A stretch of DNA of 64,000 bases from Rhodospirillaceae bacterium (GTDB lineage: Bacteria > Pseudomonadota > Alphaproteobacteria > CACIAM-22H2): positions 62,001 to 126,000 of the forward strand of contig JALHMR010000004.1 in assembly GCA_022843945.1 (NCBI GenBank), in the 5' to 3' direction. A program made the translations under genes and the position numbers. The notes below the pieces were generated by a model. That model was not told where the DNA came from. It ran no database searches and saw only the letters and a list, made by a program, of their open reading frames with translations. Within the stretch, counting starts at the first letter, position 1. Every line of letters begins with the position of its first letter. Below are positions 1 through 64,000 of the stretch, in pieces.

Positions 1-2
1 TC

Positions 3-1772
3 ATCGCCACCGGCCAGCCCGAGGCGATGATCTTCCGCGGCACGCATCTGCTTTTCGCGCTGGTACTGATCTTCCTGGCCTACCGGATGAGCGGCAAGGC
101 CGATGGCACGCCGGTTCTCGCGGATTACGGCCTGCTCGCGGTCGGGGCGGGGGCGATACTCTATCTCTTCGTCAACTTCGAGTACGTCACCACCCGGATC
201 TACTACATCGACGATCTGTCGCCGGCGGACATGGCCTTCGCCGTGCTGCTGATCGCCCTCGTCATCGAGGCGACGCGCCGCGTCATCGGCCTGGCATTGC
301 CGATCACGGCGATGATCTTCCTGATCTATGCGCTGTTCATCAACCAGGTCGAGCCCGAACGGCTGCTCGACCAGATGTTCCTGACCACCGAAGGAATCTT
401 CGGGCCCACGCTCGGGGTCTCGGCGACCTACGTCATCATCTTCGTGCTGTTCGGCAGCTTCATGGAGCGCACCGGAACGGGACAGCTCTTCATGGATTTC
501 GCGCTGGGCATCACCGGCCATACCGCCGGCGGCCCGGGCAAGGTCGCGGTGGTCAGCTCGAGCCTGTTCGGCACGATCTCCGGCAGCGCAGTGGCCAATG
601 TCATGGTGGACGGGCCGATCTCCATCCCGCTGATGAAGCGCACCGGCTTCAAGCCGCATTTCGCCGCCGCGGTCGAGGCGGTGGCCTCGACCGGCGGCCA
701 GATCATGCCGCCGATCATGGGCGCCGCCGCTTTCGTGATGGCGGAGTTCCTTCAGGTGTCCTACGCCCAGGTCACGTTGTGGGCGGTTATCCCAGCGCTT
801 CTCTACTATCTAGCCTGCTTCGGGGCCGTGCACTTTGAGGCCAAGCGAGTCGGTCTGCATGGCGTGCCGCGCTCGGAGCTGCCGCCGCTCTCCAAGACCT
901 TCCGCGAGCGGGGCCATCTATTCATCCCGATCCTGGTCATCCTGGTGGGCATGTATTCGGGTTACAGCGCGCCGATGTCGGCTTTCGTCGGCACGCTCGC
1001 CTGTTTCCCGGTGGCCGCCCTGCGCGCCAGCACCCGTGGCTGCGTCACCCTTCCCAACATCATCGACGCGCTGATCGACGGCGCCAGGAATGCGCTGGCC
1101 GTCGCGCTCGCCTGCGCCTGTGCCGGCATCGTCATCGGCGTGGTCACGCTCACCGGCCTGGGCATCGTCTTCACCCAGTTCGTCGTCGTGCTGGCCCAGA
1201 ACAGCCTGTTCCTGGCCCTCGTCCTGACCGGCATCGCCGGCATCGTCCTCGGCATGGGCATGCCGACCACGCCGGCCTATATCGTCATGACCTCGCTGCT
1301 GGTGCCGGCGCTGATCAAGCTCGGCGCCCTGGTGCCGGCCGCGCACATGTTCGCCTTCTACTTCGCCATCCTCTCGGCGATCACGCCGCCGGTGGCGCTG
1401 GCCGTGTATGCCGCGGCCAGCCTCGCCAAGTCCGATCTCTGGGCCTCGGGGCTCGCGGCGATCCGCATCGGGGCCGCCGGCTTTATCGTGCCCTTCATGT
1501 TCGTCTACCAGCCGGCGATCCTGATGATCGGCGAGTGGCCGGAAATCCTCCAGGCGGCCGCCAGCGCCTCCGTCGGTTGCCTCGTTCTGGCGGCCGGCCT
1601 GCACGGCTATCTGCTGCGCCGGAGCCGGCATTGGGAAAGCGCGGTGCTGGTGGCGGCGGCGATCGGCCTCATCGATCCGAACTGGCTGACGGACCTTCTC
1701 GGCGCCATCGCCGTAGTCGGGATTGCGGCCATTCAGCGCTTTACGCCGGAACCCGCCCCCGCCAAGGTGTAG
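3..1772 (+). CDS. TRAP transporter fused 4TM/12TM permease (5' partial)
   Basis: Inner-membrane permease of a tripartite ATP-independent periplasmic transporter, with the small (DctQ-like) and large (DctM-like) subunits fused. Such fusions are sodium-driven importers of organic acids. The reading frame is open to the left edge, and fused permeases are usually 600-700 residues or more, so the true start probably lies upstream; the first ATG inside the window is at 27. The product is almost wholly hydrophobic. It carries the large-subunit hallmark GMGMPTTPAYIV (about residue 412 counting from the ATG at 27) and the conserved glycine-rich stretch with SGSAVANV near residue 190. The matching receptor is not in view to the left; the Bug receptor at 3269-4246 belongs to another family. 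The downstream lyase starts 36 bases after the stop and may be co-transcribed. Substrate unknown. Confidence 0.88.
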   Translation: MATGQPEAMIFRGTHLLFALVLIFLAYRMSGKADGTPVLADYGLLAVGAGAILYLFVNFEYVTTRIYYIDDLSPADMAFAVLLIALVIEATRRVIGLALPITAMIFLIYALFINQVEPERLLDQMFLTTEGIFGPTLGVSATYVIIFVLFGSFMERTGTGQLFMDFALGITGHTAGGPGKVAVVSSSLFGTISGSAVANVMVDGPISIPLMKRTGFKPHFAAAVEAVASTGGQIMPPIMGAAAFVMAEFLQVSYAQVTLWAVIPALLYYLACFGAVHFEAKRVGLHGVPRSELPPLSKTFRERGHLFIPILVILVGMYSGYSAPMSAFVGTLACFPVAALRASTRGCVTLPNIIDALIDGARNALAVALACACAGIVIGVVTLTGLGIVFTQFVVVLAQNSLFLALVLTGIAGIVLGMGMPTTPAYIVMTSLLVPALIKLGALVPAAHMFAFYFAILSAITPPVALAVYAAASLAKSDLWASGLAAIRIGAAGFIVPFMFVYQPAILMIGEWPEILQAAASASVGCLVLAAGLHGYLLRRSRHWESAVLVAAAIGLIDPNWLTDLLGAIAVVGIAAIQRFTPEPAPAKV

Positions 1773-1808
1773 AGCCGCCTTCACGGCGTTGTCTCCAACC
1801 GGGCGCCC

Positions 1809-3161
1809 ATGGCTTCGACGGTCCTCGACAGCGATATCTTCAAGGATGTCTTCGGCACCGCCGAGATGCGGGCCGTGTTCTCCGACGACGGCACGCTCAG
1901 GGCCTATGTGCGGGCCGAGGTGGCGCTGGCCGTCGCCCAGGGTCGGGTCGGGGTCATTCCGGCGGAGGCCGCGGCGGCCATCGCCGCCAAGGCGGGCGAG
2001 GTGGCCCTCGATCGCGACCAGCTCAAGCAGGATGCGGAGAATGTCGGCTACCCGATCCTCGGCCTGGTGAAGCAGCTCTCCGCCAAGCTCGGCGAGGCCG
2101 GCAAGTACGTTCACTGGGGCGCCACCACCCAGGACATCATGGATACCGGGGTGGTGCTGCAGGTCCGCGAGGCGCTCGACATCGTCGAGCGCGACCTGGC
2201 GGCGATCTCGGCCGCGCTGGCCGGCCTGGCCGCGCGCCACCGTGACACGCCGATGGCCGGGCGCACCCATCTGCAGCAGGCCCTGCCGGTGACCTTCGGC
2301 TACAAGGCGGCCGTCTGGCTGTCGATGATCGAGCGCCATGCCGAGCGGCTGCGGCAGCTGCGCCCGCGCGTGCTGGTCGCCCAGTTCGGCGGGGCCGCTG
2401 GCACCCTGGCCTCGCTCGGCGACAAGGGCCTGGACGTGCGCCGGGCCTATGCCGAAGAGCTGGGTCTCGGCGAGGCCGACATCACCTGGCACGTGGCCCG
2501 CGACGGCCTGGTGGAAGCCGTGCAGCTGCTCGGCCTGATCACCGGCTCGCTGGGCAAGATCGGCTTCGACGTCATGCTGATGATGGCGACCGAGCTGGGC
2601 GAGGTGTTCGAGCCCTTCGCCGAGCATCGCGGCGCCTCCAGCACCATGCCGCAGAAGCGCAACCCGATCTCCTCCGAGATCCTGGTGGCCAACGCCAAGG
2701 CGGTGCGCCAGCAGGCCGGGCTGATGCTCGACGCCATGGTCCAGGATTTCGAGCGCGCCACCGGCCCCTGGCATATCGAATGGATCGCCTTGCCGGAGAG
2801 CTTCATCCTGACCGCCGGCGCTCTGGCCCAGGCGAAATTCATGCTCGAAGGCCTGGTCGTCGATCCCGAGCGCATGCGCGTCAACCTGGAGGCGACCGGC
2901 GGGCTGATCGTCGCCGAGGCGGTGATGATGGGCCTGGCCCCGAAGATGGGTCGGCCGACGGCGCACGACCTAGTCTACGACGCCTGCCGCGAGGCGCTGA
3001 AGAGCAAGCGGACGCTCTTCCAGGTGCTCGACAAACTACCGGCGGTGAAAGCGGCGCTCGACTCAGCCGCCCTCAAGAAGCTCTGCGATCCCGCCAACTA
3101 TCTCGGCGCCTCGGCGGCGATGACGGATCGCGTGCTGGCGAAGCGGAAGAAGAAGAAATAG
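1809..3161 (+). CDS. Fumarase/adenylosuccinate lyase superfamily protein (PcaB-like)
   Basis: A 450-residue member of the class II fumarase/aspartase superfamily, which catalyses beta-eliminations that release fumarate, or cycloisomerisation in the case of 3-carboxymuconate cycloisomerase (PcaB). The superfamily signature is present as SSTMPQKRNP (about residues 278-287), as is the HWGATTQD segment (about 102-109) that shapes the active site. Length fits the PcaB/adenylosuccinate lyase branch. It follows the TRAP permease by 36 bases, suggesting catabolism of an imported organic acid (inference). The C-terminus is an unusual run of basic residues (KRKKKK). The exact substrate cannot be read from sequence; no other pca genes are nearby, so a strict PcaB assignment is not secure. 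Large open frames on the opposite strand here are composition artefacts. Confidence 0.85.
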   Translation: MASTVLDSDIFKDVFGTAEMRAVFSDDGTLRAYVRAEVALAVAQGRVGVIPAEAAAAIAAKAGEVALDRDQLKQDAENVGYPILGLVKQLSAKLGEAGKYVHWGATTQDIMDTGVVLQVREALDIVERDLAAISAALAGLAARHRDTPMAGRTHLQQALPVTFGYKAAVWLSMIERHAERLRQLRPRVLVAQFGGAAGTLASLGDKGLDVRRAYAEELGLGEADITWHVARDGLVEAVQLLGLITGSLGKIGFDVMLMMATELGEVFEPFAEHRGASSTMPQKRNPISSEILVANAKAVRQQAGLMLDAMVQDFERATGPWHIEWIALPESFILTAGALAQAKFMLEGLVVDPERMRVNLEATGGLIVAEAVMMGLAPKMGRPTAHDLVYDACREALKSKRTLFQVLDKLPAVKAALDSAALKKLCDPANYLGASAAMTDRVLAKRKKKK

Positions 3162-3162
3162 C

Positions 3163-3260
3163 CATCCTTCGAGACGCCCGCGCGATACCTCACCCTGAGG
3201 TGCGAGCGTAGCGAGCCTCTAAGGGTGAGGCTCGTGGCGCGCGGGCTCCTCAGGATGAGG
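3163..3260. repeat. Dispersed palindromic repeat, family C copy 1
   Basis: An intergenic inverted-repeat element filling the gap between two convergent genes. It opens with CATCCTTCGAGACGC and contains CTCACCCTGAGG and GGCTCCTCAGGATGAGG segments that recur in the copy at 41965-42068. It begins just after the lyase stop and ends just before the Bug-receptor stop. Probably transcribed as a hairpin from either side; role as terminator is possible but there is no T-run. Confidence 0.75.
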
Positions 3261-3268
3261 TTTCTTCT

Positions 3269-4246
3269 TTATTCCGCCTTGATATTGTTGTCTTTCACCA
3301 CCTTGGCCCAGCGGGTCATCTCGGCCAGCAGGAACTTCTGCAGGTCGGCCGGCGAGGACGCCTGGACGTCCATGCCCAGCGTCTCGGTCAGCGTCTTCTT
3401 CACGTCCGGCAGGTTGATCGCCTTGACCAGCTCGGCGTGGATCTTCTGCATGATCGGGTCGGGCGTGCCCGTCGGCGCGAAGATGCCCCACCAGGCCACG
3501 GCGGAGAAATTGGGGATGCCGCTTTCCTGCAGCGTCGGCACGTCGGGGATCACCGGGGAGCGCTTGGCGCCGGTCTGCACCACGGCCCGCAGGGTGCCCG
3601 CCTTGATGTGGCTGGAGAGCACGGCGACCGAGCCGATGGCCAGCTCGATATGGCCGCCCAGCGCGTCCGTGGTCATCGGCCCGCCGCCGCGATAGGGCAC
3701 ATGCACCAGCTTGATGCCGGCCGGCTGCTGCAGCAGCGTCACCGCCAGATGGCCGAGGCTGCCGCTGCCGACCGAACCGTAGGTCACGGTGTCGGGCTTG
3801 GCTTTCGCCGCCGCGACCACGTCCGCGAAGGTCTTGTAGGGCTTGTCCGCCTTGGTGGCGATGGCCATGGGTGCCGTGCCGACCAGCATCACCGGCGCCA
3901 GGTCCTTCTCGGTGTTGAACGGCAGGTCGGGCATCAGCGCCGGGTTGACGGCGTGCGTATCGAAGACAAAGAGGAAGGTGTAGCCGTCGGCGGGCGAGCG
4001 CGCCGCGACCGTGGCGCCCAGCGAGCCCGACGCACCGGGCCGGTTCTCGACCACGAATTGCTGGCCGAGCGACTCAGAAAGCTTCGCACCAAGAAGCCGG
4101 GCGAGCGGATCGACCGAGCCGCCGGGCGGGAAGGGGACGATGAACTTGACCGGCCTGGTCGGCCATTGCTGGGCCGCCACCGGTAAAGCGCCGAATGCGA
4201 AGAAAGCGACAGCCGCGGCCAGCGCCGCGCGCCTCGTAAAGCTCAT
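3269..4246 (-). CDS. Bug-family tripartite tricarboxylate receptor (TctC-like)
   Basis: A 325-residue periplasmic solute-binding protein of the Bug/TctC family, which binds carboxylates and related small molecules. It has a clear Sec signal peptide (positive n-region MSFTRR, hydrophobic core, cleavage after AQQ around residue 26), followed by the family start WPTRPVKFIVPFPPGGSVD. Internal hallmarks include NRPGASGSLG, the HVPYRGGGPM region and the IMQKIHAEL segment. The ATG at 4246 is chosen because it is preceded by a strong GGAGGAG and gives a normal signal peptide; the frame continues open far upstream without meaning. No TctA/TctB partner is adjacent, which is common for this large family. 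The GlcG-like gene lies upstream on the same strand, separated by repeat A1. Confidence 0.92.
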   Translation of the reverse strand: MSFTRRAALAAAVAFFAFGALPVAAQQWPTRPVKFIVPFPPGGSVDPLARLLGAKLSESLGQQFVVENRPGASGSLGATVAARSPADGYTFLFVFDTHAVNPALMPDLPFNTEKDLAPVMLVGTAPMAIATKADKPYKTFADVVAAAKAKPDTVTYGSVGSGSLGHLAVTLLQQPAGIKLVHVPYRGGGPMTTDALGGHIELAIGSVAVLSSHIKAGTLRAVVQTGAKRSPVIPDVPTLQESGIPNFSAVAWWGIFAPTGTPDPIMQKIHAELVKAINLPDVKKTLTETLGMDVQASSPADLQKFLLAEMTRWAKVVKDNNIKAE

Positions 4247-4288
4247 GGTCTCCTCCCGTCGTTTTGTTGGGAGGAGTGTAGCCCATTC

Positions 4289-4433
4289 GTCACCCCGGGC
4301 AAGGCGCGCGTCCTCACGTGCCGCGATCCGGGGTCCATCGTGCCGCTGGAGAGATGGACCCCGGCGTGCTGGGTCCCGCGCGCGGAGGGTTGGTGTGGCG
4401 GCTACGCGCGGGGAGAATTGGCGCCGGGGTGAC
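4289..4433. repeat. Dispersed palindromic repeat, family A copy A1 (with nested element D1)
   Basis: Element bounded by GTCACCCC and GGGGTGAC, an exact 8-base inverted repeat, containing the GATCCGGGGTCCATCGTG core shared with copies near 17.3, 39.9 and 45.4 kb. This copy is longer because it holds a second module at 4386-4410 whose 25 bases recur exactly, in inverse orientation, at 10971-10995. It fills most of the space between the GlcG-like gene and the Bug receptor. Confidence 0.8.
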
Positions 4434-4443
4434 GATCTCGAAC

Positions 4444-4866
4444 TTACCCCGCGCTGGCGCCCTCGATGGCCGCCACACCGGCCAGCGCCACTTCGCGGTC
4501 CTGGTCGCCCGTGCCCGAGCCGACGCCGATGGCGCCCACCACCTGGCCCTCGATGATGATCGGCACGCCGCCCTTGAGGTTGGTGAGCTTGCCGCCGGTG
4601 GCCAGCGCCAGCTTGATCTCCACCTCGGCGTGGACGTTGCCGGTCTGCACGCGCGAGGAGGCGGCGGTGCGCGCCTTGGCGGTCGCGGATTCGATGCTCA
4701 TCACCTTCGAGCCCTCCATGCGCGCGAAGGCAAGAAGGTGGCCGCCATCGTCGGTGACGGCGATGCATTGCGGCACCTTCATCGCCTCGGCCTTGGCGAG
4801 GCAGGCGGCCAGCGCCTTCTGCGCGCCGGCCAGGGTCAGGCGGCGCACGGACACGGTGTCGGTCAC
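4444..4866 (-). CDS. GlcG/HbpS family protein (DUF336, heme-binding-like)
   Basis: A 140-residue single-domain protein of the GlcG/HbpS (DUF336) family, compact alpha/beta proteins often encoded beside oxidoreductases and sometimes reported to bind heme or small cofactors. The family pattern is visible: N-terminal LTLAGAQKALAACLAKAEAM, central CIAVTDDGGHLLAFARMEG (about residues 33-51), and the glycine-rich GGVPIIIEGQVVGAIGVGSG with the closing GDQDREVALAG. Its start overlaps the stop of the upstream molybdopterin oxidoreductase by four bases (ATGA type), so the two are translationally coupled. That suggests an accessory or cofactor role for the oxidoreductase (inference). No signal peptide. 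Confidence 0.88.
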   Translation of the reverse strand: MTDTVSVRRLTLAGAQKALAACLAKAEAMKVPQCIAVTDDGGHLLAFARMEGSKVMSIESATAKARTAASSRVQTGNVHAEVEIKLALATGGKLTNLKGGVPIIIEGQVVGAIGVGSGTGDQDREVALAGVAAIEGASAG

Positions 4867-6986
4867 GCGGGAACCTCTTCGGCCAGGGGTCGGGCGGCGC
4901 GTGCCGCTTCGCCGCGCACCCAGACGGCCGTGTCGTGGAAGGCAGCGCCACCGTTGGGGGCGGGTGAATCGTCGCCGGTCAGGGTGTTGATGCCCTTGCC
5001 CTCGATGAAATGGCGGTTCGGCCAGACACTCTCGGAAACGATCACGCCGCGCTGCACGCCGTCGAAGATCCGGGCGTGCAGCAGCACGCTGCCGCGCCGG
5101 TTGCCCAGCCGCACCAGCCCGCCTTCGGTGACGCCTAGCGTGCGCGCGTCCTCGGGATGGATCATCACCGTGGGTCGCGCCTCGCGCTTGCTGGAGGTCG
5201 GCGTCTCGGTGAAGCTCGAATTGAGGAAATTGCGCGCCGGCGCGGTCACCAGCCGGAACGGGTGCTCCTCGGTCGCCACCTCGATGACGTTCCAGTGGTC
5301 CGGCAGGCGTGGCATGGTCGAGATGTCCTTGACGCCGACCTTGGACCAGTCGGGCGCGAAGCGGAACCTGCCGTCCGGATGCTTGAAGCCGTCGAGGAAA
5401 TGGGCGTGCTCGAATTCCGGCTGGCAGTCATGCCATTTCTGGGCGGCCAGGGTCTCGGCGTCGGGCCAGCCTGAGGCTTTGAGTGTCCAGTCGACGATCT
5501 CCCAGGCGCTCATCTTGAAGCCGCGATGCGTGTCGGCGACGCCGAGGCGCCGGGCCAGCTCGCAGATCACGGCATGGTTCTCGCGCGATTCCCCCACCGG
5601 CTCGATCAGCTTGCGGCCGATCTGGATGTATTGGTTGCCGCCGCCCTGGTAGAGGTCGTCGTGCTCGAGGAAGGTGGTGGCCGGCAGCACGATATCGGCC
5701 ATCTGCGCCGTCTCGGTGAGGAACTGCTCGTGCACGCAGGTAAACAGGTCGTCGCGGCTGAAGCCGGCGCGCACCCTGGTCTGGTTGGGGGCCACGACCA
5801 TCGGGTTGGTGTTCTGGATCAGCATGGCCGTGACCGGCGGGCCGTCTTTCAGGTCCGCCTTGTCGCCGGTGAGCACGGCGCCGATGCGGCTTTGATCGAG
5901 GAGGCGCGTGACGGGATCCTCGATGTCGAGCCCCTCGATCAGCGTGCGGTTCCAGTGATATATGGCGCCGTTGCTGTGGAAGGCGCCGCCGCCGCGATGC
6001 TGCCAGGCGCCGGTCACGGCGGCGAGGCAGCTCGCGGCATGCATGTTGGCCGAGCCGTTGCGCGAGCGCGAGAAGCCGTAGCCGAGGCGCAGGAAGCTGC
6101 GCTTCGTCTGGCCGTAGAGTCGCGCGAAGCCGACGATCTCGTCGGCCGACAGGCCGGTGATGGAAGAGGCCCAGGCGGGGTCGCGCGTCTGAAGATGCCT
6201 TTCCAGCTCGTCCGGCACGTCGGTGAATTTCGCCAGGTAGGCGCGGTCGGCGAAGCCTTCTTTGAACAGCACATGCATCACGCCGCAGGCCAGCGCCCCG
6301 TCGGTGCCCGGGCGCAGCATCAGATGCAGGTCGGCCGTCTCGGCGGTGGCGTTGCGGTAGGGGTCGATGACCACCAGCTTGGCGCCGCGCTCCTTGCGCG
6401 CGCGGGTCACGTGATGCATGACGTTGACCTGGGTGGCGACCGCGTTGGTCCCCCAGATGACCACCAGATCGCTCTCCGCCATCTCGCGCGGATCGGTGCC
6501 GCGCAGGGTGCCGGTGCCGGCCATGTAGCCGGGCCAGCTCAGGTTGACGCAGATCGACTGGAAATAGCCGGCATAGCGCTTGGCGTGGCGCAGGCGGTTG
6601 ATGCCGTCGCGCTGCACCAGGCCCATCGTGCCGGCATAGAAATACGGCCACACCGTCTCGCTGCCGTGCTTCTGCTCGGCGCGGATGAAGGCGTTGGCGA
6701 CTTCGTCCAGCGCGTCGTTCCATGACAGCGGCGCGAAACGCCCATCGCCTTTCTCGCCGATGCGGCGCAACGGCGTCTTCAAACGATCGGGATGGTGCAC
6801 GCGCTCGGCGTAGCGCGCGACCTTGGCGCAGATCACGCCCGCCGTGTAATCGTTGTCGGCGTGGCCGTAGACGCGGCCGATGGTGCGCGAATCAATGCGC
6901 TCGACGTCGAGCGCGCAGGTGCTCGGACAGTCGTGCGGGCAGACCGAATGGTGCCGCGTCGGTTTTGCCGCGCTGGAGTCAGGCAT
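4863..6986 (-). CDS. Molybdopterin (bis-MGD) oxidoreductase with 4Fe-4S site
   Basis: A 707-residue catalytic subunit of the DMSO-reductase superfamily. The N-terminus has the [4Fe-4S] pattern C16, C20, C24 and C53 (CPHDCPSTC ... VICAKV), followed by the molybdopterin oxidoreductase fold (VIWGTNAVATQVNVMHHV, KLVVIDPYRNATA, LRPGTDGALACGVMHVL) and a C-terminal dinucleotide-binding domain (RLVTAPARNFLNSSF ... MIHPEDARTLGV). No Tat signal is seen, so it is probably cytoplasmic. Substrate cannot be assigned; it belongs to the short anaerobic-dehydrogenase-like group. It is the first gene of a leftward unit with the GlcG-like protein (ATGA overlap). The start is divergent from the amidase region. 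Confidence 0.9.
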   Translation of the reverse strand: MPDSSAAKPTRHHSVCPHDCPSTCALDVERIDSRTIGRVYGHADNDYTAGVICAKVARYAERVHHPDRLKTPLRRIGEKGDGRFAPLSWNDALDEVANAFIRAEQKHGSETVWPYFYAGTMGLVQRDGINRLRHAKRYAGYFQSICVNLSWPGYMAGTGTLRGTDPREMAESDLVVIWGTNAVATQVNVMHHVTRARKERGAKLVVIDPYRNATAETADLHLMLRPGTDGALACGVMHVLFKEGFADRAYLAKFTDVPDELERHLQTRDPAWASSITGLSADEIVGFARLYGQTKRSFLRLGYGFSRSRNGSANMHAASCLAAVTGAWQHRGGGAFHSNGAIYHWNRTLIEGLDIEDPVTRLLDQSRIGAVLTGDKADLKDGPPVTAMLIQNTNPMVVAPNQTRVRAGFSRDDLFTCVHEQFLTETAQMADIVLPATTFLEHDDLYQGGGNQYIQIGRKLIEPVGESRENHAVICELARRLGVADTHRGFKMSAWEIVDWTLKASGWPDAETLAAQKWHDCQPEFEHAHFLDGFKHPDGRFRFAPDWSKVGVKDISTMPRLPDHWNVIEVATEEHPFRLVTAPARNFLNSSFTETPTSSKREARPTVMIHPEDARTLGVTEGGLVRLGNRRGSVLLHARIFDGVQRGVIVSESVWPNRHFIEGKGINTLTGDDSPAPNGGAAFHDTAVWVRGEAARAARPLAEEVPA

Positions 6987-7386
6987 GCTTTGAGACTAGA
7001 GGGCGAAGGCCACCTATGGCAATCTCCGCCGCTCTTTGGCGGCTCTCGAGCCCGAGTCCCGCCCGTTTCCCCGGCAGTCGTCTGTTTTGTTCCGAACACT
7101 CCTCAAGCTCGTCCTCTCCCCCCTGGATACCCTGCGCGCCTGGTTCCGCCCGGAACCGGCCGCCGCCGCGATTCCCGCCGAAAAGGCCGAACAGAAGGCC
7201 GAAGAGCCGGCCGAAGAGAAGGCCGAACAAGAGGCCGCCGAGGAAACCGCCGAGCCCGCCCCCGAGAATCCCCCCGAGAGACCCGCCGAGGGAGCCGAAG
7301 ACCCCGCCGAGGCTGGAGAACCGGCCCCTCCAGCGGCTATACCTGTGCTGCGTCCCGTCATCCGTCCCGAGGAACCGATCACTCCC
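6987..7386. other. Divergent spacer with possible coding N-terminal extension of the amidase
   Basis: About 400 bases between the molybdopterin oxidoreductase and the canonical amidase start. It must hold the divergent promoters. The amidase frame stays open through it from a TTG at 7036 (another TTG at 7087) and would encode a hydrophobic/basic patch (LFRTLLKLVLSPLDTLRAWF) followed by roughly 80 residues rich in Ala, Glu and Pro (repeats like AEKAEQKAEEPAEE). Codon third positions are GC-rich, compatible with coding, but no good Shine-Dalgarno site precedes either TTG. Coding status undecided. Confidence 0.45.
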
Positions 7387-8793
7387 ATGACCCCAGATGA
7401 CATCATCCGCCTCGACGCGCTGACCATCGCCGAGAAGGTGCGGCGCAAGGAGCTCTCGCCCGTCGCCGTGGTCGAGGCCCATCTCGCGGCCATCGCCCGT
7501 ACCAATCCGGCGATCAACGCGGTGTGCACCTTGGCCGCCGAGCACGCGCTCGAAACGGCGCGGCGCCAGGAGGACGAGATCGCTCGCGGCCGTTATATCG
7601 GCCCGCTGGCCGGCGTGCCGGTCGGTATCAAGGACATCACGCCGACGGCCGGCATCCGCACGACATTCGGTTCCGCGCTCTACGCCGACAACGTGCCGAC
7701 GGAAGACGCGCTGGTCGTGCAGCGCCTCAAGGACGCCGGCTGCATCGTCATCGGCAAGACCAACACGCCCGAATTCGCCGCCGGCGCCAACACCAACAAC
7801 GCCATCTTCGGCCCGACACGCAATCCCTGGAACACGGCGCTCTCGGCCTCGGGCTCGACCGGCGGCGGCGCGGCGGGCTTGCGGGTCGGCATGTTCGCGC
7901 TGGCCGAAGGCTCGGATCTCGGCGGCAGCTTGCGCACGCCCGCGGCGTTCTGCGGCGTGGTGGGCCTGCGTCCCAGCCCCGGCCTGATCCCGCGCTTTCC
8001 GCTGGCCCTGCCCTGGGGCACCTTGAGCGTCGCCGGGCCGATGGCGCGAACCGTCACCGACACCGCGGCGATGCTGCAGGCGATGGCGGGCCCAAGTCCC
8101 TATTCGCCGATCGTCGTGCCAGTCGAAGGCCGCGACTTCGTCGCCGCGGCGCGCGGCGGCATCAAGCGCAACCTGCGCGTCGCCTACTGCCCGGACATCG
8201 CCAGGATCGGCGTCGAGACCGAAATCGCCGACCTCACCCGCCAGGCCGCGCTGCAGCTGGCCGAATCAGGCGCCACCGTCGAGGAGATCGATCTCGACCT
8301 CTCGGTCGGGCGCGAGGCCTTCATCCGCCTGCGCGGCCAGATGATGATCGGCAACCATCTCGACCGCCTGGGCAAGGTCGACAAGCTCGGTCCCAACCTC
8401 GCCGGCAACATCCGCCTCGGCCTGGCGCAGAGCCCGCGCGACGTGGCCCTGGGCGAGCGCGGCCAGGCGGAGGTCTTCCACATCTTCCGCAAGTTCTTCG
8501 AGCGTTTCGACGCCCTGATCACGCCGTGCACGGCGGTGCCGCCTTTCCCGGTCGAGCGCAACTATCCCGAGGCGATCAACGGCGTGCCGATGAAGACCTA
8601 TATCGACTGGGTGGCGCCGACCTTCTGCGTGACGCTCGCCGGACTGCCGGCGATCTCGGTGCCCTGCGGCTTCACCGCCGCCGGCCTGCCCGTGGGCCTG
8701 CAGATCGTCGGCCCGCGCTGGGGCGAGGAGATCGTGCTGGGGGCGGCCAAGACGGTCGAAGATTCTCACCCCGTCGGCTGGCCAGCACTCTAG
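7387..8793 (+). CDS. Amidase (amidase signature family)
   Basis: A 468-residue amidase-signature hydrolase that would cleave a carboxamide to acid plus ammonia. The Ser-cisSer-Lys triad is intact: K82 in GIKD, S157 in SGSTGGG (the usual second Ser is Thr here) and nucleophile S181 in LGGSLRTP. The N-terminus TPDDIIRLDALTIAEKVRR...LSPVAVVEAHL matches the ordinary amidase start, so the ATG at 7387 is used. The frame extends upstream to TTG codons at 7087 and 7036, which would add an acidic Ala/Glu/Pro-rich tail of 100-117 residues. Position beside the oxidoreductase suggests heterocycle or amide catabolism (inference). GatA is unlikely because no gatB or gatC is adjacent. Substrate unknown. Confidence 0.9.
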   Translation: MTPDDIIRLDALTIAEKVRRKELSPVAVVEAHLAAIARTNPAINAVCTLAAEHALETARRQEDEIARGRYIGPLAGVPVGIKDITPTAGIRTTFGSALYADNVPTEDALVVQRLKDAGCIVIGKTNTPEFAAGANTNNAIFGPTRNPWNTALSASGSTGGGAAGLRVGMFALAEGSDLGGSLRTPAAFCGVVGLRPSPGLIPRFPLALPWGTLSVAGPMARTVTDTAAMLQAMAGPSPYSPIVVPVEGRDFVAAARGGIKRNLRVAYCPDIARIGVETEIADLTRQAALQLAESGATVEEIDLDLSVGREAFIRLRGQMMIGNHLDRLGKVDKLGPNLAGNIRLGLAQSPRDVALGERGQAEVFHIFRKFFERFDALITPCTAVPPFPVERNYPEAINGVPMKTYIDWVAPTFCVTLAGLPAISVPCGFTAAGLPVGLQIVGPRWGEEIVLGAAKTVEDSHPVGWPAL

Positions 8794-8950
8794 AGCAATG
8801 TTCGTTCTGATCGAATCACCCCCACCCCAACCCTCCCCCATCAAGGGGGAGGGGGAAGAAAGAAGCGCCACTCCAAAGCCCTCCCCCCTTGTGGGGGAGG
8901 GTAGGGTGGGGGGTGCGCCACCGCGCCAATCTGATCGGAACGCACTCTAG
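8790..8950. repeat. Long imperfect inverted repeat downstream of amidase
   Basis: A roughly 155-base hairpin-forming element. Its outer arms are CTCTAGAGCAATGTTCGTTC and, inverted on the right, CCTAGAGTGCGTTCC; both arms also carry a CTGATCG-type stretch. Inner arms are CCCCACCCCAACCCTCCCCC against GGGGGAGGGTAGGGTGGGGGG. It overlaps the amidase stop and lies between convergent genes, so it could act as a bidirectional transcript end. It resembles dispersed intergenic elements common in alphaproteobacterial genomes (family-level recollection). Confidence 0.7.
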
Positions 8951-8963
8951 GCTGGGGCTGCGC

Positions 8964-10220
8964 TCAAGCCGCGCCCGTTGCCGGAATCCGCACCGGTGTC
9001 AGGTCGCCGGGCGCCACCCGACGAGTGGGCGAGGCGACGGCGGTCGGGAAGCGGATGCTCCAGACCGTGCCTTGCTCGGATTTTTCGAGCGTCACGGTTC
9101 CGTGAACCTGTTCGACCAGCCGCCGTACCAGACCGAGCCCGTGCCGCTTGTTTTCGGCCTGCGGCTTGAAGCCCGTGCCGGTATCGCTGATGGTCAACAT
9201 CGCCCGGTCGCGATCCGTGAGACGCATCGACACGGCAATTGACCCGCCACCGTCGCCGAAGGCGTGGTCATAGCAGTTGGTGACCAGCTCCGCGACGACG
9301 ATGCCCAGCGCCGTCACGACGTCGAGGTCGAGGATGAGCACCTCGCAGTCACACGTCAGCGTGACGCGACGGCCCGACACCGCCTGAAGCTCCGCAAGAC
9401 TGCGGCACAGCGATTTCACGTAGCTTCCGAAATCGGTCGTCCGGGTCATCTCGGCCCCGAGCAGATGGTCGTAGACCTGGGCCAGCGTGGAGACCCGGCG
9501 CGCGATCGCCTTGATGCCGCGCTGTCCGGCCTCGTCCGGAGTTTCGGCCAGCTGCCGGCTCAGCATCCCGTAGACCAGCTGCAGATTGTTGCGCACGCGG
9601 TGCTGCAACTCTTCCGCCAGGACCTTCTTCTGGTCGAGCAGCCGGTCCTTCTCCTCGACCAGGCGCCTCATCTGGCTGACGGTGGCCTGCAGGGTTTTCA
9701 GGCGCGAGGACGTGCCAACGGCTTCGGATAGGACGTTGGCGAAGCCGGTGAGGAAATCGATGTCGTGCTGATCGTAATTGTGTTGCTGGTTGTTGTCGAT
9801 CTCGAGAACCCCATAGGGCCTGTCGCTGCCCTTGATGACGACGTCGATCGTCGAAATGATGCCGTGCGCGGCGTAGAAGGGCGGCAGCTTGAAATGGTTC
9901 TCGGTACGCAAATCGTTGCAGATCGACGGCTGGCCGGTGACGTAAGCGCGTCCCTGCGGCGTGCTCTCATCGGCGCGTGAGACGACGTGGCCGACGACTC
10001 CCGCCTGCCAGCCGTACCCGGCTTCGATGAGGAGATCGTTTTCCACGGCCCGATAGCGACACACTTTGGAGAACGGCACGCTCAGGCCGTCGGCGCAGAT
10101 CCGCGCGGCCTCCGTCAGGATTGTGAGCAGGTCACCCTCGCGCAGGGCAAAGCTGCCGAAACCGGCGATCGCAGCCTGTTGGCGCAGGAGCTTGCGGACT
10201 TGCGCCGCGTCGTCGTTCAT
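8964..10220 (-). CDS. GAF-domain sensor histidine kinase (HisKA_2/HWE type)
   Basis: A 418-residue soluble sensor kinase with no membrane segments. A GAF domain covers about residues 20-170, ending in the typical YGVLEIDNNQQHNYDQHDIDFL. A coiled linker (SQMRRLVEEKDRLLDQKKVL) leads to a HisKA_2-type phosphoacceptor region, LQHRVRNNLQLV, with H207 as likely site. The HATPase domain follows, with VVAELVTNCYDHAF (N box) and SDTGTGFKP plus RHGLGLVRRLV (G boxes). Its ATG overlaps the stop of the upstream receiver protein by four bases, so kinase and response regulator are coupled and presumably partners. The signal sensed by the GAF domain is unknown. Confidence 0.93.
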   Translation of the reverse strand: MNDDAAQVRKLLRQQAAIAGFGSFALREGDLLTILTEAARICADGLSVPFSKVCRYRAVENDLLIEAGYGWQAGVVGHVVSRADESTPQGRAYVTGQPSICNDLRTENHFKLPPFYAAHGIISTIDVVIKGSDRPYGVLEIDNNQQHNYDQHDIDFLTGFANVLSEAVGTSSRLKTLQATVSQMRRLVEEKDRLLDQKKVLAEELQHRVRNNLQLVYGMLSRQLAETPDEAGQRGIKAIARRVSTLAQVYDHLLGAEMTRTTDFGSYVKSLCRSLAELQAVSGRRVTLTCDCEVLILDLDVVTALGIVVAELVTNCYDHAFGDGGGSIAVSMRLTDRDRAMLTISDTGTGFKPQAENKRHGLGLVRRLVEQVHGTVTLEKSEQGTVWSIRFPTAVASPTRRVAPGDLTPVRIPATGAA

Positions 10221-10654
10221 CTGGAATCCTCCGGTTTGGCGGGTGCGGGCGTGAGCACCTGCAAGCCGCGGGGAAACGGCGGCGACGCGACACCGGTGGC
10301 AACGATGCCGGCGACGATTTCCAGGCTGCGTATCAGGTCCGATGAGCTGTAGGGTTTGGTGATGCAGGCGTGACCGTCGGCGGCGGTGAGCTTGACGTTC
10401 GAGATGTTACCGGAAGCATAGAGAACGCCCAGTCGGCCGCGATCACCTAACCCGGCGACGATCTCGGTGCCGACACCCCCGTCCGCAAGGCGCAGGTCGA
10501 GGACTGCCAGATCAGGCTTGTGGCATCGCCCGAGCGCGACGGCCTCGGCAACGGTGCGGGCGATACCGCAGACCTCGTAGCCATGGTCGAGGAGCATCGT
10601 TTCGGCCATGTCGGCGATCATCAGGTCGTCTTCGGCGATCAGGACCTTAAGCAA
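10217..10654 (-). CDS. Stand-alone receiver-domain response regulator
   Basis: A 145-residue single-domain response regulator. D9/D10 form the acidic pocket, D53 (VLDLRL) is the phosphoacceptor, and K100 in ITKPY closes the site; no output domain follows. The start is a TTG at 10654, chosen because GGAGG lies seven bases upstream and the protein then begins directly at the first receiver beta strand (LKVLIAEDD); the frame continues upstream without a plausible start. It is cotranscribed and coupled with the GAF/HisKA_2 kinase. A lone receiver suggests protein-protein signalling or a phosphate sink rather than DNA binding (inference). Confidence 0.88.
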   Translation of the reverse strand: MLKVLIAEDDLMIADMAETMLLDHGYEVCGIARTVAEAVALGRCHKPDLAVLDLRLADGGVGTEIVAGLGDRGRLGVLYASGNISNVKLTAADGHACITKPYSSSDLIRSLEIVAGIVATGVASPPFPRGLQVLTPAPAKPEDSR

Positions 10655-11130
10655 CGCACGTCCTCCGAAGCATGGCGGTTGGACCCCTGAACGCGCTGCG
10701 TGATGCGCCTGGCTCCCGCGCCAGGCGATCAGGGGGCGAGCGATAGAACGGCGGGAGCCCGGGGAAGTCCGCTTTTGTCTCGGGGCCTCGCCATCTTCCG
10801 GCGGTCGGCGCCGGAAGGTGTCTGCCGCATGGCAGCTGATCCTCGCACAGGCCCGCCGGGTATACTGTGCAATACGGGACACTCGTTCGGTGCAGGGCAA
10901 GGGTCCTGCGAGCGTTCACTTGGCGGCCCGCCGGGCGCCGGCCCACCTCACCCGCCCAGTCTTTTCCTGGCGCGCGTAGCCGCCACACCAACCCTACGCG
11001 CGCCAGAATACTAGTGGCGCTCGCACCCGCGTCGCGCGCCTGGCTCCAGTGGAGCTTTCGCAGCCCACGCGCCCCCCGAAGACGGGCGGAGAGGGTAATT
11101 TGCCGCGCCTATCCCCGGCGATTCGGGGGA
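10655..11130. other. Gene-free gap with repeat fragments
   Basis: About 475 bases between the leftward receiver gene and the rightward DUF983 gene. It holds the hairpin element D2 (10969-11004) and a degenerate family-B fragment at about 11055-11098 that shares CGGGCGGAGAGGGTAA exactly with 19881-19896. The rest should contain the divergent promoters, but no convincing -35/-10 pair could be identified by eye. No small gene is supported. Confidence 0.6.
10969..11004. repeat. Hairpin repeat, family D copy D2
   Basis: A perfect 11-base inverted repeat, GGCGCGCGTAG and CTACGCGCGCC, around a 14-base loop. Bases 10971-10995 are the exact reverse complement of 4386-4410, which lies inside repeat A1, so this is a dispersed element present in two contexts. 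Confidence 0.8.
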
Positions 11131-11562
11131 ATGGACGATTCGTGGGAGTATCAGCCCGCGAGCCGCGTTCAGAACCGTATGGTGGATGTCATCGATCACT
11201 CGGATCCCCAGCGTCACGCACCCGTCTGGCCAGCCCTGCGGCGCGGCCTGGCCCTGCGCTGTCCACAATGCGGGCAGGGCCGGATCTTCCGGCGCTACCT
11301 GAAGGTCCATCAGACTTGCGCCTCCTGCGGGCTGGAGCTGCAGTCCTTCCGTTCCGACGACGCACCGCCCTATTTCACCATGCTGATCGTCGGCCACATC
11401 ATCGTGCCGGGCATGCTGCTGCTCGAGCAGCTCTACCACCCGCCGAGCTGGGTCCACGCGGTTCTCTGGCTGCCGCTGACCCTGGTGCTGACCCTCGGCC
11501 TGCTGCCGCGGATCAAGGGCGCGGTCATCGGCTTCCAGTGGGCGCATCGCATACGAGGCTGA
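11131..11562 (+). CDS. DUF983 family membrane protein
   Basis: A 143-residue DUF983 protein. It begins with a soluble segment containing a two-CxxC zinc-ribbon-like module (C44, C47, C63, C66: LRCPQCGQG ... CASCGLEL), followed by DDAPPYFTMLIVGHIIVPG, the family hallmark, and two membrane segments (about residues 80-100 and 108-130). The ATG at 11131 follows a GGGGGA stretch; a second in-frame ATG at 11179 is the alternative and would drop 16 residues. Function of DUF983 is unknown; it occurs widely in Alphaproteobacteria, often near respiratory genes. It stands alone here. Confidence 0.88.
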   Translation: MDDSWEYQPASRVQNRMVDVIDHSDPQRHAPVWPALRRGLALRCPQCGQGRIFRRYLKVHQTCASCGLELQSFRSDDAPPYFTMLIVGHIIVPGMLLLEQLYHPPSWVHAVLWLPLTLVLTLGLLPRIKGAVIGFQWAHRIRG

Positions 11563-11777
11563 GAGGGCGGGGCTGAGCCCGCGCGGATTTTGGTCAACGA
11601 ATCCTTGCGCGCTAATATTTCGGGTCCCCCTCCTTTCGACACACGTTTGGTTAAGGCGGGCGCGCGCAAACAACCCCGTATTCCCGGCGTTGTGCGCGCA
11701 AGGGTTAAGGCAGCGAGACGCGCACGCCGCACATGTGCGGTGCCACGCTAACGAAGCGATAGGTATTTCAGAACACT

Positions 11778-13157
11778 ATGGCGGTGTCGGGGGCCAACGA
11801 TTCGCAGCGTGTTGCGAGCCGGGAGCCAGCCGATACCGGCGGCAACAACCGTCGGTCAGCCCAAAAACTGGACCCGCGGATGTTGCCGTCCAACTTCAGC
11901 GATGCCCTCAAGAAGCACCTAGACTTCCTCGACGGTCGCGGCGGTGGCGTGCGTGCCGATCTCAAAGGCGCGGAATTCGTCAGCCTCCAACTCGAGAGGA
12001 TCAGGCTCAAATCGGCGACGCTCGCTGGTGCCCGTTTCACCGGTTCGATCCTGACGGAGGCGGACTTCAGTCACGCCGACCTGTTCGGGGTCGATTTCGA
12101 GCGCGCCGACCTTTCTTCTGCCAGCTTCTACCGCGCCGACATGCGCGGCGCGCGCCTGCGCCACGCCAGGGCCGTCAAGGCCGATTTCCGCGAAGTCGAC
12201 ATGCGCCCCGGGCAGCTCACCCAGCCGGGCCTGCGCGGCGGCATCGCGGTGAAGACCGACCTAACCGGCGCCCGCTTCGATCGCGCCAAGTTCACCGGCG
12301 CGACACTGGTCGAAGCCGACATTTCCAACGCCAGCCTGGTCAACGCGGAGACCGCCGGCGCCAACCTGTCCTCGGCCACGCTGCACGGCGCCGACCTGAC
12401 CGGCATCGTTCTTCTCCAGGCCAACCTGTCCTCGGCCCGGCTCAAGGGTGCCAACCTGACCGGCGCCGACCTGCGCGGCGCCAACCTGCGCAACGCCGAC
12501 CTGCGCGGCGTCGTGCTGCGCCGCGCGATGCTCGAGGATGCCGACCTGACCGGCGCCCTGCTCGCTGGCGCCATCATGCTCCGCAACGACAAGCTGCCGC
12601 GCGAGATCCGCGTGGCCATCCGCGACCACGAGCGCTGGATCGGCACCGGCGGCAGCCAGGGCGCGCGCGCCGATCTCTCCAAGGCCAATCTCGACGGCAT
12701 GGACCTGTCCGGCGCCGATCTCAGCGGCGCCAAGCTGGACGGCGCCAGGCTCTCCGGCACGCGACTCGCGCACACGCTCCTCGTCATGACCAGCCTGGTC
12801 GGCGCCGACCTGTCGCGGGCCGATCTCTCGCTGGCCGACATGGGCGGCGTCGATCTGCACGACGCGCGTCTGCCGCACGCCTCGCTCATCTCGGCCAATC
12901 TCGGTCCGGTTCCGCTCAAGCAGGCCGACGGCACGCCGACCGGCCGCTTCTGGTCGGCCAACCTGGAGGGGGCGGATCTGCGCTCCGCCAACCTGACCGG
13001 CGCCAACCTGACCAGCGCCCGTCTGACCAACGCCAACCTGACCGGCGCCAACCTGACCAAGGCGCTGACCATCGACACCCTGCTCGGCACCGATGCGCCT
13101 GTCCCGCCCTCCGGCGGCCCGTGGCAGCTTGGCTTCGGCGAGCCGGTGGCGGGTTGA
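11778..13157 (+). CDS. Pentapeptide-repeat protein (paralog 1)
   Basis: A 459-residue protein made largely of A(D/N)LxX pentapeptide repeats, which fold as a right-handed quadrilateral beta helix. After a polar N-terminus (about 35 residues) there is a short helical segment (FSDALKKHLDFLDGRGGG) and then repeat blocks at about 55-275 and 295-440. The blocks are separated by a hinge, IRVAIRDHERWIGTGGSQGA, of the HxxWxxxGG type, and by the insert VPLKQADGTPTGRFW. The same three non-repeat segments occur at matching places in the protein at 18452-19693, so the two are paralogs. No signal peptide or membrane segment. Pentapeptide-repeat proteins have varied roles, including DNA mimicry against gyrase; none can be assigned here. 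The Hpt-like gene starts seven bases after its stop. Confidence 0.93.
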   Translation: MAVSGANDSQRVASREPADTGGNNRRSAQKLDPRMLPSNFSDALKKHLDFLDGRGGGVRADLKGAEFVSLQLERIRLKSATLAGARFTGSILTEADFSHADLFGVDFERADLSSASFYRADMRGARLRHARAVKADFREVDMRPGQLTQPGLRGGIAVKTDLTGARFDRAKFTGATLVEADISNASLVNAETAGANLSSATLHGADLTGIVLLQANLSSARLKGANLTGADLRGANLRNADLRGVVLRRAMLEDADLTGALLAGAIMLRNDKLPREIRVAIRDHERWIGTGGSQGARADLSKANLDGMDLSGADLSGAKLDGARLSGTRLAHTLLVMTSLVGADLSRADLSLADMGGVDLHDARLPHASLISANLGPVPLKQADGTPTGRFWSANLEGADLRSANLTGANLTSARLTNANLTGANLTKALTIDTLLGTDAPVPPSGGPWQLGFGEPVAG

Positions 13158-13164
13158 GGCGCCG

Positions 13165-13614
13165 ATGAGCGATCTCGTCATCTCGCCCACGCCGGACGAC
13201 AGCCCGATGGACGAGCGCCTGGTCCGCGCCGAGCAGCTGATCGCCGGGCTGCAGGGCCGCTTCGCCGCGAGCGCCGAGAAACGGATCGATCGCCTCACCG
13301 AGATCTGCCTGACGCGCTGGGTCAAGCCGGCGCGACGCGAGGCGGCCATCCGCCAGCTGCGGCGCATCACCCATGACCTCAAGGGCGAGGCCGGCACCTT
13401 CGGCTACGACCTGATCACCGATATCGCCGATTGCTTCGGCGCCTACCTGCGCCAGGTGCCCGAGGTCCGGCAGCGCCACGCCGACATCGTGCGCTTCGTC
13501 TGCGCCTTCCACCATGTCTGGGGCGAGCGCCTGGAGGGCGACGGCGGTGACATCGGTCGCGGCCTCCTGGCCAGTCTCATGATCCTGACCGACCGGGCGC
13601 GCGACGCGGACTGA
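13165..13614 (+). CDS. Hpt-like (histidine phosphotransfer) domain protein
   Basis: A 149-residue alpha-helical protein. The segment RRITHDLKGEAGTFGYDLI carries the Hpt signature HxxKG with H70 as the likely phosphoacceptor and K73/G74 conserved; the following GTFGY resembles the usual ATFG(F/Y) of Hpt domains. The ATG at 13165 is preceded by TTGAGG at good spacing and lies seven bases after the pentapeptide-repeat gene, so the two are very likely co-translated. No kinase lies beside it. Whether it really carries phosphate is inferred from the motif only. Confidence 0.75.
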   Translation: MSDLVISPTPDDSPMDERLVRAEQLIAGLQGRFAASAEKRIDRLTEICLTRWVKPARREAAIRQLRRITHDLKGEAGTFGYDLITDIADCFGAYLRQVPEVRQRHADIVRFVCAFHHVWGERLEGDGGDIGRGLLASLMILTDRARDAD

Positions 13615-13620
13615 GCCGGG

Positions 13621-13680
13621 CATGAAGCCCCTCTCCCGCATCGCGGGAGAGGGTGGCCGCGAAGCGGCCGGGTGAGGGTC
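13621..13680. repeat. Inverted-repeat flank B1 of the DUF559 remnant
   Basis: A hairpin element running CATGAAGCCCCTCTCCCGC, a short loop, GCGGGAGAGGG, then GGGTGAGGGTC. It appears again, inverted and slightly diverged, at 14009-14070 on the other side of the DUF559 pseudogene. The small internal palindrome GGCCGCGAAGCGGCC is replaced by GCGAGCGCTAGCGAGC-like sequence in the other copy. Confidence 0.85.
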
Positions 13681-13718
13681 TATGCGATCAGCCCCCGTAC
13701 GGCGTTATAGTATAAAGC

Positions 13719-14029
13719 GTGGGCGATCAGGCGCGTACCCTCCGCAAAAGCAGTACTGATGCCGAACGCCGGCTATGGTCGGCGCTACGCGATCGCCAGC
13801 ACCCGATTGGTCGCTTTGTCGTCGACTTCGCCTGCACCCGGCATCGGTTGACGTCGAAGCGGATGGCGGTCAGCACAACGGGAATGTTGCCGACGTTCAG
13901 CGAACGGCGTGGCTCGAACGCCAAGGTTGGCGCGTGCTCCGCTTCTGGAACAATGACATCCTCTCCAATACGGAGGGAGTCATCACCACGATTGTGACGG
14001 TGCTCGAAGACCCTCACCCGGCTCGCTAG
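13719..14029 (+). pseudogene. DUF559 (Vsr-like endonuclease domain) gene, frameshifted
   Basis: The first frame, beginning at a GTG at 13719, encodes ARTLRKSSTDAERRLWSALR and then HPIGRFVVDFACTRHRL; after a shift near 13846 the second frame encodes VDVEADGGQH, RTAWLERQGWRVLRFWNNDI and LSNTEGVITTIV. These are the ordered motifs of DUF559 proteins, whose fold relates to the very-short-patch-repair and PD-(D/E)XK nucleases. Two lesions are visible: the usual dozen residues between ALR and HPIG (a GxxFRRQ-type segment) are shortened, and a one- or two-base indel breaks the frame before the VxVDGGQH motif. The 3' end, including the stop, lies inside the right flanking repeat. A sequencing error could explain the shift but not the shortened segment. 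Confidence 0.85.
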
Positions 14030-14070
14030 CGCTCGCCACCCTCTCCCGCAGTGCGGGAGAGGGGCTCATG
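14009..14070. repeat. Inverted-repeat flank B2 of the DUF559 remnant
   Basis: Starts GACCCTCACCCGGC and ends GGGAGAGGGGCTCATG, the reverse complement of the left flank B1 apart from a few changes. It provides the stop codon and last few codons of the DUF559 frame and ends right at the stop of the sorbosone-dehydrogenase-like gene. Confidence 0.85.
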
Positions 14071-14071
14071 T

Positions 14072-15418
14072 CTACTGCGCCCCGGCCGAACGCTGGTCCG
14101 GCCCGACCCACCAGATCCGGTTTCCCACGTCGTCGGCGACGAGCAGCGCCCCGCGCCGGTCGAGCGCCACGCCGACCGGGCGGCCCTGGGCCTTGCCCTC
14201 GGCATCGAGGAAGCCAGTGAGCACGTCGATCGGCTCTCCCGCCGGCCGGCCGTCGCGGAACGGCACGAAGACGACCTTGTAGCCGCTCGGCGGCTTGCGG
14301 TTCCACGAGCCATGCTCGCCGACGAAGGCGCCGTTGCCGAACTCGTTCGGCAGCACCCCCGGGCGGGAGAAGGCGAGGCCCAGCGGGGCGACGTGAGATC
14401 CGAGCGCGTAGTCGGGCACGATGGCTTGCGCCACGCGCGTGGCCGCCGCCGCATCCTTGACCCGCGGATCGAGATGCTGGCCGTAGTAGCTGTAAGGCCA
14501 GCCGTAAAACCCACCCTCGCGCACGCTGGTCAGGTAATCCGGAACCAGGTCGTTGCCCAGTTCGTCGCGCTCATTGACCACCGCCCAGAGCTGCTTGCTG
14601 CCCGGTTCGAAAGCCAGGCCGACCGGGTTGCGCAGGCCGTCGGCGTAAATGCGATGGCGTCCCGTGGCCCGCTCGATCTCCCAGATGGCGGCGCGGTCCT
14701 TTTCTTCGGCCATGCCATTCTCGCCGTGGTCGCTGTTGGAGCCGACGCCGACATAGAGGAAGCGCCCGTCGGGGCTGGCGACCAGGCTCTTGGTCCAGTG
14801 GTGGTTGCGCGGCCCGCCCGGGAGGTCAACGAGCTTCTCGCCGGTCGAGGCGATACGCGTCTCGCCGCTGCGATAGGGGAAGCGGCGCACCGCGTCCGCC
14901 TCCGCGACGTAGAGATCGTCCCCGACCAGCGCCATGCCGAAGGGGGACTGCACGCCTTCGATGAACACGCGGCGCAGCTCGGCCTTGCCGTCGCCGTCGG
15001 CGTCGCGCAGCAGGGTGATGCGGTTGGCGCTGGGTGTGCCGGCGCCGGCCTTCTTCATCATCATCTTTTTGAAGAAGCCTTTGACGCCTTCGCCTTTGAC
15101 CTCCTCGCCCTTGGGCGGGGCATTGCTCTCCGCCACCAGCACGTCGCCGTTGGGCAGGACGTAGAGCCAGCGCGGATGCTCCAGCCCGTCGGCGAAGCTG
15201 ACCGCGCGCAGGCCCGAGGCGGCCGCGGGCACGCTGTCCGAGGTCCAGCGCTGGACCGCGGCGACCTGGACCGTGGGGAGCATCGTCTGGTTCGGCGGCG
15301 GCAGGGTGGGATTGGGCCCGGTCCCGGCCGCCGGCGGAAGTGAGGACTCGCCGCACCCGGCGAGGCTGGCCGCCGCCAGGAGCAGCAGGGTGGGAGCGCT
15401 GTGGTAAGGCCGATGCAT
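14072..15418 (-). CDS. Sorbosone/glucose dehydrogenase-like lipoprotein (PQQ-type beta propeller)
   Basis: A 448-residue exported protein. The signal sequence ends in the lipobox LAGC with C22 as the lipidated cysteine, so it should be membrane-anchored. The body matches L-sorbosone/soluble glucose dehydrogenase-like propellers: [53 protein letters not shown], the [23 protein letters not shown] segment, [24 protein letters not shown] and the closing [16 protein letters not shown]. Members may oxidise sugars with PQQ, but many have unproven activity and no PQQ genes are in this window. It is convergent with the DUF559 remnant and divergent from the hypothetical at 15487. Confidence 0.88.
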
Positions 15419-15486
15419 GATGCTCTCACTCCAATCCCGAAGACCCCTTACCGGAACGAAGCAGGCGGGGCGGCCGTTCCTGCCCT

Positions 15487-16218
15487 ATGCGTCACCCCGA
15501 CATATCTCCGTCCCGCCGCCCGGCCCGTCCGGGCGGCGCTCGGGCGCGAGCGGCGAAGACGGTTCCCACCGGCGCCGCGCGTTGCCGCCGCAAGTTCCTG
15601 CGCATCTTCCCCGGGGGTTTCCGGGACGCGGATTACCGCGCGCTGGAGCGTGACTATAAGGCGGCGGCGCATGAGCGTTGGCAGTCGGCGCTCGACGAGC
15701 CGGCCTTTCGCGCGTTGCTGCGCAGATCGGAGTATGAGGAGATCACCCGCCGCGCGGTCGCCGTCGAGGCGCGGACCAACCTGATCTTCTCGTTCGAAAA
15801 GATGGCCCTGCGCGATGCGATGAGGCCGGCGGGCGGCGCCCGGGCTTTCGCCCGGGGGCTTTACGAGTTTCTGCATGGCGCGGGAGAGCCGCGAGCCCGG
15901 TTCGCCGCCTGGTGCGATGCCGTGGCGGCCCTGCCGCGAAAGCAGACGCGCGTCTCGACCTGGCCGATCGTCACGGTATTCGGCTTCCTCGCCCAGCCCG
16001 AGCGCCACGTCTTCCTCAAGCCGAACGTCACGCGCCGCGCCGCGCAGGAGTACGGCTTTCCCTTCCACTACGAATCGCGGCCGGGCTGGGAGACCTATGC
16101 CAGCCTTCTCGACTTTGCCGCGACGGTGCAGGCCGACCTCATTGACCTGCGGCCGCGCGACATGATCGACATCCAGTCGTTTCTCTGGGTGCAGGGCTCC
16201 GACGAATACGCGGAGTGA
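15487..16218 (+). CDS. Conserved hypothetical protein
   Basis: A 243-residue soluble protein I recognise only as a conserved hypothetical. The first 30 residues are Arg/Pro/Ala-rich and may not be part of the fold (or the real start may be later). The remainder has well-ordered features: CRRKFLRIFPGGFRDADYRALERDYKAAAHERW (about 33-65, split here only for description), a middle helix set around SFEKMALRDAMR, and a C-terminal portion with RHVFLKPNVTRRAAQEY and the final IDIQSFLWVQGSDEY. Tryptophan- and aromatic-rich, no signal peptide or membrane segment. It converges with the DUF2189 gene; stops are seven bases apart. Confidence 0.75.
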   Translation: MRHPDISPSRRPARPGGARARAAKTVPTGAARCRRKFLRIFPGGFRDADYRALERDYKAAAHERWQSALDEPAFRALLRRSEYEEITRRAVAVEARTNLIFSFEKMALRDAMRPAGGARAFARGLYEFLHGAGEPRARFAAWCDAVAALPRKQTRVSTWPIVTVFGFLAQPERHVFLKPNVTRRAAQEYGFPFHYESRPGWETYASLLDFAATVQADLIDLRPRDMIDIQSFLWVQGSDEYAE

Positions 16219-16224
16219 TCGTCT

Positions 16225-17034
16225 TTATTCGACCATGCGCCGGTAAAGATGCCAGGTCGCGTGGCCGAGGACCGGCATGACCAGGATCAGCCCGACCAGG
16301 AACGGCGCCGAGCCGACGGCCAGCCCCACCGCGACGATCAGGCCCCACATCGCGACCATCACCGGGTTGCGGGCGGTGGCGCGGATCGAGGTCAGCACCG
16401 CCGTCACCGGGCCGACGTGGCGGTCGAGCATCATGGGGAACGACACCACGCTGATGGCCAGCACGAAAACCGCGAACAGGAAGCCGATGAACATGCCCTC
16501 GACGATCAGGGCGTGGCCATGCGGGGTGGTCAGCACCTCGCGCAGGAAGGTGTCGGGCGATTCAGGGTTGGCGTAGCCGAAGTTCCAGATGTAGAGCGTC
16601 TGCGCGGTGTAGATCCAGTAGACGAAGATCGCCATCAGCACGAGGCCGAGGGCGGCGATCGACGGCATGGCGGGCGATTTCAGCACGCCCCAGGCATCCT
16701 TCCAGCTCGTCTCCAGCTCCTGCTCGCGCCGGCGACTGAGCTCGTAGAGGCCGGTGGCGGCGACCGGGCCGAGGAGGGCGAAGCCGGCGGCCAGCGGGAA
16801 GACCAGCGGCAGCGCGTCGTAGCCGACGGCGAGGCGGGCCAGCAGCAGGCCGGCGACGGGATAGATCAGGCCGAGAAACACCAGGTGGCTGGGCATGGCC
16901 CAGAAATCATCGAGACCACGGCGCAGGGCATACTGCAGATCCGACAGACCGATACGGCGCACCGCGGGCAGGGACAGGTTGCCGCTTTCGCGCGCGGCCC
17001 AGAAATCGCCGTAGGTCTTGTAAGCCATGGTCAT
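16225..17034 (-). CDS. DUF2189 family integral membrane protein
   Basis: A 269-residue membrane protein with about six hydrophobic segments. The N-terminal soluble stretch ends in VRRIGLSDLQYALRRGLDDFWAMPSH, typical of DUF2189, which is then followed by paired helices (HLVFLGLIYPVAGLLLARL; LPLVFPLAAGFALLGPVAA), the conserved GLYELSRRRE loop, and later VVSFPMMLDR and FPMMLDRHVGPVTAV-type sequence. The last helix ends GHATWHLYRRMVE. Function unknown for the family; homologs are common in Alphaproteobacteria. Translation start at 17034 (MTMAYK, with a second Met two codons later). Confidence 0.88.
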   Translation of the reverse strand: MTMAYKTYGDFWAARESGNLSLPAVRRIGLSDLQYALRRGLDDFWAMPSHLVFLGLIYPVAGLLLARLAVGYDALPLVFPLAAGFALLGPVAATGLYELSRRREQELETSWKDAWGVLKSPAMPSIAALGLVLMAIFVYWIYTAQTLYIWNFGYANPESPDTFLREVLTTPHGHALIVEGMFIGFLFAVFVLAISVVSFPMMLDRHVGPVTAVLTSIRATARNPVMVAMWGLIVAVGLAVGSAPFLVGLILVMPVLGHATWHLYRRMVE

Positions 17035-17410
17035 GCCTCCATGCGCAGTGCAGCGTCAGCCGCGCGCCTGAGACCATTGACCAACGATGAAACCAGCGGG
17101 TGCAGAGACTTCCGACACCCACGTTGGACACGTTCGGCGCGGCCTTGCACCAAAGAGTCTACGCCTGTGCCGTTTCCCTGTCCGTGACTTTTTCGGGCAG
17201 GGGATGCCGCGATGCTGCGCTGCACTAACAGGTTGATGCAGCGAGGCTCTGTCGGGGGCCGCTACCTTTCCCCTCTGCTCTCAAATGTCACCCCGGACAA
17301 GGCGCTCTTCCGAGAGCGCCGCGATCCGGGGTCCATGGTGCAAGCGGCCCGATGGATCCCGGACCGCGCTCGCTTCGCTCGCTTGTCCGGGATGACGGTG
17401 ATTACGGGCC
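17035..17410. other. Intergenic gap containing repeat A2
   Basis: About 375 bases between the DUF2189 gene and the TauD-family stop, both leftward. Bases 17287-17396 are repeat A2. The remaining part (17035-17286) must hold the DUF2189 promoter and shows no gene-like frame or clear regulatory motif. Confidence 0.6.
17287..17396. repeat. Dispersed palindromic repeat, family A copy A2
   Basis: Opens GTCACCCCGGACAAGGC and closes GCTTGTCCGGGATGAC, forming a long imperfect hairpin, with the shared core GATCCGGGGTCCATGG. It sits 14 bases downstream of the TauD-family stop. Confidence 0.82.
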
Positions 17411-18268
17411 CTACACACCGCGCGGCTTGTCGCCGGCCAGCGTCACGCGGTGCATGACCCGGCGATAGCCGTGATAGTCGTTGATCGGGTTGTGCTGGGC
17501 GCAGCGGTTGTCCCACAGGGCGATCGAGCCGGGGCGCCAGGAGAAGCGGCAGGTGAATTCCGGCTTCACCTGGTGCTGGAACAGGTAGTCGAGGAGCGGT
17601 GCGCTTTCGGCCTGGGTCATGCCGGCGAAGCGCGTGGTGTGACCGACATTGACGTAGAGCGCCCGGCGGCCGGTCTCGGGATGGGTACGCACCACCGGAT
17701 GCTCGGCGACGAAGCGGCGCTTGGGCTCGGCGCTGCCTTTCGAATCTTCACGCGTGCGCGTCGCATCGGCCTTGGCGGATTCGTTCACCGCCGTCAGCCC
17801 GTCGAGCATCTTGCGCATCCCCTCCGACAGCGTCTCGTAGGCCAGGTACTGGTTGGCGAACAGCGTGTCGCCGCCCACCGGCGGCACCTCGCGGGCGATC
17901 AGCATCGTGCCCTGCGGCGGGACCTCCAGGTAGGCCGTGTCGGTGTGCCAGACGCCGCCGAAATTCATGGTCTCGTGCTCCCGCTTGACCACCGGCGTCA
18001 CCTCGGGGAAGCCCTCGATGCCTTTGACGAAGGGATATTCGATCGGCCGGCCGAAGCGCGCGGCGAGGGAACGGAACTGCGCCGGCGGCAGAGCCTGGTC
18101 GCGGAAGAAGATCACCAGGTGCTTGAGCCAGACCCGGCGGATCGCGGCGACCGTCTCGTCGTCGATCTCGCGCGACAGGTCCAGCCCATGGATCTCGGCG
18201 CCGAGGGCGCCGGAGAGGGGACGCACGTCGAGGGCGGTGCTGCGGGCGGCCGGCAAGGGCTGGCTCAT
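17411..18268 (-). CDS. TauD/TfdA family Fe(II)/2-oxoglutarate dioxygenase
   Basis: A 285-residue cytoplasmic dioxygenase of the TauD/TfdA family, which couples 2-oxoglutarate decarboxylation to hydroxylation of sulfonates, phenoxyacetates or related acids. The iron facial triad is visible: H108 and D110 in WHTDTAY and distal H259 in CAQHNPINDY, with R270 (GYRRVMHRV) as the likely 2-oxoglutarate carboxylate ligand. Other family marks are PPVGGDTLFANQYLAYETL and PGSIALWDNRCAQH. Length fits. No sulfonate transporter genes are adjacent, so the substrate is open. Single gene, followed by repeat A2. Confidence 0.93.
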   Translation of the reverse strand: MSQPLPAARSTALDVRPLSGALGAEIHGLDLSREIDDETVAAIRRVWLKHLVIFFRDQALPPAQFRSLAARFGRPIEYPFVKGIEGFPEVTPVVKREHETMNFGGVWHTDTAYLEVPPQGTMLIAREVPPVGGDTLFANQYLAYETLSEGMRKMLDGLTAVNESAKADATRTREDSKGSAEPKRRFVAEHPVVRTHPETGRRALYVNVGHTTRFAGMTQAESAPLLDYLFQHQVKPEFTCRFSWRPGSIALWDNRCAQHNPINDYHGYRRVMHRVTLAGDKPRGV

Positions 18269-18451
18269 GGATCGAGACTATCAATCTTCTGGTAACCACG
18301 AATAGCGGGGAGTCTCGACCTCGCGAAACGGGCTTTGATTTTAACGGTCCGGTCATCCGAAACCCGTACAAAACACGTATAAGGCGGGTCCTGGGGTGGG
18401 CTCGATTCGCGCTCCCGTGAGCGCGGTTTTCGGGTCCTTTGAACGAGCTGG

Positions 18452-19693
18452 ATGACTTTGAATCTCGACCAAGTTCTACGCCTGCACGAGGACTTCCTGC
18501 AGGGCCGGGCGGGGGGCCTGCGTGCCGATCTGCGCGGCGCCGACCTCTCCGGCCTTCACATCGAGAAGCTGAACCTGCGCGGCGCCATGCTGTCCGGCGC
18601 CGATCTCAGCTATGCCGTCCTGCCGGGCGCCGATCTGAGCGAGGCGGATCTGTTCGGCGCCAATCTCGAAGGCGTGGACCTCTCGGGGGCGCTGCTGACC
18701 AAAGCCGACCTGCGGGGGGCGCGACTGCGCCACGCCCGGCTGGTGGGCACCGATCTCCAGGCCTCGGACCTGCGCCCGGGCGCCTTCGCCCACGCCATGG
18801 GCGCGGCGCCGCCGGCCATTCCCGCCCTGAAGGCCGAGCGCGGCGGCAAGTCGCTGGGGCTGAAGCTGCGGCCCAAGGCGGCCGAGGCACCGGCGCCGAT
18901 GGTGAACATCGCGGCCACCTCGGCGACGGCCGGCCAGAACAGCGCCAAGATGCATGCCACCAATCTGAGCGGCGCCGACCTGACGCGCGCCAACCTCACC
19001 GCCGCCAAGCTCAAGAGCGCCAACTTCACCGGCGCCAACCTGACCTCGGCCAACCTGACCCGCGCCGATCTGCGCCAGGCGATCCTGCGCCGCGCGGTGA
19101 TGGACCGCGCCAACCTGCGCGACGCCGACATGGAAGGCGCCATCCTGCAGAAGGCCGGCGTCATCCCGGCGGCCCTGAAGCCGCCCCTGCAGGAGCACGG
19201 CCTATGGCTCACCTCGGGCGGCGCCATGGGCGCGCGCGGCGAGCTGGCCGGCCATGACCTGCGCGGCCTCGATCTTTCCGGCGTCGATCTCAGCGGCGCC
19301 AATCTCGCCGGCGCCAACCTGGCCGAAGCGCAGCTCAACGGCAGCGTGCTGGTGATGGCCAACCTTTCGGGGGCCAACCTGACCGAGGCGGATCTGTCCT
19401 ATGCCGATCTGCGCGGCGCCGACCTGCGGAGCGCGCGCCTGGTCGAAGCCAGCCTGATGCACGCCAATTGCGGCGCGGTGCCGCTGATGGGCGGCGACGG
19501 TGAGCCCAGCGGCCGCACCTGGCCCGCCAATCTCGAAAGCGCCGACCTCAGCGGCGCCGATCTGACCTCGGCGAACCTCAAGGCGGCGAAACTGGCCGGC
19601 GTCAACACCAGCCGCACCGTGTTCACCGGCGCGGTGCTGAGCGAGACCGAGCTCGAGAAGCGGGTGACCATCCGCGCCCGCCGGCGCGGGTAA
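18452..19693 (+). CDS. Pentapeptide-repeat protein (paralog 2)
   Basis: A 413-residue pentapeptide-repeat protein paralogous to the one at 11778-13157. It starts almost at once with the helical lead-in VLRLHEDFLQGRAGGLRADL, has repeat blocks at about 25-115, 165-240 and 265-400, a low-complexity Ala/Lys/Pro linker (about 115-165), the hinge LQEHGLWLTSGGAMGARGEL, and the insert VPLMGGDGEPSGRTW before the last block. Order and position of these segments match paralog 1. Cytoplasmic by appearance. No partner gene follows; the next 210 bases are repeat sequence. The ATG at 18452 is 10 codons before the first repeat-like segment. Confidence 0.93.
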   Translation: MTLNLDQVLRLHEDFLQGRAGGLRADLRGADLSGLHIEKLNLRGAMLSGADLSYAVLPGADLSEADLFGANLEGVDLSGALLTKADLRGARLRHARLVGTDLQASDLRPGAFAHAMGAAPPAIPALKAERGGKSLGLKLRPKAAEAPAPMVNIAATSATAGQNSAKMHATNLSGADLTRANLTAAKLKSANFTGANLTSANLTRADLRQAILRRAVMDRANLRDADMEGAILQKAGVIPAALKPPLQEHGLWLTSGGAMGARGELAGHDLRGLDLSGVDLSGANLAGANLAEAQLNGSVLVMANLSGANLTEADLSYADLRGADLRSARLVEASLMHANCGAVPLMGGDGEPSGRTWPANLESADLSGADLTSANLKAAKLAGVNTSRTVFTGAVLSETELEKRVTIRARRRG

Positions 19694-19713
19694 ATTTAAG
19701 GATGATGCTGCGA

Positions 19714-19896
19714 GGCTCCCTCTCTGCCACAAAGTGGGGGAGAGGGAAGGGGCCCGTCACAAAGTGACGGGAAGGGTGAGGTGGTGCTTGGCACGAACAC
19801 CCAACTCACCCGCTCCCGGGGTCCGGGGGGCTTCGCCCCCGTAAGAAGAATGGGGCGTTCGCACCCTCTCCCCCCGCAAGCGGGCGGAGAGGGTAA
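19714..19896. repeat. Composite of hairpin repeats between convergent genes
   Basis: A string of short palindromes: CCCTCTCTGCCACAAAGTGGGGGAGAGGG, the GTCACAAAGTGAC palindrome, CCGGGGGGCTTCGCCCCCG and CACCCTCTCCCCCCGC/GCGGGCGGAGAGGGT (arms only quoted). The last arm matches the degenerate copy near 11083-11098. The element fills the gap between the convergent pentapeptide-repeat and SDR genes and could serve as a two-way transcript end. Confidence 0.7.
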
Positions 19897-19903
19897 CAAG
19901 ACT

Positions 19904-20704
19904 TCAGTAATAGATCGCGCCCGGCCAGCCGCCGCCGGCGGCGATCGAATCGCCGTTGACTGCCATCGCCCGGGGCGAGGCGAGGAAGACGCAGAGATAG
20001 GCGATCTCCTCGCTGGTGATCAGCTTGTTCACCAGGTTCTTCGAGGCCATCTTCTTCTCGACGTCGGCGGCGCTGATCCCTTGCGCCTTCGACGTGCGCT
20101 CGATCACACCGGGCGTCTTCTCGGTGCGCGTCAGGCTGGGATGCACGCAGACCACCTGGATGCCCTGCGGCGCCAACTCGTCGGCCAGGTTCTTGGTCAG
20201 GGCCGAGACGCTGACATTGCGCATCGAGCCGATGGTCGAGCCGGTGTTGCGCGCGGCCAGGCCGCTGATGTTGATGATCCGCCCGCCACCCTGTTTGGCC
20301 ATGATCGGCGCTACCTCGCGTGCCGTGCGCAGGTAGCCCATGACCTTGACGTTCATGTCGGCGAAGAAGGCCTCGTTGGTGATCTCGGACAGGGTCGGCG
20401 GCTTGGCCTGGCCGCCGGGCTGGGCGGCGCCGTTGACCAGGATGTCGATGCGGCCGAATTCCTTGTGCACGGCGGCCACCACGGCCTTGACCGAGGCATC
20501 GTCGCCGGTATCGGCGGTGAAGCCCTTGGCTTTCACCCCGGTCTCCTTGGCGATCTCGGCCGCGGCGGCGTCGAGGGTCGCCTTGTCGCGGGCGACGAGG
20601 GCCACGCTGACGCCCTCGCGGGCCAGCTCCCTGGCCACGGCCTTGCCGATGCCCTTGCTGCCACCGGTGATGATGGCGACCTTGCCCTTGAGTTCGAGAT
20701 CCAC
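19904..20704 (-). CDS. SDR-family protein lacking the usual Tyr-Lys pair
   Basis: A 266-residue short-chain dehydrogenase/reductase by fold. The cofactor-binding TGGSKGIG (13-20), the NGAA motif (91-94) and the catalytic-position Ser (S147 in NISG) are all there, but the YxxxK that supplies the catalytic Tyr and Lys is absent: residues 148-170 (GLAARNTGSTIGSM then RNVSVSALT) hold no Tyr or Lys, the equivalent positions being about G159/S160 and N163. I recall similar SDRs with an RN in place of SK, so this looks like a real subfamily rather than an error. Reductase activity is therefore doubtful. It lies 14 bases downstream of the phosphotransferase gene, at the end of the xdh operon. Confidence 0.85.
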   Translation of the reverse strand: MDLELKGKVAIITGGSKGIGKAVARELAREGVSVALVARDKATLDAAAAEIAKETGVKAKGFTADTGDDASVKAVVAAVHKEFGRIDILVNGAAQPGGQAKPPTLSEITNEAFFADMNVKVMGYLRTAREVAPIMAKQGGGRIINISGLAARNTGSTIGSMRNVSVSALTKNLADELAPQGIQVVCVHPSLTRTEKTPGVIERTSKAQGISAADVEKKMASKNLVNKLITSEEIAYLCVFLASPRAMAVNGDSIAAGGGWPGAIYY

Positions 20705-20717
20705 GTTTCGTCCCCCG

Positions 20718-21752
20718 TTATTCGGTCACGCTTGTTTCATAACGCGTCACGGCCAGCGCGTAGACCACCTGCAGCAGCAGCGCCGGCACGAAGATGGCGA
20801 GACGCAGGGAAGGCGCCTGGCTGACCAGCCAGAGCGCGCCCACCCCTTGCGCGACAGCCATGGCGCAGAGCGCGGCCGTCGCCCGCCCGTGGCCGAAGCC
20901 GGCATGGGTGAGGCGCTGGTAGAGATGCGTGCGGTGCGCCTGGGTGACGTTCTCACCGTTGCGCCAGCGGCGGATGGCGGTGAATGCCGTGTCGAACAGG
21001 AAATGGAAGAGCAGCAGCGGCACGATGTAGACGAGCGTGCCCGTGGGATCGCCGCGCGCCGCCAGCACCCCCAAAGCGGCGAAGGCAAAGCCGACGAACT
21101 GGCTGCCGACATCGCCCATGAAGATGCGAGCCGGCGGCAGGTTGAAGAACAGGAAGCCGAGGCTGGCGGCGGCGAAGGTGCAGGCCAGCGAGCCGGAATC
21201 GATCTGCGAGAGCATCAGCAGGGCAACTACCAGGAAGCCGAAGCCGATGGCCGCCGTGCCGCCGGCCAGGCCGTCGATGCCGTCCATGAAGTTGTAGGCG
21301 TTGGTCAGGCCAACCAGCCAGACGAGCGTCAGCAGCGGTCCGAAGACGCCGAGCGCCACGGGGCCCAGACCCGGCACGTAGAGCGTGTCGATGACCAGGC
21401 CCATGCTCATGGCGATGGCGGCGGCGGCGATCTGCGCCCCGAGCTTCACCGCATAGGTGCGCGCGCGGATGTCGTCGGCGAGGCCGCCGCCGGCCGCGAT
21501 CAGCGCGCCGAGCAGCACGCCGAGGAACCCGGGATCGCGCAGCACCGTCGGGTGGCCGTCGAGCCCGAGCGCGATGACACCCAGGGTCGTGGCCACGACG
21601 ATGCCCACCCCGCCGGCGCGCGGCGTGGGCTGGATGTGTGAAGAGCGATGGTTCGGCTGGTCGATGAGGAAGCGGCGCCTGGCCATCAGCCAGGTGACGC
21701 CGGCGGCAATCGAGGCGACGACCACGGAGAAAATGACGATGGCGACGATCAT
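20718..21752 (-). CDS. WecA/MraY-family polyprenyl-phosphate sugar-1-phosphate transferase
   Basis: A 344-residue membrane enzyme with about ten hydrophobic segments, of the glycosyltransferase 4 (WecA/TagO/MraY) family that starts cell-surface glycan synthesis by moving a sugar-1-phosphate from UDP-sugar to undecaprenyl phosphate. Diagnostic motifs are D93-D94 (GLADDIRA), NAYNFMDGIDG (151-161), FMGDVGSQF (about 213-221) and the cytoplasmic AHRTHLYQRL (about 280). The AHRxHxYQ type points to WecA/WbpL-like rather than MraY. Its ATG overlaps the xdhC stop by four bases, so it is translated with the xanthine-dehydrogenase genes, an odd companion; no other polysaccharide genes are near. Confidence 0.9.
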   Translation of the reverse strand: MIVAIVIFSVVVASIAAGVTWLMARRRFLIDQPNHRSSHIQPTPRAGGVGIVVATTLGVIALGLDGHPTVLRDPGFLGVLLGALIAAGGGLADDIRARTYAVKLGAQIAAAAIAMSMGLVIDTLYVPGLGPVALGVFGPLLTLVWLVGLTNAYNFMDGIDGLAGGTAAIGFGFLVVALLMLSQIDSGSLACTFAAASLGFLFFNLPPARIFMGDVGSQFVGFAFAALGVLAARGDPTGTLVYIVPLLLFHFLFDTAFTAIRRWRNGENVTQAHRTHLYQRLTHAGFGHGRATAALCAMAVAQGVGALWLVSQAPSLRLAIFVPALLLQVVYALAVTRYETSVTE

Positions 21753-22591
21753 GCCGGCGTTATAGCCGGTCTCGTGCTCGGTGTCGTGGCTGATTGGGTC
21801 GTGCCTGCTGCGCGGGCGGCGTCGCGGAGCTGGAGAAGTTCGGCGGCGACGGCGATGGCAATCGCCCGCGGCTCTTTGCCGGCGATGCCGGCAATACCAA
21901 TGGGGCAGCGGATGGCGGCGATCTGCTCCGGGGTAAAGCCCTTGCGGGCGAGGCGGGATTCGAAGTTCGCGCGCTTGGTGTCGGAGCCGATCACGCCGAC
22001 ATAGCGGCAGTCGCCGCGCCTAAGCAGCTTCTCCAGGATGGCGAGGTCGAGATCGTGGCTGTGGGTCATGACCAGCGCGTAAGCACCCGGCGGCAGGTCC
22101 TTGACCTCGTCCTCCGGCTGCTCGGCCGGCAGGGCGACGAAGCCGGGCGGCAGCGCCTCGGCCAGGAACTGGTCGGGCCGCGAGTCGATCCAGCGCAAGG
22201 CCGCCCCCGTGCCGGCGAGCACCGCGACCAGCTCCTTGCCCACATGCCCGGCGCCGAACAGCGCGACGGTGAAGTCGTTGGGCAGGAAGGGCTCGATGAG
22301 GATCGTCACCTTGCCGCCGCAGCATTGTCCGAGGCTGGGGCCCAGCGCGAAGCTTTCGAGCCGCGCCTGCGTCGCGCGCTCGGCCAGCATGGTGCGGGCG
22401 AGCTCGGTCGCCTTGAGCTCCAGATGTCCGCCGCCGATCGAGCCGACCTGGCCGTCGGCGGTGACCAGCAGCTTGGTGCCGGCCTCGCGCGGGGCGGAGC
22501 CCTTGATCTCGGCCAGGGTGACGAGCACGCAAGGCTCGCCCGTCGCCTGGCAGGCCGCCAACGCCTGCAGCCATGAGGCGGAGGGCGTCAT
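21749..22591 (-). CDS. xdhC: XdhC-type molybdenum cofactor insertion/protection protein
   Basis: A 280-residue XdhC family protein; XdhC binds molybdenum cofactor, helps its sulfuration and inserts it into xanthine dehydrogenase. Hallmarks are VLVTLAEIKGSAPREAGTK (about 20-38), GQVGSIGGGHLE (48-59), GQCCGG (about 90) and the C-terminal Rossmann-like part with ALFGAGHVGKELV, MTHSHDLDL and CPIGIAGIAGKEP. It is coupled on both sides: its start overlaps the xdhB stop by four bases, and its stop overlaps the phosphotransferase start in the same way. Confidence 0.93.
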   Translation of the reverse strand: MTPSASWLQALAACQATGEPCVLVTLAEIKGSAPREAGTKLLVTADGQVGSIGGGHLELKATELARTMLAERATQARLESFALGPSLGQCCGGKVTILIEPFLPNDFTVALFGAGHVGKELVAVLAGTGAALRWIDSRPDQFLAEALPPGFVALPAEQPEDEVKDLPPGAYALVMTHSHDLDLAILEKLLRRGDCRYVGVIGSDTKRANFESRLARKGFTPEQIAAIRCPIGIAGIAGKEPRAIAIAVAAELLQLRDAARAAGTTQSATTPSTRPAITPA

Positions 22592-24915
22592 TCGGCGCTC
22601 GCCGCCAGCTTCTGGGCGCTGGCTTTCGCATCCATGATGGCCAGCAGAACGCGCTCCGGTGTGGCGGGCGCATCAAGATGCGCGTCACCGCCGGAAGCGG
22701 CGCAGACGGCATCCTTGAGCGCAAAGAACACGGCATTGGCCAGCATCAGCGGCGGCTCGCCCACCGCCTTGGAGCGGTGGATGGTCTCGGCCGGGTTCTC
22801 GCCGCGCTCCCAGATCTTCACCCGGAAATCGGCGGGCAGGTCGCGGGCCACCGGGATCTTGTAGGTCGAGGGCGCGTGGGTCTTGAGGGCGCCCTGCTTG
22901 TCCCACCACAGCTCCTCGGTGGTCAGCCAGCCCATGCCCTGGATGAAGCCGCCCTCGATCTGCCCCAGGTCGATGGCCGGGTTGATCGAGCGCCCGACAT
23001 CGTGCAGCAGGTCGGCGCGCGTCACCTTGTACTCGCCGGTCAGGGTGTCGACGATCACCTCGGCCACCGCCACGCCATAGGCGAAGTAGAGGAACGGCCG
23101 GCCCGAGGCGGTGGCGCGGTCGTAGTGGACCAGCGGCGTGCGGTAGAAGCCGGTGGACGACAGCGAGACCCGCGCCTTGTAGGCGAGGCCAACGAGCTCG
23201 GCGAACGAGACGTCGGTCTCACCGGCGATGACCCGGTTGCCGGCGAAGCGCACCGCGCCCGTCGGCACCTGGAAATGCCTTGCGGCGAAGGCGATGAGCC
23301 GGGTCTTGATCTCGCGCGCGGCGGCCTGCGCCGCCATGCCGTTGAGGTCGGTGCCCGACGAGGCGGCGGTGGCGGAGGTATTGGGCACCTTGGCGGTGGT
23401 GGTGGCGGTGATCTTCACCCGCTCCACATCGATCTGGAATTCCTCGGCCACGATCTGGGCGATCTTGATGTAGAGGCCCTGGCCCATCTCGGTGCCGCCG
23501 TGATTGAGCGCCACCGAGCCGTCGCTATAGACGTGGATCAGCGCCCCGGCCTGGTTGAGGAAGGTGTTGGTGAAGGAGATGCCGAATTTGAGCGGCGTGA
23601 AGGCCAGGCCCTTCTTGAGCACCGAGCCGGTGCCGTTCCACTGCTCGATCTCGCGCCGCCGCGCCACGTAGGCCGAGGACGCCTCGAGTGCCGCGGTCAG
23701 CTCGGCGAGGTTGTTGTCCTCGATCGCCTGGTGGTAGGGCGTGACGTTGCGCGTCGTCGTGCCGTAGTAGTTGAGCTTGCGCACCTCGAGCGGGTCCTTG
23801 CCGACGCGCCGGGCGATACAGTCGATGACATGCTCGATGGCCAGCATGCCCTGCGGCCCGCCGAAGCCGCGGAAAGCGGTGTTCGACTGGGTGTTGGTCT
23901 TGCAGCAATAGCCGATCAGCCGCACGTCGGGAATGAAGTAGCAATTGTCGGCATGGAAGAGCGCCCGGTCGACGATCGAGGAGGAGAGGTCGGCGGTGTG
24001 CCCGGCACGCGCCGCCAGCACCAGGTCCATGGCCAGGATGCGACCCTCGTCGTCATGGCCGACGTCGTAGCGCGCCAGGAAGTCGTGGCGCTTGCCGGTC
24101 ATCAGCATGTCGTCGTCGCGGTCGAGGCGCAGCTTCACCGGCCGCTTCGCCTTCCAGGCCAGCACGGCGGCGATGCCGGCGATGATGGCGGGCTGCGTCT
24201 CCTTGCCGCCAAACCCGCCGCCCATGCGTCGCACCTCGCAGGTCACGGCGTGGATGGGCAGGCCCAGCAGACGCGCCGTCATCTTCTGCACCTCGCTGGG
24301 GTGCTGGGTCGAGGAATGCACCAGCATATCGCCATCCTCCTGCGGGATGGCGAGGGCCGCCTGGCCTTCGAGGTAGAAGTGATCCTGGCCGCCGATGCGC
24401 AAGCTCCCCTTGAAACGCCGCGGCGCCCGGCCGAGCGCCCGCCCGGCATCGCCGCGCTTCATCTCGTGCGGCGGGGCGACGAAGGACTGGGCGGCCAGGG
24501 CTTCCTCGATGGCCAGGACCGGCGGCAAGGGCGCGTAGTCGATGCGGGCGCGCTGCGCGGCGGCTCGCGCCGCCTTGATCGAGGTGGCGGCGACGGCCAG
24601 CACCGGCTGGCCGATATATTCGACGATGCCGGCGGCGAGGACCGGCTCGTTCGGGAAGATGGGCCCGACATCGTTCCGGCCCGGGATATCGGCGGCGGTG
24701 ATCACGGCGGCCACACCCGGCATCGCCACGACGCCGCTCACATCGATCGAGACGAGGCGCGCATGCGCCTGCGTACTCATCAGCACGTAGGCATGGAGCG
24801 TGCCCGGCGGCTCGGCGATGTCGTCGGTATAGATCGCTTCGCCCGTGACGTGCTTGCGCGCGCTGTCATGGGCGACGCCCTCGGCCACACCGCCGCGGAT
24901 GCGCATCTCAGCCAT
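22588..24915 (-). CDS. xdhB: Xanthine dehydrogenase-type molybdopterin-binding subunit
   Basis: A 775-residue large subunit of the xanthine-oxidase family, which hydroxylates purines or other N-heterocycles at molybdenum. The order of motifs is canonical: VTGEAIYTDDI near the start, RMGGGFGGKE, TAFRGFGGPQG, NHGGTEMGQGL, then GQIEGGFIQGMGW, and the catalytic Glu in SKAVGEPPLML near the C-terminus. The ATG at 24915 is used because MAEMRIRGGVAEGVAHDSA matches the family start and overlaps the xdhA stop by eight bases; the frame runs further upstream but antisense to nothing real. Likely assembled with XdhA as an (AB)2 enzyme. Specificity (xanthine versus other heterocycles) cannot be fixed by eye. 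Confidence 0.93.
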   Translation of the reverse strand: MAEMRIRGGVAEGVAHDSARKHVTGEAIYTDDIAEPPGTLHAYVLMSTQAHARLVSIDVSGVVAMPGVAAVITAADIPGRNDVGPIFPNEPVLAAGIVEYIGQPVLAVAATSIKAARAAAQRARIDYAPLPPVLAIEEALAAQSFVAPPHEMKRGDAGRALGRAPRRFKGSLRIGGQDHFYLEGQAALAIPQEDGDMLVHSSTQHPSEVQKMTARLLGLPIHAVTCEVRRMGGGFGGKETQPAIIAGIAAVLAWKAKRPVKLRLDRDDDMLMTGKRHDFLARYDVGHDDEGRILAMDLVLAARAGHTADLSSSIVDRALFHADNCYFIPDVRLIGYCCKTNTQSNTAFRGFGGPQGMLAIEHVIDCIARRVGKDPLEVRKLNYYGTTTRNVTPYHQAIEDNNLAELTAALEASSAYVARRREIEQWNGTGSVLKKGLAFTPLKFGISFTNTFLNQAGALIHVYSDGSVALNHGGTEMGQGLYIKIAQIVAEEFQIDVERVKITATTTAKVPNTSATAASSGTDLNGMAAQAAAREIKTRLIAFAARHFQVPTGAVRFAGNRVIAGETDVSFAELVGLAYKARVSLSSTGFYRTPLVHYDRATASGRPFLYFAYGVAVAEVIVDTLTGEYKVTRADLLHDVGRSINPAIDLGQIEGGFIQGMGWLTTEELWWDKQGALKTHAPSTYKIPVARDLPADFRVKIWERGENPAETIHRSKAVGEPPLMLANAVFFALKDAVCAASGGDAHLDAPATPERVLLAIMDAKASAQKLAASAE

Positions 24916-26359
24916 AGGCGATCCGCGCCGGCGCGGTCCCGCTGGTCTCGAGATAGAAGCGCCGCAGCAGGTTCTGGGCACTCGCCATCCGGTAGCGCGC
25001 CGAGGCCCGCATGTCGTCGAGCGGTGTGAAGTCGCGCGCCAGGGCGGCGACCGCCGCCTCGACACTGCCTTGCGTCCACGGCCGGCCGGCGAGCGCCGCT
25101 TCGGCGAGGCGCGCGCGTTTGGGTGTCGCCGCCATGCCGCCGAAGGCAAAGCGCGCCTCGACGACGAGGCCGCCCTGCACGCGAACCGCGAAGGCCGCGC
25201 AGGCGGCGGAGATGTCCTGGTCCAGGCGCTTCGACAGCTTGTAACAGGCGAATTCGAGCCCGGGTGCGGGCAGGGGGACACGCAGCCGCACCACGATCTC
25301 CCCGGCCTTCAGGTCGGTGCGGCGATAGTCGTGGAAGAAATCCTCGAGCGGCAGATCGCGCTCGCCCCCGGGACCGGCCAGCACGACCGTGGCGCCCAGC
25401 GCGATCAGCGGCGGCGGCCCGTCGCCGATCGGCGAAGCGTTGGCGATGTTGCCGCCGATCGTGGCTGAGTTGCGGATCGGCGGCGAGGCGAAGCGACGCA
25501 CCAGCTCGCCGAAGCTCGGCCAGTGGCGCTCGAGGGCGGGCAGGGCGTTCGTCCAGGTGACGCCGGCGCCGATCTCGAGATGCGTGTCGCTCGCTGCCAG
25601 TCGGCGCAGCTCGGCCACCTCGCCCAGCCAGACCAGGCGCTCGAACTCGCGATGCTGCTTGGTCACCCACAGGCCGAAATCCGTGCCGCCGGCCAGAACC
25701 TGCGCGGTGGGATGGCGGGCCATGATCTCCGTCAGCTCCGCCAAGGTGCGTGGCGCGAGGAATTCCTTGCCGCCAGTCACGTAGCGCAGGCCGACGAGGC
25801 GGCGCAGGGACGCGAGACGTTCGGCGGTCTCCTGCGCCCTGTCGTCGAACGAATCCGTGGCCTCGCCGGCGGCGACCATGCGCTGGCAGGCATCGAGGAT
25901 CGGCCGGTAGCCGGTGCAGCGGCAGAGGTTGCCGGCCAGTGCCTGCAGCGTCTCCTCGCGCGACGGGCTCTTATTGGCATGCCACAGCGCGAACATCGAC
26001 ATGACGAAGCCGGGCGTGCAGAAGCCGCATTGCGAGGCATGAGCCTCGACCATGGCCTGCTGCACGGGATGGAGCGTCCCGTCGGCGGCCTTGAGATCTT
26101 CCACTGTGATGAGCTGCCGTCCGTCGAGCGTGGGCAGGAAGCGGATGCAGGAATTGACGGCTTCGTAGCGCAGGCCGCCGTCGCCATCCGGCTCGGTGAT
26201 GACCACGGTGCAGGCGCCGCAATCGCCCTCGGCGCAGCCTTCCTTGGTGCCGTACAGGCGCTCCGCCCCGCGCAGATACTCGAGCACGGTCGTTGTCGGG
26301 TCGAACCCCTCGACCGCGCGCTCCTCGTCGTTGAGCAGGAACCGGACCGCGTCTGCCAT
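24908..26359 (-). CDS. xdhA: Xanthine dehydrogenase small subunit (2Fe-2S/FAD)
   Basis: A 483-residue iron-sulfur flavoprotein subunit. The N-terminal ferredoxin-like domain has GCAEGDCGACTVV; the second 2Fe-2S domain has CGFCTPGFVMSM and CRCTGYRPI (about 113-150). The FAD domain follows with VLAGGTDFGLWV and IGGNIANASPIGD, and a C-terminal CO-dehydrogenase-flavoprotein-like region. This is the first gene of the operon xdhA-xdhB-xdhC-phosphotransferase, all overlapping. Electrons from XdhB would pass through the two clusters to FAD and NAD+. No purine-catabolism neighbours (uricase, allantoinase) are visible in the window. Confidence 0.94.
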   Translation of the reverse strand: MADAVRFLLNDEERAVEGFDPTTTVLEYLRGAERLYGTKEGCAEGDCGACTVVITEPDGDGGLRYEAVNSCIRFLPTLDGRQLITVEDLKAADGTLHPVQQAMVEAHASQCGFCTPGFVMSMFALWHANKSPSREETLQALAGNLCRCTGYRPILDACQRMVAAGEATDSFDDRAQETAERLASLRRLVGLRYVTGGKEFLAPRTLAELTEIMARHPTAQVLAGGTDFGLWVTKQHREFERLVWLGEVAELRRLAASDTHLEIGAGVTWTNALPALERHWPSFGELVRRFASPPIRNSATIGGNIANASPIGDGPPPLIALGATVVLAGPGGERDLPLEDFFHDYRRTDLKAGEIVVRLRVPLPAPGLEFACYKLSKRLDQDISAACAAFAVRVQGGLVVEARFAFGGMAATPKRARLAEAALAGRPWTQGSVEAAVAALARDFTPLDDMRASARYRMASAQNLLRRFYLETSGTAPARIAYG

Positions 26360-26483
26360 GGCTGCCTTGCGTTGTTACGAGGCAGACTATGCGTACGGCC
26401 GGGCAGGCGCGCAAGGCAGCAACCGGCGCTTCTAAGGCCTTAGCGTTCCATCGTAATTTACCCGCGCCGGAAACGGCGGCGGG

Positions 26484-26747
26484 CTAGATTGCGCGGCACT
26501 CGGCGAACAGCGCGGCTTCGAAGTTGCGAGCCACAGACCAGGCCCCCGTGCGGCCAAGGCCTAGCTTGAGCCGAGTCTCGTCGATCAGCGTCTCCAGCTG
26601 TTCGCGACCGACGCCGTCGCGCGCCATCAGCGCCTGCAACGGGCCGTCTTCCAGCAGGTCGTCGAGCCTCGGCTCGGCATCGTCGCGGCGGGTGCGGGCC
26701 CGGCGATGATCGACGGTGCGGTCGTGTCGTGAAGCGGGAACGGTCAT
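26484..26747 (-). CDS. Small hypothetical protein
   Basis: An 87-residue soluble protein of unknown function. The first third is basic and low in hydrophobics (SRHDRTVDHRRARTRRDD); the rest looks like a compact helical fold (PRLDDLLEDGPLQALMARDG, then REQLETLIDETRLKLGL and a C-terminal WSVARNFEAALFAECRAI). The ATG at 26747 is chosen for the GAGGAG seven bases upstream; the frame is open for another 36 codons upstream without a better site. It is leftward and sits alone between the xdh operon and the divergent DUF2927 pair. Confidence 0.65.
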   Translation of the reverse strand: MTVPASRHDRTVDHRRARTRRDDAEPRLDDLLEDGPLQALMARDGVGREQLETLIDETRLKLGLGRTGAWSVARNFEAALFAECRAI

Positions 26748-26912
26748 GGCAGTACTCCTCGTCGTCGCGCTTGATGATGGGCGTGGTTTGCCGCCGGGAG
26801 AACCGAGAAAAATTGTGTGGCGGGCGTAGAAAATCTCCGCGTCGGAAACAGCCACGCTTTGCTGCGCAAACTGTTGCGCTCTTGCTGCATCGCCGCATTT
26901 TTCGCGGCGCGG

Positions 26913-26969
26913 GACTCTGGTACGCCCGGGAATCCGAACTTACCCCTTAAGATTTTTGGAACCAGAGTC
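26913..26969 (+). promoter_or_regulatory. Leader inverted repeat ahead of the first DUF2927 gene
   Basis: A perfect 9-base inverted repeat, GACTCTGGT at 26913-26921 and ACCAGAGTC at 26961-26969, separated by 39 bases and ending 14 bases before the ATG at 26984, just upstream of the GGAGGGGG ribosome site. A shorter stem, CGCCGC and GCGGCG around a T-rich loop, lies at 26891-26909. Could be an operator or a 5' leader structure; no known motif was recognised. Confidence 0.4.
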
Positions 26970-26983
26970 TTTGGAGGGGGTTT

Positions 26984-28192
26984 ATGCACTTCCGCAGATG
27001 GTGGGGCGCGGCGGCCATGCTGGCCGTCGCGGTGGTTGGCTACGTCCCTGTCGCAAGCGCTGCCGACGAGAAACAGGTCGAGCAGTACCTGCAGGCGTTT
27101 TACGAATCGGCGCTGTGGCACGATGGCCGCAACGCGGTGTGGGTGCGCAAGTGGGCGCAGCCGCTACGCGTGCGCTTCTCCGGTCTTACGGCCGAGAAGC
27201 ATCGCACCATCGTGCTCGATCGTCTCGCCGAGATGACCCAGATCGCCGGCCTCGAATACTCGGTCGTCCCGTCTGGCGAGGGCGAGATGAACTTCCTGGT
27301 CGAGTTCGTCGACACCGCCGGCCTCACAGCCAATGGCCGCGCCGCCGGCTGCGTCGCCCACACCTATAGCGGCCCGGGCAACGTCTACGCCTACGCCCAC
27401 CTGGTGCTGAACCTGCGGATGGGGCACGAGCTCAACCACTGCATCACCCACGAGCTGTTTCATGCCCTCGGCTTTCCCGGTCACCCGCATGCCGTCGACA
27501 GCGTGCTGAGCTACGTCTACCGCCGCGCCGACATGACCGATGCCGACCGCATGTCGCTCGCCGTCCTCTACGATCCGCGGATCTCCGCCGGCGCCTTCCA
27601 GCTCCCGGCCATGGCGGCGGCGCGCGATGTCATCGTCGACAAGCTGATCGCCCGTGGCGAGCCCGTGGCTGAAACGCGGGACCTGGGGCGCAAATTCGTG
27701 CGCAACCTCGCGCCGCTGACGACCTCACTGGCCGATAAGGGGGATGTCGCGCTCCAGTACCAGCTCGGCATCGCCTATACCTTCGGCCAGACGGTCGAGG
27801 CCGATCCCGTGACGGGCCTCGCCTGGCTGCGCCGCGCGGCCGCCGCCGCCGAGCCGCGCTGGCGGACCATGGCGATGCAGGCGCAGGCGATGGTCGGCCA
27901 TGCCTACATGATCGGCCGCGGTACGGCGCGGGACGCGGCGGCGGCGGTCCCCTGGTATCGCCAGGCCGCCGACCAGGGTCACCTGATGTCACAGCAGATG
28001 CTCGGCGTGGCCTATCGCGACGGCGTGGGTGTCGGCCGCGATCCCGTGGAAGCCTACAAGTGGCTGAGCATCGCCGCCCAGCACAAGGACCGCGAGGCGG
28101 CGACCTATCTCGCCAGCCTGACACCGGCCCTGAGTGCGGCCGAAATCGAAGAAGGCCGGCGCCGCGCCATGGCCTGGAAGCCGGCGGAATGA
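26984..28192 (+). CDS. Secreted DUF2927 zincin-like protein with Sel1 repeats (copy 1)
   Basis: A 402-residue exported protein. A Sec signal peptide (MHFRRWWGAAAMLAVAVVGY, cleavage after ASA near residue 27) precedes a DUF2927-type domain (about 30-200) containing a zinc-protease-like HELFHALGFPGH: H156, E157, H160, G163, and H167. The HExxHxxGxxxH spacing is one longer than the metzincin HExxHxxGxxH; a SVLSY at 173-177 sits where metzincins have their Met-turn. The C-terminal half (about 240-385) is Sel1/TPR-like: LQYQLGIAYTFGQTVEAD, AMVGHAYMIGRGTARDAA, QQMLGVAYRDGVGVGRDPVE. The next gene is a full-length paralog. Protease activity is inferred from the motif alone. Confidence 0.85.
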   Translation: MHFRRWWGAAAMLAVAVVGYVPVASAADEKQVEQYLQAFYESALWHDGRNAVWVRKWAQPLRVRFSGLTAEKHRTIVLDRLAEMTQIAGLEYSVVPSGEGEMNFLVEFVDTAGLTANGRAAGCVAHTYSGPGNVYAYAHLVLNLRMGHELNHCITHELFHALGFPGHPHAVDSVLSYVYRRADMTDADRMSLAVLYDPRISAGAFQLPAMAAARDVIVDKLIARGEPVAETRDLGRKFVRNLAPLTTSLADKGDVALQYQLGIAYTFGQTVEADPVTGLAWLRRAAAAAEPRWRTMAMQAQAMVGHAYMIGRGTARDAAAAVPWYRQAADQGHLMSQQMLGVAYRDGVGVGRDPVEAYKWLSIAAQHKDREAATYLASLTPALSAAEIEEGRRRAMAWKPAE

Positions 28193-28283
28193 TCCCGGGC
28201 GGCGTTGTACGCCGCCCGATATCGCCAAGCTTCGAAACCTGTCTTAGGATGTAGGCGCTTCAGGTCCTGTCGGGGGACGCGAG

Positions 28284-29492
28284 ATGCGGTTGGCTGGATG
28301 GCGGCGCTGGTGGGCCGCAGCCTGGGTCGCCATGGCCTTGGCGATCATGGTGGCGCGCCCGGCTTCGGCCAGCGAGGCCGCTGTCGACCAGCGGCTGCAG
28401 GCCTTCTACGAGATGGCGCTGTGGAATGACGGGCGCTGGCCGGCCTACGTCCGCAAATGGACGCGACCGATCCGGGTGCGGATCGTCGGGCCGATGTCCG
28501 ACCAGTATAACGACCTGGTGCTCAGCCGGCTCAAGGTCATGGCGGCCATCGCCAAGGTCGAGTTCACCGTGCTCAAGCCGGACGATAAGGGCGAGAACTT
28601 CCTCGTCGAGTTCATGGACACGACCCAGCTTTTCGCGGCGGGCCGCTCGGCGGGCTGCGTCACCTACACGGGCGCCGGCGCCGAGCTCAACAACGTGCGA
28701 CTGGCGCTGAACCTGCGCATGGGATTCGAGCTGCGGCAGTGCATCACCCACGAGCTGATGCACGCGATGGGGTTCATGGGCCACCCGCACAATCTCGACA
28801 GCGTGCTCAGCTACATCCAGCGCCGCGACGACCTGACCGAAACGGACCGCTTCACCCTGCGCGTACTCTACGATCCGCGTCTCAGGCCGGGCAGCTATCA
28901 GCTGCCGGCCATGGCCGTGGCCCGCGAGGTCATCGTCGATGCGATGATCGCCGATGGCGCGCCGGAGGAGACGCGTGGCTTCGGCCAGCGCTACATCAAG
29001 AATCTCGTCACCCTGACGCACGAGCTCGCCCAGAAGGGAAATCTCGGCGTGCAGTATCAGCTCGGCGTCGCCTACACCTACGGCCAGGTCGTCGAGAAGG
29101 ACGAGAAGGCCGGCTTTGCCTGGTTCAAGCGGGTGGGGGAGTCTCCCTGGCAAAAGGACTGGATCAGCACCATCGCCGAGGGGCAGTTCATGCTCGGCTA
29201 CGGCTTCGCCAATGGGCGCGGCGTCACGGCCGACCTGCCGGAGGCGATCCGCTGGTACAAATCCTCGGCCGATCGCGGACACCTCATCGCGCAGAACAAT
29301 CTCGGCCTCGCCTATCGCGACGGCAGGGGCGTCGATCGCGATCCGGCCGAGGCCTACAAGTGGCTGTCGCTGGCGGCGGACAGGAAATACACGCTCGCCG
29401 TCAACAATCTTGAGAGCCTGCTGCCTGGTCTCACGTCCGCCGACGTGGCCGAGGGCAAACGCCGCGCCGGTACCTGGAAGCCGGCGCAATAG
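28284..29492 (+). CDS. Secreted DUF2927 zincin-like protein with Sel1 repeats (copy 2)
   Basis: A 402-residue paralog of the preceding gene, the same length and with the HExxH histidine at the identical residue 156 (HELMHAMGFMGH, then SVLSY). Signal peptide cleaved after ASA near residue 33. Sel1-type repeats again fill the second half (VQYQLGVAYTYGQVVEKDEK, FMLGYGFANGRGVTADLPE, NNLGLAYRDGRGVDRDPAE). The gap to copy 1 is 91 bases, and both end in the same style (KRRAGTWKPAQ / RRRAMAWKPAE), so this is a tandem duplication that has since diverged. Confidence 0.85.
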   Translation: MRLAGWRRWWAAAWVAMALAIMVARPASASEAAVDQRLQAFYEMALWNDGRWPAYVRKWTRPIRVRIVGPMSDQYNDLVLSRLKVMAAIAKVEFTVLKPDDKGENFLVEFMDTTQLFAAGRSAGCVTYTGAGAELNNVRLALNLRMGFELRQCITHELMHAMGFMGHPHNLDSVLSYIQRRDDLTETDRFTLRVLYDPRLRPGSYQLPAMAVAREVIVDAMIADGAPEETRGFGQRYIKNLVTLTHELAQKGNLGVQYQLGVAYTYGQVVEKDEKAGFAWFKRVGESPWQKDWISTIAEGQFMLGYGFANGRGVTADLPEAIRWYKSSADRGHLIAQNNLGLAYRDGRGVDRDPAEAYKWLSLAADRKYTLAVNNLESLLPGLTSADVAEGKRRAGTWKPAQ

Positions 29493-29580
29493 TTGCAAAG
29501 TTTGCGGGAGCGGGCCGGCGTGCTACACGTCGCGCCCTGACACGCATCAAGACGTGCCGCTGACAGGCGCGGGGTAATTC

Positions 29581-30290
29581 ATGACCTGGTCGATCGTTGC
29601 CCGGAATAAAGACGGGGCGTTCGGTGTTGCCGTGGCAACCCGGTTTTTCGCCGTCGGGTCGCTATGCCCGTACGGCCGCAGCGGCGTCGGCGCCCTGGCC
29701 ACCCAGGCCCTGATCAATCCGCTCTATGGCCCGCACGGCCTCGACCTGCTGGCCGAGGCTGTGCCGCCGGCCGAGGTGCTGAAATCCCTGACCGCGCCGG
29801 ATGACGGCCGCGAGCAGCGCCAGCTTCACATGATCGACGCCCAAGGCCGCGGCATCGCTTTCACGGGGTCGCAATGCGTCGACTGGTGCGGCCATCTGAT
29901 GCGCGAGGCTTTTTCGGTGGCCGGCAACATGCTGGCCGGGCCGCGGGTGATCGAGGACACCGCCGCGGCTTATGAAAAAGGCAAGGCGCTGTCCTTCGCC
30001 GAGCGTCTGATCGCGGCGCTGGAGGCCGGCGAGGCGGCGGGTGGCGACAAGCGCGGCAAGCAGTCGGCCGCGCTGCTGATCTATTCCAGCGAGGAGTATC
30101 CGGCCCTCGACCTGCGGGTTGACGATCACGAGGACCCGCTCAAGGAGCTGCGCCGCCTGCATGACAAGAGCCTGGAGCGCTTTCAGCCGTTCCTCAGCTG
30201 CCTGCCGGGGAAGGGCCGGCCCTCCGGCGTCACCGACCGGCCGACGATCGAGGCGACGATCACCCGCTTTCAGGAGAGCCGGGCGAAGCG

Positions 30291-30294
<4 letters not shown>
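29581..30294 (+). CDS. DUF1028 (putative Ntn-hydrolase-like) protein
   Basis: A 237-residue DUF1028 protein. The family pattern is clear: [20 protein letters not shown], the [20 protein letters not shown] block, [14 protein letters not shown], then [22 protein letters not shown] and the C-terminal [34 protein letters not shown] (quoted in part). DUF1028 resembles N-terminal-nucleophile amidohydrolases in fold; biochemical function is not established to my knowledge. It lies immediately before the peptide ABC transporter and overlaps its first ATPase gene by four bases, so it is probably a hydrolase for the imported compound (inference). No signal peptide, so cytoplasmic. Confidence 0.9.
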
Positions 30295-31270
<976 letters not shown>

Positions 31271-31274
<4 letters not shown>

Positions 31275-32335
31275 GCGCCCTTCTTCTGAAGGTCCGGGAC
31301 CTGGTGAAGCACTTCCCGGTGCGCAAAGGGATGTTCGGCCGCGTCTCGGGCGTCGTGCACGCGGTCGACGGCATCAGCTTCGAGCTCAGCGCCGGGGAGA
31401 CCCTGGCCCTGGTCGGCGAATCCGGCTGCGGCAAGTCGACCGCCGGCCGGCTGGTGCTGCGCCTGCTCGAGCGCACCTCCGGCACGGTCGAGTTCGACGG
31501 ACGGGACATCTTCGAGCTCGACGAGGCGGCGATGCGCCGGCTGCGGCGGGAGATGCAGATCATCTTCCAGGATCCCTACGCCTCGCTCAACCCGCGCATG
31601 ACCGTGGGCGAGATGCTCGACGAGCCGCTCGGCCTGCACGGCCTCGCCACCGGCCGGCGCAAGGAGCGGATCGCCGAGCTGCTCAATCTCGTCGGCCTGG
31701 CGCCCGAGCACGAGCAGCGCTACCCACATGAGTTCTCCGGCGGCCAGCGCCAGCGCATCGGCATCGCCCGGGCGCTCGCCGTCGAGCCGCGACTGATCGT
31801 CTGCGACGAGCCGGTCTCGGCGCTCGACGTCTCGATCCAGGCCCAGGTGGTCAACCTGCTGCAGGACCTGCAGCGCCGCTTCGGCCTGTCCTACGTGTTC
31901 ATCGCCCATGACCTCGCCGTGGTGAAGCACATCGCCACACGGGTGGCGGTGATGTATCTCGGCAAGATCGTCGAATACGCCGACAAGCGAGCGCTCTTCT
32001 CCCGGCCGCGCCATCCCTATACCCAGGCCCTGTTGTCGGCGATCCCGGTGCCCGAGCCGGCCCTGCGCCGCCAGCGGGTCATCCTGCAGGGCGACGTGCC
32101 GAGCCCCATCGACCCGCCCTCGGGCTGCCGATTCCGCACCCGCTGCCCGCACGCCCGGGAGCGCTGCGCGGCCGAAGAGCCGCGCCTCGACGAGGGCGTG
32201 GCCTGCCATTTCTGGCGCGAAATTACGCCGCCTGCCGCCGCTTTGACCGCCAATGCCGGTGTGCCGCCCAACCGGCGGCTCGAAGCCCTGCAGGCGGCAT
32301 TCCGCACTGCAAAACCGGCGCTTTCTTCGCCTTAG
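31271..32335 (+). CDS. Dipeptide/oligopeptide ABC transporter ATP-binding protein (DppF/OppF type)
   Basis: A 354-residue second ATPase of the same transporter. Walker [10 protein letters not shown], signature [16 protein letters not shown], Walker [14 protein letters not shown], switch FIAHDLAVV, and the C-terminal [18 protein letters not shown] oligopeptide-transporter domain. The last 35 or so residues ([20 protein letters not shown]...) extend beyond the family core and look unstructured. ATPases precede the binding protein and permeases, an unusual but not rare gene order. Confidence 0.95.
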
Positions 32336-32543
32336 GTCGGGGTAAGAAGCCCTCGTCGGCGGCCGGTCCAGGCGCTATAGTCGGGCCCAACGAAGAGTTT
32401 CCGTGCGGCTTGGTCCAGAGGCCGGCCGCCGCCGTCGCTCCCCATGCATCAGAATGCCGGGACCGCGACCAAAACCGACAAGGTTCACGAGGGTCAGACA
32501 AAAAGGGGCGTCCGCCAAAGCGGCCGCAACACAGGAGGCAGAT

Positions 32544-34070
32544 ATGAGCTGGGAAATGTTCACCCGCGGGGCCACCCTCGCATTGGCCCTCGCCGCCGGG
32601 ATCGCCGCCACGCCGGCTTACAGCCAGACGACATTGCGCATCGGCCTCGCCGAGGACCCCGATGTCCTCGATCCGACCCTGGCGCGCACCTTCGTCGGCC
32701 GCATCGTCTTCGCCGGCCTGTGCGACAAGCTGTTTGATCTCGACGAGAAACTCGCCATCGTGCCGCAGCTCGCCACCGGCTACGAGTGGGGCGGCGACAA
32801 CAAGTCGCTGATCATCAAGATCCGCCCGGGTGTCACCTTCCATGACGGCGAGAAGCTCGACGCCGCGGCGGTCAAGTTCAACCTCGAGCGCCACAAGACC
32901 ATGGCGGGCTCCAACCGCCGCACCGAGCTCACTCCCGTGACCAGCATCGACGTGGTCGACCCGCTGACCGTGAAGCTCAACCTCTCGGCGCCGTTCTCGC
33001 CGCTGCTCGCCGTGCTCACCGACCGCTCCGGCATGATGGTCTCGCCCAAGGCCTCGCAGGAGGCGGGCGACAAGTTCGGTGCCAAGCCGATCTGCTCCGG
33101 CCCGTTCAAGTTCGTCGAGCGCGTGGCCCAGGACCGCATCGTGCTGGAGAAGCACGCGGGCTACTGGGACGCCAAGAACATCCATTTCGACCGCATCGTC
33201 TACCTGCCGATCGTCGACGCCACGGTGCGCCTGGCCAACCTCAAGTCCGGCCAGCTCGACTTCATCGAGCGCCTGGCACCGTCGGACGTGCCCGGCCTGC
33301 GCAGCGACAACCGCATCAAGGTCTCGAAGATCGTCGAGATCGGCTACCAGGGCATCACCATCAACGTCGGCAAGAGCGACATGGCCAAGGGCAATCCCCT
33401 GGGCAAGGACGCCAAGGTGCGCGAGGCGTTCGAGCTCTCGCTCGACCGCGACGGCATCGTGGCCGTGGCCATGGATGGCCAAGCCGATCCCGGCAACCAG
33501 TGGGTGGCGCCGACCAACGCCTGGTACGCCAAGAACGCGCCGCTGCCCAAGCGCGACGTGAACAAGGCCAAGGCGCTGCTGCGCGAGGCCGGGGTCACCA
33601 ACCCGAGCTTCACCCTGATGACGCCCACCACGTCGGATGCCCAGCGCATCGCCCAGGTGGTGCAGGTGATGGCCAAGGAAGCGGGCTTCGACGTCAAGAT
33701 CCAGTCGACCGAGTTCGCCACCTCGCTCAACCTCGCCGACAAGGGCCAGTACGAGGCCTATCTGCTGGCCTGGAGCGGCCGCGCCGATCCCGACGGCAAC
33801 GTGCAGCAGTTCTTCACCTGCAATGCGCCCAACAACTACGCCGGGTTCTGCACCAAGGAGATGGACGCGCTGATCGAGGAGTCGCGCACCAAGCTCGATG
33901 CCAAGGAGCGCCTGGCGGCCTACGAGAAGATCGCCGCCATCGCCTCCAAGGAAAAGCCGGTGGTCTATCTGTTCCACCGCCACTGGCTGTGGGCCTACAA
34001 CACCAAGGTTAGCGGCCTGCGCACCGTGCCCGACGGCATGGTCCGGGTCCAGGGCCTCAAGTTCAATTGA
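32544..34070 (+). CDS. ABC transporter substrate-binding protein, family 5 (DppA-like)
   Basis: A 508-residue periplasmic binding protein for peptides or related solutes. Signal peptide (TRGATLALALAAGIAATPAYS, cleavage near residue 28) followed by TTLRIGLAEDPDVLDPTLART, the family-5 opening, and by VTFHDGEKLDAAAVKFNLER and later VREAFELSLDRDGIV. The ATG at 32544 is chosen for the AGGAGG upstream; the frame stays open to 32403. The 208-base gap before it should contain a separate promoter or leader. Two hairpins follow its stop, before the permease genes. Confidence 0.95.
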   Translation: MSWEMFTRGATLALALAAGIAATPAYSQTTLRIGLAEDPDVLDPTLARTFVGRIVFAGLCDKLFDLDEKLAIVPQLATGYEWGGDNKSLIIKIRPGVTFHDGEKLDAAAVKFNLERHKTMAGSNRRTELTPVTSIDVVDPLTVKLNLSAPFSPLLAVLTDRSGMMVSPKASQEAGDKFGAKPICSGPFKFVERVAQDRIVLEKHAGYWDAKNIHFDRIVYLPIVDATVRLANLKSGQLDFIERLAPSDVPGLRSDNRIKVSKIVEIGYQGITINVGKSDMAKGNPLGKDAKVREAFELSLDRDGIVAVAMDGQADPGNQWVAPTNAWYAKNAPLPKRDVNKAKALLREAGVTNPSFTLMTPTTSDAQRIAQVVQVMAKEAGFDVKIQSTEFATSLNLADKGQYEAYLLAWSGRADPDGNVQQFFTCNAPNNYAGFCTKEMDALIEESRTKLDAKERLAAYEKIAAIASKEKPVVYLFHRHWLWAYNTKVSGLRTVPDGMVRVQGLKFN

Positions 34071-34076
34071 GGCCCG

Positions 34077-34105
34077 GCGGGCGGCTCTGGGAGGATGCCG
34101 CCCGC
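34077..34105 (+). terminator. First hairpin between binding-protein and permease genes
   Basis: Perfect 9-base stem GCGGGCGGC / GCCGCCCGC with an 11-base loop, starting six bases after the binding-protein stop. No T-run follows, so it is more likely a partial terminator or an mRNA 3'-end stabiliser than a strong intrinsic terminator. Confidence 0.55.
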
Positions 34106-34114
34106 ATTGATCGG

Positions 34115-34141
34115 CCCCGCGCGAGTTCCCCTCGCGCGGGG
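34115..34141 (+). terminator. Second hairpin between binding-protein and permease genes
   Basis: Perfect 11-base stem CCCCGCGCGAG / CTCGCGCGGGG with a five-base loop, 20 bases before the permease ATG. With the preceding hairpin it probably lets the binding protein be made in excess over the membrane subunits. Confidence 0.6.
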
Positions 34142-34160
34142 ACCCCTATAGGCTAGGGCG

Positions 34161-35102
34161 ATGTTCAACTACCTCGTGCAGCGCATCGGGACGATCATCC
34201 CGACGCTGTTCTTCGTCTCGATCCTGATCTTCGGGCTGCAGCAGCTGTTGCCCGGCGACCCGGCGCTGATCCTCTCCGGCGAGGACCGCGACGAGAACGT
34301 GATCGCCTATCTGCGCGAGAAGTTCCATCTCGATGAGCCGCTGCCCATGCGCTATCTCTACTGGATGGGCAATGTGCTGCAGGGCGATCTCGGCGAGTCC
34401 TTGCGCATCCAGCAGCCGGTCCTCGACCTGATCCTGCAGAAGCTGCCGGTGACCCTGCAGCTCGCGGCCATGGCCATGGTCATCGCGCTGGTCATCGGCA
34501 TCACCGCCGGCATCGTCTCGGCGGTGACCAAGGATTCGGTGTGGGACTACGCCGCCAACGTCATCTCGCTGTGGGGCCTGTCGACGCCCAATTTCTGGCT
34601 CGGCATCATGATGATCCTGTTCTTCTCGGTATGGCTCGGCTGGCTGCCGGCCTCGGGCTATGTCAGTCCGTTCGAGGACCTCAAGGCCAACCTGGCCTCG
34701 ATGATCATGCCGGCCTTCGTGCTGGGCAACGCCATCGCCGCCGTGCTCATGCGCCACACGCGTAGCGCCATGCTGCAGGTGCTGAACGCCGACTACGTGC
34801 GCACGGCGCGCGCCAAGGGCCTGGTCGAGCGCATCGTGGTGCTCAAGCATGCGCTGCGCAATGCGCTGATCCCGATCATCACGCTCGGCGCGCTCGAATT
34901 CGGCACGCTGCTCTCGGGCTCGGTCCTGACCGAGCAGGTGTTCAGCATCCCCGGCTTCGGCAAGCTGATCGTCGACGCGGTGTTCAACCGCGACTACGCC
35001 GTGGTCCAGGGCGTCGTGCTGGTCACCGCCACGGCCTATATCACGCTCAACCTGCTGGCCGATCTCGCCTATTTCCTGGTCAATCCGCGGCTGCGGGGCT
35101 GA
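34161..35102 (+). CDS. Dipeptide/oligopeptide ABC transporter permease (DppB type)
   Basis: A 313-residue inner-membrane permease. The N-terminus MFNYLVQRIGTIIPTLFFVS followed by ISGED-like periplasmic sequence is typical of DppB/OppB, as are the long first loop, about six membrane segments, and the EAA-loop sequence near DYVRTARAKGLVERIVVLKHALRNALIP. Followed after four bases by the DppC-like gene. Confidence 0.95.
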   Translation: MFNYLVQRIGTIIPTLFFVSILIFGLQQLLPGDPALILSGEDRDENVIAYLREKFHLDEPLPMRYLYWMGNVLQGDLGESLRIQQPVLDLILQKLPVTLQLAAMAMVIALVIGITAGIVSAVTKDSVWDYAANVISLWGLSTPNFWLGIMMILFFSVWLGWLPASGYVSPFEDLKANLASMIMPAFVLGNAIAAVLMRHTRSAMLQVLNADYVRTARAKGLVERIVVLKHALRNALIPIITLGALEFGTLLSGSVLTEQVFSIPGFGKLIVDAVFNRDYAVVQGVVLVTATAYITLNLLADLAYFLVNPRLRG

Positions 35103-35106
35103 GACG

Positions 35107-35988
35107 ATGACTGCCATCCCCGTCACCGCCGCCGCGGCGGCACCCAAGGACCTCAGCCCCGGCCAGCGCGCCCTGCGCCGGCTGGTGCGCCGCAAGGGCG
35201 CCATGTTCGGCCTGGCCATCGTCGTGCTCTTCATCCTGATGGCCCTGCTGGCGCCCTGGATCTCGCCGCACGATCCCCTGGCCACCAGCTGGTCGGCGGT
35301 GCGCAAGCCGCCCTCGGACCTCTACCCGCTGGGCACCGACGAGATCGGCCGCGACGTGCTGTCGCGCGTCATCTGGGGGACGCGCGCCTCGCTGATGGCC
35401 GGCGTGGTCTCGGTGTGTATCTCCTTGTCGCTCGGGGTGCCGATCGGCATGGCCGCCGGCTATCTCGGCCGCTGGCCCGACGCGCTGATCTCGCGCATCA
35501 CCGACGCCATGCTGGCCTGCCCGTTCCTCATCCTGGCCATCGCCTTCGCGGCGTTCCTCGGCCCCAGCCTGACCAATGCCATGATCGCCATCGGCGTCTC
35601 GGCGACGCCGATCTTCATCCGCCTGACCCGGGCGCAGGTCCTTTCGGTCAAGGTCGAGGACTATGTCGAGGCGGCGCGCGCCGTCGGCAACTCGCATCTG
35701 CGCATCGCGCTGCGCCACATTTTGCCGAATATCGTCGCGCCGCTGCTCGTCCAGGCGACGCTGGCCATCGCCGCGGCGATCATCGCCGAGGCCAGCCTGT
35801 CCTTCCTCGGCCTCGGCCAGCAGCCGCCCGCCCCGAGCTGGGGCAGCATGCTCAACACCGCCAAGAACTACATCGACCACGCGCCCTGGATGGCCATCTG
35901 GCCGGGCCTGTCGATCTTCCTGCTGGTGCTGTCGTTCAACCTGCTGGGCGACGGCCTGCGCGACGCCCTGGATCCCCGGCACCGCTAA
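35107..35988 (+). CDS. Dipeptide/oligopeptide ABC transporter permease (DppC type)
   Basis: A 293-residue permease with the OppC N-terminal domain (LRRLVRRKGAMFGLAIVVLF, LLAPWISPHDPL), the marker LGTDEIGRDVLSRVIWGTR, and the EAA loop VEAARAVGNSHLRIALRHILPN. It completes a DUF1028-DppD-DppF-DppA-DppB-DppC operon. Its stop overlaps the stop of the convergent COQ4-like gene by four bases. Confidence 0.95.
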   Translation: MTAIPVTAAAAAPKDLSPGQRALRRLVRRKGAMFGLAIVVLFILMALLAPWISPHDPLATSWSAVRKPPSDLYPLGTDEIGRDVLSRVIWGTRASLMAGVVSVCISLSLGVPIGMAAGYLGRWPDALISRITDAMLACPFLILAIAFAAFLGPSLTNAMIAIGVSATPIFIRLTRAQVLSVKVEDYVEAARAVGNSHLRIALRHILPNIVAPLLVQATLAIAAAIIAEASLSFLGLGQQPPAPSWGSMLNTAKNYIDHAPWMAIWPGLSIFLLVLSFNLLGDGLRDALDPRHR

Positions 35989-36545
35989 TCGAGCAGGCGC
36001 TGGCTCTCCGGCGAGTGCGGGTAGCGCCGCTTCTCCACCGCGTAGTAGGCGCGCAGCAGCGGCACCTCGATGCCGAGTTCTTCCCGGATCTCCGCGAGGC
36101 GGCGATCCATCAGCGGCGCGTAATCCACCTGGTTGAGCGCCCGGGGCTCCGAGACGAAGGCCAGGCGCACGCCGTCCTTGAACACCTTCACGTCCTCGTC
36201 GGTGAAACGGTAGATGCCGGGATAGAGGAACTGCGCCACGAGGGTGAACAGGCTTTCCTCGGTGGCGCTCAGCCGGCTGGTCGAGCCCATGGTGAAGCCG
36301 ATGACGAAGGCCTCGTCCTTGGCGCACAACCCGCGGCCGAGGATCAGGTGGATATAGTCGTGGGTCTTGAGGTCGACCGCGCCGTTGAACAGGTTGAATT
36401 TCGGGTTCTCGGCCAGGCGCACCATGAAGGGGATGTCCTGCGGGTCGGCGCCGACGCGAGCCAGGTCAGCCGCAGCCTCGCGCAGGGTCAGCCCGCCGCG
36501 GGACAGCGGGATATGCCAATCGGTGAATTCGAGGGTGTCGCTCAT
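35985..36545 (-). CDS. COQ4-like protein (putative ubiquinone-biosynthesis factor)
   Basis: A 186-residue soluble helical protein. It carries HDYIHLILGRGLCAKDE (62-78), which fits exactly the COQ4 metal-binding pattern HDxxHx11E with H62, D63, H66 and E78. COQ4 acts in ubiquinone synthesis, reported to remove the C1 carboxylate of the ring precursor; true COQ4 proteins are usually somewhat longer. The flanking text (FNLFNGAVDLKT before, EAFVIGFTMGSTSRLS after) is also COQ4-like in character. The ATG at 36545 is chosen for the GGAGG seven bases upstream. It is divergent from queG (43 bases) and no other ubi/coq genes are nearby. Assignment is motif-level; overall similarity needs a profile search. 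Confidence 0.65.
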   Translation of the reverse strand: MSDTLEFTDWHIPLSRGGLTLREAAADLARVGADPQDIPFMVRLAENPKFNLFNGAVDLKTHDYIHLILGRGLCAKDEAFVIGFTMGSTSRLSATEESLFTLVAQFLYPGIYRFTDEDVKVFKDGVRLAFVSEPRALNQVDYAPLMDRRLAEIREELGIEVPLLRAYYAVEKRRYPHSPESQRLLD

Positions 36546-36588
36546 CAGGCGACCTCCTTTGTCTCCCTGAGATATAGTCACGCCCGCC

Positions 36589-37698
36589 ATGGCCACAACC
36601 GCCCTAGCCGTTCGGGATACCATCCGGGACAAGGCCCTTGCCCTGGGCTTTGACGCGGTCGGCTTCGCGCGCGCCGAGGCGGCATCCGGCGCCCGGGACA
36701 ATCTGGCGACCTTTGTCGGGCAAGGGCTGCACGGCGACATGGGCTGGATGGCCGAGACGGCCGAGCGCCGCTCGGACCCGCGGACGCTCTGGCCCGAGGC
36801 CCGCACCGCGGTGGTCGTCGGGCTCAACTACGGGCCGGACCGCGACCCGCTCGATATCCTCAAGGCGCGCGACCGTGCGGCGGTCAGCGTCTACGCCCAA
36901 GGGCGCGACTACCACGACGTGATGAAAAAGCGGCTGCGGGTGCTGGCCCGCTGGATGCACGAGACCTTCAAGGCCGAAGTGAAGCTGTTCGTCGATACGG
37001 CGCCGGTGATGGAGAAGCCGCTGGCCATGGCGGCCAGCCTGGGCTGGCAGGGCAAGCACACCAATCTCGTGTCGCGCGGCTTCGGCTCCTGGCTGTTCCT
37101 GGGCGAGGTGCTGACCACGCTCGACCTCGAACCCGACACGGCGGAAGCCGATCATTGCGGTGAATGCCGGCGCTGCCTCGACATCTGTCCGACCAACGCC
37201 TTTCCCGGCCCTTACCGGCTCGATGCGCGGCGCTGCATCTCCTACCTGACCATCGAGCACAAGGGGCACATCGCCGCCGAGTTCCGCGCCGCCATGGGCA
37301 ATCGCATCTACGGCTGCGACGACTGCCTGGCGGTCTGCCCGTGGAACAAGTTCGCCCGCACCACGCCGCACGGCGAGTTTGCACCCCGCGCCGAGGCGCC
37401 GCTACTGGCCGAGCTGGTGCGCCTCGACGACGCGGCCTTTCGCCTGCGTTTCTCGGGCTCGCCGGTCAAGCGCATCGGCCGCGACCGCTTCCTGCGCAAC
37501 GTGCTGATTGCCATCGGCAACTCGGGTGACCGTGGGCTGGCCGAAGCGGCGCGCGGCCTGCTGGGCGATCCCTCGCCGCTGGTCCGCGCCATGGCGGTGT
37601 GGGCGCTCAAGCGCCTCCTGCCGCCGGCCGAGTTCGCGGCCCTGGCGGCGGCGCGCCGCGAGCCCGACCCGGATGTGCAGCAGGAATGGGCGGCATGA
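36589..37698 (+). CDS. queG: Epoxyqueuosine reductase
   Basis: A 369-residue cobalamin- and iron-sulfur-dependent enzyme that reduces epoxyqueuosine to queuosine in tRNA, the last step of the pathway. Two 4Fe-4S motifs are present, [16 protein letters not shown] (about 189-204) and [13 protein letters not shown] (about 243-255), preceded by the QueG domain with DFVDTAP-like sequence ([15 protein letters not shown]) and [22 protein letters not shown]-like C-terminal region follows ([21 protein letters not shown]). Its stop overlaps the queA start by four bases. Confidence 0.95.
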
Positions 37699-38732
37699 AG
37701 GTCGCCGATTTCGATTTCGAGCTGCCGCTGGAGCGCATCGCCCAGCACCCGGCCCATCCGCGCGATGCGGCGCGGCTGCTGGAAGTCGGCAAGGCGCTCA
37801 CCGACCGCGTGGTCACCGACCTGCCGCGCCTGCTCAAGGCTGGCGATCTGCTGGTCTACAACGACACGCGGGTGATCAAGGCCCGGCTCTACGGCAAGCG
37901 CGAGGCCGCCTCGGTCTCCGTCACCCTGCACAAGCCGGAAACCGACGGACGCTGGCGCGCCTTCGCCCGCCCGGCCAAGAAACTGCGCGCCGGCGACACG
38001 ATCGATTTCGCGCCCGGCTTCGCCGCCAAGGTTCTGGGCAAGGGCGAGGGCGGCGAGATCACCCTGCAATTCGATCTCGGCTCGCGGGAGCTGCTGGCGG
38101 CCCTCGACCGCCACGGCCACATGCCGCTGCCGCCCTATATCAAGCGCACCGCCGACACCGACGCGGCCGACGTTGCCGACTATCAGACCGTCTGGGGCAT
38201 CCGGCCGGGGGCGGTCGCCGCCTCGACGGCCGGCTTCCACTTCACCCCGCGCCTGCTCGATGCCCTGGAGAAAGCCGGCATCCGCCGCACCGCGGTCACC
38301 CTGCACGTGGGGGCGGGGACCTTCCTGCCGGTAAAGGTCTCCGACACCCGGGACCACCCCATGCACAGCGAGTGGGGCGAGATCGGGCCCGACACGGTCG
38401 AGGCCATCGAGACCACCCGGCGCCAGGGCGGGCGTATCGTTTCGGTCGGCACGACGGCGCTACGGGTGCTAGAAACCGTGTCCCGCGAGGCCGGCGTCCT
38501 GCGCCCCTGGTCGGGCGAGACCGATATCTTCATCACCCCGGGCTTCCGCTTCCGCGCCGTCGACATGCTGCTGACCAATTTCCACCTGCCGCGCTCCACC
38601 CTGTTCATGCTGGTCGCCGCTTTTGCCGGGCTCGAGCGCATGAAGCAGGCCTATGCCCATGCCATCCAGCGGGAGTACCGCTTCTACTCCTACGGCGATT
38701 GCTGCCTGCTGCGCCGGGCCGAAACTCCATGA
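37695..38732 (+). CDS. queA: S-adenosylmethionine:tRNA ribosyltransferase-isomerase
   Basis: A 345-residue QueA, which transfers and isomerises the ribose of SAM onto preQ1 in tRNA to give epoxyqueuosine. Markers are [73 protein letters not shown] and [16 protein letters not shown]. The ATG at 37695 overlaps queG's stop, and the stop overlaps tgt's start, both by four bases, so the three are translated as a unit. Confidence 0.96.
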
Positions 38733-39850
38733 CCCTCGACTTCGAGCTCAAGACCCGCGACGGCCGGGCGCGGCGCGGCCGCCTGACCACGGCGCACGGC
38801 ACCATCGAGACGCCGGCCTTCATGCCGGTGGGCACGGCGGCGACGGTCAAGGCGATGATGCCGGAGGACGTGCGCGCCACCGGCGCCGAGATCCTGCTGT
38901 GCAACACCTATCACCTGATGCTGCGGCCGGGCGCCGAGCGCGTGGCGAAACTGGGTGGCCTGCACCGATTCATGAACTGGCCCGGGCCGATCCTCACCGA
39001 TTCAGGCGGCTACCAGGTCATGTCGCTGGCCGACCTGCGCAAACTGAGCGAGGAGGGGGTGACCTTCCAGTCGCATCTCGACGGCTCCAAGCACCTGCTG
39101 ACGCCGGAGCGCTCGATCGAGATCCAGAACCTGCTCGACGCGACCATCACCATGGCCTTCGACGAATGCACGCCCTATCCGGCGACCGAGGATCAGGTGG
39201 CCACCTCGATGCGTCTGTCCATGCGCTGGGCGAAGCGTTCGAAAGAGGCGTTCAAGCAGCGCCCCGGCTACGGGCTGTTCGGTATCGTCCAGGGCGGCAT
39301 CCATCCAGCGCTTCGTGAAGAGTCCGCAAAAGCGCTGATCGAGATCGGCTTCGACGGTTATGCGGTCGGCGGCCTGGCGGTAGGAGAGGGGACGGAGCTC
39401 ATGCTCTCGACTCTCGAGGCCACCGAGCCGTTCCTGCCGATCGACCGGCCGCGTTACCTGATGGGCGTCGGCAAGCCCTCCGATCTTGTCGGGGCGGTGG
39501 CGCGCGGAGTCGACATGTTCGACTGCGTGCTGCCCACCCGCTCCGGGCGCACCGCCCAGGCCTTCACCCGGGCCGGCACGCTCAACCTGCGCAACGCCCG
39601 CCATGCCGAGCACCCCGGCCCGCTCGATCCGGACTGCCGCTGCCCGGCCTGCCGGTCCTACAGCCGGGCCTATCTGCACCACCTCACCAAAGCGGGGGAG
39701 ATCCTCGGCGCCATGCTGCTGACCCGCCACAACCTGACCTATTACCAGGACCTGATGGCCGAGATGCGCGCGGCTATCGAGGCCGGGAGCTTTTCGGCGT
39801 TCGTAGAGGCGTTCAGATCGGCAAGCGCCGCCGTGGTCGCAGAACCGTAA
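38729..39850 (+). CDS. tgt: tRNA-guanine transglycosylase
   Basis: A 373-residue Tgt, which exchanges guanine-34 of GUN-anticodon tRNAs for preQ1. Conserved features are [33 protein letters not shown], the active-site [13 protein letters not shown] with D91, [22 protein letters not shown], and the zinc ligands in [18 protein letters not shown]. The ATG at 38729 overlaps the queA stop. Confidence 0.96.
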
Positions 39851-39856
39851 CAAGTC

Positions 39857-39953
39857 GTCACACCGGACGAGCGCAGCGAGATCCGGGGTCCATCGTGACG
39901 ATAGAACCATGGATGCCGGATCGCGCGGCGAAGCGCCGCTTGTCCGGCATGAC
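39857..39953. repeat. Dispersed palindromic repeat, family A copy A3
   Basis: Opens GTCACACCGGACGAGCG and closes CGCTTGTCCGGCATGAC, with the shared GATCCGGGGTCCATCGTG core. It lies seven bases after the tgt stop. Confidence 0.82.
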
Positions 39954-40014
39954 AACGAAATAGATATGCGGTGAGTCTTGCCCAGTTGCCCGACAAGCAA
40001 CGGGATGCCACATT

Positions 40015-40221
40015 GTGAGGATGTTGCAGAACGTAATACGCATTGCGCTCGCGCTGCTATTGGTCAGCGGTTTCGCCAAGGCGCTGGTTGCCTTCTTCGC
40101 AGGCGTAGCAGGTAGTGGATTTGATTGGCCTATAATCATCGGCGGCTCGTTACTAGGAGCTTGCAGCTTTATTCTCCTGTGGCGGGGTGTTCGAAAGCCA
40201 GCCGTCACCTCCACTCAATGA
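40015..40221 (+). CDS. Small two-helix membrane protein
   Basis: A possible 68-residue protein starting at GTG 40015 (an ATG follows two codons later). It would have two hydrophobic segments, [20 protein letters not shown] and [20 protein letters not shown], joined by a short glycine-rich turn, and a polar tail. The stretch is visibly less GC-rich than its neighbours. It sits between tgt and queF with 28 bases to the latter, so a link to queuosine metabolism is conceivable but nothing in the sequence proves it. No family recognised; could also be non-coding. Confidence 0.5.
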
Positions 40222-40249
40222 CGCTCGACGTCCCCCTCGGTTTGTCTTG

Positions 40250-40723
40250 ATGACCAAGAAAACGAAGAAACTCTACAAAGGCCTCGTCGAACTAGGCCGA
40301 CACTCGGCCCCGCCGGCCAGCTCCGACAAGGCCGTCCTCGAGCGCGTGGCCAACCCGCATCCGCGCAAAGTCTATCTCGTGCGCTTCACCGCGCCTGAAT
40401 TCACCACGTTGTGCCCGGTCACCGGTCAGCCGGATTTCGCGCATCTGGTGATCGACTATGCGCCGGGCCGCTGGCTGGTGGAGAGCAAGTCGCTCAAGCT
40501 CTATCTCGGCGCCTTCCGCAACGAGAGCGGCTTCCACGAGCAGTGCACGCTCGATATCGGCGAGCGCCTGGTCAAGCTGCTGGGGCCGCGCTGGCTGCGT
40601 ATCGGCGGCTACTGGTATCCGCGCGGCGGCATGCCGATCGACGTCTTCTGGCAGACCGGCCAGCCGCCCAAGGGCCTGTGGCTGCCGGACACCGGCGTGG
40701 CGCCGTATCGCGGCCGGGGCTAG
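40250..40723 (+). CDS. queF: NADPH-dependent 7-cyano-7-deazaguanine (preQ0) reductase
   Basis: A 157-residue short-form (unimodular) QueF, the T-fold enzyme that reduces preQ0 to preQ1. The nucleophile C55 and general acid D62 in [13 protein letters not shown], the [15 protein letters not shown] substrate loop (78-92), H96/E97 and the C-terminal GGMPIDVFW are all present. The ATG at 40250 gives the compact length typical of the short form. It provides the substrate that Tgt inserts, making sense of its place after queG-queA-tgt; queC, queD and queE are not in the window. Confidence 0.94.
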
Positions 40724-40783
40724 ACTTGCCCCCATCGGCTTTGGTTACATCCAGGCCTAAATAAAGACTGGGGAGGTCAGGAC

Positions 40784-41947
40784 ATGAACAAGCGGAATTT
40801 CCTGCGCACGGCCGCCGCCCTCGTGGCGCTGGGCGCTCTCGGCATCGCTGGCGCGCAAGCGCAGCAGGGCCCGATCAAGATCGGCTCGTTCCTGGCCGTC
40901 ACCGGCCCGGCCTCGTTCCTCGGCGATCCCGAGGCCAAGACGCTGCGGCTCTATGTCGACATGGTCAACAAGGCCGGCGGTGTCAACGGCCGGCAGCTCC
41001 AGGCGGTGATCTATGACTCGGCCGGTGACGCGCGCCAGGCCGTGACCTTCGCCCGCCGTCTGATCGAAGAGGACAAGGTCGACATCATCGTCGGCGGCTC
41101 GACCACGGGCGAAACCATGGCCGTGGTGCCGGTGGTCGAGGAGGCCCAGATCCCCTTCATCTCGCTGGCCGGCGCCAACGTCATCGTCGAGCCGGTCAAG
41201 AAGTGGGTCTTCAAGATGCCGCATTCCGATCGCATGGCGGTCGAGAAGATCTACGAGGACATGAAGAAGAACGGCAAGACCAAGGCGGCGGTGCTCGGCG
41301 GCTCGGGCGGCTTCGACCAGTCCTGCCGCAAGGAGGCCAAGGACCTGGCGTCCCGCTACGGCATCACGGTGATCGCCGACGAGACCTACGCGCCGACCGA
41401 CACCGACATGACGGTGCAGCTGACCAAGATCAAGAACACGCCCGGCGTGGAAGGCATCGTCGGCTGCGGCTTCGGTGCGCCGACGGCGATCACGGCGCGC
41501 AACTACCGCCAGCTCGGCATGCAGAACATCCAGTTCTACTTCAACCACGGTGTCGGCTCGCAGCAGTTCATTGACGGTGCGGGCGGTGGCGCCGAGGGCA
41601 TGCGCGTGCCGGTGGCGGCCCTGCTGGTCGCCAATCAGCTGGCGGGCAACGACCCGCAGAAGAAGGTGGCCGAGGACTACACGCGGGCCTATCGCGCCGC
41701 CAACAACAACGAGGCGGTCTCGACCTTCGGCGGCCACATGTATGACGGCTTCATGATCGCCATCGAGGCGATGAAGCGCGCCGGCGGCACCGACAAGGCC
41801 AAGGTGCGCGACGAGATCGAGAAGACCAAGGGCTTCGTCGGCGCCGACGGCATCTACAACATGTCGGCAACCGACCATATGGGCCTGACCCTCGACTCCT
41901 TCAAAATGGTCGAGGTGCGCAACAACACCTGGAAGCTGCTGTACTGA
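40784..41947 (+). CDS. Branched-chain amino acid-type ABC transporter substrate-binding protein
   Basis: A 387-residue periplasmic-binding protein of the LivK family. Signal peptide cut near residue 26 (AQAQQG), then IKIGSFLAVTGPASFLGDPEAKTL, RQLQAVIYDSAGDARQAVTFARRL, and the two-lobe fold with IVGGSTTGETMAVVPVV. A good ribosome site (GGGGAGGTCAGGA) precedes the ATG. It heads a liv-type operon; repeat C2 separates it from the permease gene. These systems carry amino acids, amides, urea or aromatic acids, so the substrate is open. Confidence 0.94.
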   Translation: MNKRNFLRTAAALVALGALGIAGAQAQQGPIKIGSFLAVTGPASFLGDPEAKTLRLYVDMVNKAGGVNGRQLQAVIYDSAGDARQAVTFARRLIEEDKVDIIVGGSTTGETMAVVPVVEEAQIPFISLAGANVIVEPVKKWVFKMPHSDRMAVEKIYEDMKKNGKTKAAVLGGSGGFDQSCRKEAKDLASRYGITVIADETYAPTDTDMTVQLTKIKNTPGVEGIVGCGFGAPTAITARNYRQLGMQNIQFYFNHGVGSQQFIDGAGGGAEGMRVPVAALLVANQLAGNDPQKKVAEDYTRAYRAANNNEAVSTFGGHMYDGFMIAIEAMKRAGGTDKAKVRDEIEKTKGFVGADGIYNMSATDHMGLTLDSFKMVEVRNNTWKLLY

Positions 41948-41964
41948 GACTGTGACTGCCGCCG

Positions 41965-42068
41965 CATCCTTCGAGACGCCACGAAGCGTGGCTCCTCAGG
42001 ATGAGGCGGGTCCCTCAAAGGGCCTCACCCTGAGGAGCGGCGTCCGCGCCGCGTCTCGAAGGGTGGGG
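41965..42068. repeat. Dispersed palindromic repeat, family C copy 2, inside the liv operon
   Basis: Terminal inverted repeat CATCCTTCGAGACGC and GCGTCTCGAAGGGTG (one mismatch), with internal GGCTCCTCAGGATGAGG and CCTCACCCTGAGGAGC. It occupies almost the whole gap between the binding-protein and first permease genes and probably folds in the transcript, where it could lower expression of the downstream genes. Confidence 0.82.
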
Positions 42069-42090
42069 CCCGTTTCACGAGCGCACAGAT

Positions 42091-42978
42091 TTGGCTGAAT
42101 TCCTGCAGTTCGCCTTCTCGGGCCTGACCGTCGGCGCGATCTACGCGCTGGTGGCCCTGGGCTTCGCGCTCATCTACAACGCCAGCCACGTCATCAACTT
42201 CGCCCAGGGCGAGTTCGTCACCATCGGCGGCATGGCCACGGTGGCGCTGATGACCGGCGGCGGCCTGCCGCTGCTGCTGGCCATCCCGGCGGCGGTGATG
42301 ATCACCGCCCTGGTCGGGCTGGCGCTGGAGAAATTCGCCGTCGAGCCGGCCATCGGCCGGCCGGGCGGCGCCTCGGTGGTGACGATCATCATCATCACCA
42401 TCGGTGCCTCGATCTTCATCCGCGGCGTGGTCCAGGTCACGCTGGGCAAGGATTTCCACCGCCTGCCGGCCTTCTCCGGCGAGGCGCCGATCGACATCCT
42501 CGGCGCGCGCCTGCAGCCGCAGAGCCTGTGGGTGCTCGGCGTCACCCTGCTGGTGGTGGCGGCGCTGTGGTGGTTCTTCGGCCGCACGCGCTTCGGCAAG
42601 GCGATGCTGGCCACTTCGCACAACCGCCTGGCGGCGCAGCTCGTCGGCATCGACACGCGGCTCGTGCTGCTGGCCAGCTTCGGCCTGTCGGCGGCGCTGG
42701 GTGGCCTGGCGGGCATCCTGACCGCGCCCATCACCCTGACCAAGTACGACATCGGCATCATGCTCGGCCTCAAGGGCTTTGCCGCGGCGATCCTCGGCGG
42801 GCTGGGCAGCGGGCCCGGCGCCATCGTCGGGGGCATCGCGCTCGGCCTCGCCGAGGCGCTGGCCGCCGGCTACATCTCCTCGGCCTACAAGGACGCGGTC
42901 GCCTTCATCATCATCCTGGTGGTGCTCTTCGTGCGGCCGAGCGGCCTGCTCGGCGGCCGCTCGACGGAGCGGGTGTGA
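42091..42978 (+). CDS. Branched-chain amino acid-type ABC transporter permease (LivH type)
   Basis: A 295-residue inner-membrane permease: FAFSGLTVGAIYALVALGFALIYNASHVINFAQGEFV is the family N-terminus (quoted in part), and GFAAAILGGLGSGPGAIVGG the conserved cytoplasmic loop. The start is a TTG at 42091, directly after repeat C2, with no strong ribosome site; no ATG in frame nearby gives a family-like N-terminus. Stop and next start overlap (TGATG). Confidence 0.93.
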   Translation: MAEFLQFAFSGLTVGAIYALVALGFALIYNASHVINFAQGEFVTIGGMATVALMTGGGLPLLLAIPAAVMITALVGLALEKFAVEPAIGRPGGASVVTIIIITIGASIFIRGVVQVTLGKDFHRLPAFSGEAPIDILGARLQPQSLWVLGVTLLVVAALWWFFGRTRFGKAMLATSHNRLAAQLVGIDTRLVLLASFGLSAALGGLAGILTAPITLTKYDIGIMLGLKGFAAAILGGLGSGPGAIVGGIALGLAEALAAGYISSAYKDAVAFIIILVVLFVRPSGLLGGRSTERV

Positions 42979-43934
42979 TGCGCCGCCTGCTCGACGCGCG
43001 CACCGGAGGGCTATTGGCGCTGGCGCTGATCATCGCGCTGCTGCCGCTGATCCTACCCAACAAGTTCTATTACGACGTGGCCATCAAGACCGCGCTCAAT
43101 GCGCTGGTCTGCGTCGGCCTCAACCTGCTGATCGGCTATGCCGGGCAGATCAGCCTCGGTCATGCCGGGTTCTTCGCGCTGGGCGGCTACGCCTCGGCGG
43201 TGCTGACCGCGCGCTACCAGTGGAACGGTTTTGCCGCCATGGCCGTCGGCATGGCCGGCGTCGGCCTGCTCGCCTTCATCGTCGCGCGGCCGATCCTGCG
43301 GCTGCGCGGCCATTACCTCGCCATGGCCACGCTGGGCCTCGGTATCATCATCGCCATCGTGCTCAACCGCGAGATCCCGATCACCGGCGGGCCTGACGGC
43401 ATGACCGTGCCGGCGCTGCGCCTGGGCGAGTGGCGGCTGATCGGCACGACGACCTGGTACTGGATCAGCGGCGGCGTGCTCTTGATCGCCGTGTGGCTGG
43501 CGCTCAACCTGATCGACTCCGGCGTGGGCCGGGCGCTGCGCGCCCTGCACGGCTCCGAGGTCGCGGCCGAAACGGTTGGCATCGACACCACGCGCTACAA
43601 GGTGCTGATCTTCGTCATCTCGGCGGTCTTCGCCAGCCTGGCCGGCTCGCTCTTCGCCCATGCCGAGCGCTTCATCACCCCGACCGAGGCCGGCTTCATG
43701 CGCTCGATCGAGTTCGTCACCATGGTGGTGCTCGGCGGCATGGCCTCGACCTACGGCGCGGTCGTGGGTGCTGCCATCCTCACCGTGCTGCCGCAGCTCC
43801 TGACCAAGCTGCATGACTACGAGCACCTGGCCTTCGGCGCGGTGCTGATCCTGGTGATGATCTTCATGCCCAAGGGGCTGGTGCCGACCCTGCAGAACCG
43901 CCTGCGTCACCTGGTCGGCGGGCAACCCCGATGA
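42978..43934 (+). CDS. Branched-chain amino acid-type ABC transporter permease (LivM type)
   Basis: A 318-residue permease with the LivM hallmarks LNLLIGYAGQISLGHAGFFALGGYA, LRLRGHYLAMATLGLG, RALRALHGSEVAAETVGIDT and VLGGMASTYGAVVGAAIL. The ATG at 42978 shares its A with the LivH stop (TGATG), and the 3' end overlaps LivG by four bases. Confidence 0.95.
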   Translation: MRRLLDARTGGLLALALIIALLPLILPNKFYYDVAIKTALNALVCVGLNLLIGYAGQISLGHAGFFALGGYASAVLTARYQWNGFAAMAVGMAGVGLLAFIVARPILRLRGHYLAMATLGLGIIIAIVLNREIPITGGPDGMTVPALRLGEWRLIGTTTWYWISGGVLLIAVWLALNLIDSGVGRALRALHGSEVAAETVGIDTTRYKVLIFVISAVFASLAGSLFAHAERFITPTEAGFMRSIEFVTMVVLGGMASTYGAVVGAAILTVLPQLLTKLHDYEHLAFGAVLILVMIFMPKGLVPTLQNRLRHLVGGQPR

Positions 43935-44695
43935 GCGTGTTGACGGTCGAGAACCTGTCCAAGGGCTTCGGCGGCGTGCAGGCCGTCGCCGAGCTCTCCT
44001 TCAGCATCACCGAGAAGCGCATCCATTCGATCATCGGCCCGAACGGTGCCGGCAAGACCACGCTGTTCAACCTGATCACCGGGATCTATACGCCGAGCAG
44101 CGGGCGTATCTCGCTGCTGGGCGACGACATCACCGGCCTGCCGACGGCGGCGCGGGCGGCGCGCGGCATCCAGCGCACCTTCCAGAACCTGCAGATTTTC
44201 TTCAACATGACGGCGCTGGAGAACGTCATGGTCGGGCGGCATCTGTCGCTCAGACCGCGGCTGCTGCCTTCGCTGCTGCGCCTGCCAGCTTCGGCGCGCG
44301 CCGACCGCGAAACCGAGGCGCAGGCCGCCGACCTGATGGCCTATGTCGGCTTGGGCAAATGGCTCGATGCCGACGCCGATGCCATGCCCTATGGCGCACT
44401 CAAGCGCCTGGAAATAGCCCGGGCGCTGGCCGCCAGGCCGCGTCTGCTGCTGCTCGACGAGCCGGCGGCCGGCCTCAACGCCGTGGAGACGGCGGAGATC
44501 GACGAGCTGATCAAGCGCATCGCCGCCGGCGGCACCACGGTCGTGCTGGTCGAGCATGACATGAAGCTGGTGATGGGGGTCTCCGACCACATCCTGGTGC
44601 TCGACTACGGCAGGAAGCTGGCCGACGGCACGGCCGCCGAGGTGCGCGCCAATCCGGACGTCATCCGCGCCTATCTGGGGGCGGGTGCGGCATGA
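43931..44695 (+). CDS. Branched-chain amino acid-type ABC transporter ATP-binding protein (LivG type)
   Basis: A 254-residue ATPase. Walker A IGPNGAGKTTLFNLITG, the LivG marker RGIQRTFQNLQIFFNMTALENV, degenerate signature MPYGALKRLEIARAL (the family usually has PYGxQRRLEIARAL), Walker B LLLLDEPAAGLN, switch LVEHDMKLV. Coupled on both sides by ATGA overlaps. Confidence 0.95.
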   Translation: MSVLTVENLSKGFGGVQAVAELSFSITEKRIHSIIGPNGAGKTTLFNLITGIYTPSSGRISLLGDDITGLPTAARAARGIQRTFQNLQIFFNMTALENVMVGRHLSLRPRLLPSLLRLPASARADRETEAQAADLMAYVGLGKWLDADADAMPYGALKRLEIARALAARPRLLLLDEPAAGLNAVETAEIDELIKRIAAGGTTVVLVEHDMKLVMGVSDHILVLDYGRKLADGTAAEVRANPDVIRAYLGAGAA

Positions 44696-45402
44696 CGATG
44701 CTGCTCTCGATCAGCGGCCTCACCAGCCATTACGGCCGCATCCAGGCGCTGGCGGGCATCGACCTGACGGTGGCCGAGGGCGAGCTGCTGGCGCTGGTCG
44801 GCGCCAACGGGGCGGGCAAGACCACCCTGCTGCGCACCATCTCCGGCGTGCAGCCGGCGACCGGCGGCAGCGTGCGTTACGCGGACCGGGATATCACCCG
44901 CTCCGCGCCCAGCGACCGGGTGCGCCTCGGCATCGCCCAGGTGCCGGAAGGGCGGCAGGTCTTCGGGCCGCTGGCAGTCGAGGACAACCTGATGCTCGGC
45001 GGCTATACGCGCCCGAAGGCCGAGAGAGCGGCCGAGATGGAGAAGGTCTACGCCCTGTTCCCGGTGCTGGCCCAGCGCCGGCGGGAGCCGGCGGGCACGC
45101 TCTCGGGCGGCCAGCAGCAGATGCTGGCTATCGGTCGGGCGCTGATGGCCAAACCGCGCCTGCTGCTGCTCGACGAGCCGAGCATGGGCCTGGCGCCGCT
45201 GCTGGTGGAGGAGATCTTCCGCGCCATCGTCGCCCTGAAGAAGGCGGGCACGACCATCTTCCTGGTCGAGCAGAACGCCCGGGCGGCGCTGGCCATCGCC
45301 GATCGCGGCTATGTGCTGGAGACCGGGCGCATCGTGCTGCACGACACCGGGGCGGCGCTGCTGGAAAACGACAAGGTCCGCGAGGCGTATCTGGGGGTGT
45401 AG
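44692..45402 (+). CDS. Branched-chain amino acid-type ABC transporter ATP-binding protein (LivF type)
   Basis: A 236-residue ATPase ending the operon. Walker A VGANGAGKTTLLRTISG, RLGIAQVPEGRQVFGPLAVEDNL, signature LSGGQQQMLAIGRALM, Walker B LLLLDEPSMGLAP, and FLVEQNARAALAIADRGYVLETG, all typical of LivF. Repeat A4 begins 15 bases after its stop and is the likely transcript end. Confidence 0.95.
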   Translation: MTMLLSISGLTSHYGRIQALAGIDLTVAEGELLALVGANGAGKTTLLRTISGVQPATGGSVRYADRDITRSAPSDRVRLGIAQVPEGRQVFGPLAVEDNLMLGGYTRPKAERAAEMEKVYALFPVLAQRRREPAGTLSGGQQQMLAIGRALMAKPRLLLLDEPSMGLAPLLVEEIFRAIVALKKAGTTIFLVEQNARAALAIADRGYVLETGRIVLHDTGAALLENDKVREAYLGV

Positions 45403-45416
45403 ACCAGCAGAACGGT

Positions 45417-45505
45417 GTCACCCCCGCGAAAGCGGGGGTCCATCGTGCCGCTGAACCATGGACCCCGGATCGCGTGTCGCTAACGCGTCACTTGTCCGGG
45501 GTGAC
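45417..45505. repeat. Dispersed palindromic repeat, family A copy A4
   Basis: Opens GTCACCCCCGCGAAAGCGGGGG, which itself is a tight hairpin (CCCCCGC-GAAA-type loop), carries GTCCATCGTGCCGCTGAACC, and closes CTTGTCCGGGGTGAC. The inner hairpin plus the overall palindrome could stop transcripts from both the liv operon and the convergent reductase gene. Confidence 0.82.
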
Positions 45506-45539
45506 GGCCGATTTCCCGATCGCAGACATTCTCTGGCCG

Positions 45540-46613
45540 TCACTTCGGCCTTGGCTCTCTCAGCTTGTCATCCGGCTGCTTCAATTCGCCGCGCCGCAGC
45601 ATGGTCACCGCCTCAATCAGCGCCCGGGCGGCGTTGCGTGTCTCCTCCTGCACGCCCTCGTCCCGGTCGAGCGCCTCGTGGCTGGTGGCGTAGGGCTCGT
45701 AGTAGCCGATATAAGCGCCGACGGCGGCCTGGTGCCCGGCCTGGATCAGACCGATGGACGACAGCCAGTCGGTCAGGCCGCGGCGCAGGGTCTCGACCCC
45801 GTCGGCATCGCCGTGGACCACGACGGCGAAGGCGCGGCCGGCGAGGTGGCGCGGATAGGGCCAGCCTTTGAGTTCCAGCTCCTTGGCCTTCGCCGGGTCC
45901 TTGCCCCCGGTGCTTGTCGGGTCGGGGTTACCGCCATCGGCGCAGACCAGCCGGTCGATCATCAGCTTCAGCGAGCTCGGCGCCTGGTACCAGTTGACCG
46001 GGCAGAGGACCATGACGCCGTGCGCCGCCGCCCATTTCGGGTAGATCTCGGCCATCCAGTCGTTGACCTGGCCCAGGGCAAAATTGGGATAACAGGAACA
46101 GGGCCAGTGGCAGAGCGGCATCGAGGTCGAGACGCAGGCCTTACAAGGGTGGATGTGGCGGCCGTATTCCGAGGTCAACCGGCTGAGATCGAGCAGGTCG
46201 GCCTCCATGCCGGCGGCGATGACCATCTCCTGTGCCAGGCTCGCCAGGCGCCAGGTCTTCGACATCTCGCCGGGACAGCTCTGGTCGGTGCGTGACGAGC
46301 CGTTGACGATCAGGATGCGCGAGCGCCCCGCCGGGTCTTTCTGCTGTTTCTCGGCCTGGCGGATCGCCTCGCGGGTGGCCACCCACTCGACGGGCAATTC
46401 GAAGGTTGGGTCGGCGAATTCCGGCCCGGCCGCCTGCTTACGCGGGTTCTTGCGATACTCGTCGTAGCTTTCCCAGGCGATATCGATGATCCGCTGGATC
46501 TCCTTGTCGGCGGCGGCGAAAGCGGGGTCGTAGAGGCGTTCGCGAAAGCGGGCTGCAAAAGCCTCCTTGTCCAGCTGCACTTCGGGCATGCCTTTGCGGA
46601 CGGGGGGCGCCAT
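45540..46613 (-). CDS. NAD(P)H-dependent FMN reductase-like flavoprotein
   Basis: A 357-residue protein. The central part (about 100-300) is a flavodoxin/FMN-reductase fold: ILIVNGSSRTDQSCPGEMSK is the phosphate-binding loop, DLLDLSRLTSEYGRHIHPCKACV continues it, and VMVLCPVNWYQAPSSLKLMIDRL is the second flavin contact. An unusual Cys-rich stretch, CKACV-STSMPLCHWPCSC, follows the first half. The first 90 residues (helical, Lys/Arg-rich) and the last 50 are additions to the core fold. Cellular role unknown; flavin and nicotinamide binding inferred from the fold. Confidence 0.85.
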   Translation of the reverse strand: MAPPVRKGMPEVQLDKEAFAARFRERLYDPAFAAADKEIQRIIDIAWESYDEYRKNPRKQAAGPEFADPTFELPVEWVATREAIRQAEKQQKDPAGRSRILIVNGSSRTDQSCPGEMSKTWRLASLAQEMVIAAGMEADLLDLSRLTSEYGRHIHPCKACVSTSMPLCHWPCSCYPNFALGQVNDWMAEIYPKWAAAHGVMVLCPVNWYQAPSSLKLMIDRLVCADGGNPDPTSTGGKDPAKAKELELKGWPYPRHLAGRAFAVVVHGDADGVETLRRGLTDWLSSIGLIQAGHQAAVGAYIGYYEPYATSHEALDRDEGVQEETRNAARALIEAVTMLRRGELKQPDDKLREPRPK

Positions 46614-46683
46614 GGGGGCCTCGGTCGCTGTTCAAAACAATCGACTTTTTGCCCGGCCTTGTCTAAACGCAACTGTTATTGGC

Positions 46684-47076
46684 ATGAGCGCAAAAATCGA
46701 CCGCCGCCGGCTTGTGAAAGTGCTCGGCATGCTGGGCAGCCGCCACGACGGCGAGGCGCTGAATGCCGCGCGCACGGCGCATGCCATGATGAGCCAGGCC
46801 AGGATGCGCTGGGAGGACCTGCTCGGCGTCCAGCCGGGCGAGGAGCCCGAGCCACTGCCCCAGGTGGACGAGCCGCCGGCGCCCGACAAGGGCAAGTTCG
46901 CCGACCCCACCTATCCCGAGATGCTCAAGTTGCTGCTCAAGCGCAAGAACATCGACGCCAAGACGCGCAAGCGCTTCACCGACATGGAGGACCGTGTGCG
47001 CCGCGGCCTCGATCTCAGCCTCGACGACAAGCTGCTGGTGCGCTGGCTCTATCACGCCGCCACCGGGCAGAGCTGA
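46684..47076 (+). CDS. Conserved hypothetical protein
   Basis: A 130-residue soluble, helical protein with no family I can name. The N-terminal half (VKVLGMLGSRHDGEALNAAR, MMSQARMRWEDLLG) resembles the leading segment seen in many alphaproteobacterial hypotheticals that begin with a 'LLGMLGSdhDGE.AAR' type motif. After a Pro/Glu linker (about 50-70) comes a second helical part (YPEMLKLLLKRKNIDAKTRK and DLSLDDKLLVRWLYHAATGQ). ATG at 46684 chosen as the first Met giving the motif. Next gene is 33 bases downstream. Confidence 0.7.
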   Translation: MSAKIDRRRLVKVLGMLGSRHDGEALNAARTAHAMMSQARMRWEDLLGVQPGEEPEPLPQVDEPPAPDKGKFADPTYPEMLKLLLKRKNIDAKTRKRFTDMEDRVRRGLDLSLDDKLLVRWLYHAATGQS

Positions 47077-47109
47077 CTTGGGGCCAAAGCTGACTTAGGG
47101 AGAGCACCA

Positions 47110-48060
47110 ATGGCCAAAGCCTTCGCCAGCCAGGCGGACCTGCAGGAGAAGAAGACCGAGTTCGTCAAGCTCGCCGAGGGGGCCTACTGCCTGACGGCCG
47201 AGGGCGATCCCAATTCGGGTGTGGTGATCGGCGACGATGGCGTGATGATCATCGACGCGCGGGCGACGCCGGTGATGGCCCAGGAGCTGGTGCAGCATAT
47301 CCGCACGGTAACCGACAAGCCGATCAAGTATGTCGTGCTCACCCACTACCACGCGGTGCGGGTGATGGGCGCCTCGGGCTACGGCGCGCCTTACGTGGTG
47401 GCCAGCCAGGGCACCCACGACCTGATCAAGGAGCGCGGCGCCCAGGACTTCAAGTCCGAGGTCCAGCGCTTCCCGCGCCTATTCAACGCAGTGGAGACGG
47501 TGCCCGGCCTGACCTGGCCCAACCTGGTCTTCGACGGCACGCTGACCATCATGATGGGCAAGCGCGAGGTACGGCTGATGTCGATCGGCGCCGGCCACAC
47601 CAAGGGCGACAGCATCGTCTGGCTGCCCAAGGAGAAGGTGCTGTTCTCCGGCGACCTGGTCGAGGAGGGGGCCACACCCTATTGCGGCGACGCGCATCTC
47701 GCGGAGTGGCCGTCGACGTTGGCCAGGCTGCGGGCGCTTAAACCGGCCCGGCTGGTTCCAGGACGCGGAGCCGCGATGATGACCCCGGCGCAATGCGAGG
47801 GGGCGATCCGCGGCACCCAGGACTTCGTGACCGAGCTGCTGGCCCAGGCGCGCAAGGGCGTGAAGGCGAAGAAGTCGCTCAAGCAGGTCTTCGACCAGAC
47901 CTACAAGGCCATGGCGCCCAAATACGGCAAGTGGGTGATCTTCGAGCACTGTATGCCGTTCTGCGTGTCGCGCGCTTACGACGAAGCCAAGGGGATTGCC
48001 CATCCGCGCATCTGGACCGCGCGGCGCGACATCGAGATGTGGAAGGAACTGCAGAGCTGA
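47110..48060 (+). CDS. Metallo-beta-lactamase-fold hydrolase with altered metal site
   Basis: A 316-residue MBL-fold protein without signal peptide. The usual HxHxDH is here H79-Y-H81-A-V83-R84, so the Asp and third His of the second metal site are Val and Arg, while H163 (GAGHTKGD) and D182 (LFSGDLVEEG) remain. This HYHAVR version is recognisable as a recurring subfamily in proteobacteria, with the same SGDLVEEGATPYCGDAHLAEW and KYGKWVIFEHCMPFCVSRAYDEA segments. It may bind one metal only or have a different reaction; substrate unknown. Preceded by a modest GGGAGAGC ribosome site. Confidence 0.88.
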   Translation: MAKAFASQADLQEKKTEFVKLAEGAYCLTAEGDPNSGVVIGDDGVMIIDARATPVMAQELVQHIRTVTDKPIKYVVLTHYHAVRVMGASGYGAPYVVASQGTHDLIKERGAQDFKSEVQRFPRLFNAVETVPGLTWPNLVFDGTLTIMMGKREVRLMSIGAGHTKGDSIVWLPKEKVLFSGDLVEEGATPYCGDAHLAEWPSTLARLRALKPARLVPGRGAAMMTPAQCEGAIRGTQDFVTELLAQARKGVKAKKSLKQVFDQTYKAMAPKYGKWVIFEHCMPFCVSRAYDEAKGIAHPRIWTARRDIEMWKELQS

Positions 48061-48079
48061 CCGGCGAAAACGGCGGGGC

Positions 48080-48108
48080 TTTCACTCGCGCCGGTGGCGG
48101 GAGTGAAA
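48080..48108 (+). terminator. Candidate hairpin after the MBL-fold gene
   Basis: An 8-base stem, TTTCACTC and GAGTGAAA, around a 13-base loop, starting about 20 bases past the stop. Followed by A/C rather than T-rich sequence, so only a weak terminator candidate. Confidence 0.35.
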
Positions 48109-48259
48109 ACGGCAGGCGAATCAGGCGTCGGCGCCTGGCCGCCGCCGGACTGGCGCGGGATTTCTTCAAATACGCGCGATAGTTGATCGTCTGTATACGG
48201 TTTATTTGCCTTTACCCGTCTAGATGGATCCCGGGGGCAGTTACTAAAGGGTTCGTCGT

Positions 48260-48778
48260 ATGCGGTTTTTCCAACTCAACCGGTTTGTCTTTCTTGCCGG
48301 CGCGCTGCTCCTCGCCATCGGTCTCACAGGCGATGGCGGCGCCCAGACGGCCTCGGCCGAGAAGCCTCTGCTGATCGTGTCGGGCAAGATCGCCGTCACC
48401 AACCGTGACGGCACCGCGCAGTTCGACCGCGCGCTGCTCGAGTCCATCGGCATGGTGTCTTTCGTCACCAACACGCCCTGGTACAAGGGGCCGGTGCGGT
48501 TCGAAGGCGTGCCGCTGGCCAAGCTGATGCAGGCCGTCGGCGCCAAGGGCGAGCGCCTGGCGGTCGTGGCGCTCAACGACTACAGCGCCGAAGTGCCAAT
48601 GGAGGACGTGACCAAGTACAACGTCATCCTGGCGCTCAAGCGCAATGGCGAGTACATGCCGGTCCGCGACAAGGGCCCGCTGTTCGTCATCTACCCGTTC
48701 GACAGCGATCCAGACCTGCGCAACCAGAAGTACTACAGCCGCTCGGTCTGGCAGGTTGCCCGTATCGAAGTCCGCTAG
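48260..48778 (+). CDS. Secreted oxidoreductase-like protein (molybdopterin-binding-fold domain)
   Basis: A 172-residue exported protein. A signal peptide (FVFLAGALLLAIGLTG core, cleavage near residue 33) leads to a small beta-rich domain: LLIVSGKIAVTNRDGTAQFDRALLESIGMVSFVTNTPW (quoted in part), FEGVPLAKLMQAVGA, LNDYSAEVPMEDVTKYNVILAL and GPLFVIYPFDSDP. This resembles the SUOX/YedY-type molybdopterin-binding fold but is far too short for the enzyme and shows no clear cofactor Cys, so it is probably a non-enzymatic version. Homologs I recall are encoded next to sensor kinases, as here (75 bases to the next gene). Confidence 0.72.
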   Translation: MRFFQLNRFVFLAGALLLAIGLTGDGGAQTASAEKPLLIVSGKIAVTNRDGTAQFDRALLESIGMVSFVTNTPWYKGPVRFEGVPLAKLMQAVGAKGERLAVVALNDYSAEVPMEDVTKYNVILALKRNGEYMPVRDKGPLFVIYPFDSDPDLRNQKYYSRSVWQVARIEVR

Positions 48779-48853
48779 TCACGTCATCGGCGTCCGCTCC
48801 ACCCTGGCGCGGATGCGTCTCCTTTTCAGCCTCAGCGCGGGCACCGCGCAGCC

Positions 48854-50254
<1,401 letters not shown>

Positions 50255-50262
50255 CCGCCTCC

Positions 50263-50460
50263 TTAGGCGTTCCCGCGCGCCAGGGTCAGCGCCTCGCGGA
50301 TGATTTCGAGATCGCCGATATGGTTGGCCAGCAGCAGGATCAGCTTGGCGTTGAGCTGGGCGCTCTGCTCCTCGCTCAGGCCCCGATGGGCCTCGATCAG
50401 CGCGTCGTAGAAGTCGTCGGGATTGGCGAAGGCCGTCTCGGTGTTGAGCTTGCCGGTCAT
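50263..50460 (-). CDS. DUF2783 family small protein
   Basis: A 65-residue helical protein matching DUF2783: FANPDDFYDALIEAHRGLSE and QSAQLNAKLILLLANHIGDL, then EIIREALTLAR. The family is of unknown function and is regularly encoded directly after an FAD-dependent aromatic monooxygenase, as here (start two bases past the monooxygenase stop). It may assist or stabilise that enzyme (inference). Confidence 0.85.
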   Translation of the reverse strand: MTGKLNTETAFANPDDFYDALIEAHRGLSEEQSAQLNAKLILLLANHIGDLEIIREALTLARGNA

Positions 50461-50462
50461 GT

Positions 50463-52067
50463 TCAGGCCTTTCCCGTGGCGCGGCGGAGAGCGGCGTCGA
50501 TCGCCGCCGGGTCGAGACTACGCCAGCGCGCCGCGACGTGCTGGTCTGGACGAAAGAGATAGAACGTTCCGGGCCGCCCGTCATAGCGCTTTGTCGCCAG
50601 CCCATCCCGGTCGAGCTGCGGGTCGCAGCGCAGGACCGGGATCGGCAGGTGACGCGTGTCGTCGTCACCGAAATAAAGCCCGTGAAAGCCGCCGCGTAGG
50701 GCGTCGAGCAACCAGCCGTCGCGGCCGGCCTGGCGGATCGGCGCGTCGGCTGCGGCCGAGCCCGGCCGCATTGCCGGCGGAAAGGGATCACGGTCCGGCG
50801 TGTTGAGCGGCGAGAAGTCGAGCACGGTGGCGGTCGACAGGCGGCCGCTGTTGATCAGGCGGCGGGCGAAGGTATGGCTCTCGGCCAGCGCCAGAACCGC
50901 GTCGCGGAACCGCCGCGCCACCTTGCTCTTGGGCGACATGAAGTCCGTGCTGCGCGAGGAGTTGAGGATGTTCTCGTCGGCTGCCGGGCCGCGCTCGGCG
51001 TCGTAGCTGTCGAGCAGGCGCTCGGGCGCGTCGCCCTTCACCACCATCGCCAGCTTCCAGGCGAGGTTGTCGGCGTCCTGGACGCCCGAGTTGCCGCCGC
51101 GCGCGCCGAAGGGCGAGACCTGGTGCGCCGAATCGCCGGCGAACAGCACGCGGCCATGGCGGAACTTCTCCAGCCGGCGGCACTGGAACTTGTAGACACT
51201 GAGCCACTCGAACTCGAACTTGAAAGCGTCGCCCAGCGCGGCTTTCACGCGCGGGATCACGCGCTCGGGCTTGCATTCCTCGTCGGGGTCGGCATCGGGG
51301 CCCAACTGGAAGTCGAGCCGCCAGACATCGTCCGCCTGGCGATGCAGCAGCGCCGAATCGCCCGGGTGGAAGGTCGGTTCGAACCAGAACCAGCGCTCGG
51401 TCGGTCCGCGCCGGCCGAAGGGTGGCTCCGGCAGGTGCAGGTCGACGATCAGGAAACGGTCCTGGAAGGCGCGGCCCTTGAACCTGAGGCCCATCAGCCT
51501 GCGGATGGCCGAGCGGGCGCCGTCGGCGGCGATCACCCAGTCGGCCTCGATATCGTAGGCGCCGTCGGGCGTCTCGATCGTCAGGCGCACGCCGTCCTCG
51601 CGCGGCGCGATCCCGCTCACCCGGTTGTCCCAGCGGATCTCGACCGCGGGCTGCTCGCGCAGCCGCTCGAGCAGGAATTGCTCCACGTAGTATTGCTGCA
51701 GGTTGATGAAGGCCGGGAAGCGGTGCCCGCCTTCCGGCAGCAGGTCGAAATTGTAGACCTCCTTGCCGCGGCAGAAGATGCGGCCGACCTGCCAGGTAAT
51801 TCCCTTTTCCATCATCGGCGCGGCGCAACCCAGCCGATCCCAGATCTCGAGCGTGCGCTTGGCCTGGCAGATCGAGCGGCTGCCGACACTGACCGTCTTG
51901 TCGTCGTCGAGCAGCAGCACCGGTATGCCGCGCTGCGCCAGGTCGAGGGCGGCCGTCAGCCCCACGAGCCCCGCCCCGACGACCACCACCTTGTGGGGAG
52001 CCGGTCGAGGGCTGTCCTGGTCGGCCGAGCGCCGGTACTCGAAGACCGGATGAGCGAAGCGCGGCAT
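50463..52067 (-). CDS. FAD-dependent aromatic monooxygenase
   Basis: A 534-residue group A flavoprotein hydroxylase of the PheA/MhpA/TfdB type. Motifs are VVVGAGLVGLTAALDLAQRG (FAD GxGxxG, about 26-45), DWVIAADGARSAIRRLMGL (NADPH/FAD 'DG' motif), and LFAGDSAHQVSPFGARGGNSG with DADNLAWKLA. The C-terminal extension (about 400-534) is the thioredoxin-like tail typical of phenol hydroxylases. Its stop lies two bases before DUF2783, and its start overlaps the paaK stop by one base, so it belongs to the paaK transcript. The likely role is ring hydroxylation of an aromatic acid or phenol; exact substrate unknown. Confidence 0.92.
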   Translation of the reverse strand: MPRFAHPVFEYRRSADQDSPRPAPHKVVVVGAGLVGLTAALDLAQRGIPVLLLDDDKTVSVGSRSICQAKRTLEIWDRLGCAAPMMEKGITWQVGRIFCRGKEVYNFDLLPEGGHRFPAFINLQQYYVEQFLLERLREQPAVEIRWDNRVSGIAPREDGVRLTIETPDGAYDIEADWVIAADGARSAIRRLMGLRFKGRAFQDRFLIVDLHLPEPPFGRRGPTERWFWFEPTFHPGDSALLHRQADDVWRLDFQLGPDADPDEECKPERVIPRVKAALGDAFKFEFEWLSVYKFQCRRLEKFRHGRVLFAGDSAHQVSPFGARGGNSGVQDADNLAWKLAMVVKGDAPERLLDSYDAERGPAADENILNSSRSTDFMSPKSKVARRFRDAVLALAESHTFARRLINSGRLSTATVLDFSPLNTPDRDPFPPAMRPGSAAADAPIRQAGRDGWLLDALRGGFHGLYFGDDDTRHLPIPVLRCDPQLDRDGLATKRYDGRPGTFYLFRPDQHVAARWRSLDPAAIDAALRRATGKA

Positions 52068-53497
52068 CAGTCCTTGGGCCGGAGGTCGATGACCCGTTTG
52101 GCCTTGCCCAGCGAGCGGGCGACGCCCCCGGCGGGGACCGGCCGCACCCGCGCCGAGATGCCGATATAGGACTTCACCAGGCCGGCCAGCTTATCGGCGG
52201 CGGCCGTTTCGGTATCGCTCCTGCCGATGAAGGCGGGCTTGGCTTCGACCACGATGTCGAGCGTGTCGAGCTGGCCCTCGCGCCGCAGCTCGAGCACGTA
52301 ATGCGGCGACAGCTCCGGCACGCGCAGGATGAGCTCCTCGATCTGGGTCGGGAAGACGTTGACCCCGCGGATGATGAGCATGTCGTCGGTGCGTCCGGTG
52401 ATGCGCGCCATGCGCCGCATCGAGCGGGCCGTGCCCGGCAGCAGGGCGGTGAGGTCGCGGGTCCGGTAGCGGATCACCGGCAGCGCTTCCTTGGTCAGCG
52501 AGGTGAAGACGAGCTCGCCCGTGGTGCCGTCCGGAACCGGCTCGCCGGTCCCCGGGTCGATGATCTCGGGGTAGAAATGATCCTCCCAGACCGTCGGACC
52601 GTCCTTGGTCTCGACGCACTCGTTCGCCACGCCGGGGCCCATGACCTCCGACAGGCCATAGATGTCGATGGCATCGATGGCGAAGCGCTCCTCGATCTCG
52701 CGGCGCATGGCGTCGGTCCAGGGTTCGGCGCCATGGATGCCGATCTTGAGCGAGCTCGCCCGGGCATCGAGCCCCTGCTTGTCGAACTCGTCGGCGATGG
52801 CGAGCATGTAGCTCGGCGTCACCATGATGATGTCGGGTTTGAAGTCGGCGATCAGCTGCACCTGGCGTTCGGTCATGCCGCCGGACATGGGGATCACCGT
52901 GCAGCCGAGGCGCTCGGCGCCGTAGTGGGCGCCCAGCCCGCCGGTAAACAGGCCGTAGCCGTAAGCGATGTGCACGATATCGCCAGGCCGCCCGCCGGAG
53001 GCCCGGATCGAACGCGCCCCGAGGTCCGCCCAGTTGTCGAGATCCGCCTGCGTGTAGCCGACCACGGTCGGCTTGCCAGTCGTGCCCGACGAGGCGTGGA
53101 TACGCAGTACCTTCTCGCGCGGCACCGCGAACATGCCGAAGGGATAGGTGACGCGCAGGTCTTCCTTGGCAGTGAAGGGGAACTTGCGCAGATCCTCCAG
53201 CCGCCGGAAGTCGTCGGGATGGACGCCGGCCGCATCGAACTTTCTCCGGTAATGCGGCACGTTCCTATAGGCGTGCGCCAGGCTCCATTTGAGCCGCTTG
53301 GTCTGCAGGGCGACCAGCTCATCGCGGCTGGCGATCTCGATCGCCTCCAGATCCTGGCGGCGCGGACCCGGCCGCAAGGCCTTGCCAGCCAGGCTGGTCG
53401 GTTTGCGCACCGTCAGGCGAAAGGCGGCGCGCCTGGTCGCGGGGCGCGACGGCGTGGGGCGCGCCTTCTTGCGCTTCGTGCTCTTGCGGGCGGCCAT
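52067..53497 (-). CDS. paaK: Phenylacetate-CoA ligase
   Basis: A 476-residue adenylate-forming ligase making phenylacetyl-CoA from phenylacetate, CoA and ATP. The AMP-binding loop is ASSGTTGKPTVVGYT; other PaaK features are the N-terminal LKWSLAHAYRNVPHYRRKFD, GYGLFTGGLGAHYGAERLGC, IDIYGLSEVMGPGVANEC and the C-terminal RITGRTDDMLIIRGVNVFPTQIEE. An N-terminal Arg/Lys-rich 40-residue leader (KRKKARPTPSRPATRRAA) is longer than usual and the start may be later. Because the neighbour is a hydroxylase, a related aryl acid is also possible as substrate. Confidence 0.93.
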   Translation of the reverse strand: MAARKSTKRKKARPTPSRPATRRAAFRLTVRKPTSLAGKALRPGPRRQDLEAIEIASRDELVALQTKRLKWSLAHAYRNVPHYRRKFDAAGVHPDDFRRLEDLRKFPFTAKEDLRVTYPFGMFAVPREKVLRIHASSGTTGKPTVVGYTQADLDNWADLGARSIRASGGRPGDIVHIAYGYGLFTGGLGAHYGAERLGCTVIPMSGGMTERQVQLIADFKPDIIMVTPSYMLAIADEFDKQGLDARASSLKIGIHGAEPWTDAMRREIEERFAIDAIDIYGLSEVMGPGVANECVETKDGPTVWEDHFYPEIIDPGTGEPVPDGTTGELVFTSLTKEALPVIRYRTRDLTALLPGTARSMRRMARITGRTDDMLIIRGVNVFPTQIEELILRVPELSPHYVLELRREGQLDTLDIVVEAKPAFIGRSDTETAAADKLAGLVKSYIGISARVRPVPAGGVARSLGKAKRVIDLRPKD

Positions 53498-53558
53498 GAT
53501 CCGGCGATCCTCCCAGCGATGCTTGTTAGCGCCGGTTTAGCATGGCCGGGGCGGGAGT

Positions 53559-54092
53559 TCAGTCGTCCTGAACGACCTTCGGCACGCTCGTGTCTTTCGG
53601 CGGGCCGGCCAGGGGCGAGCGCGCCGGCAGGGCCTCGAAATACATCGGGCAGAGCAGCAGCATGTCGATGGTCTTGCCGTCGCTGGCCAGCGGCAGGCGC
53701 AGGACCTCGAAGCGCCGGGTTTTGCCCTCGATCAGCCGCTGGTAGAGCGTGGTGCTGGGCTGACGGTCGGCCACCATCTTCCGGTAGGCGGCGAGCAGGC
53801 CCTCGCGATACTCCGCGTCCGGCACCTCGTCGACCATCTTGCCGGTCAGGTCCCACCCCATGCGCTGGGCCATCAGGGATCCGATCAGGCGGAAACGGAA
53901 GCGCACCGGTTCGTAGAGGACATCGATCAGAGTGACATTACCGACGGCGAATTTGAAGTCAGCGGGGTCGAGATCCTGCCGGCTGGGCAGCAACTCGCCG
54001 TGATGCCGGGACACCCAATAGTCGTACAGCCGGAGCAGGTCCGGGTGCCGGATTCGCTGGCGAAGACCACCGCTATTTTGTTGCTCAGCCAA
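53559..54092 (-). CDS. PAS_5-type PAS domain protein
   Basis: A 177-residue single-domain protein of the PAS_5 group common in Alphaproteobacteria: LLRLYDYWVSRHHGELLPSRQDLDPADFKFAVGNVTLIDVLYEPVRFRFRLIG (the diagnostic portion, quoted in part) and FEVLRLPLASDGKTIDMLL. The start is taken as TTG 54092, with GGGGAG five bases upstream; a GTG at 54137 is the alternative and would add 15 residues. No output domain. Sits between paaK and paaI on the same strand; a link to that pathway is unproven. Confidence 0.75.
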   Translation of the reverse strand: MAEQQNSGGLRQRIRHPDLLRLYDYWVSRHHGELLPSRQDLDPADFKFAVGNVTLIDVLYEPVRFRFRLIGSLMAQRMGWDLTGKMVDEVPDAEYREGLLAAYRKMVADRQPSTTLYQRLIEGKTRRFEVLRLPLASDGKTIDMLLLCPMYFEALPARSPLAGPPKDTSVPKVVQDD

Positions 54093-54162
54093 GGCTACTC
54101 CCCCAGCGCCGACGACCAAGACCGGTTGTTCTGCCACATCGATGCGGAGAAAGCGATTCCCG

Positions 54163-54621
54163 CTAGGGCGAAGCAGTCAATCCCGGCACCAGCTCGCCTT
54201 TGATCTGGGTGGAGTGGCCCCGGAACACGGCGACCAGCTTGCCGTCCTGATCGGTCACCGTGACATCGCACACGCCCGAGCGCCCGCCGCGATGGCGCTC
54301 GATCCCCTCGGCGGTCAGCACGTCTCCCTCGCGAGCCGAGGCGATGAAGGTGATGGCGCAGTTATTGGCCACCGTCACCTTGTTGTGCGAGTTGCAGGCG
54401 AAGGCGAAGGCCGAATCGGACAGCGTGAAGATCAAGCCGCCATGACACAGGTGATGGCCGTTGCACATGTCCGGTCGCACCTTCATGCGCAGGCGCGCCC
54501 GGCCCGGCCCGACCTCCAGCACCTCGATGCCCAGCGCCTGGCTGGCGCGATCCTGCGCCCACATCGCATCGCGCGAGGCTTCGGCAAGCTGCTGCGGCGA
54601 CACGACTTTTGCTGTCGTCAT
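54163..54621 (-). CDS. paaI: Hydroxyphenylacetyl-CoA thioesterase
   Basis: A 152-residue hotdog-fold thioesterase. The segment NGHHLCHGGLIFTLSDSAFAFACNS is the PaaI active site (HGG and the D of LSDSA), and LRMKVRPDMCNGHH leads into it. PaaI rescues stalled or hydroxylated phenylacetyl-CoA intermediates. Its start nearly abuts the paaG stop (one base between), so the two are co-translated. Confidence 0.93.
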   Translation of the reverse strand: MTTAKVVSPQQLAEASRDAMWAQDRASQALGIEVLEVGPGRARLRMKVRPDMCNGHHLCHGGLIFTLSDSAFAFACNSHNKVTVANNCAITFIASAREGDVLTAEGIERHRGGRSGVCDVTVTDQDGKLVAVFRGHSTQIKGELVPGLTASP

Positions 54622-54622
54622 C

Positions 54623-55414
54623 TCAGCGACCGGAGAATTTGGGGGCGCGCTTCTCGAGAAAGGCCGTCACCCCTTCGCGATAGTCGGCGGTGTGGCCGAG
54701 CGTGCGCTGCAGGTCGCGCTCGAGATCGAGCTGCTCGTCGAGCGTGTTAGCCGGCGACTGATCGAGCGCATGCTTGATCATGGCCAGCCCCTTGGTCGGC
54801 TGCGTCGCCAGGTGGCGCACGAGGCCCGAAGCCTCGGCCATCAGCTTGTCGTCATCGACGGCCTTCCAGATCAAGCCCCACTCGGCGGCCTGCTCGGCGC
54901 TGATCTTCTCCGCCAGCATGGCGAGGCCGCGAGCCCGGGCATCGCCGGCCAGGCGCGGCAGGAAGTAGGTCGAGCCCGAATCCGGGACGAGACCGAGCCT
55001 GGCAAAGGCCTGGAGGAAGCTGGCTGAGCGCGCGGCCAGCGTGATGTCGCAGGCAAGCGCCAGGCTCATGCCGGCACCGGCGGCGACACCGTTGACCGCC
55101 CCGACCACCGGCAGCGGCAGGCTGCGCAGGCTGCGGATCAGGGGATTGAACTGCTTGTCGATCGTCTCGCCGAGATCGATGGCCTTGTTGTCGGTCATCT
55201 GGCGCTGGGACAGATCCTGGCCGGCGCAGAAGCCACGCCCGGCGCCCGTGATCAGCAGCGCCCGGCAGCCACCTGCCGGGTCGGCGATGCCGGCCAGCGC
55301 GTCGCGCAGCTCGCCATGCATCTCCGCCGTGAAGGCGTTGAGCTTGTCGGGCCGGTTGAGGGTGAGGGTGGCGACGCCGTCGCTGACCTCGAACCGGATG
55401 GTGCTGTAGCTCAT
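54623..55414 (-). CDS. paaG: Enoyl-CoA hydratase/isomerase of phenylacetate degradation
   Basis: A 263-residue crotonase-superfamily enzyme. The oxyanion-hole motifs are LLITGAGRGFCAGQDLSQRQ (about 57-76) and NGVAAGAGMSLALACDITLA (about 103-122); the C-terminus APKFSGR is that of PaaG-type proteins. PaaG isomerises the ring-1,2-epoxyphenylacetyl-CoA to the oxepin and shifts double bonds later. The ATG at 55414 gives the normal family length; upstream open frame is not used. It is the first gene of the leftward unit and is divergent from the AroE-like gene. Confidence 0.9.
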   Translation of the reverse strand: MSYSTIRFEVSDGVATLTLNRPDKLNAFTAEMHGELRDALAGIADPAGGCRALLITGAGRGFCAGQDLSQRQMTDNKAIDLGETIDKQFNPLIRSLRSLPLPVVGAVNGVAAGAGMSLALACDITLAARSASFLQAFARLGLVPDSGSTYFLPRLAGDARARGLAMLAEKISAEQAAEWGLIWKAVDDDKLMAEASGLVRHLATQPTKGLAMIKHALDQSPANTLDEQLDLERDLQRTLGHTADYREGVTAFLEKRAPKFSGR

Positions 55415-55524
55415 CGTCGGGCGTTCCCCGCTATTTGCGCGACTATGCCGGTCCGTCCCCTGAGGGGCAATGGTCAAGCGTCCCCTGCTGCGCTACACAC
55501 AGGCCGAAGCGCAGGAACACTCCC

Positions 55525-56340
55525 ATGACACCCCAGCCTCCGATCGACACGTCGTATATCGCCGGCAGCACCCGGCTCTTTGCCATCGTCGGTCATCCGA
55601 TCGATCAGGTGCGATCACCGGAGATGGTCACCGCCGAATTCAAGCGGCGCCAGAAGGACGCGATCCTCCTGCCGCTGCACGTCCTGCCCGAGGACTTCGA
55701 TTCCGTTCTGCCGGCGGTCATGAAGGTCCACAACCTCGACGGCCTGGTCTTCACCGTGCCCTACAAGGTGCGGGCCTGCGCCCTGGCCGACGAGCTTGGT
55801 GCCCAGGCACGCCTGGTGGGGGCCACCAATGCGATGGCCCGCCGCCCTGACGGGCGCTGGGTTGCTGACATGTTCGACGGGCTGGGCTGCGTCGAGGCGT
55901 TCCGGCGGCAAGGTTTCTCTTTCGCGGGACGACGGGCGATGCTGATTGGCGCCGGCGGCGCCGGTTCGGCCATCGGTGTCGCTATCGCCCACGAGCATCC
56001 GGCGGCGATCCGTCTTCACGATATCGACGACGGCCGGGCCCGGGTTCTTGCCGACAAGATCCGGCAGGTCGACAAGTCGATTGCCGTGGATATCGGCCCG
56101 CCGGCCTGGGACGGCATGGATGCGCTGATCAACGCGTCGCCCGTCGGCATGCTGGATGACCGCCGCGTGCCGGTGGCGGCCTCTTCCCTGCCGCCCGGGC
56201 TTATGGTGCTGGACGCGATCACCAAGCCCGAGAAGACCGGCTTGCTGGCATTGGCCGAGGCCAGCGGCTGCCCTACGCTGCGCGGCCGTGACATGATGAA
56301 CGGCCAGATCTCGCGTATCGTCGATTTCTTCGCCTACTGA
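55525..56340 (+). CDS. Shikimate dehydrogenase-like protein
   Basis: A 271-residue AroE-family protein. The fold marks are GHPIDQVRSPEMVTAEF, VFTVPYK with catalytic K81, GATNAMARRPDGRW (N102), MFDGLG with D118, and the nucleotide-binding IGAGGAGSAIGVA (141-153). The substrate Ser pair of true AroE (HSxSP) is reduced to VRSP, so the first Ser is missing, which is common in quinate- or YdiB-like and in catabolic AroE variants. AGGA eight bases before the ATG at 55525 supports this start. Its place in a phenylacetate locus points to a catabolic rather than aromatic-biosynthetic role (inference). Confidence 0.85.
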   Translation: MTPQPPIDTSYIAGSTRLFAIVGHPIDQVRSPEMVTAEFKRRQKDAILLPLHVLPEDFDSVLPAVMKVHNLDGLVFTVPYKVRACALADELGAQARLVGATNAMARRPDGRWVADMFDGLGCVEAFRRQGFSFAGRRAMLIGAGGAGSAIGVAIAHEHPAAIRLHDIDDGRARVLADKIRQVDKSIAVDIGPPAWDGMDALINASPVGMLDDRRVPVAASSLPPGLMVLDAITKPEKTGLLALAEASGCPTLRGRDMMNGQISRIVDFFAY

Positions 56341-56388
56341 GTTGGTCTAAAACCGCAGAAACGCCCTCGGCGCCGCTGGAGTATCCTC

Positions 56389-58059
56389 ATGCCGCACCCC
56401 CTGTTCGACAAGCATCGCGCCACCCTCGACGGCGCGCTGCAGGCCATAGCCACACGCGGCTACTGGTCGCCGTATCCGGAGATCGCCAGCGGCAAGATCT
56501 ACGGCGAGACGGCCAACGCCGACGCCAAGGCGGCGTTCGAGGCGTCTCTCAACAAGCCGTTCGACCTCGACCAGCCCGGCACCACGGGCCGCGTCGGCAA
56601 GGAGACCTCGCCCTACGGCTTCGCGCTGGGCATCACCTATCCCAAGCCCGACATCGGCAAGCTGATCGCGGCCTCGAAAGCCGCCATGCCGGCCTGGCGC
56701 AAGGCGGGCGTGGATGCCCGCGCCGGTGTCTGCCTCGAGATCCTGGCGCGTATCAACAAGCAGTCCTTCGCTATCGCCTACGCGGCGATGCATACGACCG
56801 GGCAGGGCTTCATGATGGCCTTCCAGGCGGCGGGGCCGCACGCCCAGGATCGCGGCCTGGAGGCCGTCGCCTTCGCCTATTCGGAAATGAGCCGTACGCC
56901 GAAAACGGCGCGCTGGGAGAAGCCCGCGGGCCGCGGCGATCCCATCAAGCTCGATAAGACCTACACCATCGTGCCGCGCGGCATCGGCCTGGTGATCGGC
57001 GTCTCGACCTTCCCCACCTGGAACGGCTACCCGGCGATGTTCGCCGATCTCGCCACCGGCAACCCGGTGATCGTCAAGCCGCACCCGGCGGCCATCCTGC
57101 CGCTGGCCCTCACCGTGAAGATCGCGCGCGAGACGCTGAAGGAGGCGGGCTTCGACCCCAACCTCGTGCTGCTCGCCGCCGACGATCCGGAGGCACCGAT
57201 CGCCAAGGAGCTGGCGACGCGGCCGGAAGTGGCGCTGATCGACTACACCGGCGGGCCGGGTTTCGCCGACTGGCTGGCCAGGAACGCCACCCAGGCGACG
57301 CTCTTCGCCGAGAAGGCCGGGGTCAACACGGTGGTCATCGATTCGACGTCCGATGGCAAGGGCATGCTGCAGAACCTGGCCTTCTCGCTGTCGCTCTACT
57401 CGGGCCAGATGTGCACGACGCCCAAGACCCTGTTCGTGCCCAAGGACGGTATCGAGACCGAAGCCGGCCATCAGTCGTTCGACGACGTGGCGCGCGGCCT
57501 CGCCATCGCCATCGACAAGCTGCTCGGCGATCCGGCGCGCGCCGTGGAGATCCTCGGCTGTATCCAGAACCCGGCGACCCTGGCGCGGGTTGACGGAGCG
57601 GCGCGCGAAGGCCAGGTGGTGCGCGCCTCGGCCGCGCTCGAGCACCCGAGCTTTGCCGGGGCGCGTGTGCAGACGCCGCTGCTGGTGAAGGTCGATGTGG
57701 CGCGCGACAAGGTCTATACCGAGGAGACCTTCGGTCCCGTGGCCTACATCGTGCCCACGGCGAGCACCGCCGACTCGTTGAGTCGCGCCATGGGGACGGC
57801 AAAGGCCAAGGGGGCGATCACCGCGGCGCTCTATTCCACCGACGCTGCCGTGATCGACCAGGCGGTGGACGCGGCGGCCGATGCCGGCGTGTCGCTGTCC
57901 GTCAACCTGACCGGGGGGATCTACGTCAACCAGTCGGCGGCCTTCAGCGACTACCACGCGACCGGCTGCAATCCCGCGGCGAACGCCTCGCTGACCGACG
58001 CGGCCTTCGTGGCGCCGCGCTTCCACGTCGCGCAGTCGCGCGTGCCGGTGGCGGCCTGA
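56389..58059 (+). CDS. paaN: Phenylacetic acid degradation protein PaaN (aldehyde dehydrogenase family)
   Basis: A 556-residue aldehyde-dehydrogenase-superfamily protein. The N-terminal portion (LQAIATRGYWSPYPEIASGK, GFALGITYPKPDI) is specific to PaaN, followed by the ALDH core: VIGVSTFPTWNGYPAMFADL, NPVIVKPHPAAILPLAL, IDYTGGPGFADW, and SGQMCTTPKTLFVP with the catalytic C342. PaaN is thought to take part in oxidising the ring-opened intermediate aldehyde, or to replace the ALDH part of PaaZ. It is 48 bases downstream of the AroE-like gene. Confidence 0.92.
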   Translation: MPHPLFDKHRATLDGALQAIATRGYWSPYPEIASGKIYGETANADAKAAFEASLNKPFDLDQPGTTGRVGKETSPYGFALGITYPKPDIGKLIAASKAAMPAWRKAGVDARAGVCLEILARINKQSFAIAYAAMHTTGQGFMMAFQAAGPHAQDRGLEAVAFAYSEMSRTPKTARWEKPAGRGDPIKLDKTYTIVPRGIGLVIGVSTFPTWNGYPAMFADLATGNPVIVKPHPAAILPLALTVKIARETLKEAGFDPNLVLLAADDPEAPIAKELATRPEVALIDYTGGPGFADWLARNATQATLFAEKAGVNTVVIDSTSDGKGMLQNLAFSLSLYSGQMCTTPKTLFVPKDGIETEAGHQSFDDVARGLAIAIDKLLGDPARAVEILGCIQNPATLARVDGAAREGQVVRASAALEHPSFAGARVQTPLLVKVDVARDKVYTEETFGPVAYIVPTASTADSLSRAMGTAKAKGAITAALYSTDAAVIDQAVDAAADAGVSLSVNLTGGIYVNQSAAFSDYHATGCNPAANASLTDAAFVAPRFHVAQSRVPVAA

Positions 58060-58062
58060 GCC

Positions 58063-58668
58063 ATGGCCTTCTACGCCATCGACGGCATCGTGCCGGTTGT
58101 CGATCCAACGAGCTTCGTGCATCCCACGGCCAGCGTCATCGGTGACGTGATCATCGGCCCGGGCTGCTATGTCGGCCCGGGAGCCAGCCTGCGCGGCGAT
58201 TTCGGCCGCCTGGTCATGGCCGGCGGCGGCAACCTGCAGGATGGCTGCATCGTCCATGGCTTCCCCGATACCGACACCCTGCTCGATATCGACGCCCACA
58301 TAGGGCACGGCGCGGTGGTGCACGGCGCCACGATCAAGCGCAACGCGCTGGTCGGCATGAATGCGGTGATCATGGACGGCGCGGTGATCGGGGAATCGGC
58401 CTTCGTCGCGGCCATGGCCTTCGTGAAGGCCGGTTTCGAGGTTCCCGACCGGCATCTGGTGGCCGGCATCCCGGCAAAGGTCCTGCGCCCGCTGACCGAC
58501 CAGGAGATCGCCTGGAAGGAGGAAGGGACGCGCGAGTACCAGCAGCTGACCCGCCGCTGCCTCGCGTCCTTCAAGGAGGTCGAGCCGCTCCAGGCGGTCG
58601 AGCCGAACCGCCCGCGCGTGTCCGTCGGCACGGCGATACCGCTCTACAAGGTCAAAGGTCCTGGCTGA
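58063..58668 (+). CDS. paaY: Phenylacetic acid degradation protein PaaY (hexapeptide-repeat)
   Basis: A 201-residue left-handed beta-helix protein of the gamma-carbonic-anhydrase/PaaY family. Hexapeptide repeats run from about residue 12 to 130 ([53 protein letters not shown]), with three histidines of the metal site visible in the HGF and IGHG/VVHG segments. PaaY is a thioesterase-like accessory of phenylacetate degradation. It starts three bases after paaN, so they are co-translated. Confidence 0.92.
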
Positions 58669-58800
58669 CCGGCGCTGCCTACCGTTGCAGGTGCCGTTTA
58701 ATAATCCTTAACCAGTTTTTGAAAGGGTCGGGGTGCAGGGTCACCCGGAGTCGCACGGCTGCGCCGTTGCGCTGCCTCTCCGGTGGTGCCGGAACGCGGA

Positions 58801-60246
58801 ATGTCAGTCTCGCAGCACTCGCCTCAGGCCTTCCCTTCACCGCCGCCGCGCGCGCGTATCGCTGTGCCGATGGTGGTCGCCGGCCTCGTCGGGGCGATCG
58901 TCGTCCTTCTCGTTCTCGCCGTGCTGGGCGACATCATAACGGCTTCGATATCGGCGCCGACGCACAGCCCCTGGACCTGGATGCATCTGGGTGCGGCGTC
59001 GCTGATCCTCGTCCTGGTCGGGGTTCTCGGCATCGTGCTGCGCCGGCAATTCGCCCAGCTGCGGGAGCTGTCCGACGATCTGCGGCGCGAGGAAGAGAAG
59101 TTCCGGCTCTATGCCGAGCTCGGCTCGGACTGGTTCTGGGAGACCGACGCGCAGCACCGTTTCGTGGAGATTACCGGCGCGCATATCGAGAAGGCAGCGC
59201 TGTCGTCCAAGCGCGTTCTCGGCCATACCCGCCTGGATCTCGTGCGCCAGGGCCTGATTGTCGCCGATCTCAACAGCCCGGCCTGGCGCAAGCACGTGGC
59301 CGATCTCGAGCTTCGCCTGCCGTTCCACAACTTTGTCTATTCAGTCGGCGACCCCGGCAACCTGAAGACGCTGTCGGTTAGCGGGCAGCCGGTCTTCGGT
59401 GACGGCGGCGCGTTCCTCGGCTATCGCGGCATCGCCACCGACATCACGGCGGAGAAGCGCACGGAGCGCGAGCTGCGCGACGCCAAGGATGCCGCCGAGG
59501 CGGCAAACAGCACCAAGTCCGAGTTCCTGGCCAGCATGAGCCACGAGCTGCGCACGCCGCTCAATGCCATCCTGGGCTTCTCCGACATGATGATGGCGGA
59601 GATGTTCGGCAAACTCGGCCATCCGAAGTACAGCGAGTATGTCCGCGACATCCACAGCAGCGGCAGTCATCTCCTGGCCCTGATCAACGACGTCCTCGAC
59701 ATGTCGAAGATCGAGGCCGGGCGCTTCGAGCTCGACGAGAGCATCGTCAATCTCGGCAGTGTCATCGATTCCTGCCTGGCCATGATCGAGTGGCGCGCCA
59801 TCAAGAACGAGGTCGATCTGGGCGAGCGCCCGCATCTCGTCCTGCCCAATATCATTGCCGACGAGCGGGCGATCCGGCAGGTGCTGCTCAACCTGGTGAC
59901 CAACGCGGTGAAATTCACGCCGCGCGGCGGCCGGGTCCAGGTCGCGGGCGGCGTCGACGGCAATGGCGATGTCCTGGTGGCGGTCGCCGATACCGGGGTC
60001 GGTATCCCGCCCGAGGCGCTGGAACGGCTGTTCGAGCCCTTTCAGCGGGCTTCGGCGCAGGTGGCGCGGCAGCAGGAAGGAACCGGGCTCGGCCTGGCGA
60101 TCAGCCGCCGCCTGATGGAGATGCATGGCGGCGCGCTCGAGGTCGAGAGCGCCGTCGGCGAGGGCACCGTGGTGCGCATCCGTTTCCCGGCCGGCCGCGT
60201 CGTCGCCATGCCGGGCCAGGAGACCGAGCCGGCGGCGGCCGGCTGA
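58801..60246 (+). CDS. PAS-domain membrane sensor histidine kinase
   Basis: A 481-residue sensor kinase. Two membrane segments (about 27-50 and 61-80, the latter LGAASLILVLVGVLGIVLRR) with almost no periplasmic loop, a coiled connector, a PAS domain (about 95-220: FRLYAELGSDWFWETDAQHR, FGDGGAFLGYRGIATDITAE), HisKA with H248 (FLASMSHELRTPLNAILGFSD) and HATPase (NLVTNAVKFTPRG, VADTGVGIP, GTGLGLAISRRLM). ATG at 58801 chosen as the nearest to the family start; a GTG at 58783 in frame is possible. The upstream gap is AT-richer (TTTAATAATCC) and probably carries the promoter. No response regulator adjacent. Confidence 0.92.
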   Translation: MSVSQHSPQAFPSPPPRARIAVPMVVAGLVGAIVVLLVLAVLGDIITASISAPTHSPWTWMHLGAASLILVLVGVLGIVLRRQFAQLRELSDDLRREEEKFRLYAELGSDWFWETDAQHRFVEITGAHIEKAALSSKRVLGHTRLDLVRQGLIVADLNSPAWRKHVADLELRLPFHNFVYSVGDPGNLKTLSVSGQPVFGDGGAFLGYRGIATDITAEKRTERELRDAKDAAEAANSTKSEFLASMSHELRTPLNAILGFSDMMMAEMFGKLGHPKYSEYVRDIHSSGSHLLALINDVLDMSKIEAGRFELDESIVNLGSVIDSCLAMIEWRAIKNEVDLGERPHLVLPNIIADERAIRQVLLNLVTNAVKFTPRGGRVQVAGGVDGNGDVLVAVADTGVGIPPEALERLFEPFQRASAQVARQQEGTGLGLAISRRLMEMHGGALEVESAVGEGTVVRIRFPAGRVVAMPGQETEPAAAG

Positions 60247-60277
60247 TCCCTATCAGTGTCCGATTGCGCCCGGCCGC

Positions 60278-62137
60278 TTAGCGGCCAACCGCATAGGCCT
60301 GCTGCAGCCGTGGCGTGGCCGCCGCCCGCAGCACCTTGCCGTCCTTCTTCGCCGCGCAGTTGCGGCCCAGCGACCAGGGCTCGGCCATCTGCACGTCGTG
60401 GCCGCGCTTCTTGAGCTCGGTCACCGTCTTCTCCGGGAAGCGGCTCTCCATGATCACTTTGCCGGGCGAGGCCTGGCGCGGATAGAACGAGTTCGGCCAA
60501 TGGTCGGTCTGCAGCATCGGCGCATCGATCGCCGCCTGCAGGTCAAGCTTGTGATCGACATGGCGCAGGAAGAACTGCGCGATCCACTGGTCCTGGTTGT
60601 CGCCGCCGGGCGAGCCGAAGGCCAGCACCGCCTCGCCGTTCTTGTCGAGCGCGAGGCTCGGTGTGAGCGTGGTGCGCGGCCGGCGGCCGGGGACCAGCGC
60701 CGACGGCACGTCCTCCTGCAGCCAGAACATCTGGGCGCGCGTGCCCAGGCAGAAGCCGAGACCGGGGATGACCGGCGAGCTCTGCAGCCAGCCCCCCGAC
60801 GGGGTCGCTGCCACGACGTTGCCATGGCGATCGATGACGTCGAGATGGCAGGTGTCGCCTTCGGCCGGCCCGCGCGCGGCGCGGCTCTTGGCGGCCAGCG
60901 CCGCGGCGCCGCCCGAGCGATCGTAGGATTCGGCCATCTCGCGCTCGACCCGCGTCGGCTCGCCGACGCCGGCCGCCGGACCGCCGACCACGCGGAGCTG
61001 CGGCATCCGCGGGGCGCGGCCATCGGGTGAGCCGGGCCGCAGGTCGCGCGACGCCGTGTCGCCGATCAGCTTGCGGCGCTCGGTGTTGTAGCCATCCGAC
61101 AGCAGGGTCTTGAGCGGCACGTCGACGAAGTTGGGATCGGCGTACCAGGCGTCGCGGTCGGCGTAGGCCAGCTTCTTGGCTTCGACGAGCAGGTGGATGA
61201 AATCCGGTCCGGTCGTGTCCATCGCGGGCACGTCGAAGCCCTTGAGCAGGGCGAGGAGCTGGAGGAGGACAGGGCCTTGGCTCCACGGCCCGGCCTTGCA
61301 CACGGTCAGGCCGTGATACTCGTATGTCGCCGGCGCCTCGTAGCTCGCTTCCCAGCCGGCCAGGTCGGCCCCCTTGAGCACGCCCTTGCGCCGCTGGCCG
61401 GTGGCATCCATGACCGCGGTCGAGGACACATATTTCTCGATCGTCTCGGCGACGAAGCCCTTGTAGTAGGCGGCGCGCGCCGCCTCGATCTGGCGCTCGC
61501 GGTCCGCCCCGGCCGCCGAGGCCTCGCGCAGGATGCGCGTGTAGGTCTGGGCCAGCTCGGGATTGACGAACAGCTCGCCCGGCTTGGGCACGTCACCGTT
61601 CGGCAGATAGAGCGCGGCCGAGGTCTTCCACTCGTCGCGGAACAGCGGCGCCACGCCGCCGATGGTGGCGCAGACGCCGTGGACCAGCGGATAGCCGTCG
61701 CGGGCGTAGCCGATGGCAGGCGCCATCACTTCGGCGAGCGTCATCGTGCCGTGATCGCGCAGCATCAGCATCCAGGCATCGAAGGCACCCGGGATGACCG
61801 CGGCGAGGAATCCCGTACCGGGCACCAGGTCGAGGCCTTCGCCCTTGTAATGCGCGATGGTGGCGCCCGATGGGGCCGGGCCCTGGCCGCAGAGGATCTG
61901 CGCCGCCTTGCCTTTGGCCTGGAAGGCCATGACGGCGTCGCCGCCGAGGCCGTTCATGTGCGGCTCGACAACCTGCAGCGTGAGGCCCGCTGCCACGGCG
62001 GCGTCGAAGGCGTTGCCGCCCTTTTCCAGGACCGCCATGCCGACCTGAGAGGCCAGCCAATGGGTCGATGCGACGACGCCGAACGTGCCGGAAATGACGG
62101 GGCGGGTGGTAAAGGTCGGCGGCAGCGGCGGAGGCAT
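60278..62137 (-). CDS. Gamma-glutamyltransferase family protein
   Basis: A 619-residue Ntn-hydrolase of the gamma-glutamyltranspeptidase family, normally cleaved autocatalytically. The nucleophile Thr is T429 in GDTCHLDVIDRHGNVVAATPSGG, preceded by the large-subunit motifs VASTHWLASQVGMAVLEKGGNAFDAAVAA, MNGLGGDAVMAF and GFLAAVIPGAFDAW, and followed by RTTLTPSLALDKNGEAVLAFGSPGGDNQ. No signal peptide is evident from the ATG at 62137, so it may be cytoplasmic, unlike classical GGT; this subgroup often acts on other gamma-glutamyl or acyl compounds. Stands alone, convergent with the PAS kinase. Confidence 0.9.
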   Translation of the reverse strand: MPPPLPPTFTTRPVISGTFGVVASTHWLASQVGMAVLEKGGNAFDAAVAAGLTLQVVEPHMNGLGGDAVMAFQAKGKAAQILCGQGPAPSGATIAHYKGEGLDLVPGTGFLAAVIPGAFDAWMLMLRDHGTMTLAEVMAPAIGYARDGYPLVHGVCATIGGVAPLFRDEWKTSAALYLPNGDVPKPGELFVNPELAQTYTRILREASAAGADRERQIEAARAAYYKGFVAETIEKYVSSTAVMDATGQRRKGVLKGADLAGWEASYEAPATYEYHGLTVCKAGPWSQGPVLLQLLALLKGFDVPAMDTTGPDFIHLLVEAKKLAYADRDAWYADPNFVDVPLKTLLSDGYNTERRKLIGDTASRDLRPGSPDGRAPRMPQLRVVGGPAAGVGEPTRVEREMAESYDRSGGAAALAAKSRAARGPAEGDTCHLDVIDRHGNVVAATPSGGWLQSSPVIPGLGFCLGTRAQMFWLQEDVPSALVPGRRPRTTLTPSLALDKNGEAVLAFGSPGGDNQDQWIAQFFLRHVDHKLDLQAAIDAPMLQTDHWPNSFYPRQASPGKVIMESRFPEKTVTELKKRGHDVQMAEPWSLGRNCAAKKDGKVLRAAATPRLQQAYAVGR

Positions 62138-62301
62138 GGTGATATTCCGTATAAGGATTGTTCTGGCGACTATAGGCGGTTCCCGGCGGCTGCCGCAATG
62201 TTGGGCAAGCCGGCCCATTAACCGGGTTTGACAGCGCGACGGGGCTCATATTTTGATGTGCCGCCGCGGTGAGGAATGCCGAGGGCACCGGGAGGAGTAC
62301 C

Positions 62302-63281
<980 letters not shown>

Positions 63282-63285
<4 letters not shown>

Positions 63286-64000
63286 CTGCCGCGATCGAGC
63301 GGCACGAGATCGAAAGCGATGCTGACGCGTGGACGGTCCCCGGTGAAGGGGATCGTCCGGTGCCAGATGTAAGAGGGGAAGAGGAGCATCAGCCCTTCTT
63401 CGGGGCGGATGCTGCGCATCTCCGTTGTCGCGGTCGTGCCGAAGAAGGGATCAGGCCGTCCGAATTCGATCCACCCGGCGGGGCCGCCGGCATCGATTTC
63501 AGCCGGAATCCGCACGTAGTAAACGCCACTGATCCAGCCGCTGGGATGGTGGTGCGGATCCTGGTGGCCGGACGAGCCGAGGACGGTTCCCCACACCCGC
63601 AGCCGCCAGCGCGCCGGCGGGCGGCCGACAGTGGCCCCGCGGGAAAACTCCTCGACCGCTGCCCTGATCATGTCGGCGAGGGCCGCAACCGGTCCCGGAT
63701 CGCTGTCGAGCAGCTCGCCGGTCTGCGAGCCCTTGCGCGTCGTCTTGCCCAGGCGTTCCCGGACCAGCGTGCGGTGGCCGGTGACATGATGGAACAGGGC
63801 GTCGTTGAACGCCGCCAGGTCGGGGAACCCGGCCGGTGCCTGGTCGTAGCGCCGCTGCCAGAGCATCGTGTCGAGATCGACGAGGCGCTTGCGCTCCGCC
63901 GGCCGGCCGAGCTCGTCGAGGATCATGGCCTTGAAGGCAAGCCCGCGCGTGTGCGCGGGATCGAGGGCAAGCGCCCGGTCGAGCGCCGGTTCGGCCTCGG
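63282..64000 (-). CDS. TPR-containing putative 2OG-Fe(II) oxygenase (5' partial)
   Basis: At least 239 residues, continuing off the right edge. The visible N-terminal end ([30 protein letters not shown]) is a tetratricopeptide repeat, so the ATG at 63926 is internal. The C-terminal domain resembles the putative 2OG-Fe(II) oxygenase family with N-terminal TPRs: [20 protein letters not shown] then [18 protein letters not shown], and [28 protein letters not shown]. Candidate iron ligands are among the DPHHH residues and the His of WHRTIPF. Substrate unknown. Confidence 0.8.

Follow-up and report, generated by a model that had tools for sequence, protein, structure and literature searches.

A broken DUF559 gene in the window (the whole stretch of 64,000 nucleotides of Rhodospirillaceae DNA analysed here) lies between inverted copies of a triplex motif (TM), and the locus is probably a decayed transposon-like module that was moved or copied by the DUF559 protein. 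Modules of this kind recur across Pseudomonadota and sporadically beyond, and their ends bracket DUF559 and not other genes. The repeat (boxC/PIT) and the DUF559 family were each known separately; what appears to be new is the association of both. In E. coli, repeats of the boxC/PIT type have been recognised since the 1990s, and their origin and function are unresolved. DUF559 is the first candidate enzyme for this widespread orphan repeat and is present in E. coli K-12 as YcjD, where the proposal can be tested. A possible role is also indicated for a common domain of unknown function. No association with repeats was mentioned in the titles and abstracts found on DUF559, most subscription papers being outside the search.

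The unit in the window and its repeat

The unit is 441 bp long and is delimited by an outer and an inner pair of inverted arms (Table 1). Each arm has the architecture CCCTCTCCC-loop-GGGAGAGGG-spacer-GGGTGAGGG, with the right arm being the left arm in inverse order; the arms start with AGCCCCTCTCCC and have GGGTGAGGG on the inner side. The inverted-flank score of the unit is 76, compared with a maximum of 34 and a 99th percentile of 29 among 1000 random 310-bp intervals from the same window. The initial annotation had described the two flanks as inverted copies of one element, which agrees with the complementarity of the arms, and its flank boundaries were correct within about 5 nt. Neither the window region nor four related loci had a match in Rfam.

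Table 1. Position of the repeat arms, the DUF559 pseudogene and other repeats in the window
Feature	Position	Strand	Remark
Whole unit, inverted TM arms around decayed DUF559 gene	13626-14066	+	Co-terminal paralogue L001 (G000:C58), 86% identical
Outer inverted arms	13626-13657 with 14035-14066		32 nt, 94% complementary
Inner inverted arms	13667-13681 with 14008-14022		15 nt, 100% complementary
Left-arm hairpin, CCCTCTCCCGC-ATC-GCGGGAGAGGG	13629-13653	+	Perfect 11-bp stem
Left-arm third strand, GGGTGAGGG	13670-13678	+	Mirror of purine stem 9/9; 16-nt spacer 13654-13669
DUF559 pseudogene, first half (Pfam positions 5-55)	13719-13850	+	PF04480 E 4.7e-9; 27-nt gap relative to L001
DUF559 pseudogene, second half, other frame (Pfam positions 55-109)	13847-14029	+	PF04480 E 6.6e-16; frame break at about 13851
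Frame holding the first half	13719-13997		
Frame holding the second half	13775-14029		Stop TAG 14027-14029
Right-arm third strand, GGGTGAGGG on the - strand	14011-14019	-	Mirror of purine stem 9/9; 19-nt spacer 14020-14038
Right-arm hairpin, CCCTCTCCCGC-ACT-GCGGGAGAGGG	14039-14063	-	
Second TM pair, other variant, gene-less	8817-8915	.	Stem CCCTCCCCC, third strand GGGTGGGGG; opposite orientation
Palindromes of about 45 bp	4322-4364, 17320-17362, 39877-39919, 45427-45469		
Inverted copies of a 33-nt sequence	4378-4410, 10971-11003		97% complementary

The two halves of the gene belong to PF04480 with 36.5 and 58.6 bits (curated cut-off 20.6 bits), while intact paralogues in the same genome score 146 and 140 bits. 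Decay of this copy, with shortening and a frameshift near 13846, had been inferred from the window alone, and comparison with the intact paralogue L001 supports it, with the gap located in the domain and the frame break a few nucleotides further on. It had also been stated that the DUF559 frame terminates in the right repeat copy, and the stop codon of the second frame does fall in the right-arm spacer.

Three DUF559 genes were found in the genome, all of them between inverted hairpin repeats. The homology between the window copy and L001 (contig 58) extends over 436 aligned positions, beginning with AGCCCC and ending just past GGGGCT. These are the outer ends of the arms, and this co-terminal homology therefore defines the boundaries of the unit. 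In the third copy (L002) the DUF559 is more distantly related and the ends are of a different variant. Strict hairpins of the form CCCTCTCCCN{2,12}GGGAGAGGG were found 15 times genome-wide, and four of these are the arms of the window copy and L001.

Judged by its sequence, the repeat in the window is a variant of boxC/PIT/TMECO but not a strict TMECO. The stem CCCTCTCCC-loop-GGGAGAGGG and the third strand GGGTGAGGG are common to both, and the known repeat is likewise intergenic, forms inverted A+B pairs in E. coli and is variable between strains (PMC4666352). A triplex motif requires a Y-rich/R-rich hairpin followed by a mirror purine third strand, which is fulfilled by 9/9 mirror triads in both window arms. 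The second loop differs, in that it has 16-19 nt with its own small hairpin in the window and 3 nt in the TMECO definition (PMC4666352), which the spacers of 16 and 19 nt do not meet. Holder et al. found 3610 copies of the TMECO form in 262 proteobacterial genomes and reported no associated mobility gene, for which DUF559 is the candidate here; they also cite Hoyne et al. 2000 (PMC4666352). The motif forms an intrastrand triplex in vitro according to Holder et al. 2015, and a stable triplex in vivo is unsupported in E. coli (PMC4666352).

Asymmetric stems allow a mirror repeat of the stem to be told apart from a direct one. The third strand fitted the mirror repeat better in 91 cases and the direct repeat better in 38, with 53 ties; for example, GGGGGAAGG is paired with the mirror third strand GGATGGGGG. 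A mirror-type third strand is what a triplex constraint would predict, although the test was crude and related sequences are not independent.

The second TM pair in the window (GGGGGAGGG stem, GGGTGGGGG third strand) has its third strands on the outside, opposite to the window unit. Pairs with outward third strands were also seen at three other loci in the same genome (L006, L012 and L014) and once in E. coli (TMECO 17+18). A second dispersed family of imperfect palindromes, GATCCGGGGTCCATCGTG...ATGGACCCCGG, is unrelated to the TM in sequence and has four copies in the 64 kb. The two inverted copies of the 33-nt sequence are 6.6 kb apart.

DUF559 genes between inverted ends

Inverted arms, defined by a score of at least 31 in loci with both flanks, were found at 64 of 76 named DUF559 loci, compared with 3 of 764 random intervals of the same size in the same loci. 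Other ORFs in the named loci had inverted flanks in 4 cases out of 461, and none of 21 Vsr genes was bracketed. One of the originally 77 named loci (L067) was dropped as an N-run artefact. The 80-locus set had been gathered by similarity to a mostly bracketed alignment, and for this reason a sample of the best locus per genome was added. This sample, from 150 Pseudomonadota and not selected by likeness to the window element, had 21 bracketed loci out of 27 (50/71 when further copies from multi-copy genomes were added). A preference of DUF559 for such flanks had been suggested as a check on the initial annotation, and both samples confirm it. Recognisable inverted flanks are absent at about one sixth of the named DUF559 loci and at a larger share in the other samples.

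The bracketed named loci span alpha-, beta-, gamma- and deltaproteobacterial lineages; others, few in number, are on MAG contigs assigned to Chloroflexota, Planctomycetes and Omnitrophota, for which misbinning is possible. The median unit length of the bracketed loci is 470 bp, and in 52 of the 64 the stop of the DUF559 frame is located in the right arm or past it. Flanks of this kind might be ordinary bidirectional terminators, or mark insertion hot spots, around all genes, since the hairpins of TMs lie between genes and inserts recur at some junctions (odhB-lpd). Such a coincidence is refuted by the other ORFs, random intervals and Vsr genes unless these controls are biased; the third strand moreover mirrors the stem across variants, and PIT elements are stated to lack terminator activity (cited in PMC4666352). 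It is hardly credible as an explanation.

Carriage of the repeat follows the gene at the genome level as well. At least three TM hairpins were present in 26 of 31 genomes with DUF559 and in 8 of 119 without it (150 Pseudomonadota, Fisher 2e-17), so that genomes lacking DUF559 mostly lack the repeat, as would be expected if the initial idea was right. With families collapsed the figures are 16/18 and 3/30, and when DUF559 was permuted within families the observed overlap was never reached in 5000 trials (p 2e-4). The hairpin was present in 11 of 15 genomes with DUF559 in an earlier set of 61 relatives. Y1 transposases (RAYT/IS200) had no association with TM carriage (OR 0.64) and Vsr a weak one (OR 3.0). 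There are exceptions of both kinds: G411 with 110 hairpins and G329 with 57 are rich in TMs without a DUF559 match, and G202, G175, G376 and G289 have DUF559 without the TM variant searched for. A lost enzyme, an incomplete assembly or another mobiliser is possible in G411 and G329, the latter of which also had 11 control matches.

Some loci have been altered by other elements. In Legionella anisa (L113, 5828-6490) a DUF559 gene between TM-like ends lies inside nearly identical terminal inverted repeats of 147 bp, starting with TTAGGTAATGTCCC, and looks like a module nested in a MITE. The left flank of DUF559 in Azospirillum argentinense (L168) is replaced at the TM by an apparent insertion-sequence end when compared with other strains. 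Matches to DUF559 on plasmids were mostly on large replicons and did not yield a clean empty site, with Azospirillum strains having one locus in common, and only three weak matches were found in 50,697 phage records.

The enzyme and its possible action

The AlphaFold model of DUF559 (pLDDT 86.7) has its top structural match in 3HRL, a DUF559 crystal structure. The next match is the EDxHD homing endonuclease I-Bth0305I (PDB 3R3P; Z 12.0, rmsd 1.8 over 87 residues, 24% identity), which is thereby the closest solved catalytic fold outside the DUF559 family. A profile match to the same structure (E 0.0034) also places DUF559 in the EDxHD catalytic fold. Vsr matches the model with Z 9-10, and the kinship to Vsr/PD-(D/E)XK nucleases that had been stated at the outset is borne out by the fold. 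Membership of the Vsr sequence family was rejected, as a DUF559 relative gave only a weak match to TIGR00632 (17.9 bits against a cut-off of 97.85) and Vsr genes are not bracketed. The residues E13, E53, D55 and H59 are invariant in DUF559 (E53 and D55 numbered as in L100), and these acidic and histidine residues would fit an active nuclease, for which catalysis has not been shown. Unlike EDxHD homing endonucleases, DUF559 is not intron-borne, has about 105 aa without a separate DNA-binding region, and its empty sites need not carry a target.

E. coli YcjD, which ends in a TM-like hairpin, N. gonorrhoeae NGO0050 (3HRL) and Caulobacter VsrA (CCNA_02930) belong to the same Pfam family. VsrA has been studied as a mismatch-type endonuclease and is tied to the DNA-damage response in cells without cytosine methylase (PMC12907096). 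Together with the Vsr fold and the TM-rich genomes without a DUF559 match, this could mean that DUF559 processes or repairs hairpin or triplex DNA in a Vsr-like way and has been caught by repeats that the host or other enzymes spread. Such a role as passenger or caretaker is rather improbable, because TM carriage tracks DUF559 and not Y1 (18/22 genomes with DUF559 against 3/58 without it among those lacking Y1), because the Vsr family itself is never bracketed, and because enzyme and ends covary within genomes. The correlation between DUF559 protein identity and arm similarity was rho 0.36, compared with 0.16 +/- 0.10 after permutation (5 of 300 permutations), which would be expected either of cognate pairs or of co-inherited units. 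No anti-phage defence match was obtained with PADLOC.

We favour the reading in which DUF559 acts on the ends of its own module. The module would consist of the gene for a small PD-(D/E)XK (Vsr/EDxHD-like) nuclease between two inverted ends, each with a hairpin and a mirror-repeat third strand, which together could form an intrastrand triplex within one strand. DUF559 would recognise the cognate ends in their folded state, probably single-stranded at replication forks, and nick or cut them, whereby the module is moved or copied; gene-less pairs might be moved or copied by DUF559 in trans. Copies would decay as they lose the nuclease and as recombination between the two palindromes leaves a single hairpin. 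Recognition and cutting of the ends by DUF559 to move or copy the unit is inferred, as catalysis, movement, intermediates and target choice have not been shown; the initial annotation had likewise called the spread of the repeats by DUF559 an inference.

RAYTs are thought to move or copy REPINs, and the initial annotation had compared the locus with RAYT modules. This holds as an analogy, because REP/REPIN-RAYT (TnpA-REP) systems also have small palindromic ends in inverted pairs, a repeat-flanked enzyme gene and many intergenic gene-less pairs with decaying copies. The comparison goes no further, as TM carriage has no association with Y1 transposases. DUF559 is a PD-(D/E)XK (Vsr-like) and not a HUH tyrosine enzyme, and the TM ends have a triplex third strand. 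Strict RAYT membership was rejected, since Y1_Tnp has no match in this genome and no GTAG tag was seen in the window arms. The CGTC REPs (PMC3733652), with a CGTC-type tag and a stem of 8-9 bp beginning with AT, were rejected too because the window stems start with CCC.

If DUF559 acts on the ends, it would be a second, unrelated type of enzyme maintaining REPIN-like repeats, intrastrand triplex DNA would gain a rare candidate biological role, and there would be a bearing on the reported strain instability around boxC/PIT motifs. In the widest form of the proposal, a whole class of mobile elements would have DUF559 as its founding enzyme: a single Vsr-like PD-(D/E)XK nuclease would recognise intrastrand-triplex ends and move its own gene together with genome-wide gene-less elements, including E. 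coli boxC/PIT; for this the arguments are evenly balanced.

Gene-less pairs and occupied or empty sites

Gene-less, REPIN-like pairs in the genome G036 are about 107-118 bp long and have two distinct ends, always arranged in the same way: the spacer has 3 nt in LE and is a long hairpin in RE. Two DUF559 copies in this genome (L021 and L044) have the LE and RE of the gene-less pairs, and the gene reads from RE to LE. The genome G304 has eight gene-less pairs of about 190 bp, all of one architecture. Mapping of empty sites in sister strains had been proposed initially, and occupied and empty sites were indeed found, both for modules and pairs in comparisons of sister species and for gene-less pairs in comparisons of E. 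coli strains. In G061, a sister species of G036, the element is missing from six aligned G036 sites, of which one has a decayed hairpin, and two others have unrelated sequence. The DUF559 site of G036 between ruvC and ruvA is occupied by a solo hairpin in G061.

At the odhB-lpd junction, several lineages of Sphingomonadaceae have a DUF559 unit, with TM variants that differ, and the junction is empty in other lineages. Among congeners it is filled in G258 and empty in G164, where the two genes overlap and no TM is present. Gain or loss of the unit and its gene-less relatives has been demonstrated at defined sites, while the direction of change at most sites has not. Target-site duplications were looked for at the window, L001, G036 and E. 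coli copies with nothing consistent, and no consensus target was found. Varied small inserts were seen at the odhB-lpd junction (L170-L199) in many Sphingomonadaceae lineages, with TM-flanked DUF559 in at least six, and it is a possible insertion hot spot.

In E. coli K-12 the ycjD gene (DUF559) ends inside a TM-like hairpin. TMECO 9 follows at 168 bp downstream, and no TM was found upstream. Of 5426 complete E. coli genomes, 3365 have the ycjD region. The median number of matching places was 14 in genomes with ycjD and 2 in those without (40 E. coli genomes listed at even steps); this link tracks lineage and is merely compatible with the model.

The gene-less pairs in E. coli are composed of type A and type B motifs (PMC4666352) and have outer tags in common. 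Four alleles were found between hrpB and mrcB: the full pair, a solo hairpin with the left loop (L346), a solo hairpin with the right loop (L347) and a fully empty site (L348). The solo hairpins retain the outer tags of both sides and are for this reason best read as deletions between two palindromes.

These alleles are central when considering the main rival, a homing-type copying. DUF559 would then be a free-standing homing endonuclease that cuts TM hairpins or module-less alleles, after which recombination copies the module in without a transposition reaction. This is suggested by the fold of I-Bth0305I and by two sites where the sister species has a solo or decayed hairpin and G036 has a module or pair. 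However, several empty sites have no TM at all (G164 at odhB-lpd, L348 in E. coli), which means that a pre-existing TM is not needed, and solo hairpins with both outer tags and either the left or the right loop fit internal deletion and not an uninvaded target. Gene-less pairs at many unrelated sites would also require action in trans. The TM-free empty sites and solo-hairpin alleles count against the strict form of homing. Homing-type copying as a whole appears unlikely, and movement or copying of the module by DUF559 acting on its ends remains the preferred reading.

The fabI-sapF interval (L128-L130) was considered as a clean empty site in E. coli but was rejected, since a TetR/RND efflux operon is located there in both ycjD-less strains inspected. 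In an E2348/69 strain the interval that has ycjD in K-12 is occupied by a TetR/RND/MFS efflux cluster together with an IS4-like element, and the same TetR/RND genes adjoin fabI in an O157:H7 strain. The junction of the efflux cluster on the fabI side is about 40 nt from TMECO 9.
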